Origin: Deferribacteraceae bacterium
Lineage (GTDB): Bacteria; Chrysiogenota; Deferribacteres; Deferribacterales; JAISNW01
Direction: 5' to 3'
DNA: 34,739 nucleotides
Assembly (NCBI GenBank): GCA_031256375.1
Contig: JAIRQX010000083.1
Coordinates: forward strand, 1-34,739
This document shows positions 1 through 34,739 of this stretch, piece by piece. The translations under genes and the position numbers were made by a program. The notes below the pieces were generated by a model. The model had not been told where the DNA came from and made no database searches. It worked only from the letters and a program-made list of their open reading frames with translations. Positions within the stretch are counted from its first letter, which is position 1; the number at the start of each line of letters is the position of its first letter.

Positions 1-53
1 TTTTTTATCACAATCATTGTAACATCATAAAGAGACTCTTTCAATCAATTTGT

Positions 54-81
54 TCAATATTTCTCAATATTTTCAATATTT
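54..81. repeat. Three copies of TCAATATTT
   Basis: The 9-mer TCAATATTT occurs at 54-62, 64-72 and 73-81, in a very AT-rich stretch downstream of the methyltransferase gene on the minus strand. Copies this close could be a protein-binding cluster or simple AT slippage. Nothing else is seen in bases 1-141 apart from the motif at 88-118. Confidence 0.4.
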
Positions 82-87
82 TACGGA

Positions 88-118
88 ATTGCTCTCAAAA
101 ATTTTGGGGGTACGCGAG
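88..118. repeat. Copy 1 of a dispersed ATTGCTCTC...ACGCGAG motif
   Basis: This stretch reads ATTGCTCTCAAAAA, a short variable part, a run of G, then ACGCGAG. The same order of blocks is found upstream of carB at 11475-11501. CTCTC and GCGAG can pair imperfectly, so the unit may form a weak hairpin. It lies past the stop codon of the minus-strand methyltransferase gene. Confidence 0.35.
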
Positions 119-141
119 ACAGTTTGATCGCAAAAATAAAG

Positions 142-804
142 CTATAGATTGCAGCCCGTGATAAGTGGATTATCTTTAAAGGCAACAACTAACATACCGC
201 CGTCCAGAGGAATAATTTGGCTCTGTAAAGAGCTGTCTGAAGATATTTCCGAGAGGAATGCCCTCAGCTCGCGTCTTCCTTCACGGTATTTCAGCGGCAC
301 AGTGGCTTCACTTTCCATTGTAAACCCGTGCAGCAATACATCATCAAATATTGCCACCGCTCCGGCGTTTAATTTCGGGCGCAGAAAATGCCAAATCCCT
401 GTATAGTCTTTCTTTACGCTGTCTATAAATGCCAGATCGTAGCTGTTATCAGCAGATTTGAGAAAATCTTCCGCCATGGTAAAATACACTTTTATGCGCG
501 GGTTGTTTTCAATGATTTTACAACAAGATTCCGCGCGTTCTTTATTTGCTTCCAGCGCAGTTATCTCTGCAAACGGCGCGCCAAAATGCAGAGAAAGAGT
601 TGACGCTCCAATACCTGCGCCTATATCAATAATTTTTTCAGGCTGTTTCATAGCGGCGCAAAGCCAAAGAAACCGGCAGCCCATCTCCCCAAGGCACGGG
701 ACTTTCAGGCGGGTCTGTTCTTCCCTTACTCTGTTAGGCAGTATATCCGGCGAGAGCCTCCTTATAAAATCAGCCCCGGGAAATGCGTCAAAAGGGAGGT
801 TCAT
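142..804 (-). CDS. SAM-dependent O-methyltransferase (class I, O-MT family 3-like)
   Basis: This 220-residue protein is a class I SAM-dependent methyltransferase. Motif I is IIDIGAGIGAS near residue 60, followed by an acidic residue after the second strand (ALEANKERAE). A later YDLAFIDSVKKDY segment and an AIFDDVL segment match the small catechol-type O-methyltransferase family, which usually has about 210-225 residues. The ATG at 804 has an AGG just upstream and lies 9 bp past the stop of the MotE-like gene, so it appears to be the last gene of the flagellar unit. Its substrate cannot be read from the sequence. The position could mean modification of a flagellar component, or it may simply be carried along in the operon. 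Confidence 0.8.
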   Translation of the reverse strand: MNLPFDAFPGADFIRRLSPDILPNRVREEQTRLKVPCLGEMGCRFLWLCAAMKQPEKIIDIGAGIGASTLSLHFGAPFAEITALEANKERAESCCKIIENNPRIKVYFTMAEDFLKSADNSYDLAFIDSVKKDYTGIWHFLRPKLNAGAVAIFDDVLLHGFTMESEATVPLKYREGRRELRAFLSEISSDSSLQSQIIPLDGGMLVVAFKDNPLITGCNL

Positions 805-813
805 CCTATGGCG

Positions 814-1335
814 CTACTGAATATCTACAGGCGCCATATTTTTGGCTTTATCCCCGCTGAGGCTAACCGTCAGGCGTGACGCATAGTCGGGGTCCTGTTT
901 CCCTATTTCCGCCATTATTCTGCCGGAATTCATAGGGGTTATCTTGCGTAAAATAGCCGCCGCTTTTTCCGGATCCATCTTTATTAGTATGCTTGCGGCG
1001 CTTTTAGCTTTAGTTGAAGAGTAAATTTTTGCCAGTTTATCCAGATCCTCTTTGCTTCCGGCATCAATCTGATCCATACGCGCCGTAATCTCCTGCCTGA
1101 TCTTTTTCAAATCCTCTTCTCTAGAGATAATATCCTGCTCCATTACTTTCAGCGAATCTTCACGGGCGTTAATAATCTGCTCCCTTTCAAGCAGTTCCCT
1201 CTCTTTCTCACGGATCTTTTTTGTCGCTTCCTGAATATCCACCAGATTTACATTATCTGCTGAAAATCCTGTCTGCGCGCATACATATGTTGCCGTTAAC
1301 GCAATGAGAACAGTTATTATTATTTTATTATACAT
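814..1335 (-). CDS. MotE-like flagellar protein (signal peptide, coiled coil, MgtE-N-like domain)
   Basis: The 173-residue protein has an N-terminal hydrophobic signal (residues 1-20, ending near YVCAQ). A long charged coiled coil of Glu, Lys and Arg residues follows (about 30-105). The C-terminal part contains MDPEKAAAILRKITP and resembles the MgtE intracellular N-domain fold. This is the architecture of MotE-type proteins encoded at the end of fliJ-containing operons, which act as periplasmic chaperones for motor components. It starts 17 bp after fliJ. The family call rests on architecture and position; the exact role in this organism is inferred. Confidence 0.7.
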   Translation of the reverse strand: MYNKIIITVLIALTATYVCAQTGFSADNVNLVDIQEATKKIREKERELLEREQIINAREDSLKVMEQDIISREEDLKKIRQEITARMDQIDAGSKEDLDKLAKIYSSTKAKSAASILIKMDPEKAAAILRKITPMNSGRIMAEIGKQDPDYASRLTVSLSGDKAKNMAPVDIQ

Positions 1336-1352
1336 AAATAGGCGCCTTCCTG

Positions 1353-1799
1353 TTATTCGCTGTTTATGGCAGAAGCTTTTCTTGTAGTAATTATATCTTC
1401 CACAACTTTAGCCTCTTCCTTGTCCAAAAATGAATTATACGCGGCTTTATGGCGCGCATACAGTTTATCTATTATGGATTTGCTTTGATACGCTTTAACC
1501 GTAGCCGTTTTCTGTTTGTGCATTACCTGACGGTGCTGCGCGAGTTTTGTCTGCATTTGGTTTCGCATCCCTTCAAGTTTCGTTATATATTTCTGGTACA
1601 TTTGCGTCATATTTAAATCGCCTTCCGCTTGCGCTTCCGACATCTCCCGCTGTTTCTGCGCAATTACCGACATAATATTCTTTATCTCTTTAATTATTGT
1701 CTGTTCCTGCTGGGCAAGCACAGCAAGCTGCGCCTTCTCTTTTTCCAGAATAAGGCTGCGGTAATTAAGAACTTTTTCAAGTTTGAATTTTTTTTGCAT
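1353..1799 (-). CDS. fliJ: Flagellar export protein FliJ
   Basis: FliJ is the small coiled-coil stalk of the flagellar type III export ATPase; it binds FliI and FlhA and helps escort substrates. This product has 148 residues, is rich in Lys, Gln and Glu throughout, and starts with MQKKFKLEKVLNYRSLILEKEK, a typical FliJ opening (F.LekvL.yR...E). Almost all of the chain looks like two long antiparallel helices, and the length is normal for the family. It lies 12 bp downstream of fliI and upstream of the MotE-like gene, the expected operon order. Confidence 0.88.
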   Translation of the reverse strand: MQKKFKLEKVLNYRSLILEKEKAQLAVLAQQEQTIIKEIKNIMSVIAQKQREMSEAQAEGDLNMTQMYQKYITKLEGMRNQMQTKLAQHRQVMHKQKTATVKAYQSKSIIDKLYARHKAAYNSFLDKEEAKVVEDIITTRKASAINSE

Positions 1800-1811
1800 A
1801 TTCTTATACTG

Positions 1812-3122
1812 TTATCTTGCCAAAACTATCGATGAAATCATCTGCACCGTATCATTATATGAAAAATTTTCGCTCATCTTTTGCTGTAAAAAAGCGTTAA
1901 TAGCGTTAATTTTTTTCAATGATTCGTCTATTTTCGGATTTGAACCTGCCACATACGCGCCTATATTCACAAGGTCTTCAGCTTCCCTGTATGTGGCGAG
2001 CAAATCCCTGAAGTTTCCCGCCAAGCTGAAAGTCTCATCGGAAACTATCTCTTTCATTAATCTTGACGCGCTGCTAAGCACATCTATCGCAGGGAAGTGA
2101 TTGCGGGCAGCAAGCATACGGTTCAGGACAATATGTCCGTCTATTATGGAACGGACTGTATCGGCTATAGGATCGTTCATATCATCTCCCTCTACAAGCA
2201 CAGTGTAAAGCCCTGTTATACTTCCTTCCCCTGAACAGGTTCCCGCCCGTTCAAGCAATTTAGGAAGCAGGGAAAATGTTGACGGTGTGTAACCCTTTGT
2301 GGCGGGAGGTTCTCCCATAGCCAGCCCGATCTCCCTTTGCGCCATCGCAAAACGGGTAACACTGTCCATCATAAACATCACCTGTTTGCCTTGATCTCTG
2401 AAATACTCCGCTATCGCGGTGGCTAAAAACGCTCCCATACGGCGCACAAGCGGAGCTTTATCTCCGGTGGCTACAACCAACACACTTCGTTTAAGCCCCT
2501 CCTGACCTAAATCCCGTTCAATAAACTCACGCACTTCACGCCCACGTTCTCCGATAAGGGCGATAACGTTTATATCCGCATTGGTATTACGGGCAATCAT
2601 GCCTAAAAGAACACTTTTACCCACGCCGCTTCCTGCGAATATCCCTACCCGCTGACCGGTCCCTGTAGTCATAAGCCCATCTATGGCTTTTATTCCAGTG
2701 GTTATAACATCTTTGATTACTTTTCTGCCCATCGGATCCGGGGATGCCGCATAAATAGGGGCAGGATCCCCTTTGGGCAGGGGACCGTTATTATCAATAG
2801 GTTCGCCCAGACCGTCCAATATCCTGCCCAGCATAGCTTCAGACACATTTATATCTATGCTGTTTTTTATGCTTGTAACTTCACTGCCGGGGGCAATCAT
2901 ATCACTTTCGCCGTAAAGCATCAGTATTATCCGGTTTTCTTTGAATCCCACAATTTCCGCCGGTATTTTTCCGCCGTTTATTGTGGTTATCGCACACCGT
3001 GAACCTATGCCTAAAAGAGGCCCATTTGCCTCTATTGTCATTCCGACAATTTTAGTGATATGTCCGCTATATGTTAATTCTTTATGGGGCGTTATTGTTT
3101 TGAGAAATTGCAAGTTGTTCAT
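1812..3122 (-). CDS. fliI: Flagellum-specific ATPase FliI
   Basis: FliI is the hexameric ATPase that energises substrate docking in the flagellar export apparatus. The 436-residue product is an F1-beta-like ATPase with Walker A AGSGVGKS at residues 163-170, the GERGREV segment at 191-197 and Walker B VMFMMD near 248-253. It also has the family's FSLLPKLLERAG stretch. Length is normal (430-460). Its ATG lies inside the 3' end of fliH, giving a 41-bp overlap that suggests translational coupling. Neighbours fliH and fliJ encode its two partners. Confidence 0.97.
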   Translation of the reverse strand: MNNLQFLKTITPHKELTYSGHITKIVGMTIEANGPLLGIGSRCAITTINGGKIPAEIVGFKENRIILMLYGESDMIAPGSEVTSIKNSIDINVSEAMLGRILDGLGEPIDNNGPLPKGDPAPIYAASPDPMGRKVIKDVITTGIKAIDGLMTTGTGQRVGIFAGSGVGKSVLLGMIARNTNADINVIALIGERGREVREFIERDLGQEGLKRSVLVVATGDKAPLVRRMGAFLATAIAEYFRDQGKQVMFMMDSVTRFAMAQREIGLAMGEPPATKGYTPSTFSLLPKLLERAGTCSGEGSITGLYTVLVEGDDMNDPIADTVRSIIDGHIVLNRMLAARNHFPAIDVLSSASRLMKEIVSDETFSLAGNFRDLLATYREAEDLVNIGAYVAGSNPKIDESLKKINAINAFLQQKMSENFSYNDTVQMISSIVLAR

Positions 3123-4176
3123 TAATTTGCTTTTCCAGGTTTTCTACCCATTTGTCAATGCTCAGATCAATATCTCCGATCTTGGTGCGTGTTTTTACAC
3201 TGCCTTTCGGAATATTGGCGTCTATAGCTATACCGTGCTGCGGAAACTTTTCTGACACTGCCGCGGCATCATCAGGATTGACAGTAAAAACGATTTGCTG
3301 AAGATCTTTAAGCCGCGACAGCGCTCCTTGTATTACGTTTGTAATTAATCTATCATTAAGCTTACGTTCTGCGCCGATAATCTCCCGTACATAAGCGACC
3401 ACTATCTCAGGCATCTCCTTATCCACAGTTTTTAAGGTGTCATCAATCTTTTTTATCTCCGCAACCGCCTCATTCCAGCTTTTGGAGACAGATGTCATAT
3501 AATCGGCGCGTTCGGCGTTATAACGTTTTTGTTCTTTTTCTTCAAATTCAGCGCGTGCTTTTTCATACCCTTCTTGCCTGATTTTTTCCCTCTCTTTTTC
3601 AAGCCCGTCCCGAACCTCTTTAAGTTGCAGCTGAACAGTTTCTTTTTCAGAAATAGCTTGCGTCAGTTGATTTTTTACAGAAGTCAGTTCATTTTCAACG
3701 GCAACCTTTGCCGCGTTCTGTTCCGCTACCATTTTTTGAGATTCCAGCAATTTTAAATCATCTAATGAAACGTTAGCCAACGGCATTTCCTGAAAACCAT
3801 CAGCGGATTTATTGATGTCAGGGTTGTTTGACGGGGCGTAGGACGGTCCGTCATCCTCATAAGCGGCAAAAAGCCGTGGTCTTGCGGGCGCTTCAGTTGC
3901 CTGTGGCGGGGCGTAGGACGGTCCGTCATCCTCATAAGCGGCAAAAAGCCGTGGAGCGCTTGGTCTGCTATCGGCGTAAGATGACGGCGCCGAAAAATAT
4001 TTTTTTTGTGGGTTGGGATCATTTTGTGTTGTTTCAGCCTTTTCCTGTACCGATAGTTCATCTGCGGAAAAATGGCTGAGGACAAAATCTTTTCTCCCGC
4101 GTTCAGCCGCAGCAAACTGTGCTACATCATAGGTATCAATTTTTTTTGTAGAGTTACTTTTTAATATTTTTGACAT
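3082..4176 (-). CDS. fliH: Flagellar assembly protein FliH with internal 25-residue repeat
   Basis: FliH dimers bind and restrain the FliI ATPase and anchor it to the C ring. The C-terminal part carries a long Glu/Lys coiled coil (about residues 140-240) followed by a FliH/V-ATPase-E-like domain (IVVAYVREIIGAERKLNDRLI onwards). The N-terminal 130 residues are low in conservation and contain the 16-residue segment PRLFAAYEDDGPSYAP twice, at 75-90 and 100-115. At 364 residues it is longer than most FliH proteins (about 230-280); the extension is this N-terminal part. It overlaps fliI by 41 bp and follows fliG by 29 bp. Confidence 0.9.
   Translation of the reverse strand: MSKILKSNSTKKIDTYDVAQFAAAERGRKDFVLSHFSADELSVQEKAETTQNDPNPQKKYFSAPSSYADSRPSAPRLFAAYEDDGPSYAPPQATEAPARPRLFAAYEDDGPSYAPSNNPDINKSADGFQEMPLANVSLDDLKLLESQKMVAEQNAAKVAVENELTSVKNQLTQAISEKETVQLQLKEVRDGLEKEREKIRQEGYEKARAEFEEKEQKRYNAERADYMTSVSKSWNEAVAEIKKIDDTLKTVDKEMPEIVVAYVREIIGAERKLNDRLITNVIQGALSRLKDLQQIVFTVNPDDAAAVSEKFPQHGIAIDANIPKGSVKTRTKIGDIDLSIDKWVENLEKQINEQLAISQNNNAP
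3832..3879 (-). repeat. 48-bp perfect direct repeat inside fliH, copy at residues 100-115
   Basis: These 48 bases are identical to 3907-3954. The two copies are 75 bp apart, a multiple of three, so the reading frame is kept. They encode PRLFAAYEDDGPSYAP. Confidence 0.95.
3907..3954 (-). repeat. 48-bp perfect direct repeat inside fliH, copy at residues 75-90
   Basis: This is identical base for base to 3832-3879, which points to recent duplication or gene conversion. Synonymous positions would normally have drifted in an old protein repeat. Confidence 0.95.
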
Positions 4177-4205
4177 TTACGCCGCCATTTTATACAAAAT
4201 GCAAA

Positions 4206-5249
4206 TCAAACAAACTTATCTTCCTCACCGCCGCCAATACTGATAGTACCCTCCTCATCAAGCTCCCTGACGATGGCGACAATTTCATGCTGAGATTTTT
4301 CCACATCTTTCAGACGCACCGGTCCCATATACTCCATCTCTTCCGTCATAGCTTCCACGGCGCGTTTGGACATATTTTCAAAAAATCGCTGTTTTGTATC
4401 TTCATCAGCGCCTTTCAGAGCAAGGGTAAGCACTTTTTTATCAGCTTTTTTCAGAATTTCCTGTACAGCCGCTTTGCCTAGCAGCTTGATATCGTCAAAT
4501 ACAAACATCATATCGCGGATTTTAGCGACAAGCTCGGGAGAATCTTTTTCCAGCCTGTCCAAGGTCGCTTTGCTTGTAACCCTGTCCATCCGGTTGAATA
4601 TCTCCGCGACAGATTTTACGCCTCCGACCTCAACATTATATGAAGAAAGCGCTTCAAATCTGTCCTCTAAAACTTTTGATAGTGTACGGACAACTGTAGG
4701 AGATATATCCTGAAGGTTGGCTATACGGACTGCCACCTCAGCTTTAAGATCTTCCGGTAGTTGCGCCATTGACTCCGCCGCGTGGGATGGGTCAAGATGC
4801 GCCAGAATCAGGGCGATTGTTTGCGGGTGTTCATTCATAATAAACTTGGCAAGCTGTTTCGGATCTATTTTTGTAAGAAATTCAAAACCACTTGATTGCT
4901 CAAGCATTTTGGTAAGTCTATCAATGATCTTACGGGCGCGTTCAGGTCCTAATGATTTTACAAGCACTGATTTTGCGTACTCAAGTCCGCCTTTGGCTAT
5001 AAACTTTTTAGCCAGCATCATATTGTAAAATTCTTCTATAACATCATCAATCTGCTCTGGCGGGACTACTTTAGTTAGCGCTATCTCTTTTGAGAGATCG
5101 GATACCTCTTCATCATCCAGAAATGCCATTATTTTGGACGACATATCCTCACCTAAAGCTATCATCAGTATGGCAGCCTTTTTCATTCCAATGGTGGCGG
5201 GGGTATTGCCGATTAATTGAGCTATCGATGTAGGTATGTCTTTAGGCAT
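4206..5249 (-). CDS. fliG: Flagellar motor switch protein FliG
   Basis: FliG is the C-ring protein that contacts the stator and converts ion flow into torque. The 347-residue product has the N-terminal FliF-binding domain (GMKKAAILMIALGED), the middle EHPQ motif at 140-143 used for FliM binding, and a charged C-terminal torque domain (FDDIKLLGKAAVQEILKKAD). Length matches the family (330-350). The start at 5249 has a strong AAGGGGG-type ribosome site that overlaps the end of fliF, so fliF and fliG are probably translated together; only 4 bp separate them. Confidence 0.97.
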   Translation of the reverse strand: MPKDIPTSIAQLIGNTPATIGMKKAAILMIALGEDMSSKIMAFLDDEEVSDLSKEIALTKVVPPEQIDDVIEEFYNMMLAKKFIAKGGLEYAKSVLVKSLGPERARKIIDRLTKMLEQSSGFEFLTKIDPKQLAKFIMNEHPQTIALILAHLDPSHAAESMAQLPEDLKAEVAVRIANLQDISPTVVRTLSKVLEDRFEALSSYNVEVGGVKSVAEIFNRMDRVTSKATLDRLEKDSPELVAKIRDMMFVFDDIKLLGKAAVQEILKKADKKVLTLALKGADEDTKQRFFENMSKRAVEAMTEEMEYMGPVRLKDVEKSQHEIVAIVRELDEEGTISIGGGEEDKFV

Positions 5250-5253
5250 ATTG

Positions 5254-6927
5254 TTATCCCCCTTTAATCAAAGCCTTCACAAGGTTAGCAATCATCTCAG
5301 GATCTTCGGTCGCTCCTTCTTCAATTTTCTTCAACATTACTTTTGATTTTACAGCCTCAACGTTCACAGGCACGCTTTCATCCAACTCTGATTCAATTTC
5401 ACGCTCAAGCTCCTCAAGAGTTTTGGGAAATCCTGATTCATCACCGATTGAGATATCAAGGCTGGCAAGCTGTGCGTCTATAGCAGATTCTCCCATCATA
5501 TCATCATCAAGTTCTTTAGCCTTTTCAAGCCTCTTAAGGATTGGTCTTATTAGCAGGAGATAAAACAGAATAATTATAACTATCGCACTGGCATACTTTG
5601 CAACTATACTGGCTAATTCCATATACTTTTCCTTCTTTTCACTAACAGAATCAATCAAATCTTCCGTTGTATCAAAAGAAATATTGGTTACATCAACAAT
5701 ATCCCCCCTGTTTTCATTAAATCCCACCGCGGAAGCGACCGCGGTGCGTATCTTTGCGAGTTCATCGCCTGAACGCGGTCGTTTAACTATACTTCTAACT
5801 CCGTCCTGCTCTGCGAGTTCAGATTTATCATCCACAATCACAGAGATCGTTAAACGCTTAATTTCGCCTGAGTTTTTCTGCTCGTGAGTGACCGTTTTTG
5901 ATATTTCAAAGTTTTGGGTTTCCTCACTCTTTGAATATTCGGAAAAAATTCCGTCAATAAGAAGATCCGGTTCCGCAAGGTTAGATTCAACCCCCGGGAT
6001 TCCCATAGGACCTCTGCCCATATTTTTGGCGTATATGTCCAGCGAATGCTGGGAACGCAAAACAGGCGTGTCGGCAAACTCTTCCTTCATGATCTCTTTT
6101 TTATTAAAATCCATCTCAACATTGGCTTTAACAACATAATTTTCTATACCCAAAGCGGTAGCAAGAAAGGTCCTAAGAGTTCTTTCAATCTCCTTTTCCA
6201 TCTGACGCTGCTGTTCAAGCTGTGACTGAGTAATCATAAGCGCACTTTGATCCTCGCTCATAAATTCGCTCAACAGATTGCCGTTTGTATCCATAATTTG
6301 AACAGCTTCCGGTTTCAGTCCGCGTACAGCGGCAGCCACAAGGTGGCTTATCGCTTTAACTTGCTCAGGGCGGAATGAAACGCCTTTTTTAAAACGGATT
6401 ACTACTGACGCTTTAGAGTCATCATCATCAGCTACAAAAATTCTGTCCTTAGGTATGGACAGATGTACTTTCGCCTGCACAACTTCATCCATTGTAGTGA
6501 TTGTGCGCGCAAGCTCACCCTGAAGAGCCCGCAAATAATTTACATTCTGCGCATGCTCAGTCTCCCCAAGTTTGGATTGGTCAAAAAGCTCAAACCCTAC
6601 ACCCTGATCTTTAGGCAAGCCTTCCAGAGCCAATGCAATACGTGTTTCATAAACATCTTCAGGGGGAACTTCAATAGCTTTGCCGGTTTTACTGTCAACA
6701 ACGCGATATGGAACTTTTTTCCCGTTCAATGCAGAGGTAACATCTTTAAGGTCCTGTTCCTGTACATCGGTGTATAAAGTTTTATAGACAGGCTTATTTG
6801 CCCATAGTATGAGTACAACCACCACAGCAAAAACCGCCACTGTGGCCGCCAAAAGAGATACCTTTTGTAAAAGGGTAAGTTTTTTTATGGTTTCTACAAA
6901 CTGTTCTATCACTCCGCGAAGAGCCAT
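5254..6927 (-). CDS. fliF: Flagellar MS-ring protein FliF
   Basis: FliF forms the membrane MS ring on which the export gate and C ring assemble. A transmembrane helix is at about residues 24-45 (VAVFAVVVVLILWA). It is followed by the periplasmic secretin-like/YscJ-type domains (TLYTDVQEQDLKDVTSAL, LPKDQGVGFELFD), then a second transmembrane helix near residue 445 (AIVIIILFYLLLI). A cytoplasmic FliG-binding tail follows. From the ATG at 6927 it has 557 residues, normal for the family. A TTG at 6936, three codons upstream, has a better-spaced GGGAG and may be the true start. fliG follows after 4 bp. Confidence 0.95.
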   Translation of the reverse strand: MALRGVIEQFVETIKKLTLLQKVSLLAATVAVFAVVVVLILWANKPVYKTLYTDVQEQDLKDVTSALNGKKVPYRVVDSKTGKAIEVPPEDVYETRIALALEGLPKDQGVGFELFDQSKLGETEHAQNVNYLRALQGELARTITTMDEVVQAKVHLSIPKDRIFVADDDDSKASVVIRFKKGVSFRPEQVKAISHLVAAAVRGLKPEAVQIMDTNGNLLSEFMSEDQSALMITQSQLEQQRQMEKEIERTLRTFLATALGIENYVVKANVEMDFNKKEIMKEEFADTPVLRSQHSLDIYAKNMGRGPMGIPGVESNLAEPDLLIDGIFSEYSKSEETQNFEISKTVTHEQKNSGEIKRLTISVIVDDKSELAEQDGVRSIVKRPRSGDELAKIRTAVASAVGFNENRGDIVDVTNISFDTTEDLIDSVSEKKEKYMELASIVAKYASAIVIIILFYLLLIRPILKRLEKAKELDDDMMGESAIDAQLASLDISIGDESGFPKTLEELEREIESELDESVPVNVEAVKSKVMLKKIEEGATEDPEMIANLVKALIKGG

Positions 6928-6972
6928 AAGCAGCAAGCACTCCCGAGGCTTGGCATTAAATATTCACAGATA

Positions 6973-7287
6973 TTAAATCTGCGTCCGCATAACCTCTTGA
7001 TAAGCTTCTAATATTTTATTCCGCACTTCCAGCATCATCTTCAGCGAAACATCGGCTTTTTGCAAAGCGATCATTGTATCATGAATATCGTCAGACTCAC
7101 CGCTAAGCACCCGTTTAACCGCCTGATCAGCTTCATATTGAGCGTTATTCACACTGTTCAGAGCGCTTTTAAGAATATCGGAAAAGTTGCCGTCATCCGG
7201 CTTACCCGCGGCAGATGAAGTCAACGTTTTACCGTCAAACCCGATACTTTGGGGTAAAAGCGCGTCCAGTTTAGATAAATCAGCCAT
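6973..7287 (-). CDS. fliE: Flagellar hook-basal body protein FliE
   Basis: FliE joins the MS ring to the proximal rod and is an early export substrate. The 104-residue product ends with the conserved block SLKMMLEVRNKILEAYQEVMRT, the FliE signature, preceded by VNNAQYEADQAV and a DIHDTMIALQKADVS stretch. The start at 7287 was chosen because a GGAG lies six bases upstream. A longer reading from a TTG at 7299 would place that ribosome site inside the coding region. There is a 74-bp AT-rich gap to flgC in which no clear promoter was seen. Confidence 0.95.
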   Translation of the reverse strand: MADLSKLDALLPQSIGFDGKTLTSSAAGKPDDGNFSDILKSALNSVNNAQYEADQAVKRVLSGESDDIHDTMIALQKADVSLKMMLEVRNKILEAYQEVMRTQI

Positions 7288-7361
7288 AAACAACTCCAAT
7301 TGTTTTACTTATAACACAATAATTATATAATACAAGCAGTTTTTTTATATATTTCAATATT

Positions 7362-7766
7362 TTATCTTTGACCTATTCCTATAGCTTGCTGCGCAAGCTG
7401 TTTTGCAGTGTTTACAATCGTTACATTCGCTTCATAGGAACGGGATGCCTCAAGCATATTAACAAGCTCCTCAATGGGGTTGATGTTCGGATAAGCTACA
7501 TACCCCTCTTCATTTGCATCAGGGTGTGACGGTTCGTAAACAAGCATTGGCGGCTTGAAATCAGGCAGTATTTTCTGTACTTTCACTCCACCCTTGTGCT
7601 GCCCGTGAAGAACCTGCTCAAAGATCACATTTTTCTTGCGGTATGGTCCCCCTTCTTCTGTGCGTGTAGTTTTGGCATTTGCTACATTGGATGATATAAC
7701 ATTTATACGTATCCTTTGTGCCGATAACCCTGTCGCCGCTGTATCAATTACACTAAAAAAACTCAT
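7362..7766 (-). CDS. flgC: Flagellar basal-body rod protein FlgC
   Basis: FlgC is a proximal rod subunit. The 134-residue product has the N-terminal rod motif (SAQRIRINVISSNVANAKTT), the YVAYPNINPIEELVNMLEA segment and the C-terminal RSYEANVTIVNTAKQLAQQA helix, all typical of FlgC. Length is normal (about 135-150). The ATG at 7766 is preceded by GAGGTGA, part of which is the end of flgB, so the two genes are tightly linked (6 bp apart). Confidence 0.96.
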   Translation of the reverse strand: MSFFSVIDTAATGLSAQRIRINVISSNVANAKTTRTEEGGPYRKKNVIFEQVLHGQHKGGVKVQKILPDFKPPMLVYEPSHPDANEEGYVAYPNINPIEELVNMLEASRSYEANVTIVNTAKQLAQQAIGIGQR

Positions 7767-7772
7767 AGCCTA

Positions 7773-8189
7773 TCACCTCGTGCGTAATATTTCTTTCATT
7801 GTGGCAAATTTACTTCCGGACATTTCAGTCAGCATAGAATACAGAATAGTACTCTGAGCCTGTTCACTCATTTCAAAGTCAAGGTTTACGTCGTTACCGT
7901 CTGTGCGCAGCGACGGGTTGTTTTGCCTCCGGACAAAATCTTTCGGGTTTATGGGGTCTGAAAAAGGCTGAATATGTTTTTCATTGGTGACATAGAGTTT
8001 ATTTACACCGCCCTGGGAAAAATATTCCGCCATAACCTCTTTAAATACCAACTTTTTTGACCTGTAGTACGGAGTGTCCGCATTGGCTACATTCCTAGTA
8101 ATCTGTGTATTTTTTACCGACAATGTATCTAAAGCGAACCCAAGATCGTTTGTTCTGGTTTTATTAAAAATTCCGTTCATCATATCCAT
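7773..8189 (-). CDS. flgB: Flagellar basal-body rod protein FlgB
   Basis: FlgB is the most membrane-proximal rod protein and the first gene of this unit. From 8189 it has 138 residues, close to the usual 130-140. It carries TQITRNVANADTPYYRSKKLVFKE, the rod N-terminal motif, and a C-terminal helix ending QAQSTILYSMLTEMSG. The start at 8189 (MDMMNG) has GTGAGGTG five bases upstream. A longer reading from 8228 (TTG) would run through the sigma-54 promoter and add 13 non-conserved residues, so it was rejected. Confidence 0.95.
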   Translation of the reverse strand: MDMMNGIFNKTRTNDLGFALDTLSVKNTQITRNVANADTPYYRSKKLVFKEVMAEYFSQGGVNKLYVTNEKHIQPFSDPINPKDFVRRQNNPSLRTDGNDVNLDFEMSEQAQSTILYSMLTEMSGSKFATMKEILRTR

Positions 8190-8210
8190 AACACACCTCA
8201 CTGAATTTTT

Positions 8211-8227
8211 AAGCAATTTGCGTGCCA
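8211..8227 (-). promoter_or_regulatory. Sigma-54 (RpoN) promoter of the flgB operon
   Basis: On the minus strand the sequence reads TGGCACGCAAATTGCTT, which matches the sigma-54 consensus with the invariant GG (-24) and GC (-12) correctly spaced. Transcription would begin about 12 bp further on, near 8200, just before the flgB ribosome site and the ATG at 8189. An RpoN-dependent middle-class flagellar operon fits this. The required enhancer-binding activator is not in the window. Confidence 0.9.
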
Positions 8228-8259
8228 AGACATCAAAAGGGGAAGCTGAATAAAAAGAT

Positions 8260-8928
8260 CTATATATGCTCGTTACTTATGGAAAATTCGGTATTTACAA
8301 AATTACGAAGCGCAACAAACGCTCTTTTTGTATCCCACTCCTGAGCGTCCCTTGCCCCGCAGTAGTTTGATACCGCACGCACCTGAGCTGTTTTTATCCC
8401 AAAAGATGCCGCTGCCAAAGCAAATGCCGCACCCTCCATGGATTCTATGGATGCCCCTGTTTTATTGCGGTAAAGTTGCGCTAACTGATTTGTTCCTGAA
8501 ATTAAAGACACTGTATTGGCGTCACATACCGGTAAGCTATAAGAGGCGGAGCAACAACAGACCTTATTACCCTCGCATACAGGGAAACCCAACTCATCCG
8601 TGCTTTTTATAGTATTTTCAGTCAGCAGGGCATCATCCGCAAAAAAATCGTCTCTAACCATAACTACATCGCCTACGGAAAGCCCGGATTCCCTGTAAGC
8701 GCCGGCAATACCTATAAGAAGCGGCAAACTGCCGTTTAACAAATCTTTGCAAAGATATTTCGTCAGGGTAATTGCCGCATTGACCTTGCCAATCCCTGTT
8801 ATTGCGACGGTATGCGGAACGTCTTTAAGATAAATAAAACCATCGGTCTCAATAAAGCGCTCGGATCTAAAAATAGATGACGCTTCTTTCTTGGTTGGAA
8901 CAAAGAATATATATTTCTGATTATCCAT
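8260..8928 (-). CDS. mqnB: Futalosine hydrolase (menaquinone biosynthesis)
   Basis: MqnB removes hypoxanthine from futalosine in the futalosine route to menaquinone. The 222-residue product is a PNP/UDP family nucleosidase: FFVPTKKEASSIF at the start, GIGKVNAAITLTKYL near residue 50, LIGIAGAYRESGLSVGDVV near 75, and the ribose-binding SMEGAAFALAAASFGIKTAQVRAVSN block near 165-190. These match MqnB better than MTA/SAH nucleosidase. The ATG at 8928 begins where homology begins. An upstream extension to 8997 would translate a dispersed repeat and was rejected. The start has no clear ribosome site and an extended -10 lies only 8 bp upstream. The specificity call is by family resemblance. Confidence 0.82.
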   Translation of the reverse strand: MDNQKYIFFVPTKKEASSIFRSERFIETDGFIYLKDVPHTVAITGIGKVNAAITLTKYLCKDLLNGSLPLLIGIAGAYRESGLSVGDVVMVRDDFFADDALLTENTIKSTDELGFPVCEGNKVCCCSASYSLPVCDANTVSLISGTNQLAQLYRNKTGASIESMEGAAFALAAASFGIKTAQVRAVSNYCGARDAQEWDTKRAFVALRNFVNTEFSISNEHI

Positions 8929-8935
8929 TTTGAGG

Positions 8936-8944
8936 ATTATAGCA
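8936..8944 (-). promoter_or_regulatory. Extended -10 promoter element of mqnB
   Basis: The minus strand reads TGCTATAAT, a perfect extended -10, with no convincing -35. Transcription would start at about 8929, next to the ATG at 8928, which predicts a leaderless message. The element lies in a segment shared with the repeat at 26826-26856. Confidence 0.5.
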
Positions 8945-8990
8945 GTTCCACTTGTCTTTGCGAGGAACGCAGTGACGAAGCAATCCAGAA
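8937..8990. repeat. Dispersed palindromic-type repeat upstream of mqnB
   Basis: The block TTGCGAGGAACGCAGTGACG followed by AAGCAATCC (8958-8986) resembles a class of short intergenic repeats seen in many bacterial genomes, with TTGC and GCAA at its ends able to pair. The neighbouring TTATAGCAGTTCC (8937-8949) and TTGCGAGGAAC (8958-8968) both recur at 26826-26849. It fills most of the gap between nrdJ and mqnB. Confidence 0.6.
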
Positions 8991-9045
8991 TAAACAACCA
9001 TTATTGCCGCGCCTTCCGAATCGCAAGCCATTCTGTCCGCCAATT

Positions 9046-11349
9046 TTAGCTGCAATGAGAATAGCCGCATGAATAACACATATTACACCCCTCAATATAC
9101 TCTATAGGTCCTTCGCATTCGGGGCAGGCGCCGATGTTTACCTTTTTTTTCCCTGCTATGGCGCTCTTTTTTTCGTACTCCTCTATAAAGGTTTCAACGC
9201 TGAGTGGTTTTGTGACTATTGTTGTAAACTCTATCGGTGTGGATATGGCTCTTTCTAGCGCTCTTGCCGCAGCATCCGCGCATGACATCACAGCATTTGG
9301 TCCAAACCCGCTCTTTTTATGGCAGGATATAGATTTAAGCTGTCGTATAATAAGTTCCGGTTCACTGCCGGAACGTAAAGCCAGCGATATAAGCCTTCCT
9401 ATCGCTTCACTTTGGCTCTGGGCGCATCCACCGGCTTTCCCTATATGAATGAATACTTCAAAAATTCTCCCCTTTTCGTCCTGATTGATAGTGACATACA
9501 TTTTGCCGCAGCCGGTAACCATTTCTATTGTTTTTCCTATAAGCATATCGGGGCGCGGACGCGGAGCATAACTCTCCGTGAGTAACGGTACCGCGGCGCC
9601 CGCATTGGCAGTCTCACTCCCCTTAATGCCTACGTTTATCACCTGTCCCGACCGACTGCCGTCGCGGTAAATTGTAACCCCCTTGCATCCCTGCTCGTAA
9701 GATAAATCATACACCGAGCGTACATCGTCAACTGTCGCATTCTCGCTGAAGTTGACAGTCTTGCTGACTGCGTTATCGGTGTATTTCTGGAAAGCCGCCT
9801 GCATTTTCACATGCCATTCAGGAGTTATTTCGTGGGCGGTTACAAAGATGTCTTTCCATCTGGCGGGTACATCATCGCTGTCACTGATACAACCGTTTTC
9901 CGCGATTGCATTGAGCAGCTTTTCCGAATAAAACCCTTCCCGTTTTGAAACATTAAGAAAAAGCGGATTTACCTCTGTCAGTTTGTTGTTATCCATTACG
10001 TTGCGGTAAAACGCCAGTGCAAAAAAAGGTTCAATGCCGCTGGAAGCTCCGCCTATAATGCTTATGGTACCTGTGGGCGCTATGGTGGTAATCGTAGCGT
10101 TACGCATATTCTTAAACCCTAATTCAGGGTAAACGCTGGCGTCAAAACCGGGGAAGTTGCCACGTTTTACCGCCAGTTCCGCAGATGCTAGACGCCCCTC
10201 ATCACGGATAAATTGCATAATTTTTTCCGCAAAAGAGGCAGCTTTACCGGAATTATACGGAATCTCCAGCATAACCAGCATATCTGCCCAACCCATGACG
10301 CCAAGACCTATTTTACGGTTCTTTCTGGTCATGCTCTCAATTTCGGGAATAGGGTAATTATTCATCTCAATTACATTATCAAGGAAACGGACAGCTGTAC
10401 GCACTGTTTTGCGAAGTTTATCCCAGTCAGCATCGCGCCCTTTCACGAAGTTGGCAAGATTTACAGATCCGAGGTTGCATGATTCATAAGGCAGCAGAGG
10501 CTGTTCGCCGCACGGGTTTGTACTTTCAATCTCCCCTTCCGCCGGAGTGGGATTATCCCTGTTTATGCGGTCAAGGAAGATAATCCCCGGATCTCCACCT
10601 TCCCACGCAAGCTGCACCATCTCGTTATATACCTTTGCCGCGCTAATCGATGACGTTTTTGCTTTGTTTTTTGGATTGTAAAGATTATACTCTCTATTAT
10701 CCTTAACAGCTTTCATAAACTCTTCAGTTATACCCACGGATATGTTGAAGTTGGTAAGTTTGGATTTATCTTTCTTTGAGTGAATAAAGTCCATGATATC
10801 AGGGTGATCAACGCGCAGTATCCCCATATTGGCGCCTCTGCGGGCCCCCCCCTGTTTAATTGTTTCCGTTGCCGCGTCAAATACGCTCATAAAGGAAACA
10901 GGACCGGAAGATACGCCTTTTGTTGTTTTTACAACATCATCTTTGGGACGCAGACGGGAAAATGAAAATCCTGTGCCGCCGCCGGATTTATGAATCATAG
11001 CAGTATATTTTACAGCGTTAAATATCCCGTCCAGAGAATCTTCAACCGGCAGTACAAAACACGCGGAAAGCTGCTGAAGCTCACTGCCTGCGTTCATAAG
11101 GGTTGGAGAATTGGGCAAAAAATTCATCTCCGTCATTTCGTTATAAAAATCTTCCGCATATTTAGCGGCATCAGCATTAGGATCAAAGATTTTTTCAGCC
11201 AGCGCAATATTTTCCGCTACTCTGATAAAAAGTTCTTTAGGCGTCTCTCTGATCATTCCTGAGTCATCTTTCAGTAAATAACGTTTCTGTAATACTGTCG
11301 AGGCGTTGGGATTTAACGCTGGCTCTTTGGTAAAACGGTTCCGGCTCAT
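9046..11349 (-). CDS. nrdJ: Adenosylcobalamin-dependent ribonucleotide reductase (class II)
   Basis: This enzyme reduces ribonucleotides to deoxyribonucleotides using adenosylcobalamin, with or without oxygen. From the ATG at 11349 (AAGGTG six bases upstream) it has 767 residues. Seen are the first redox cysteine (LSACFVLP, about residue 97), the NPCGEQPLLPYESCNLGSVNL core with the active-site Cys and Glu (about 278-298), the KIGLGVMGWADML segment, and PTGTISIIGG. A C-terminal extension ends in a CxxC...CxxC zinc-ribbon-like tail (CPEC...CYSC), typical of the NrdJ/NrdZ type. A GTG three codons upstream is a less likely start. No nrdA, nrdB or nrdD is present here. Confidence 0.95.
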   Translation of the reverse strand: MSRNRFTKEPALNPNASTVLQKRYLLKDDSGMIRETPKELFIRVAENIALAEKIFDPNADAAKYAEDFYNEMTEMNFLPNSPTLMNAGSELQQLSACFVLPVEDSLDGIFNAVKYTAMIHKSGGGTGFSFSRLRPKDDVVKTTKGVSSGPVSFMSVFDAATETIKQGGARRGANMGILRVDHPDIMDFIHSKKDKSKLTNFNISVGITEEFMKAVKDNREYNLYNPKNKAKTSSISAAKVYNEMVQLAWEGGDPGIIFLDRINRDNPTPAEGEIESTNPCGEQPLLPYESCNLGSVNLANFVKGRDADWDKLRKTVRTAVRFLDNVIEMNNYPIPEIESMTRKNRKIGLGVMGWADMLVMLEIPYNSGKAASFAEKIMQFIRDEGRLASAELAVKRGNFPGFDASVYPELGFKNMRNATITTIAPTGTISIIGGASSGIEPFFALAFYRNVMDNNKLTEVNPLFLNVSKREGFYSEKLLNAIAENGCISDSDDVPARWKDIFVTAHEITPEWHVKMQAAFQKYTDNAVSKTVNFSENATVDDVRSVYDLSYEQGCKGVTIYRDGSRSGQVINVGIKGSETANAGAAVPLLTESYAPRPRPDMLIGKTIEMVTGCGKMYVTINQDEKGRIFEVFIHIGKAGGCAQSQSEAIGRLISLALRSGSEPELIIRQLKSISCHKKSGFGPNAVMSCADAAARALERAISTPIEFTTIVTKPLSVETFIEEYEKKSAIAGKKKVNIGACPECEGPIEYIEGCNMCYSCGYSHCS

Positions 11350-11372
11350 CAATTTCACCTTTAAATAGTAAC

Positions 11373-11392
11373 GGCGGCTTGTGTCAGCCGCC
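11373..11392 (-). promoter_or_regulatory. Hairpin in the nrdJ 5' leader
   Basis: GGCGGCT (11373-11379) and AGCCGCC (11386-11392) form a perfect 7-bp GC-rich stem with a 6-base loop. It lies between the predicted nrdJ transcription start (about 11423) and the ribosome site (about 11356-11361). It could modulate stability or translation. It does not resemble a cobalamin riboswitch, which would be far larger, and no NrdR box was seen. Confidence 0.5.
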
Positions 11393-11429
11393 TATATAAA
11401 ATATAAATATAGTTATTTCTGCAAAAAAT

Positions 11430-11458
11430 ATAATAGCATATCCTAAAATTTTAGACAA
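11430..11458 (-). promoter_or_regulatory. Sigma-70 promoter of nrdJ
   Basis: On the minus strand TTGTCT (11453-11458) and TATTAT (11430-11435) are 17 bp apart, with TGC just before the -10. This predicts a start near 11423 and a leader of about 75 nt. Confidence 0.6.
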
Positions 11459-11474
11459 CTTTTTAATCGCATTA

Positions 11475-11501
11475 CATTGCTCTCAAAAAAGGGGACGCGA
11501 G
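11475..11501. repeat. Copy 2 of the dispersed ATTGCTCTC...ACGCGAG motif
   Basis: This copy reads ATTGCTCTCAAAAAA, then GGGG, then ACGCGAGC, matching the unit at 88-118. GCTCTC and GCGAGC can pair with one mismatch. It lies in the nrdJ-carB divergent region, upstream of both promoters. Confidence 0.4.
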
Positions 11502-11512
11502 CAAATTGCATA

Positions 11513-11541
11513 TTGCGTAGAAATTTCTTACTATCTATAAT
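11513..11541 (+). promoter_or_regulatory. Sigma-70 promoter of carB
   Basis: TTGCGT (11513-11518) and a perfect TATAAT (11536-11541) are separated by 17 bp. Transcription would begin near 11548, leaving a leader of about 20 nt that contains AAGAGG (11555-11560), well placed for the GTG at 11569. Confidence 0.7.
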
Positions 11542-11568
11542 GTTAAAAAATATTAAGAGGTAATGGTT

Positions 11569-14500
11569 GTGCCCAAAAGGGAAGATATAAAAAAGATTCT
11601 TATCATCGGTTCCGGTCCTATTGTTATTGGTCAGGCGTGTGAGTTTGACTATTCAGGTACACAGGCATGCAAAGCGCTAAAAGAGTCCGGTTACAAGATC
11701 GTGCTTGTCAACTCTAATCCGGCAACCATTATGACCGACCCCGACATGGCTGATTCAACATACATTGAACCACTGAACATAAAAAGACTTGAGGAGATTA
11801 TCTCAAGAGAACTACCTGACGCGCTTCTGCCAAACCTTGGCGGACAAACTGGATTAAACCTCACTATAGGACTTCATAAAGCAGGGATATTAAAAAAATA
11901 TAATGTTGAAGTTATCGGCATCACACTGGACGCCATTGAAAAAGGGGAAGACAGGATCATATTCAAGGAGACCATGAAAAGCGCCGGCGTTGAAACCGCG
12001 CGCAGCGTACCCGCTTACACTATTGACGAAGCTGAAAAAATAGCCGCGGAAATGGGTTATCCTGTAGTAATACGCCCTGCCTACACTCTCGGAGGCACAG
12101 GCGGCGGTATTGTTTACAACTCTGAAGAGCTGCGCGCTGTAGTGGCGCGGGGTCTCAGTTTCAGCATGATCCATCAGGTTCTGGTAGAGGAATGCGTCAT
12201 CGGCTGGGAAGAACTGGAACTTGAAATAGTACGTGACGCAAAAGACCAAATTGTTACCGTCTGTTTCATAGAAAATATTGATCCTATGGGGGTACATACA
12301 GGTGATTCCATCTGCGTTGCCCCGATGTTAACCATTGACAAACCCACTCAGGAACGCCTCCAAATACACGCATATAATATTGCCCGCGCTGTAGGCGTTA
12401 TAGGAGGAGCAAATGTACAGTTTGCGCACGATCCCAAAACCGGCAGAATAGTAATAATAGAGATAAACCCGCGCACATCGCGTTCATCCGCTTTGGCATC
12501 AAAAGCGACCGGTTTCCCGATCGCTTATGTTTCCGCTAAATTGGCTGTCGGTTATACCCTTGACGAACTGCCTTATTATAAATGCGGCTCCCTTGACAAA
12601 TATACGCCGTCCGGCGGACATATAGCGCTCAAGTTTGCCCGCTGGGCTTTTGAAAAGTTCAAAGGGGAGAAAGATATACTAGGCACACAAATGAAAGCAG
12701 TAGGCGAAGTGCTTTCCATAGGCAATACATTTAAAGAATCTTTCATGAAAGCGATCCGGTCCCTTGAAAACGGCAGATTCGGACTCGGCATAGCATTATA
12801 CCGCCAAAAAACCAAAGAGGAACTTTCAGCGCTTTTGTGGAACCCGTCCAGCGAACGTATGTGGATTATATACGAGGCTATGCGCAAAGGGCTTACTGTT
12901 AAAGAAATACACAAATTGACATTGATAAAAGAGTGGTTTCTTGAGGAAATATGGCAAATTATGGAATTGGAAGAGATACTTTCCCGCTACAGTATAAGCA
13001 ACCTGCCGGATGAATTACTGCTAAAGGCTAAACAGTATGGGTTTGCCGATAAGTATCTGGGCGATTTGCTGAAAGTTTCCGAAAGCGCTATCCGTATGAA
13101 AAGGGAAAAGAAAAGCTACCTCCCAGTATATGGATTTGTGCCGGTCAGCGGCACAAATCCGGATAAAAACGGATCTGTGCCGGAATATTACTACTCAAGC
13201 TATAATAAGGGCAGCGCTGTATGGGGCGCGCACAAAAGAACCAAAGAGGTGGTAATGGTTTTAGGAGGCGGTCCGAACAGGATCGGACAGGGGATAGAGT
13301 TTGACTATTGCTGTGTACACGCCTCTGTTGCTATGCATAATGCCGGATATGAAACAGTTATGATAAACTGTAATCCGGAAACGGTATCCACTGATTACGA
13401 TACATCTGACAGGCTATATTTTGAACCGCTTACTGTAGAGGATGTTTATGAAGTTTACCGCAGGGAAAACCCGATTGGGGCAATAGTACAGTTCGGAGGG
13501 CAGACCCCCCTTAATATCGCTCACAAACTTGAAGAAGCAGGGTTGAATATTTTGGGCACAAAACCATCCGTCATAGCGACAGCCGAAGACCGAGACCTTT
13601 TTAAACGCATGATGGAATATCTAAATATAAAGATGCCTGAATCCGGCATGGCATTTGCGGAAAGTGAAGCGCTTAGCGTGGCGGGAGATATAGGCTACCC
13701 TGTTATGGTGCGCCCGTCTTACGTTTTAGGAGGACGAGGCATGCAAATTGTTTATGACGATGACGGATTGCGTAAATATATCAGTGAAGCTACGGATCTG
13801 ACGCCGGAGCGACCGGCGCTGATTGACAAGTTCCTGTCTCACGCTTTGGAGTGTGAAGCTGACGCACTATGCGACGGTAAAGACGTTTTTATTCCCACAA
13901 TAATGGAACATATTGAAGAGGCTGGGGTACACTCCGGTGATTCCGCGGCTATAATCCCTCCAGTACTGATTACAGAAAAACAGCAGGCGGAGATATATGA
14001 CTATATGCGCCGCATCGCTTTAGAGCTTAATGTAACAGGGCTTATAAACGTACAGTTCGCTATTTCAGGGGACATAATTTATGTATTGGAGGCAAATCCC
14101 AGAGCATCGCGCACAATACCGCTGGTATCAAAAGTCTGCGGTATTCAGATAGCGAAGATTGCAACCCTACTCATGGCAGGCAAATCACTGTCAGATTTTA
14201 ATTTGAAAACAGTCAAACCGCCGTTTTACGCAGTAAAAGAAGCGGTGCTGCCGTTTGATAAATTTACCGATACAGACCCTTTGCTTGGACCTGAGATGAA
14301 ATCAACGGGTGAAGTTATGGGAATAGCCCCCACACTGGAACTTGCAGTTTTTAAAGCCGTGGAAGCGGTTGGTCAGCCGCTGCCTACATCCGGCAAGGTA
14401 CTTATTTCACTGGACAAAAAAGACTCCGTTGCATTAAAGATCGCTAACGGTTATGTCGAAGCCGGTTTTGAAATATATGCCACGTCAGGAACCCACAAAT

Positions 14501-14790
14501 TCCTGAAAGAAAACGGAGTAAATACAAATTTTGTATATAAAGAGGGGGAAGGCAGACCGAATATATCCGATCTGCTTATCAACAACAAACTTTCGCTTAT
14601 CGTAAATACACCCGGGGGGAAAAAAAGTAAAATTGACGGCATTACACTGCGAATGACAGCAATCCGGTATAATATACCGTATGTAACCACTTTGTCCGGC
14701 GCGCTTGCGGGGATAAACGGGATTATAGCAGCCAAAAAGGGGGGAACGGGACCAAAATCGCTACAAGAATATCAAAAAATGCTGAAATAA
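11569..14790 (+). CDS. carB: Carbamoyl-phosphate synthase large subunit
   Basis: CarB makes carbamoyl phosphate from bicarbonate, ammonia (from the CarA glutaminase) and two ATP, feeding pyrimidine and arginine synthesis. The 1073-residue product has two homologous ATP-grasp halves: GSGPIVIGQACEFDYSGTQA near the start and GGGPNRIGQGIEFDYCC near residue 560, with paired NPRTSRS and NPRASRT metal-site loops. A C-terminal MGS-like allosteric domain (VLISLDKKDSVALKIANGY) completes it. The GTG at 11569 gives the canonical MPKREDIKKILIIG start and an AAGAGG site eight bases upstream. An ATG two codons earlier is too close to that site. carA is not in the window. Confidence 0.97.
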   Translation: MPKREDIKKILIIGSGPIVIGQACEFDYSGTQACKALKESGYKIVLVNSNPATIMTDPDMADSTYIEPLNIKRLEEIISRELPDALLPNLGGQTGLNLTIGLHKAGILKKYNVEVIGITLDAIEKGEDRIIFKETMKSAGVETARSVPAYTIDEAEKIAAEMGYPVVIRPAYTLGGTGGGIVYNSEELRAVVARGLSFSMIHQVLVEECVIGWEELELEIVRDAKDQIVTVCFIENIDPMGVHTGDSICVAPMLTIDKPTQERLQIHAYNIARAVGVIGGANVQFAHDPKTGRIVIIEINPRTSRSSALASKATGFPIAYVSAKLAVGYTLDELPYYKCGSLDKYTPSGGHIALKFARWAFEKFKGEKDILGTQMKAVGEVLSIGNTFKESFMKAIRSLENGRFGLGIALYRQKTKEELSALLWNPSSERMWIIYEAMRKGLTVKEIHKLTLIKEWFLEEIWQIMELEEILSRYSISNLPDELLLKAKQYGFADKYLGDLLKVSESAIRMKREKKSYLPVYGFVPVSGTNPDKNGSVPEYYYSSYNKGSAVWGAHKRTKEVVMVLGGGPNRIGQGIEFDYCCVHASVAMHNAGYETVMINCNPETVSTDYDTSDRLYFEPLTVEDVYEVYRRENPIGAIVQFGGQTPLNIAHKLEEAGLNILGTKPSVIATAEDRDLFKRMMEYLNIKMPESGMAFAESEALSVAGDIGYPVMVRPSYVLGGRGMQIVYDDDGLRKYISEATDLTPERPALIDKFLSHALECEADALCDGKDVFIPTIMEHIEEAGVHSGDSAAIIPPVLITEKQQAEIYDYMRRIALELNVTGLINVQFAISGDIIYVLEANPRASRTIPLVSKVCGIQIAKIATLLMAGKSLSDFNLKTVKPPFYAVKEAVLPFDKFTDTDPLLGPEMKSTGEVMGIAPTLELAVFKAVEAVGQPLPTSGKVLISLDKKDSVALKIANGYVEAGFEIYATSGTHKFLKENGVNTNFVYKEGEGRPNISDLLINNKLSLIVNTPGGKKSKIDGITLRMTAIRYNIPYVTTLSGALAGINGIIAAKKGGTGPKSLQEYQKMLK

Positions 14791-14811
14791 TAAATATTCT
14801 GAGGGGTATGA

Positions 14812-15364
14812 ATGAAAAAACTTGTTTTATTTTTTTTACTGTCACTTTATGACAGGTATCGTTGCGTGTAGTGAGTTTTCAAAACCTAATAAGGTTGTCG
14901 CCGCATTTTTTCAAAATCTGAAACAGGCTGATTATGAAAAAGCGCATACTTTTCTTAACGCGCCTGTGTTTGATGACATAAATACATTGTTAGATGGATA
15001 TTTTAGCACCTTTGAGATTGCCGATATAAAGGTGACCAATCAGACGGGCGCCACCGCTATAGTCAGCGCAGACATAATGGCTGTTGATTTTTTACAGACA
15101 ATTCAGGGTTTTATTATGACTATGCCGGAAACGCTTGAAGATGAAGGCTTGTCTGCTGATGATATAACGGATGATGCGTTAAACGCATTAATCTTAAGAG
15201 AGATCCAGTCTCCGTATGCCTTGAAAAAAACCAGAACAGTTATACTGAATTTAAACAAAACTGAAGGTAAATGGCTGATAGAAGCTGACAAGTCACTGAA
15301 CGCCGCATTGTTTCTTCTTGAATACAACAAAGAAAGTGATAATAAAGACGGAGAGACCGAATGA
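14812..15364 (+). pseudogene. Lipoprotein with frameshifted signal peptide
   Basis: The ATG at 14812 (GAGGGG upstream) opens MKKLVLFFLLSL and then runs into a stop after an extra base, near TCACTTTATG at 14842-14851. Dropping one T there gives MKKLVLFFLLSLMTGIVAC, a perfect lipoprotein signal with lipobox IVAC, joined to the remaining 170 residues, which are open to 15364. The mature part (FFQNLKQADYEKAHTFL...VTNQTGATAIVSADI...GKWLIEADKSL) resembles small NTF2/DUF4878-type lipoproteins. No usable alternative start makes a signal peptide. A sequencing error would give the same picture, but the next gene is also broken. The stop overlaps the next ATG (ATGA). Confidence 0.75.
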
Positions 15365-16239
15365 AAAAGACCGTTCTTGTCTTAATGCTTATAATACTTG
15401 CCGCATCTGTTTCAGCGCAGAAAACAAAAGGGGATGGAACCGGCGTAAAAAACAGTTCAATAACTGTATAAGGGATAGGTTACGGTCCCACAAAAGATGA
15501 AGCGCTAAATGATGCGTATATCAATGTTGTACAGCAAGCTGTTGGCGTTTTAGTGGACACTACGATGCATATAAAAGGGGGAGAGTTAATTGAGGAACAA
15601 ATATTAACTAAATCCGTAGGCTATATAACCTCCTCAGAGATAATAGTCGGTTTTGATGAAAAAACGGGGATGATAAAAATACGCGCCGTTATCAGTAAAA
15701 ATGCCGTTCAGGCGGATGCGGTGGTACTGAAGAATATAGATAACAGCTCAAAAATGTACACATTCAATCATGAAGGGGAAAAAGCTCTGAATGTGATAGA
15801 TAACCTGTTTTCAAATATTAAAGTTATGAATCTGATTAACGAATTTCAAATCCTGTTTTTGAATGGCGATAGTCAGGTTATTGATAATACGCAACGGATT
15901 TTTTCGGACAACAATACCTATTTTGTACTGGGGAAAGACCGTATGATTACCCCTGATTTTAGAGGGATGAACAGTTATAATTATAACGGAAATATTGATA
16001 TGGACCATCTGAAAGATTTTTCCGCTTTAAATATAGTTAAATATTCGCCCACTGTAGAATCGTATATAGATGCCGCAAATCAGGGGGATATCACTGCCCG
16101 GTGCAATTTGGGTTAAATGCACAGATTGGGTTTGGGCGTGCCAAAAGATTATGCAAAAGCGGCGGAATGGTATATAAAAGCCGCAAACAAGGGGTATGTC
16201 AATGCCCAGAACAATTTAAAAGCGCTGTATAATCAATGA
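15361..16239 (+). pseudogene. Secreted Sel1-repeat protein broken by two in-frame stops
   Basis: One frame runs from the ATG at 15361 to the TGA at 16237-16239 (292 codons) with two TAA codons, at 15469-15471 and 16114-16116. The N-terminus is a signal peptide (MKKTVLVLMLIILAASVSA). The first stop sits in ITV*GIGYGPTKDEAL, where a Glu (GAA) is expected in this type of N-terminal domain (compare LPP20/FlgT-N-like segments ending QQAVGVLVDT). The second sits inside a Sel1 repeat, ARCNLG*MHRLGLGVPKDY, where Tyr is expected. The tail AAEWYIKAANKGYVNAQ is a clear Sel1 repeat. Two independent nonsense changes of different expected residues argue for a pseudogene. The middle piece, 15553-16116, is still open. 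Confidence 0.85.
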
Positions 16240-16279
16240 CTTTGCAATTATTCAGGATTGGTTAATGGTATTATAGAGT

Positions 16280-16414
16280 ATGAGCGCTCTTAGAAAGATA
16301 CTTGACAATTACCGTAAAGTTTCGCAAATGGAGTACAGTATTTTCGGCTTCCAGCAAAATAAAGATTTACCTATTATAAAATCTTTGCTATTAATAATAC
16401 AATGCAAATTATAG
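16280..16414 (+). CDS. Possible 44-residue protein of unknown function
   Basis: A short frame, [20 protein letters not shown] onwards, runs from the ATG at 16280 to a TAG at 16412-16414 that overlaps the mdh ribosome site. An extended -10 (TGGTATTAT, 16266-16274) lies just upstream, but there is no good ribosome site. It may be a leader peptide, a remnant of a longer gene, or chance. I do not recognise it. Confidence 0.22.
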
Positions 16415-16424
16415 GAGGCAGCGT

Positions 16425-17396
16425 ATGAGTATTTCAGTACCGAAAATAGTTCTTGTTGGTGGCGGACAGATAGGCGGCGTTCTGGCGCAGCTTTGCGCGG
16501 TAAGGCGTTTGGGAGACATAGTTTTGTACGATGTTGTTCCGGATGCGCCTCAGGGAAAATCACTTGACATTGCTGAAGCGTCAGGGATTGACGGCTTTGA
16601 TTCAAAGGTTGCGGGTACTAATGATGTAAAGGATATGAAAGACGCGGATGTTGTTATTGTCACCGCCGGAGTTCCCCGTAAACCCGGTATGAGTCGTGAT
16701 GATCTTCTGACTATAAACGCAAAAATCATTCAAAGTGTCGGGGAAAACATCAAAACTTACGCTCCGAACTCTATAGTTATTGTAATTTCAAACCCTCTTG
16801 ACGCTATGGTTACTTTGATGCAGAAAACTACCGGATTTCCCGCTTCACGGGTTTTAGGACAGGCAGGGGTGCTTGATTCTTCACGTTTCGCTACATTTCT
16901 TGCATGGGAGCTGGGAGTTTCCGTTAAAGATATTAAAGCTCCCGTTTTGGGCGGTCATGGAGATACGATGGTTCCGCTTGTGCGTTACGCTAATATAAAC
17001 GGCGTACCTGTCATGGAACAGCTTGAACGCAAATATAAAAGCGCTGATAAGGCAAAAAGCGTTATGGAAGAGATAGTTAAACGCACCCGCGATGCGGGGG
17101 GAGAGATTGTAGCGCTCTTAAAAACCGGTTCCGCCTTTTATTCCCCTGCTTCCGCCGCTGTACAGATGCTTGAAGCTATCCTGCGGGATGAAAAAAGGAC
17201 TCTTCCGGTATGTGCAAAATTAAACGGTGAATTCGGCATAACCGGCTATTATGTAGGTATTCTGGCTACTCTCGGCAAATCAGGCGTGGAGAAGGTTATG
17301 GAGATGCAGCTTAATGCTGAGGAGCAGGCTATGTTTGACAGCTCTGTTTCCGCTGTTAAAAAACTTGTAGAAGATATGGGCAGACTGGGTTTCTAA
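16425..17396 (+). CDS. mdh: Malate dehydrogenase (LDH-like type)
   Basis: This enzyme interconverts malate and oxaloacetate with NAD in the citric acid cycle. The 323-residue product starts [18 protein letters not shown], a Rossmann GGGQIGG loop, with an acidic residue after strand 2 (LYDVV) favouring NAD. Substrate-binding arginines lie in [14 protein letters not shown], followed by NPLDAMV, and the catalytic His is in [10 protein letters not shown]. The Arg-Lys-Pro-Gly-Met loop fits malate rather than lactate dehydrogenase. Length is normal for the LDH-like MDH group (310-325). AGGAGG lies seven bases before the ATG. The gene stands alone between decayed genes. Confidence 0.96.
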
Positions 17397-17419
17397 AAAA
17401 TAAGCCAATAGCGATTCGT

Positions 17420-17441
17420 AATCCCCGCGCAGGCGGGGATT
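17420..17441. terminator. Strong hairpin downstream of mdh
   Basis: AATCCCCGC (17420-17428) pairs perfectly with GCGGGGATT (17433-17441) around a 4-base loop, 24 bp after the mdh stop. There is no T-run, so it may be an end-stabilising hairpin or a copy of the CCCCGCGCAGGCGGGG class of dispersed palindromes rather than a classical terminator. The palindrome serves both mdh and the decayed gene on the other strand. Confidence 0.6.
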
Positions 17442-17467
17442 CATATAGTCCGGTTTGCAGCAGTTCA

Positions 17468-17741
17468 ACTTACGGGGAAAAAAGCGCTTTCAGTTGTCGT
17501 CAACCCTTTCTCTTTCATGGATTCCCAGAATTCATCCGTTTTATCGCCCAGTATGCGGGTTAAGCTATATGCACTGGCATATGCGAATCCATTGTAATAA
17601 CTATTTTGTCTATACTGCCTCTGCAGCGTGAAATAAATTCCGCCAGTCTGCCCATATCCTCTTTTGCCCCTTTTACGGACAGCGCCCCTCCGGCAAAACA
17701 AAATCGTTTTGCGGATCAATTATCAGTAAAAGATTTTTCAT
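17468..17741 (-). pseudogene. Remnant of nicotinamidase-like cysteine hydrolase
   Basis: From a good start (ATG at 17741 with GGGAGGT upstream) the frame reads MKNLLLIIDPQNDFVLP, the opening of PncA/isochorismatase-type cysteine hydrolases with the catalytic Asp (DPQNDF). The expected continuation GGALSVKGAKEDMGRL is in another frame because of a one-base change near 17690. Further on, IVITMDSHMPVHIA is followed by a stop, and the piece GDKTDEFWESMKEKGLTTTES is again out of frame. The C-terminal half with the catalytic Cys is missing. This is a truncated, multiply shifted remnant. An 84-residue open frame (17465-17719) across it is a by-product. Confidence 0.75.
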
Positions 17742-17843
17742 TACAATTATACCTCCCGGAAAATTTTAAAAAATATGGATTTAACTCTTTTTAATATAGC
17801 TGTATACACTATTTTTATATAAAACTGACGCAGATGAAAAAAG

Positions 17844-17872
17844 TTGATTATATAACATAAGCGGTATATAAG
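17844..17872 (+). promoter_or_regulatory. Sigma-70 promoter of the flhA operon, overlapping a palindrome
   Basis: TTGATT (17844-17849) and TATAAG (17867-17872) are 17 bp apart. The -10 runs into a perfect 14-bp palindrome, ATAAGATATCTTAT (17868-17881), which also covers the first bases of the flhA ATG at 17880. The predicted start is next to the ATG, so the message would be leaderless, and the palindrome could be an operator. No sigma-54 site was seen here. Confidence 0.5.
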
Positions 17873-17879
17873 ATATCTT

Positions 17880-20027
17880 ATGGTTAAGGATATACCCATA
17901 CCGGTGGCAGTACCGGACTTTGTCAGACGAATCGGGCAGCAGACCGATGTGGCGCTTGCTATAGCGGTTCTGGGAATTATCATTGTGATGATAGTTCCCG
18001 TTCCTCCCGTCATCATGGATGTTTTGCTGACGCTGAGCATCTCTTTGAGCGTTATCATACTGCTTGTATCATTATACATAATAAAGCCTCTGGAATTTTC
18101 ATCGTTCCCTTTTGTTCTTCTTATGGCAACATTGTTCCGCCTTGCTCTGAGCGTTGCGACAACCCGTCTTATCCTTCTGAACGGAGGTCTTAACGGAGGC
18201 AACGTAAACGCCGCAGGGAAAGTGATTATGGCTTTCGGGCAGTTTGTCGTGGGCGGTAATTTTGTTGTAGGTCTTGTTATATTTGCCATACTGATACTGG
18301 TAAACTTTATGGTAATCACAAAAGGTTCAGGCAGAGTAGCTGAAGTTGCCGCGCGTTTTACACTGGACGCTATGCCCGGCAAACAGATGAGTATAGACGC
18401 CGATCTTAACGCCGGAGTAATAGATGAAAACGAAGCGCGCAGACGCCGTGAAGAGGTGCGCAGGGAGGCGGATTTTTACGGCTCAATGGATGGTGCAAGC
18501 AAATTTGTCCGCGGAGATGCCGTCGCAGGGCTTATTATTACGGCTGTGGATATTATTGGAGGTTTGGTAGTCGGCGTTGTACAGAACGGTATGTCTATAG
18601 CAATAGCAGCCAGCACATTTACGATCCTGACGGTCGGCGACGGTCTTGTGAGCCAGATACCGGCGCTTATTGTTTCAACAGCCGCAGGTATAGTTGTCAC
18701 CCGCGCGGGCAGCGGACAGGAACAGCTTTCAAAACAACTTGCAAACCAACTTTTCCCACACGCCAGAATACTCTTTATTTCGGGCGGCGTTATGCTTTTC
18801 TTTGCCATTGTGCCCGGGATGCCGAAACTTTCATTTATTTTTATAGCTCTTGTGTTCATATTGAGCGGCTACCTTATGATGAAAAAGAATAAGGATAAAA
18901 TTGCCGAAGAAGAAAAGGCGGAGGAAGGGGAAGAGGATAAAGCCGCCAAGCCTGAAGAGGATGAGGTCAAAGACCTTCTTGAGATGGATACGCTTGAACT
19001 GGAAATAGGTTTTGGTTTAATTCCGCTTGTAGATGTTAATCAGGGCGGCACGCTGCTGAACAGGATCAAATCTATAAGACGGCAGATTGCTCTGGAAATG
19101 GGGTTTATAGTGCCTCCTGTGCGCATAAGGGACAATCTTCAACTTGAGACAAACTCATATAACCTTCTTTTGAAAGGGGTTAAATGTGCAAGCGGAATGG
19201 TTTACCCTGATAAATTGATGGCGATGAACCCTGCGGGCAGTCTGGAGGATGTTGAAGGGGTTAAGGCGAAAGAGCCCGCCTTCGGTCTGCCTGCCAAATG
19301 GATTGAGACGATTGAGAGAGAAAACGCTGATATTGCCGGATATACAATCGTAGAACCAGCCACTATCGTAGCCACGCACCTGACGGAAGTTATTAAACAG
19401 CAGGCTTATGAGCTTTTGGGCAGGCAGGAAGCTCAGGATTTGCTGTCCAAACTGAAAGAAAAACATCCCAAGATAGTGGACGATCTTGTTCCCGGTATAT
19501 TGGATATAGGCGTTGTAACAAGGGTTCTCCAAAATCTTTTAAGAGAGAGAGTTTCTGTACGAAATCTGCAAACTATACTGGAAACGCTTGCAACTTTCGG
19601 GACATCTCAAAAAGATGTGGATTATCTTACCGAAAAAGTACGTTTTTCACTCCGCAGGCAAATTACGGAGAGTGTGCTCGGAAGTGACGGTATATTGCAT
19701 ATTTTTACCCTTCCGTCTCCTATAGAGCAGCTTTTTGCGAAAAGTCTGCAACAGACCGATGACGGCAAAGAGATTATTATTGATCCGATGATTGCTAAAA
19801 AAGTTCTTTCCGAGCTTATCGCAAGATGCGACAAGATAATATCGCAGGGGCTGCCGCCTGTGCTTGTTGTATCCCCGCCTCTGCGTCTGCCTTTAAGACG
19901 GTTTGTTGACAAGTATATTACTCATATAAATCTTATATCTCATAATGAGATAGGTGAGAATGTGAAGATAGAGTCGCTTGGGACATTAGATATACCGGTT
20001 GGGGAACCGGTTGCGCCCAAAGCGTAA
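17880..20027 (+). CDS. flhA: Flagellar export gate protein FlhA
   Basis: FlhA is the membrane export-gate subunit whose cytoplasmic ring receives chaperone-substrate complexes. The 715-residue product has about eight transmembrane helices in residues 20-335, with the FHIPEP-family signature FVLLMATLFRLALSVATTRL near 78-97 and the conserved DADLNAGVIDENEARRRREE loop near 165-184. A charged linker (KIAEEEKAEEGEEDK) leads to a large C-terminal domain. Length is normal (680-720). The start lacks a Shine-Dalgarno site. It heads an eight-gene unit with flhF 21 bp downstream. Confidence 0.97.
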   Translation: MVKDIPIPVAVPDFVRRIGQQTDVALAIAVLGIIIVMIVPVPPVIMDVLLTLSISLSVIILLVSLYIIKPLEFSSFPFVLLMATLFRLALSVATTRLILLNGGLNGGNVNAAGKVIMAFGQFVVGGNFVVGLVIFAILILVNFMVITKGSGRVAEVAARFTLDAMPGKQMSIDADLNAGVIDENEARRRREEVRREADFYGSMDGASKFVRGDAVAGLIITAVDIIGGLVVGVVQNGMSIAIAASTFTILTVGDGLVSQIPALIVSTAAGIVVTRAGSGQEQLSKQLANQLFPHARILFISGGVMLFFAIVPGMPKLSFIFIALVFILSGYLMMKKNKDKIAEEEKAEEGEEDKAAKPEEDEVKDLLEMDTLELEIGFGLIPLVDVNQGGTLLNRIKSIRRQIALEMGFIVPPVRIRDNLQLETNSYNLLLKGVKCASGMVYPDKLMAMNPAGSLEDVEGVKAKEPAFGLPAKWIETIERENADIAGYTIVEPATIVATHLTEVIKQQAYELLGRQEAQDLLSKLKEKHPKIVDDLVPGILDIGVVTRVLQNLLRERVSVRNLQTILETLATFGTSQKDVDYLTEKVRFSLRRQITESVLGSDGILHIFTLPSPIEQLFAKSLQQTDDGKEIIIDPMIAKKVLSELIARCDKIISQGLPPVLVVSPPLRLPLRRFVDKYITHINLISHNEIGENVKIESLGTLDIPVGEPVAPKA

Positions 20028-20048
20028 AAATATGTGGAATTTATATAA

Positions 20049-21515
20049 ATGAAAATCAAAAAGTACGAAGTAACTGACATGAAAGAGGCTCTTAAACAGA
20101 TTAAAAATGATCTGGGACCTCATGCCGTTATCCTCTCAACTCGTAAAATAATGAAACCCACAGGATTGGGGCTTTTTCCCCGTCCCCTTATAGAGGTGAC
20201 CGCTGTGGATTTAGATAAAAACGCTGCGCCCCAAAAAACGCCGCTGTCAAAGAAACAACCCTCCAAGCAGGTATCTTCCCCTCCTCTAGTTGAGAACACT
20301 TATGGATCAAATATCACCCCCACTGCGCCGGAATTTAAAAGACAACCTGAACCGGTGCATAAAAAGCCTGATATTCCGGAAGATTTTGATGACGATGATG
20401 ACATTATACGCACACTTCTTGAAGAAGGGAGAGGTAAATTTCCGCAAAGCTCTAAAAATGTTTATGAGCCGGAAGTTTCGGATCTTCTTCCTAAAGAGGG
20501 AGAAGAGTTTTACGTACCGCCTGACAGAATCTCCGCGTTTCCGCATCATAATCCCGCTTATCCGGAAAAAGCGGTTGCGGACAAAATTACTGAAATGTTT
20601 ACCTCTTTCGGACTTGACAAAATTTCAACTCTTGCCGATGATATAAATGATATAAAAAAAGAGCTTGCCGAAATAAAAAGCAGAGAATCTTCTGCGAATA
20701 TTACGGTGGATATTCCGGATAATTTAAAAGAGTATTACGCGCTGCTGATAAAAAACGGAGTTGATGATATTTTAGCGTACCGTTTTCTTAAAAGCGCCTC
20801 TGTGAAAATACCCGATATCCCCGGCAGGGCTCAGCTAAAAAATATTATTCAGCAGGAGCTTGCGGCTATGATACCGTCAGAGGAGGATTACCTTGTGCCT
20901 CTGCGCAATAAGGTCTCTTTTTTTGTTGGCCCCACTGGAGTCGGCAAAACAACGACTATAGCCAAAATTGCCGCAGACCTTGTGTTGCGCTTTTCTCAGC
21001 GCGTATGTCTTATTACAACCGACATGTTCCGGATAGGCGCGGTTGAGCAATTAAAAACTTACGCGGATATAGTTGATCTGAAACTTTACGTTGCGACAAA
21101 CCCGGAGGAGCTTACGCACATAGTAAGCGAAGTTTCGGAAGAGTACGATTATATGCTTATGGATTCCACGGGACGCAGCCCTTATGACAATATAAATATA
21201 GGGGATATTGCCGCTTATACGGGCGCGTCACCTCTTGTAACGCCTGTTTTGGTGCTGTCTATGGCGGCAAACCATGCGGAATTGGGGGAAATGTATGAAA
21301 GATTCAGTGAGTTAAATCCTGCATATATCATTTTCACAAAGCTGGATGAAACAAGGTATTTTGGACCCTTGCTTAATATCCCCGTTAAGAAAAAAAAATC
21401 TATCCTGCTCTTATCTGCCGGTCAAAAAGTTCCGGACGATATGGAAATGCCGGATGGCAAGAAAATTGCTAAAAAATTATTTCAAGAGATACCCGCTTTA
21501 TGGAACGACAATTAA
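20049..21515 (+). CDS. flhF: Flagellar placement GTPase FlhF
   Basis: FlhF is an SRP-type GTPase that sets the place and number of flagella. The N-terminal segment MKIKKYEVTDMKEALKQIKNDLGPHAVILSTR is the conserved B-domain start. A long low-complexity linker (about 60-170, acidic run DDDDD at 114-118) follows. The NG domain has G1 GPTGVGKTT at 294-302, the CLITTDMFRIGAVEQLKTYA segment and TKLDET (G4). The G3 motif is DSTGRS instead of the usual DTAGRS, a mild variation. At 488 residues it is longer than many FlhF proteins because of the linker. It overlaps flhG by 16 bp. Confidence 0.95.
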   Translation: MKIKKYEVTDMKEALKQIKNDLGPHAVILSTRKIMKPTGLGLFPRPLIEVTAVDLDKNAAPQKTPLSKKQPSKQVSSPPLVENTYGSNITPTAPEFKRQPEPVHKKPDIPEDFDDDDDIIRTLLEEGRGKFPQSSKNVYEPEVSDLLPKEGEEFYVPPDRISAFPHHNPAYPEKAVADKITEMFTSFGLDKISTLADDINDIKKELAEIKSRESSANITVDIPDNLKEYYALLIKNGVDDILAYRFLKSASVKIPDIPGRAQLKNIIQQELAAMIPSEEDYLVPLRNKVSFFVGPTGVGKTTTIAKIAADLVLRFSQRVCLITTDMFRIGAVEQLKTYADIVDLKLYVATNPEELTHIVSEVSEEYDYMLMDSTGRSPYDNINIGDIAAYTGASPLVTPVLVLSMAANHAELGEMYERFSELNPAYIIFTKLDETRYFGPLLNIPVKKKKSILLLSAGQKVPDDMEMPDGKKIAKKLFQEIPALWNDN

Positions 21516-22309
21516 ACGATCAGGCATCAAGTTTGAGGCGAATAGCATGGGAGAAAGGGCGTACCGCCGTTTATCTTGCAGTTGCAAGCGGTAAGGGCGG
21601 CACAGGTAAAACAACATTCTCCATCAATCTGGCTATTGCACTGTCACAGGAAAAGAAACGGGTTTTACTGTTTGATGCTGATATCGGGCTGGCAAATATA
21701 GATATAGCGTTAAAAGTTCCGCCGGGCGCCAATATTCGCAGCTATCTGGAAGGTCATTCCGGTATAGAGGATGTTTTGGTGAAGAATGTTTATGGGTTTG
21801 ATCTGTTTCCGGCTTCCAGCGGGGTTCTGGAACTGGTTTCACTGTCCGATGAATATTTTGATAAAATATGTCAAGCGCTTGTAACGCTGGACAACAACTA
21901 TGATTATATTATTTTTGATACGGGGGCTGGTATATCGGGTACTGTACACAAATTCACCGCAATGGCGGACCGCGTAATATTAGTGTCGCTGCCGGAACCG
22001 ACGGCTATAGCGGATGCTTACGCTTTTCTGAAGACAGCAAAGCAGCAATATCCTTTGAAGATTGCTGATATAGTTCTTAATAGGGTTGATGACAACGCTG
22101 TAGCGCAGAAGATTTTTGATAATCTGAAAACGGTTGTAAAACGTTTTTTGAATATGGAGTTAAACTTGCTGAAAAATTTGCGGGAAGACGGCGAGGTGCG
22201 CAAAGCGGCGAGAGGGCAGAAACCATTGTGTGTGCTTGCGCCGAAATCACTTTTTGCAAAAGATATGTGCGATATTGCGCAAAAAGCTAACAGACTTTGG
22301 AAAAAATAA
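21500..22309 (+). CDS. flhG: MinD-like flagellar number regulator FlhG
   Basis: FlhG is a ParA/MinD-family ATPase that acts with FlhF to limit flagellar number. The N-terminus MERQLNDQASSLRRIAW carries the DQAxxLR helix known to stimulate FlhF GTPase activity. The deviant Walker A SGKGGTGKTT is at 30-39, followed by DADIGLANIDIAL and DTGAGIS. At 269 residues it is a normal FlhG without a large extension. The start lies inside flhF (16-bp overlap), so the two are likely coupled. Known also as YlxH. Confidence 0.94.
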   Translation: MERQLNDQASSLRRIAWEKGRTAVYLAVASGKGGTGKTTFSINLAIALSQEKKRVLLFDADIGLANIDIALKVPPGANIRSYLEGHSGIEDVLVKNVYGFDLFPASSGVLELVSLSDEYFDKICQALVTLDNNYDYIIFDTGAGISGTVHKFTAMADRVILVSLPEPTAIADAYAFLKTAKQQYPLKIADIVLNRVDDNAVAQKIFDNLKTVVKRFLNMELNLLKNLREDGEVRKAARGQKPLCVLAPKSLFAKDMCDIAQKANRLWKK

Positions 22310-22327
22310 AAATATAAGGAGGCACAA

Positions 22328-22531
22328 ATGCTTACACTTGTGCGGTATTTACCGATACTTACAGCTTCAATGGTAATGATTTGCTCATTCCTTTTTAAAA
22401 TTTTATCTGATGAACTTAAATTGACATCTCTGTTCAGAGATATTATACTCTTTTTTGTCCTTTATCATGCGGTTAGAATGCTGACTATTAATGTGGAAAA
22501 GATTTTAAAAAATTATTGGAAGATTCTTTAG
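22328..22531 (+). CDS. Small membrane protein between flhG and fliA, function unknown
   Basis: This 67-residue protein has a strong ribosome site (AAGGAGG six bases before the ATG). Its stop codon directly abuts the fliA ATG, so it is very likely translated. Two hydrophobic stretches (about residues 5-24, LPILTASMVMICSFLF, and 37-52, FRDIILFFVLYHAVRM) suggest a small inner-membrane hairpin. A basic C-terminal tail (VEKILKNYWKIL) follows. I do not recognise the family. The position in the flagellar unit suggests a link to FlhF/FlhG or sigma-28 function, but nothing in the sequence proves this. Confidence 0.75.
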   Translation: MLTLVRYLPILTASMVMICSFLFKILSDELKLTSLFRDIILFFVLYHAVRMLTINVEKILKNYWKIL

Positions 22532-23263
22532 ATGACGTATTCCAGCACGGGAGCAACCCGGTTTACAGAGGAAGAGAAAAACAAAATTGTCTACGACTAT
22601 TTACCTCAAATAAAAATTTGGGCAGTCCGGGCAAAAAATTTGCTTCCGAGTAGTGTGGATATGGATGAGATATATTCCGCAGCTTCGCTTGGCTTAATAG
22701 AATGTCTGGACAAATATGATAAATCCCGTAATATAGCATTCAGCACTTATGTGGAACATAGGGTTAAAGGCTCAATATTGGATGCGCTCCGCGGTATGGA
22801 CTTCCTTTCCCGCAACGCCAGAGCTAAGGTGAAAGCGCTGGAGGCGGCGTCTGAAGAGCTTAAACAGAAGCTGGGAAGAATTCCTAACGCTGGAGAGATT
22901 GCGGAATATACACAGACTGACGAAGAGGAAGTTTACCGTACATATGATCTGTTAAACGCTGATAAACCGCTCAGCCTTGACGATACATCGGGAGATGAGG
23001 ATGGCGTCAGCCTTGTGGAATTTATACAAAGCAACTATCTGTCGCCGGAAGACGATGTTTTACAGACAAGCCTGACAGAACGCATGGGCGAAGAGATAGA
23101 TAAGCTCCCGGAGAAGGAGCGTCTTGTTGTAAGCCTCTATTACTATGAAGAGCTTACCATGAAAGAGGTCGCCAATGTATTGGGAATCACGGAATCAAGG
23201 GTTTCACAGTTGCATACCGCTGCTATTCAAAAGATGAAAAAGAGGTTGAAAGATGTATTATGA
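22532..23263 (+). CDS. fliA: Flagellar RNA polymerase sigma-28 factor FliA
   Basis: FliA directs late flagellar genes such as flagellin. The 243-residue product shows sigma region 2 (YSAASLGLIECLDKYDKSRNIAFSTYVEHRVKGSILDALR) and region 3 (AKVKALEAASEELKQKLGRIPN). Region 4 carries a helix-turn-helix (LTMKEVANVLGITESRVSQLHTAAIQKMKKRL). Length is normal (230-260). The stop overlaps the cheB start (ATGA, 4 bp). The anti-sigma factor FlgM is not in the window. Confidence 0.96.
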   Translation: MTYSSTGATRFTEEEKNKIVYDYLPQIKIWAVRAKNLLPSSVDMDEIYSAASLGLIECLDKYDKSRNIAFSTYVEHRVKGSILDALRGMDFLSRNARAKVKALEAASEELKQKLGRIPNAGEIAEYTQTDEEEVYRTYDLLNADKPLSLDDTSGDEDGVSLVEFIQSNYLSPEDDVLQTSLTERMGEEIDKLPEKERLVVSLYYYEELTMKEVANVLGITESRVSQLHTAAIQKMKKRLKDVL

Positions 23264-24327
23264 TTAAAATTAAGGTATTGGTTGTAGATGATTCTGCTTT
23301 TATACGTAAAGCTCTGGAAAATATGCTTTCGGGCGAACAGGATATAGAAATAGTCGGTTTTGCTACTAACGGTGAAGAGGCTGTTGATCTTGTCGCAAAA
23401 TTGAAACCGGATGTAGTAACCCTAGACGTGGAAATGCCAAAAATGGACGGCATCACAGCTCTGGGTAAGATTATGAAGGCATCTCCGGTGCCTGTAATTA
23501 TGCTTAGTTCACTTACGCAGGAGGGTGCGGATATTACCCTCAAAGCGCTTGATCTCGGGGCTGTTGATTTTATTCCGAAAGATAAATCTTACGGCAGCAC
23601 AGGGATACTGAAGATATCCTATGAGTTAAAAAACAAGATACGCAGATTTGCCGGCGACAAATCAATCGTGCAGCGGCTGCGTCTTACTTCCTCCGCCAGA
23701 CCGGCGGCGCCTATATCAATAACACAAAGACCTAATGTTCGCGCAGTATCGGGAAGGAAAAAGATTGTCGCACTTGGTACCTCCACAGGCGGTCCGCAGT
23801 CTCTGCAGCGGGTGATACCGTTTCTACCGGCGGATCTTGGCGTACCGGTTCTTGTAGTCCAGCATATGCCCCCAAGTTTCACCCAATCGCTTGCGATGCG
23901 TCTCGCCTCCATGAGCAAGGTTAAAGTTGTTGAGGCGCAGGGCGGGGAGCAGGTTCAGCCTAACTGGGTATATATAGCCAAAGGCGGCAAACAGATGGTT
24001 ATACGCCGCACCCCCGGAGGCGGAGTTATAGAACTGAAGCCGGAGGATCCGAATCTGCTGCATAATCCGAGCGTTGATGTTATGGTAAATTCTGTGGCGG
24101 AACAGTTCGGAAAAGACTCATTAGGCGTTATAATGACCGGTATGGGGAACGACGGGGCAAAAGGTTTAACCACACTGAAAAATAAAGGCGGATTTGTAGT
24201 ATCACAGGATGAGGCGTCATGTATAGTTTACGGTATGCCGCGAGCGGTCGTGGAAGCCGGAATAGCGGATGAAATTGTAACGCTCGATGATATTGCCGGC
24301 AGAATAACTTTTCACTGCAAAGGTTAA
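23260..24327 (+). CDS. cheB: Chemotaxis response regulator methylesterase CheB
   Basis: CheB demethylates (and deamidates) chemoreceptors to reset sensitivity; phosphorylation of its receiver domain activates it. The receiver domain (1-120) has the acidic pair DD at 10-11, the phospho-acceptor Asp at 56 (LDVEMPKMDG) and Lys 107. The catalytic domain has the triad Ser 175 (GTSTGG), His 202 (QHMPPSFT) and Asp 298 (GMGNDGA). All key residues are present and the length is normal. It overlaps fliA by 4 bp. cheA, cheW, cheR and cheY are not nearby. Confidence 0.96.
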   Translation: MIKIKVLVVDDSAFIRKALENMLSGEQDIEIVGFATNGEEAVDLVAKLKPDVVTLDVEMPKMDGITALGKIMKASPVPVIMLSSLTQEGADITLKALDLGAVDFIPKDKSYGSTGILKISYELKNKIRRFAGDKSIVQRLRLTSSARPAAPISITQRPNVRAVSGRKKIVALGTSTGGPQSLQRVIPFLPADLGVPVLVVQHMPPSFTQSLAMRLASMSKVKVVEAQGGEQVQPNWVYIAKGGKQMVIRRTPGGGVIELKPEDPNLLHNPSVDVMVNSVAEQFGKDSLGVIMTGMGNDGAKGLTTLKNKGGFVVSQDEASCIVYGMPRAVVEAGIADEIVTLDDIAGRITFHCKG

Positions 24328-24336
24328 GATTATTAT

Positions 24337-25329
24337 ATGGCGGATATACTCAGTCAGGACGAAATTGATGCCCTGCTTTCCACTGTAGGCGATGACGGGG
24401 ATAAAACTGAATCTGTTGAAAGCGCTGATTTCTTACCTAAAAAGATATCGGTGTACGATTTCCGCCGGCCTGACAGGGTAAGTAAGGAACAGCTCCGTTC
24501 AATACGCAACCTGCATGACAAGTTTGCCCGGAACTTCAGCTCAAACCTTTCAAGTTTTCTGCGTACAATAACCGATATATCACTTGTGAGCGTGGATCAG
24601 ATGACTTACGGCGAGTTTCTGATGTCTCTGCCGGACCCCACAAGTTTTAATATTATAAGTATGATTCCGCTTCAGGGAAACGCGGTTCTGGAGATAAACC
24701 CGTCACTGATATTTCCTATAGTTGACAAACTGTTAGGCGGCGCAGGACTTCCTCTTTTTCAGGTGCGTGAATTAACGCAGCTTGAAATGACTATTATAGA
24801 CGGTATTATCTCATTGATACTAAAAGATCTGGAAGAGGTCTGGAAACAGGTTGTACCCAATGTACGCTTTAAAAAAGAGTTAAGTGAAAACAGCCCTCAC
24901 GTTATACAGATTGTTGCGCAGAATGAGGTTGTTGTTCTGATAGTGTTTGAAGTTAAATTCGGAGAAGCTACAGGTATGATGAACCTTTGTCTGCCCGCGT
25001 TGGTGCTTGAGCCGATACTCGGCAAGATCAGTTCGCAGGACTGGCTTATAGGCGCTAAGAAAGGAAGATCAGGCGAATATGAGATACGCATACTTGAACT
25101 GCTTGAAAATATTTCGGTGAAATGTTCTGTGGAGCTTGGTCATACGCATCTTACCACAAAGGATATATTAGATTTACAGATAGGCGATACCGTTATTCTT
25201 AATAAAAAGAGCGTCCAGCTACTCAATTTATTTGTCGGAAACCGCAATAAGTTTCACGGCAATATAGGCATAATGGGGATAAAGAAGGCTATTAAGATAA
25301 TGGAGTATGTTACGGAGGACCGTTCATGA
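24337..25329 (+). CDS. fliM: Flagellar motor switch protein FliM
   Basis: FliM is the middle C-ring protein that binds CheY-P and FliG. The N-terminus MADILSQDEIDALLS contains the CheY-P-binding motif. A CheC-like middle domain follows (KFARNFSSNLSSFLRT..., LEINPSLIFPIVDKLLGGAG). A SpoA domain lies at the C-terminus (LGHTHLTTKDILDLQIGDTVIL). At 330 residues it has the usual length. Its stop and the next start overlap by 4 bp (ATGA). It starts 9 bp after cheB. Confidence 0.96.
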   Translation: MADILSQDEIDALLSTVGDDGDKTESVESADFLPKKISVYDFRRPDRVSKEQLRSIRNLHDKFARNFSSNLSSFLRTITDISLVSVDQMTYGEFLMSLPDPTSFNIISMIPLQGNAVLEINPSLIFPIVDKLLGGAGLPLFQVRELTQLEMTIIDGIISLILKDLEEVWKQVVPNVRFKKELSENSPHVIQIVAQNEVVVLIVFEVKFGEATGMMNLCLPALVLEPILGKISSQDWLIGAKKGRSGEYEIRILELLENISVKCSVELGHTHLTTKDILDLQIGDTVILNKKSVQLLNLFVGNRNKFHGNIGIMGIKKAIKIMEYVTEDRS

Positions 25330-26207
25330 GGGAGGCGATTGATTTTGAACGTGAACCCGGCTTAAAAAAATTCTGCGGTATAGTAACGGATGTGCTTAAT
25401 TCAAATTTGCAGGCTATAACAAACGCCCCCCTTAATATAAATATATTGGAAACTGTTCACTGTACGCCGGATGATCTTATTAACGGCTATATGAACGGGG
25501 TTATTATCGCGGCGAGTGAAGTGAAAACTGAACTTGAAATAGGTCTCCTTTTTAATATGAAAGATATCACCATATTAGCTGATATGATGATGATGGGGGA
25601 AGGGGAATCCCGTAACGATCTGGACGATGAATTAAAAGACGCTGTTGTTGAGATAGGCAATCAGTTTTTCGGCGGGCTTTCAGTGCCTGTAGAAACACAG
25701 ATGGGAAAAAAACTTCAGTTTAAAACGGATGATGCGTCTAAACTTCAGAATACAAACTCGTTCCAGTCAGACAAATATATAGCGGTTGATATGCAGGGAG
25801 AGCTTAAGGGCGCCACGCTTCAATGCAGATTATATATAGATGAGGGTTTTTCATCTTTAATAGAAACCCAGTCCGAAAAACCGGCGTCCGCGCCTGATTT
25901 TTTCGGTCAGTCACCGGAACCGGCGCGTCAGACCGCAGTTATAAGCCCAAACTTGGAAATGCTTATGGATATAGAAATTCCTATAAGCGTAAGGATGGGA
26001 TCGGCGCAGCTTTTTCTCAAAGACATTCTTGGTCTCGGTCCCGGAAATATTGTGGAACTTGACCAAAACGCGGACGAATCTATTGAGTTGGTCGTCAATG
26101 ATAAAGTTATAGCCAAAGGAGAGGTTGTTATCATTGACGGATATTTCGGTTTCAGGATAAAAGAGATCATAAGCAAAGCGGAACGTATAAAAAGGCTAAA
26201 AGATTAA
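25326..26207 (+). CDS. fliY: FliY-type switch protein: CheC/CheX-like domain fused to FliN
   Basis: The C-terminal part (about 208-290, MLMDIEIPISVRMGSAQLFLKDI onward) is a classic FliN/SpoA domain, which builds the base of the C ring. The N-terminal 200 residues are a CheC/CheX-like domain with the motif E109-I-G-N112 (DAVVEIGNQF), matching the ExxN signature of CheC-family CheY-P phosphatases. A variable linker joins the two (about 190-207). This is the architecture of FliY rather than the short FliN. Whether the phosphatase is active is inferred. It is the last gene of the unit and overlaps fliM by 4 bp. Confidence 0.85.
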   Translation: MREAIDFEREPGLKKFCGIVTDVLNSNLQAITNAPLNINILETVHCTPDDLINGYMNGVIIAASEVKTELEIGLLFNMKDITILADMMMMGEGESRNDLDDELKDAVVEIGNQFFGGLSVPVETQMGKKLQFKTDDASKLQNTNSFQSDKYIAVDMQGELKGATLQCRLYIDEGFSSLIETQSEKPASAPDFFGQSPEPARQTAVISPNLEMLMDIEIPISVRMGSAQLFLKDILGLGPGNIVELDQNADESIELVVNDKVIAKGEVVIIDGYFGFRIKEIISKAERIKRLKD

Positions 26208-26220
26208 AACGGTCTGCTGG

Positions 26221-26279
26221 TGAGACGGCGCTTTATACTCAACAGGCGAAGCCTGCTTCCGTTATGCGCCTTCGTCTCA
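26221..26279. repeat. Two-stem structured element after the flagellar unit
   Basis: The outer arms TGAGACGGCGC (26221-26231) and GCGC-CTT-CGTCTCA (26266-26279) pair over 11 bp with a 3-base bulge. Inside, CAGGC (26243-26247) and GCCTG (26251-26255) form a tight stem with a GAA loop. It begins 13 bp past the fliY stop. With no T-run it is more like a dispersed structured repeat or an RNA-stabilising element than a standard terminator. Confidence 0.5.
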
Positions 26280-26302
26280 GTTGAAATGCTATAGTCACGC
26301 CA

Positions 26303-26816
26303 ATGCGGACGGATAATTTGAAAAAATTATTTATATTCTTATTAATTGTTATCCCGACAGTGTCAGAAGCCGATGATATAGGCATTTCTTCTTTTATCCT
26401 AATTAAGGATAAAGTCACCATACATGAACCGTTTTACGCGAAAAAATTAACTGATACCGGCGCGATAATAACGAGTTTCGCGTATGGCTAAAGTTTTATT
26501 GACGGACACTACCTGAAATTGTCGCCCGGGTACAGATATATGCCATTAATAAAATGGCTTTTTATAGTTGCCGGAGGGGAATACGCATACCTTAACAACA
26601 CATATGATAATTATAATTATCATATGTGTTGGTTTAATGACAAAAATAGGCGCAAAGACGAACAAATCATTATACTTTTTTGCAAATTACAAAACCTCTT
26701 ATTATTTTTATGAGTTATATAGTAAAAATACAGATTTTATATGCTATAACTACAGAACGCCGGAATTGCGGGTTATGCATAATTTTATTGAAGCCGGCAT
26801 CGGCTATTCATGGTAA
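26303..26816 (+). pseudogene. Decayed outer-membrane beta-barrel protein gene
   Basis: A signal peptide (LKKLFIFLLIVIPTVSEA, then DDIG) starts the frame at 26303, which stops at 26489-26491. The same frame continues after the stop (SFIDGHYLKLSPGYRYMP...). A shift near 26650 then leads into a second frame ending HNFIEAGIGYSW at 26816. Alternating Tyr/Phe-rich strands and a final aromatic residue suggest a small outer-membrane barrel of about 170 residues. At least one stop and one frameshift break it. A perfect palindrome lies within it at 26596-26631. The exact family was not recognised. Confidence 0.65.
26596..26631. repeat. Perfect 36-bp palindrome with no spacer
   Basis: The left arm CAACACATATGATAATTA is followed directly by its exact reverse complement, centred between 26613 and 26614. 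Flanking bases (CTTAA / TTTAA) extend the pairing with small indels. It sits inside the decayed outer-membrane protein gene. Confidence 0.95.
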
Positions 26817-26826
26817 AAAATTTATT

Positions 26827-26856
26827 TATAGCAGTTCCTTGCGAGGAACAACTATA
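26827..26856 (-). terminator. Hairpin at the end of vsr, built from a dispersed repeat
   Basis: TATAGCAGTTCC (26827-26838) and GGAACAACTATA (26845-26856) pair at 10 of 12 positions around TTGCGA. On the minus strand the stem is followed by AATAAATTTTTT, so it could end vsr transcription. The arm includes the vsr stop codon. The same blocks occur upstream of mqnB at 8937-8968. Confidence 0.5.
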
Positions 26857-27265
26857 AGGTTTGTCTTAACCGGTCGCTTAATTTTGGCAAATTCATCTTC
26901 TTTGTTTCACACTCCCAAATAACCAATGTGTGCCAGCCTAAATTTTGTAGCGCTATAAGATTTAATTTGTCGCGCTGCATATTACCGTCAAGTTTCTTTT
27001 CCCAGTAGTCATGATTATTTTTTGGTCGGATTTGCGCATGACGGCAAGTTGGACAACCATGCCAGAAACAACCGTGAACAAATATCGCCATTTTATATTT
27101 TGGTAATACAATGTCCGGATTTCCGGGTATATCGCGTCTATGCAACCGAAAGCGATAGCCCATGCTATGCAAAAGTTTTCTCACTTTAATTTCTGAAGTT
27201 GTATTTGCGCTGTGAACCTTTGACATTATTGCGCTACGTTCCTCTTTATTAAACTTATCGCTCAT
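26852..27265 (-). CDS. vsr: Very-short-patch mismatch endonuclease Vsr
   Basis: Vsr nicks next to T:G mismatches made when 5-methylcytosine deaminates, starting repair to C:G. The 137-residue product has Glu 25, Asp 51 (GNPDIVLP), His 64 and His 69 (FVHGCFWHGCP), the same catalytic positions as the E. coli enzyme. Cysteines at 66, 71, 74 and 119 (WECE) can hold the structural zinc; here Cys 71 replaces the His of E. coli. It begins 6 bp after dcm and is surely co-transcribed with it. The region is visibly AT-richer than the flanking flagellar and sec genes, which suggests horizontal acquisition. Confidence 0.94.
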   Translation of the reverse strand: MSDKFNKEERSAIMSKVHSANTTSEIKVRKLLHSMGYRFRLHRRDIPGNPDIVLPKYKMAIFVHGCFWHGCPTCRHAQIRPKNNHDYWEKKLDGNMQRDKLNLIALQNLGWHTLVIWECETKKMNLPKLSDRLRQTL

Positions 27266-27271
27266 GTTCTT

Positions 27272-28168
27272 TTAAAGGAAGACCTCATTTAATACAGCTT
27301 TAATAACATTTACCGGAACTGCATTTCCCGCCTGCTTGCGCGTTTGGCCGTCATTACATACTATTTGAAATGTATCAGGAAATCCCTGCAATCTCAACAT
27401 CTCTCTTGGCGTTAGCCGCCGCCTGCCATTAACCAGTAAATAATTGTATGAAGCTCCTGCCCGTAAGGCGCAGGAATATGGATAACTTGATATATTGCCG
27501 CTTTTGTTTTCGTGCCAGATACTTGGAAAGTAGTCGCTTGTGTGTTTAGCCAACCGTTTTTCAATTATACGTTCACTTGCAAAATATTTCTCGTCCACAC
27601 ATTCGTCAGCTTCTAAAATATCTTCAAGTTTTCCGGTTATTTTATTAATTGGAAATAAAAAATCAACGCTGTTGTCAAGAAAGCCGACTATAATTGTCCG
27701 CTCTCGTTTTTGAGGAAGTCCGAAATCCAAAGCGTTAAGAACATCCCAGTAAACTCTATATCCAAGTTTTTCCAATGTATGGAGAATGGTTTGTAAAGTC
27801 TTACCCATATTATGGCGGCTTAGTTGCTTTACATTTTCCAAAATAAATAATCGCGGTTTTTTAGCTTCAAGAACCCTTGCAATTTCAAAAAAAAGCGTTC
27901 CGCGAATATCGTCAAATCCCAATCTATTACCAATTATACTAAACGGCTGACAGGGGAAGCCGGCAAAAAGCACATCATGGTCTGGTATTTCATCGTTTGC
28001 TATTTTGGTAATATCTCCATCCGGCATTAGTCCATAGTTCACAAAATAAGCTCGTTTCGCTTCCGCATCTAACTCGCTTGCAAAAATACATTTGCCCCCC
28101 AGAGCATCGGCAGCTTGATGAAATCCGCCAATACCCGCGAACAAATCAATATATGTAAAAGTAGCCAT
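27272..28168 (-). CDS. DNA (cytosine-5) methyltransferase
   Basis: This enzyme methylates cytosine C5 within a specific DNA site. The 298-residue product has motif I (DLFAGIGGFHQA), motif IV with catalytic Cys 73 (GFPCQPFS), motif VI (ENV, 111-113), motif VIII (QKRERTIIVG, 153-162), motif IX (RRLTPREMLRLQGFPD) and motif X (GNAVPVNV). All key motifs are intact. The target-recognition region (about 165-240) is short and its site cannot be read from sequence. It is paired with vsr; no restriction endonuclease was seen on either side, so it may be an orphan or the survivor of a restriction-modification system. Confidence 0.94.
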   Translation of the reverse strand: MATFTYIDLFAGIGGFHQAADALGGKCIFASELDAEAKRAYFVNYGLMPDGDITKIANDEIPDHDVLFAGFPCQPFSIIGNRLGFDDIRGTLFFEIARVLEAKKPRLFILENVKQLSRHNMGKTLQTILHTLEKLGYRVYWDVLNALDFGLPQKRERTIIVGFLDNSVDFLFPINKITGKLEDILEADECVDEKYFASERIIEKRLAKHTSDYFPSIWHENKSGNISSYPYSCALRAGASYNYLLVNGRRRLTPREMLRLQGFPDTFQIVCNDGQTRKQAGNAVPVNVIKAVLNEVFL

Positions 28169-28179
28169 AGAAACACGTC

Positions 28180-29457
<1,278 letters not shown>

Positions 29458-29458
<1 letters not shown>

Positions 29459-29811
29459 TGTTTTTTTTAAATTCGGCTTATGCGCAGGATGTCCCGCCGG
29501 GTGTGGAAGGTTCGCTTTTGCATTCTGTTATGGGCAACCCGATAATACTGATAGTGGTATTTTTTGCGATCTTTTACTTTTTAATGATCCGTCCGCAGCA
29601 GAAACGGCAAAAACAGATCAATGAAACGCTGAACGCCCTGAAAGCAGGTGACCGCATTATGACAACATCAGGGATTTACGGCACGATAGATTCCGTAATT
29701 AACGAGCAGACATTTATGCTAACCATAGCGAGCGGAGTTAAGATACAGATAGCCCGCGTAGCCGTAGCCTCAAAACTGGACACAAACAACACAATGACGG
29801 AGAAAAAATAA
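29458..29811 (+). CDS. yajC: Preprotein translocase accessory protein YajC
   Basis: YajC is a small single-span membrane protein that copurifies with SecDF. The 117-residue product has one transmembrane helix (about 24-43, NPIILIVVFFAIFYFLMI) followed by the hallmark RPQQKRQKQINETLNALKAGDRIMTTSGIYGTI. Length is normal. It starts on the last base of the tgt stop (TAATG), so the genes are translationally coupled, and secD follows after 3 bp: the classical tgt-yajC-secD-secF order. Confidence 0.96.
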
Positions 29812-29814
29812 GAT

Positions 29815-31350
29815 ATGAGCAGAAGATTTCGCTGGGCGATTATAATAATTGTAGTTGGCTGTTCATTATTTTTTATGTTCCCCTTGTCTAAGAACGTACG
29901 TCTTGGTCTGGATCTTCAGGGGGGGATGCATGTAGTGCTGGGAGTGGAAACGGAAAAAGCTGTTGAAGCAAAGCTGGACAGCGCTGTTTATCAGTTGCGG
30001 CGTGAGTTTCAGGAAAAAAACATCAATTTTGACTATGTTCAGAAAACTTCTTCCCATTCTATAGGCATAGGATTTGAGGGAGACTCAAGGACGGCGATAG
30101 AAAGTATAGCCAAAAACTATATGCTCAAAAGTGATGGCATTTCAAACGATGTATTGACCCTTTCCATTGAGAGCGGGGAGATTGAGCAGATTAAAGACAG
30201 TTCCGTGCGGCAGTCGCTGGAAGTTGTACGAAACCGTATTGATGCGTTCGGAGTTGCTGAACCGCTTATACAGCGGCAGGGGAAAGACCAGATACTTGTG
30301 CAGCTTCCGGGGGTTACCGACCCTGACAGAGCTGTCAATCTTATAGGTCAGACCGCTCAGCTCAGCTTTTACCTTGTTGACAGCGGAGCGGACGCTGCCG
30401 TAGCGGTGGAAACAGGTAATATTCCCTACGGAGATATACTTGTATTTCAGAAGGAAACTGAAAAAAGCTCCGGCAGGGTAACGGCTCGCATTCCTTACCT
30501 ATTAAAACGTGAAGTTTTGCTTACAGGTGACAGCCTTATGGACGCCGGGGTGACGTACAACCAGTACAGTGAGCCTGTGGTCTCGTTCAGGTTTGACCCT
30601 GCCGGCGCGAGGATATTTGAGGATCTGACTGCAAACAATACCGGGCAGTTTCTTGCCATAGTTTTGGATAACAATGTATATTCCGCCCCGAGGATAAACG
30701 AGAGAATCCCCGGCGGTTCCGGCACTATAACTGGGAACTTTACTCTGGATACAGCCAAAGACTTGGCAATAGTGCTGCGGGCGGGCAGTCTGCCCGCACC
30801 TGTAAATATCCTTGAAAACCGCACTGTGGGACCGTCTCTTGGACGCGACTCCATAGAAAAGGGTGTAAAAGCGTCTATAGTAGGGCTTGTAATTATAATG
30901 ATATTTATGCTGATATACTATAAAATCAGCGGACTTATAGCGACAGTCGGTCTTATTTGCAACTTCCTTGTTCTTTTGGGCGCGCTTTGCGGGCTTAAAG
31001 CGACACTTACCCTTCCCGGGATAGCGGGGATTATTTTGACCCTTGGTATTGCGGTGGATTCAAACGTTCTTATATTTGAACGGATAAGGGAAGAGCTGCG
31101 TAACGGGAGAACTGTTCTTAACGCTTTTGAAACCGGTTATCAGAAAGCATTTGCCACGATTGTTGACGCAAACGTTACATCCCTTATAGCGGCTATAGTG
31201 CTGTTTCAATTCGGCACCGGTCCGGTGAAAGGGTTTGCGGTGACGCTGTCGCTGGGTCTTATTGCGTCTATGTTTACGGCAGTATTTATTACCAAAACGG
31301 TCTTTACGGAATTTATAATCCGCACTGACTCAAAAACAATCAGCATATAG
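29815..31350 (+). CDS. secD: Protein translocase subunit SecD
   Basis: SecD works with SecF to pull secreted proteins across the inner membrane using the proton or sodium gradient. The 511-residue product has an N-terminal transmembrane helix, the D1 motif LGLDLQGGMHVVLGV, and a large periplasmic P1 domain containing VVRNRIDAFGVAEPLIQRQG. Five C-terminal transmembrane helices with the conserved PGIAGIILTLGIAVDSNVLI and FERIREELRNG segments complete it. Length is normal for compact SecD (500-530). secF starts 11 bp downstream. Confidence 0.97.
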   Translation: MSRRFRWAIIIIVVGCSLFFMFPLSKNVRLGLDLQGGMHVVLGVETEKAVEAKLDSAVYQLRREFQEKNINFDYVQKTSSHSIGIGFEGDSRTAIESIAKNYMLKSDGISNDVLTLSIESGEIEQIKDSSVRQSLEVVRNRIDAFGVAEPLIQRQGKDQILVQLPGVTDPDRAVNLIGQTAQLSFYLVDSGADAAVAVETGNIPYGDILVFQKETEKSSGRVTARIPYLLKREVLLTGDSLMDAGVTYNQYSEPVVSFRFDPAGARIFEDLTANNTGQFLAIVLDNNVYSAPRINERIPGGSGTITGNFTLDTAKDLAIVLRAGSLPAPVNILENRTVGPSLGRDSIEKGVKASIVGLVIIMIFMLIYYKISGLIATVGLICNFLVLLGALCGLKATLTLPGIAGIILTLGIAVDSNVLIFERIREELRNGRTVLNAFETGYQKAFATIVDANVTSLIAAIVLFQFGTGPVKGFAVTLSLGLIASMFTAVFITKTVFTEFIIRTDSKTISI

Positions 31351-31361
31351 GGGAACAGCTT

Positions 31362-32315
31362 ATGATGGAGATAATAAAATCCGGTACAAAGATAAATTTT
31401 ACAGGCGCCAAGAATCAGTTTTTTGCATTTTCTCTGGTAATTATGGCAGTCTGCATATTCTTTGTGGTGAACAAAGGGTTTAACCTTGGAATAGATTTTG
31501 CCGGAGGCACTGTGATTCAGGTGCGTTTTGCAAACCCTGTCCCCCTTGATGATATACGAGAAGGGTTGAAACCGGTTATAAACGGCGATTTTGCCATACA
31601 GAATTTCGGTGAACCAAACGAAGTTCTTGTTCGCATAGTTGAACATGGGGGAATCGGTTTGCAGGAGCTTTCTGACAATATTAAAGCGCAGCTTGAGATG
31701 AAATTTGCCGGAGAATCCCCCGCGATTCAGCGTATTGAGCAGGTAGGACCTCAGGTCGGCGAGGATTTGCGGCGAAAAGCTTTTTTGGCTATTATTTATT
31801 CTACAATAGGGATACTGGCGTATGTGGCGTTCCGGTTTGAATTATTATTCGCTATAGGCGCCATCCTGTCGCTGATTCACGATATAGTGATTACTCTGGG
31901 GTTTTACAGCATTGCAGGCAAAGAGTTTAACCTGACGGTAATGGCTGCTGTCCTGACAGTAGCGGGTTACTCCCTTAACGACACCATTGTCATATTTGAT
32001 CGTATCAGAGAGAAGATCAAAACCGGAAAACTTAACGAACATACATGGCAAGAGATAACAAATATGAGTATAAATGAAACGCTTTCCCGCACGGTACTTA
32101 CATCGGCGCTTACATTTATTGCGGTACTCTGCCTGTATATTTTCGGCGGAGAGGTGATAAACGGTTTTGCCCTTGTAATGATGGCGGGGATTGTTATAGG
32201 CACTTACTCATCAATAGGAATTGCGGCAATGTTTGTTTATGTAGTGCGTTCACGCAAGGGCGTCCAGTTTAATGAGTCGCCCCGGAAAAGAACGGGCGGT
32301 CTGAAAAAGGCTTAA
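31362..32315 (+). CDS. secF: Protein translocase subunit SecF
   Basis: SecF is the partner of SecD in the RND-like SecDF complex. The 317-residue product has a first transmembrane helix near residues 20-37, the GIDFAGGTVIQVRF motif, a small periplasmic domain and five C-terminal helices. These include the conserved TVAGYSLNDTIVIFDRIREK and SINETLSRTVLTSALT. Length is normal (290-320). nhaB follows after 21 bp with no visible terminator. Confidence 0.97.
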   Translation: MMEIIKSGTKINFTGAKNQFFAFSLVIMAVCIFFVVNKGFNLGIDFAGGTVIQVRFANPVPLDDIREGLKPVINGDFAIQNFGEPNEVLVRIVEHGGIGLQELSDNIKAQLEMKFAGESPAIQRIEQVGPQVGEDLRRKAFLAIIYSTIGILAYVAFRFELLFAIGAILSLIHDIVITLGFYSIAGKEFNLTVMAAVLTVAGYSLNDTIVIFDRIREKIKTGKLNEHTWQEITNMSINETLSRTVLTSALTFIAVLCLYIFGGEVINGFALVMMAGIVIGTYSSIGIAAMFVYVVRSRKGVQFNESPRKRTGGLKKA

Positions 32316-32336
32316 TATATTATTTTATCAGATATA

Positions 32337-33791
32337 ATGAAAAGCGCCTTTTATCTTCTAAAAGTTAATTTTATGGGGAAATCCCCTTCGTGGTATAAAT
32401 TAACCATAATTGCGTTTCTGACTATAAACCCTCTGCTGTTTTACTTTGTAAACCCTTTTGTCGCAGGATGGGCAATTCTGATTCAGTTTATATTCACACT
32501 TGCCTGCGCTCTGATATGTTATCCGTTACAGCCCGGCGGATTATTGGCATTGGAAGCAATTTTTATAGGACTGACTAATACTGACACTGTTTTTAATGAA
32601 GTTGTCGCAAATATTCCGACCCTGCTACTACTTATCTTTATGGTCGCCGCAATTTATTACCTTAAAGACATACTTTTTATTCTTATAACAAAGTTATTTC
32701 TGACAATTAAGAAAAAATATTTTTTAGCTTTGGTGTTTTGCGTAATCTGCGCCTCCCTGTCTGCATTTCTGGATGCTTTAACCCTTGTCGCCATATCAAT
32801 CGCTGTATGTTTTAATTTTTACGCCATTTACCACAGAGTGTTAAGCAACAGCAAAGAAAATGAAGAAGAGTTTGAAGAATTCCGCGGGTTTTTAAGAAAT
32901 ATAATAATGCACGGAGTTGTCGGAACTATTATCGGCGGTACAATGACGATAGTGGGGGAACCGCAGAACATTATGATCGGCACAAAGATGGGGTGGTCGT
33001 TCAGTGAATTTTTTGCTCACAATTCGGTTATTTCGCTGCCTGCCGGAATCGCTGGCGTTATTACCTGTTTTTTGCTGGAATATTTCAGATTCCCCGGTTT
33101 CAGATATCAAATGCCTGAAAAAGCAAGGGAGCTGATTACAAAGGATTACAGACATAAGATCAGGGAGATAACAAAACAGACTGCTTTTCTCTATACGCTT
33201 CAAATAATAGTGTTTATTTTGCTGGTATTTGCCCTTGGTTTCCATGTCGCCGAAGTGGGTCTGATAGGGATCGGGCTGATTGTAATAGTAACGGCTTTTA
33301 CGGGACGCACAAAAGAGCATGATCTTGCGGAAGCATTTAATAACGCTATGCCGTTTGCTACATTGATAATTGTATTTTTTGCTATTCTTGCGGTAGTGCA
33401 TGATCAACACCTTGTCGCGCCGTTGACTCAGTGGGTATTTACATTAAGTGGTAAAACGCAGCTTATGGCTCTTTACTTTGTAAACGGGACACTCTCTTTT
33501 ACGAGCGACAATGTGTTTATAGCGTCAATATTTATCGGCGAAGTTGACCGCGCCTACGCCGCAGGGACTTTTTCCCGCGAATGGTATGAAAAACTTGGGG
33601 TTATTGTCAATATGGGAACAAATATTCCTGCTATCGCTACCCCGAACGGGCACGCGGCTCTTCTGTTCCTCTTAACCTCATCGCTTGCCCCGATGATAAA
33701 GCTGTCATATTTCAGGATGTTTAAACTTACTTTGCCATACACCATTGTAATGACGGGCGCAGGCGCTGTTGCCGTATATTTATTTTTTTAG
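32337..33791 (+). CDS. nhaB: Na+/H+ antiporter NhaB
   Basis: NhaB exports sodium in exchange for protons. The 484-residue product is highly hydrophobic, with about twelve transmembrane helices. It shows the NhaB N-terminus (FMGKSPSWYKLTIIAFLTINPLLF, FVAGWAILIQFIFTL), PLQPGGLLALEAIFIGLT and the FLDALTLVAISIAV helix with its polar Asp. Length fits NhaB (480-520), unlike NhaA or NhaD. It follows secF by 21 bp and is followed by a PII-like gene after 9 bp, so it appears to be part of the tgt-sec transcription unit. The start lacks a strong ribosome site. Confidence 0.92.
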   Translation: MKSAFYLLKVNFMGKSPSWYKLTIIAFLTINPLLFYFVNPFVAGWAILIQFIFTLACALICYPLQPGGLLALEAIFIGLTNTDTVFNEVVANIPTLLLLIFMVAAIYYLKDILFILITKLFLTIKKKYFLALVFCVICASLSAFLDALTLVAISIAVCFNFYAIYHRVLSNSKENEEEFEEFRGFLRNIIMHGVVGTIIGGTMTIVGEPQNIMIGTKMGWSFSEFFAHNSVISLPAGIAGVITCFLLEYFRFPGFRYQMPEKARELITKDYRHKIREITKQTAFLYTLQIIVFILLVFALGFHVAEVGLIGIGLIVIVTAFTGRTKEHDLAEAFNNAMPFATLIIVFFAILAVVHDQHLVAPLTQWVFTLSGKTQLMALYFVNGTLSFTSDNVFIASIFIGEVDRAYAAGTFSREWYEKLGVIVNMGTNIPAIATPNGHAALLFLLTSSLAPMIKLSYFRMFKLTLPYTIVMTGAGAVAVYLFF

Positions 33792-33800
33792 GAGTGAATA

Positions 33801-34103
33801 ATGGAAACTGATCATATAATGATTACTTTTATTGTAAATCACGGCGATGCCCATGATATAATGGCAGTTGCTCGGGATGCGGGCGCAAAAGGCGGAACTA
33901 TATTAAACGCTCATGGAACCAGCAGAGAGAGCGATGTAAAATTTTTTGGAATAAATTTAATGTCAGAAAAAGAGATGCTTGTTATTGTATCAGAAAAAGA
34001 ATTGGCGCAGAAAATTCTGGACGCTGTAAGAGATATGTCAGTGTTTAAAAAACCCGGCGGCGGAATTATTTACACTACCGATGTAAACCGGTTTATCCCC
34101 TGA
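33801..34103 (+). CDS. PII-like signalling protein, possibly regulating NhaB
   Basis: The 100-residue product has the ferredoxin-like PII fold pattern: a first strand (HIMITFIVNHGD), helix (DIMAVARDAGAKGGTILNAHG), a short T-loop region without the uridylylated Tyr context of GlnB, LVIVSEKELAQKILDAV, and KKPGGGIIYTTDVNRF at the end. PII-like proteins often sit next to the transporter they regulate and bind adenine nucleotides. It starts 9 bp after nhaB with a strong AGGAG site, so the two are probably co-translated. The link to NhaB is inferred from position alone. Confidence 0.82.
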   Translation: METDHIMITFIVNHGDAHDIMAVARDAGAKGGTILNAHGTSRESDVKFFGINLMSEKEMLVIVSEKELAQKILDAVRDMSVFKKPGGGIIYTTDVNRFIP

Positions 34104-34130
34104 TTTGGCGATAAATATAGCTGCATTAAA

Positions 34131-34487
34131 CTATGAATAATTATCAGTAATACACTTTATTAAGCTGATGTACCTCGCTTTATCTTTGGCGCTGTTATCA
34201 ATATATGCTTTCCTCATTCGTCCGATAAGCCGACTGAGTTCTTCATCCTCTTTTAAACTCTCTTCTGGGAAAAAAGATGATATGGATATATTTAAAGCCA
34301 ACGCTATATTTTCGTATGTTATCAGAGTAATATTCGCTTTACCGCTCTCAATTTCCGATAATGTTGTGGCGTGTATATTTGAACGGTACGCAAGCTCCTC
34401 CTGTGAAAGATTTTTTTGAAGACGAAACGTTTTTATCCTGCCGCCAACTTGGTTTAATAATTCAGATGTGTGTTTTTTTCTGCTCAT
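34131..34487 (-). CDS. XRE-family transcriptional regulator
   Basis: The 118-residue product has an N-terminal Cro/CI helix-turn-helix (about 14-68: GGRIKTFRLQKNLSQEELAYRSNIHATTLSEIESGKANITL, then ITYENIALALNISISSFF). A short acidic C-terminal helix region follows. This size and layout fit small repressors of accessory or restriction-modification (C-protein-like) genes. It is convergent with the nhaB/PII unit. Upstream lies a cluster of CTAAT motifs that could be its operators, then the IS element end. The target genes are unknown. Confidence 0.85.
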   Translation of the reverse strand: MSRKKHTSELLNQVGGRIKTFRLQKNLSQEELAYRSNIHATTLSEIESGKANITLITYENIALALNISISSFFPEESLKEDEELSRLIGRMRKAYIDNSAKDKARYISLIKCITDNYS

Positions 34488-34574
34488 ACTAATAGAATAT
34501 AATCAAACTATAAAGCATTACCCATATGACTTATCCTATTTTTTATTGACATTTATTAGGATGTATACTAATGT
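34486..34574. promoter_or_regulatory. Possible operator region of the XRE regulator
   Basis: ATACTAAT occurs at 34486-34493 and 34565-34572, and the inverted pair ATCCTA / TAGGAT lies between them (about 34533-34538 and 34557-34562). On the plus strand TTGACA (34546-34551) is 17 bp from TAATGT (34569-34574), a promoter pointing toward the IS element. A divergent gene may once have been here. Confidence 0.35.
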
Positions 34575-34592
34575 TCTTTTGACTAGGGTGTG

Positions 34593-34621
34593 TTGACACT
34601 ACATGAATTTTATATTATAAT
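34593..34621 (+). promoter_or_regulatory. Consensus sigma-70 promoter of the IS transposase
   Basis: TTGACA (34593-34598) and TATAAT (34616-34621) are exactly 17 bp apart, a full consensus promoter. The -35 lies in the terminal part of the element. Confidence 0.75.
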
Positions 34622-34677
34622 AGATTCTGTTTACACTAATTGACAATCACTCTCACTCATGCTATGAATTATCTATT

Positions 34678-34739
34678 ATGAAGCTAACACAAGAACAATT
34701 TGATAAGATTGCACGTTATCTTCCCCTGCAACGTGGCAA
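34678..34739 (+). CDS. IS5-type transposase, N-terminal fragment (runs off the window)
   Basis: The frame from the ATG at 34678 reads MKLTQEQFDKIARYLPLQRG, the typical start of IS5-family transposases (usually K/QLT..QF..I..LLP.QRG). Only 20 residues are inside the window. The catalytic DDE residues would lie outside it, so whether the gene is intact is unknown. The ribosome site is weak. Confidence 0.75.
   Translation, partial: MKLTQEQFDKIARYLPLQRG

Follow-up and report, generated by a model that had tools for sequence, protein, structure and literature searches.

Template switching at quasipalindromes in E. coli, in which the polymerase stalls and for a short stretch copies the nascent strand, gives rise to perfect inverted repeats (PMC7202029), and template switching can make a long perfect hairpin in one event (PMC8794818). 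Loops of four bases are enriched at the instantaneous compensatory changes that have been attributed to this process (PMC8794818), and the homogenisation of hairpin arms is known in yeast coding genes (PMC8604942). Perfect palindromes are also substrates for cleavage; on the E. coli chromosome the cutting of a 460-bp perfect palindrome by SbcCD is lethal, short perfect palindromes are common, and the lower limit of hairpin cleavage by SbcCD in vitro lies at palindromes of 20-36 bp (PMC4245961). Here we describe a perfect palindrome of 36 bp that lies in a decayed gene of a Deferribacteraceae bacterium, within a contig of 34,739 nucleotides that is referred to as the window. The palindrome is probably a neutral mutational scar left by a template switch during replication, an ordinary explanation under which a mutational product of a known kind is met in a new place.

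The palindrome occupies positions 26596-26631 and reads CAACACATATGATAATTA followed directly by TAATTATCATATGTGTTG (Table 1). All 18 of its 18 pairs are complementary and the spacer is 0 in both the sequence and the repeat search, and the earlier note was exact in calling it a perfect spacerless repeat. Symmetry ends at the first flanking pair, where A at 26595 stands opposite G at 26632. Each arm contains the self-complementary motif CATATG, and 2.3 tandem copies of the hexamer ATAATT make up the core, ATAATTATAATTAT. As a single strand the palindrome forms a hairpin with 16 bp of stem and four loop bases (z = -4.8).

Table 1 Features at and around the palindrome (positions in the window).
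Feature	Position	Strand	Basis or remark
Hairpin repeat GTGAGACGGCGC...GCGCCTTCGTCTCA	26221..26280	+	5' boundary of pseudogene; seven copies genome-wide, whole or partial
Orphan outer-membrane-protein-like pseudogene	26303..26816	+	Translations and codon scan; ends ...GIGYSW-stop
In-frame nonsense codon TAA of pseudogene	26489..26491	+	Frame from 26306; residue 63
Likeliest frame-change interval	26591..26611	+	Codon scan, best point 26602; overlaps left arm
Palindrome, left arm CAACACATATGATAATTA	26596..26613	+	Sequence and repeat search
Palindrome, right arm TAATTATCATATGTGTTG	26614..26631	-	Sequence and repeat search; exact reverse complement of left arm
MITE-like remnant, 30 bp, internally deleted, ends TATAGCAGTTCC	26827..26856	+	3' boundary of pseudogene
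Vsr mismatch endonuclease gene	26852-27265	-	Downstream of pseudogene
C5 cytosine methylase gene	27272-28168	-	Next to Vsr gene

How readily could such a repeat arise by chance? Under a first-order Markov model, palindromes whose arms measure at least 18 bases are expected 1.2e-6 times in the window, and over the 1.95-Mb genome the expectation ranges from 7e-5 with the composition of the window to 1.1e-3 with the local AT-rich composition; the view that chance is a very unlikely source is upheld by these figures, which stand near 1e-6 for the window and at or below about 1e-3 for the genome. Because both arms contain CATATG and the core repeats a hexamer in tandem, chance is nevertheless somewhat less absurd than 4^-18 would imply. 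In a sample of 483 kb from the same genome, composed of the window and stretches from 40 other contigs (a 25% sample), this is the longest perfect palindrome, and the runners-up measure 24, 22 and 22 bp; unrelated bacterial contigs totalling 1.2 Mb reach no more than 28 bp. The 36-bp palindrome is genuine and non-random. The same genome holds other inverted repeats. Two near-identical perfect palindromes of 22-24 bp, AAAAAGTTCGTACGAACTTTTT, lie on one contig (L159:8052-8073 and 11316-11339) and are possibly terminators or an operator of the GTTCGTACGAAC type, and an inverted repeat with arms of 18-19 bases and a 7-base spacer, ATTCCAATTCTAAATTAA, occurs near contig ends (L136:74-118 and L154:8785-8827) and is probably a mobile element.

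The gene that carries the palindrome can be followed as a coding trace between fliY and vsr, from an ATG at 26303 to a stop at 26814-26816. Its 5' part runs in the frame of 26306 and its 3' part in the frame of 26307, and together with the in-frame TAA this frame change bears out the description of a decaying gene. With codon usage modelled on 18 clear genes of the window, the likeliest point of change is 26602, and the interval that comprises all points within two log units of the best overlaps the left arm; the scan is short-range, and the stops alone already confine the change to about 26568-26712, for which reason the scan corroborates the coincidence of frame change and palindrome rather than proving it. 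The product looks, by eye, like a small outer-membrane beta-barrel. This label, also given in the earlier note, fits the signal-peptide-like start, the alternating pattern and the C-terminal end ...FIEAGIGYSW, with its final ...GIGYSW, but draws no support from a family model, as comparison of the pseudogene with Pfam and NCBIfam gave nothing significant. Searches of 60 relatives, 51 genomes of the phylum, 385 genomes and, by tblastn, plasmids returned no intact homologue. The sole weak genome match (L176, E = 1.9e-4) is spurious and falls on a protein of 957 residues with RCC1-like repeats.

Upstream on the + strand lies the motor-switch pair fliM-fliY, with fliY ending at 26207 (Pfam FliMN_C), and tgt follows on the + strand after the Vsr and C5 methylase pair. 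No restriction enzyme gene is evident alongside this pair (26852-28168, - strand), which sits between fliY and tgt. Judged by reading the translations, fliY is followed in two genomes of the same family (G002 and G001) by response-regulator and chemotaxis genes and in two others (G003 and G004) by one prepilin-like and one HIT-type gene; the pseudogene and vsr are therefore absent from that place in these genomes. Elsewhere in the window, cumulative GC skew reaches its minimum near 11400, where the genes turn from mostly - to mostly +, and this minimum may reflect gene orientation only.

Both boundaries of the pseudogene are formed by degenerate palindromic repeats. The remnant at the 3' boundary belongs to an abundant MITE-like family of ~137 bp with inverted ends TATAGCAGTTCC, for which 42 matches are listed in genome G000 (140 first-look candidates, 40 scored). 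A full copy is found, for example, at L134:3247-3383, and the window holds a partial copy at 8938-8949 besides the remnant; the family was not found in four genomes of the same family of bacteria. Numerous contigs of the assembly break within this element. A second hairpin-repeat family, GTGAGACGGCGC...GCGCCTTCGTCTCA, is represented at 26221-26280 in the window, and a palindromic unit of 28 bp, TATAGCATTTCAA-NN-TTGAAATGCTATA, occurs at L141:3169-3196 and L160:5409-5436 and is represented by one half at 26281-26293.

The arm of the palindrome stands apart from these repeats. With up to 3 mismatches the 18-base arm has no second match in the genome, where a reversed control pattern gives five per strand, and the outer 14-mer has no other match with 1 mismatch. 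Across 45 other genomes of the order only scattered matches with 2 mismatches are seen, mostly one per genome and without excess. The full 36-mer has no match in the genome_contigs or viral_contigs collections, and the similarity of positions 26540-26690 to phages and plasmids is limited to chance-level pieces. With the arm present only once in the genome, neither a repeated operator nor a repeated transposon end is supported, and two alternatives raised in the earlier note, a dimeric-protein site in the sense of a repeated operator and the scar of an excised element, find no support on the same count and on the lack of any excess among the genomes of the order.

Other origins have to be weighed against this evidence. 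Because the arms are simple, the palindrome could grow from short seeds, and low-complexity arms of this kind could also have arisen in steps: slippage of ATAATT would have made the core, two CATATG hexamers would have flanked it by chance, and a small quasipalindrome correction would have matched the outer CAACA and TGTTG. The 2.3-copy tandem hexamer of the core and the self-complementarity of CATATG speak for such a series, but all 18 pairs must still match and the final step is itself a template switch, which turns this unlikely alternative into a variant of the best explanation. A transposable element or palindromic MITE that lost its middle, leaving its terminal repeats abutted, would suit a region strewn with MITE-like debris, in which the copy at 26827-26856 has itself shrunk to nearly bare ends, and TTAA abuts or lies within 2 bases of both palindrome ends (shuffle P = 0.023). 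Such a collapse is nonetheless quite improbable, as the 18-mer and the outer 14-mer have no further copies in the genome at the mismatch levels given above, the 45 other genomes of the order show only dispersed near matches, in most cases one apiece, and the arms resemble neither of the local repeat families. Nor was the arm found at the ends of any other copy in the genome, as would be expected of such a junction. Extension of the quasi-palindrome through the TTAA flanks gains just 4 bases, at a 2-base offset (shuffle P = 0.023).

Perfect two-fold symmetry would also befit a functional site, whether an operator bound by a dimeric protein, a dif-like site of recombination or a terminator hairpin. 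The palindrome, however, is inside a pseudogene and downstream of the neighbouring genes rather than in front of them; it is not at a promoter but lies 221 bp beyond the stop of the convergent vsr gene, it has no second copy in the genome, and a perfect match over 36 bp exceeds what such sites need; we regard this reading as very unlikely. Candidates for particular sites fared no better. There is no T-run in the flanks, the palindrome is absent from the terminator-like sites that were found, and Rfam gave no match in the window, palindrome included. ATAA-N6-TTAT at the centre is suggestive of the dif core, and the dif/Xer layout is an XerC half, 6 bp and an XerD half resembling TTATGTTAAAT; the right half here, TTATCATATGT, is identical to that XerD half-site at only 7 of 11 positions, and a scan of the genome with a dif consensus, itself not convincing, did not list the position of the palindrome. 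A functional site in single copy, such as one where an unknown dimeric protein binds or recombines DNA, acquired with the vsr-methylase pair and kept perfect by selection within an otherwise dead gene, is extremely improbable, and no present function is proposed for the palindrome. An artefact of the assembly or library would be conceivable in a draft of 128 contigs but is a very improbable source here, as the contig continues unbroken for 8 kb past the palindrome. Moreover, numerous contigs break off 117-119 bases into the MITE. This points indirectly to an assembly word of about 119 bases, far above 36 bp, although the end overlaps of the sampled contigs vary in length; a palindrome shorter than such a word would have been assembled together with its unique flanks.

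A template switch remains the probable origin, and its course may be pictured as follows. The polymerase would stall at a short imperfect inverted repeat, plausibly seeded by the ATAATT run and by CATATG, which is self-complementary and occurs twice; the nascent strand would snap back, extend by some bases on itself and return to its true template. One arm would thereby be replaced and the imperfect repeat made perfect, and the reading frame would shift whenever the gain or loss was not a multiple of three. The gene may already have been useless when this happened during replication, or the event itself may have helped to kill it. Because of the second lesion, the TAA at 26489, the region is under relaxed selection, and a template switch combined with relaxed selection accounts for the perfection of the repeat, its single copy and the coincident change of frame. 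A single-copy arm without near copies is, moreover, what is expected of a local event, and the four-base loop of the folded strand has the size that is enriched at changes attributed to template switching (PMC8794818). Because no ancestor or homologue was found, we infer the switch from the product alone, and the same holds for the arm it replaced and for whether it came before or after the nonsense mutation. Codon log-odds, computed over arms of such low complexity, single out neither arm as the original. The proposal of a template switch that also disrupted the frame has thus gained from the mapping of the frame break onto the palindrome, but it stays unproven, with no intact homologue in the data searched.

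Once formed, would such a palindrome persist? The claim that it is unstable was overstated for a length of 36 bp, which falls within the 20-36 bp given as the lower limit for SbcCD (PMC4245961). The 460-bp palindrome cleaved by SbcCD is like ours in its perfect symmetry and its capacity to form a hairpin, whereas the present one is over ten times shorter and at the edge of that limit (PMC4245961). Strong instability is therefore not expected, and by our reckoning the palindrome should be largely tolerated.

The locus adds, at most, one more natural case of a template switch in replication that left a perfect palindrome where a reading frame breaks, in a lineage without close named relatives here. 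Two marks of template switching at quasipalindromes are present, namely a perfect repeat with a spacer of 0 and a lesion that appears to coincide with the repeat. The parent sequence is known in the quasipalindrome systems of E. coli, whereas here the event is deduced from its product; as in the lacZ quasipalindrome reporters and the thyA hotspot of that organism, a perfect inverted repeat lies within coding sequence, and at the present locus the frame is changed as well (PMC7202029). The hairpins of RNA genes (PMC8794818) and the homogenised arms of yeast (PMC8604942) belong to functional genes and were recognised by phylogenetic reconstruction, in contrast to a decayed bacterial gene without relatives, but the likeness in kind is that one event creates or perfects a hairpin, as a single template switch would have done here.
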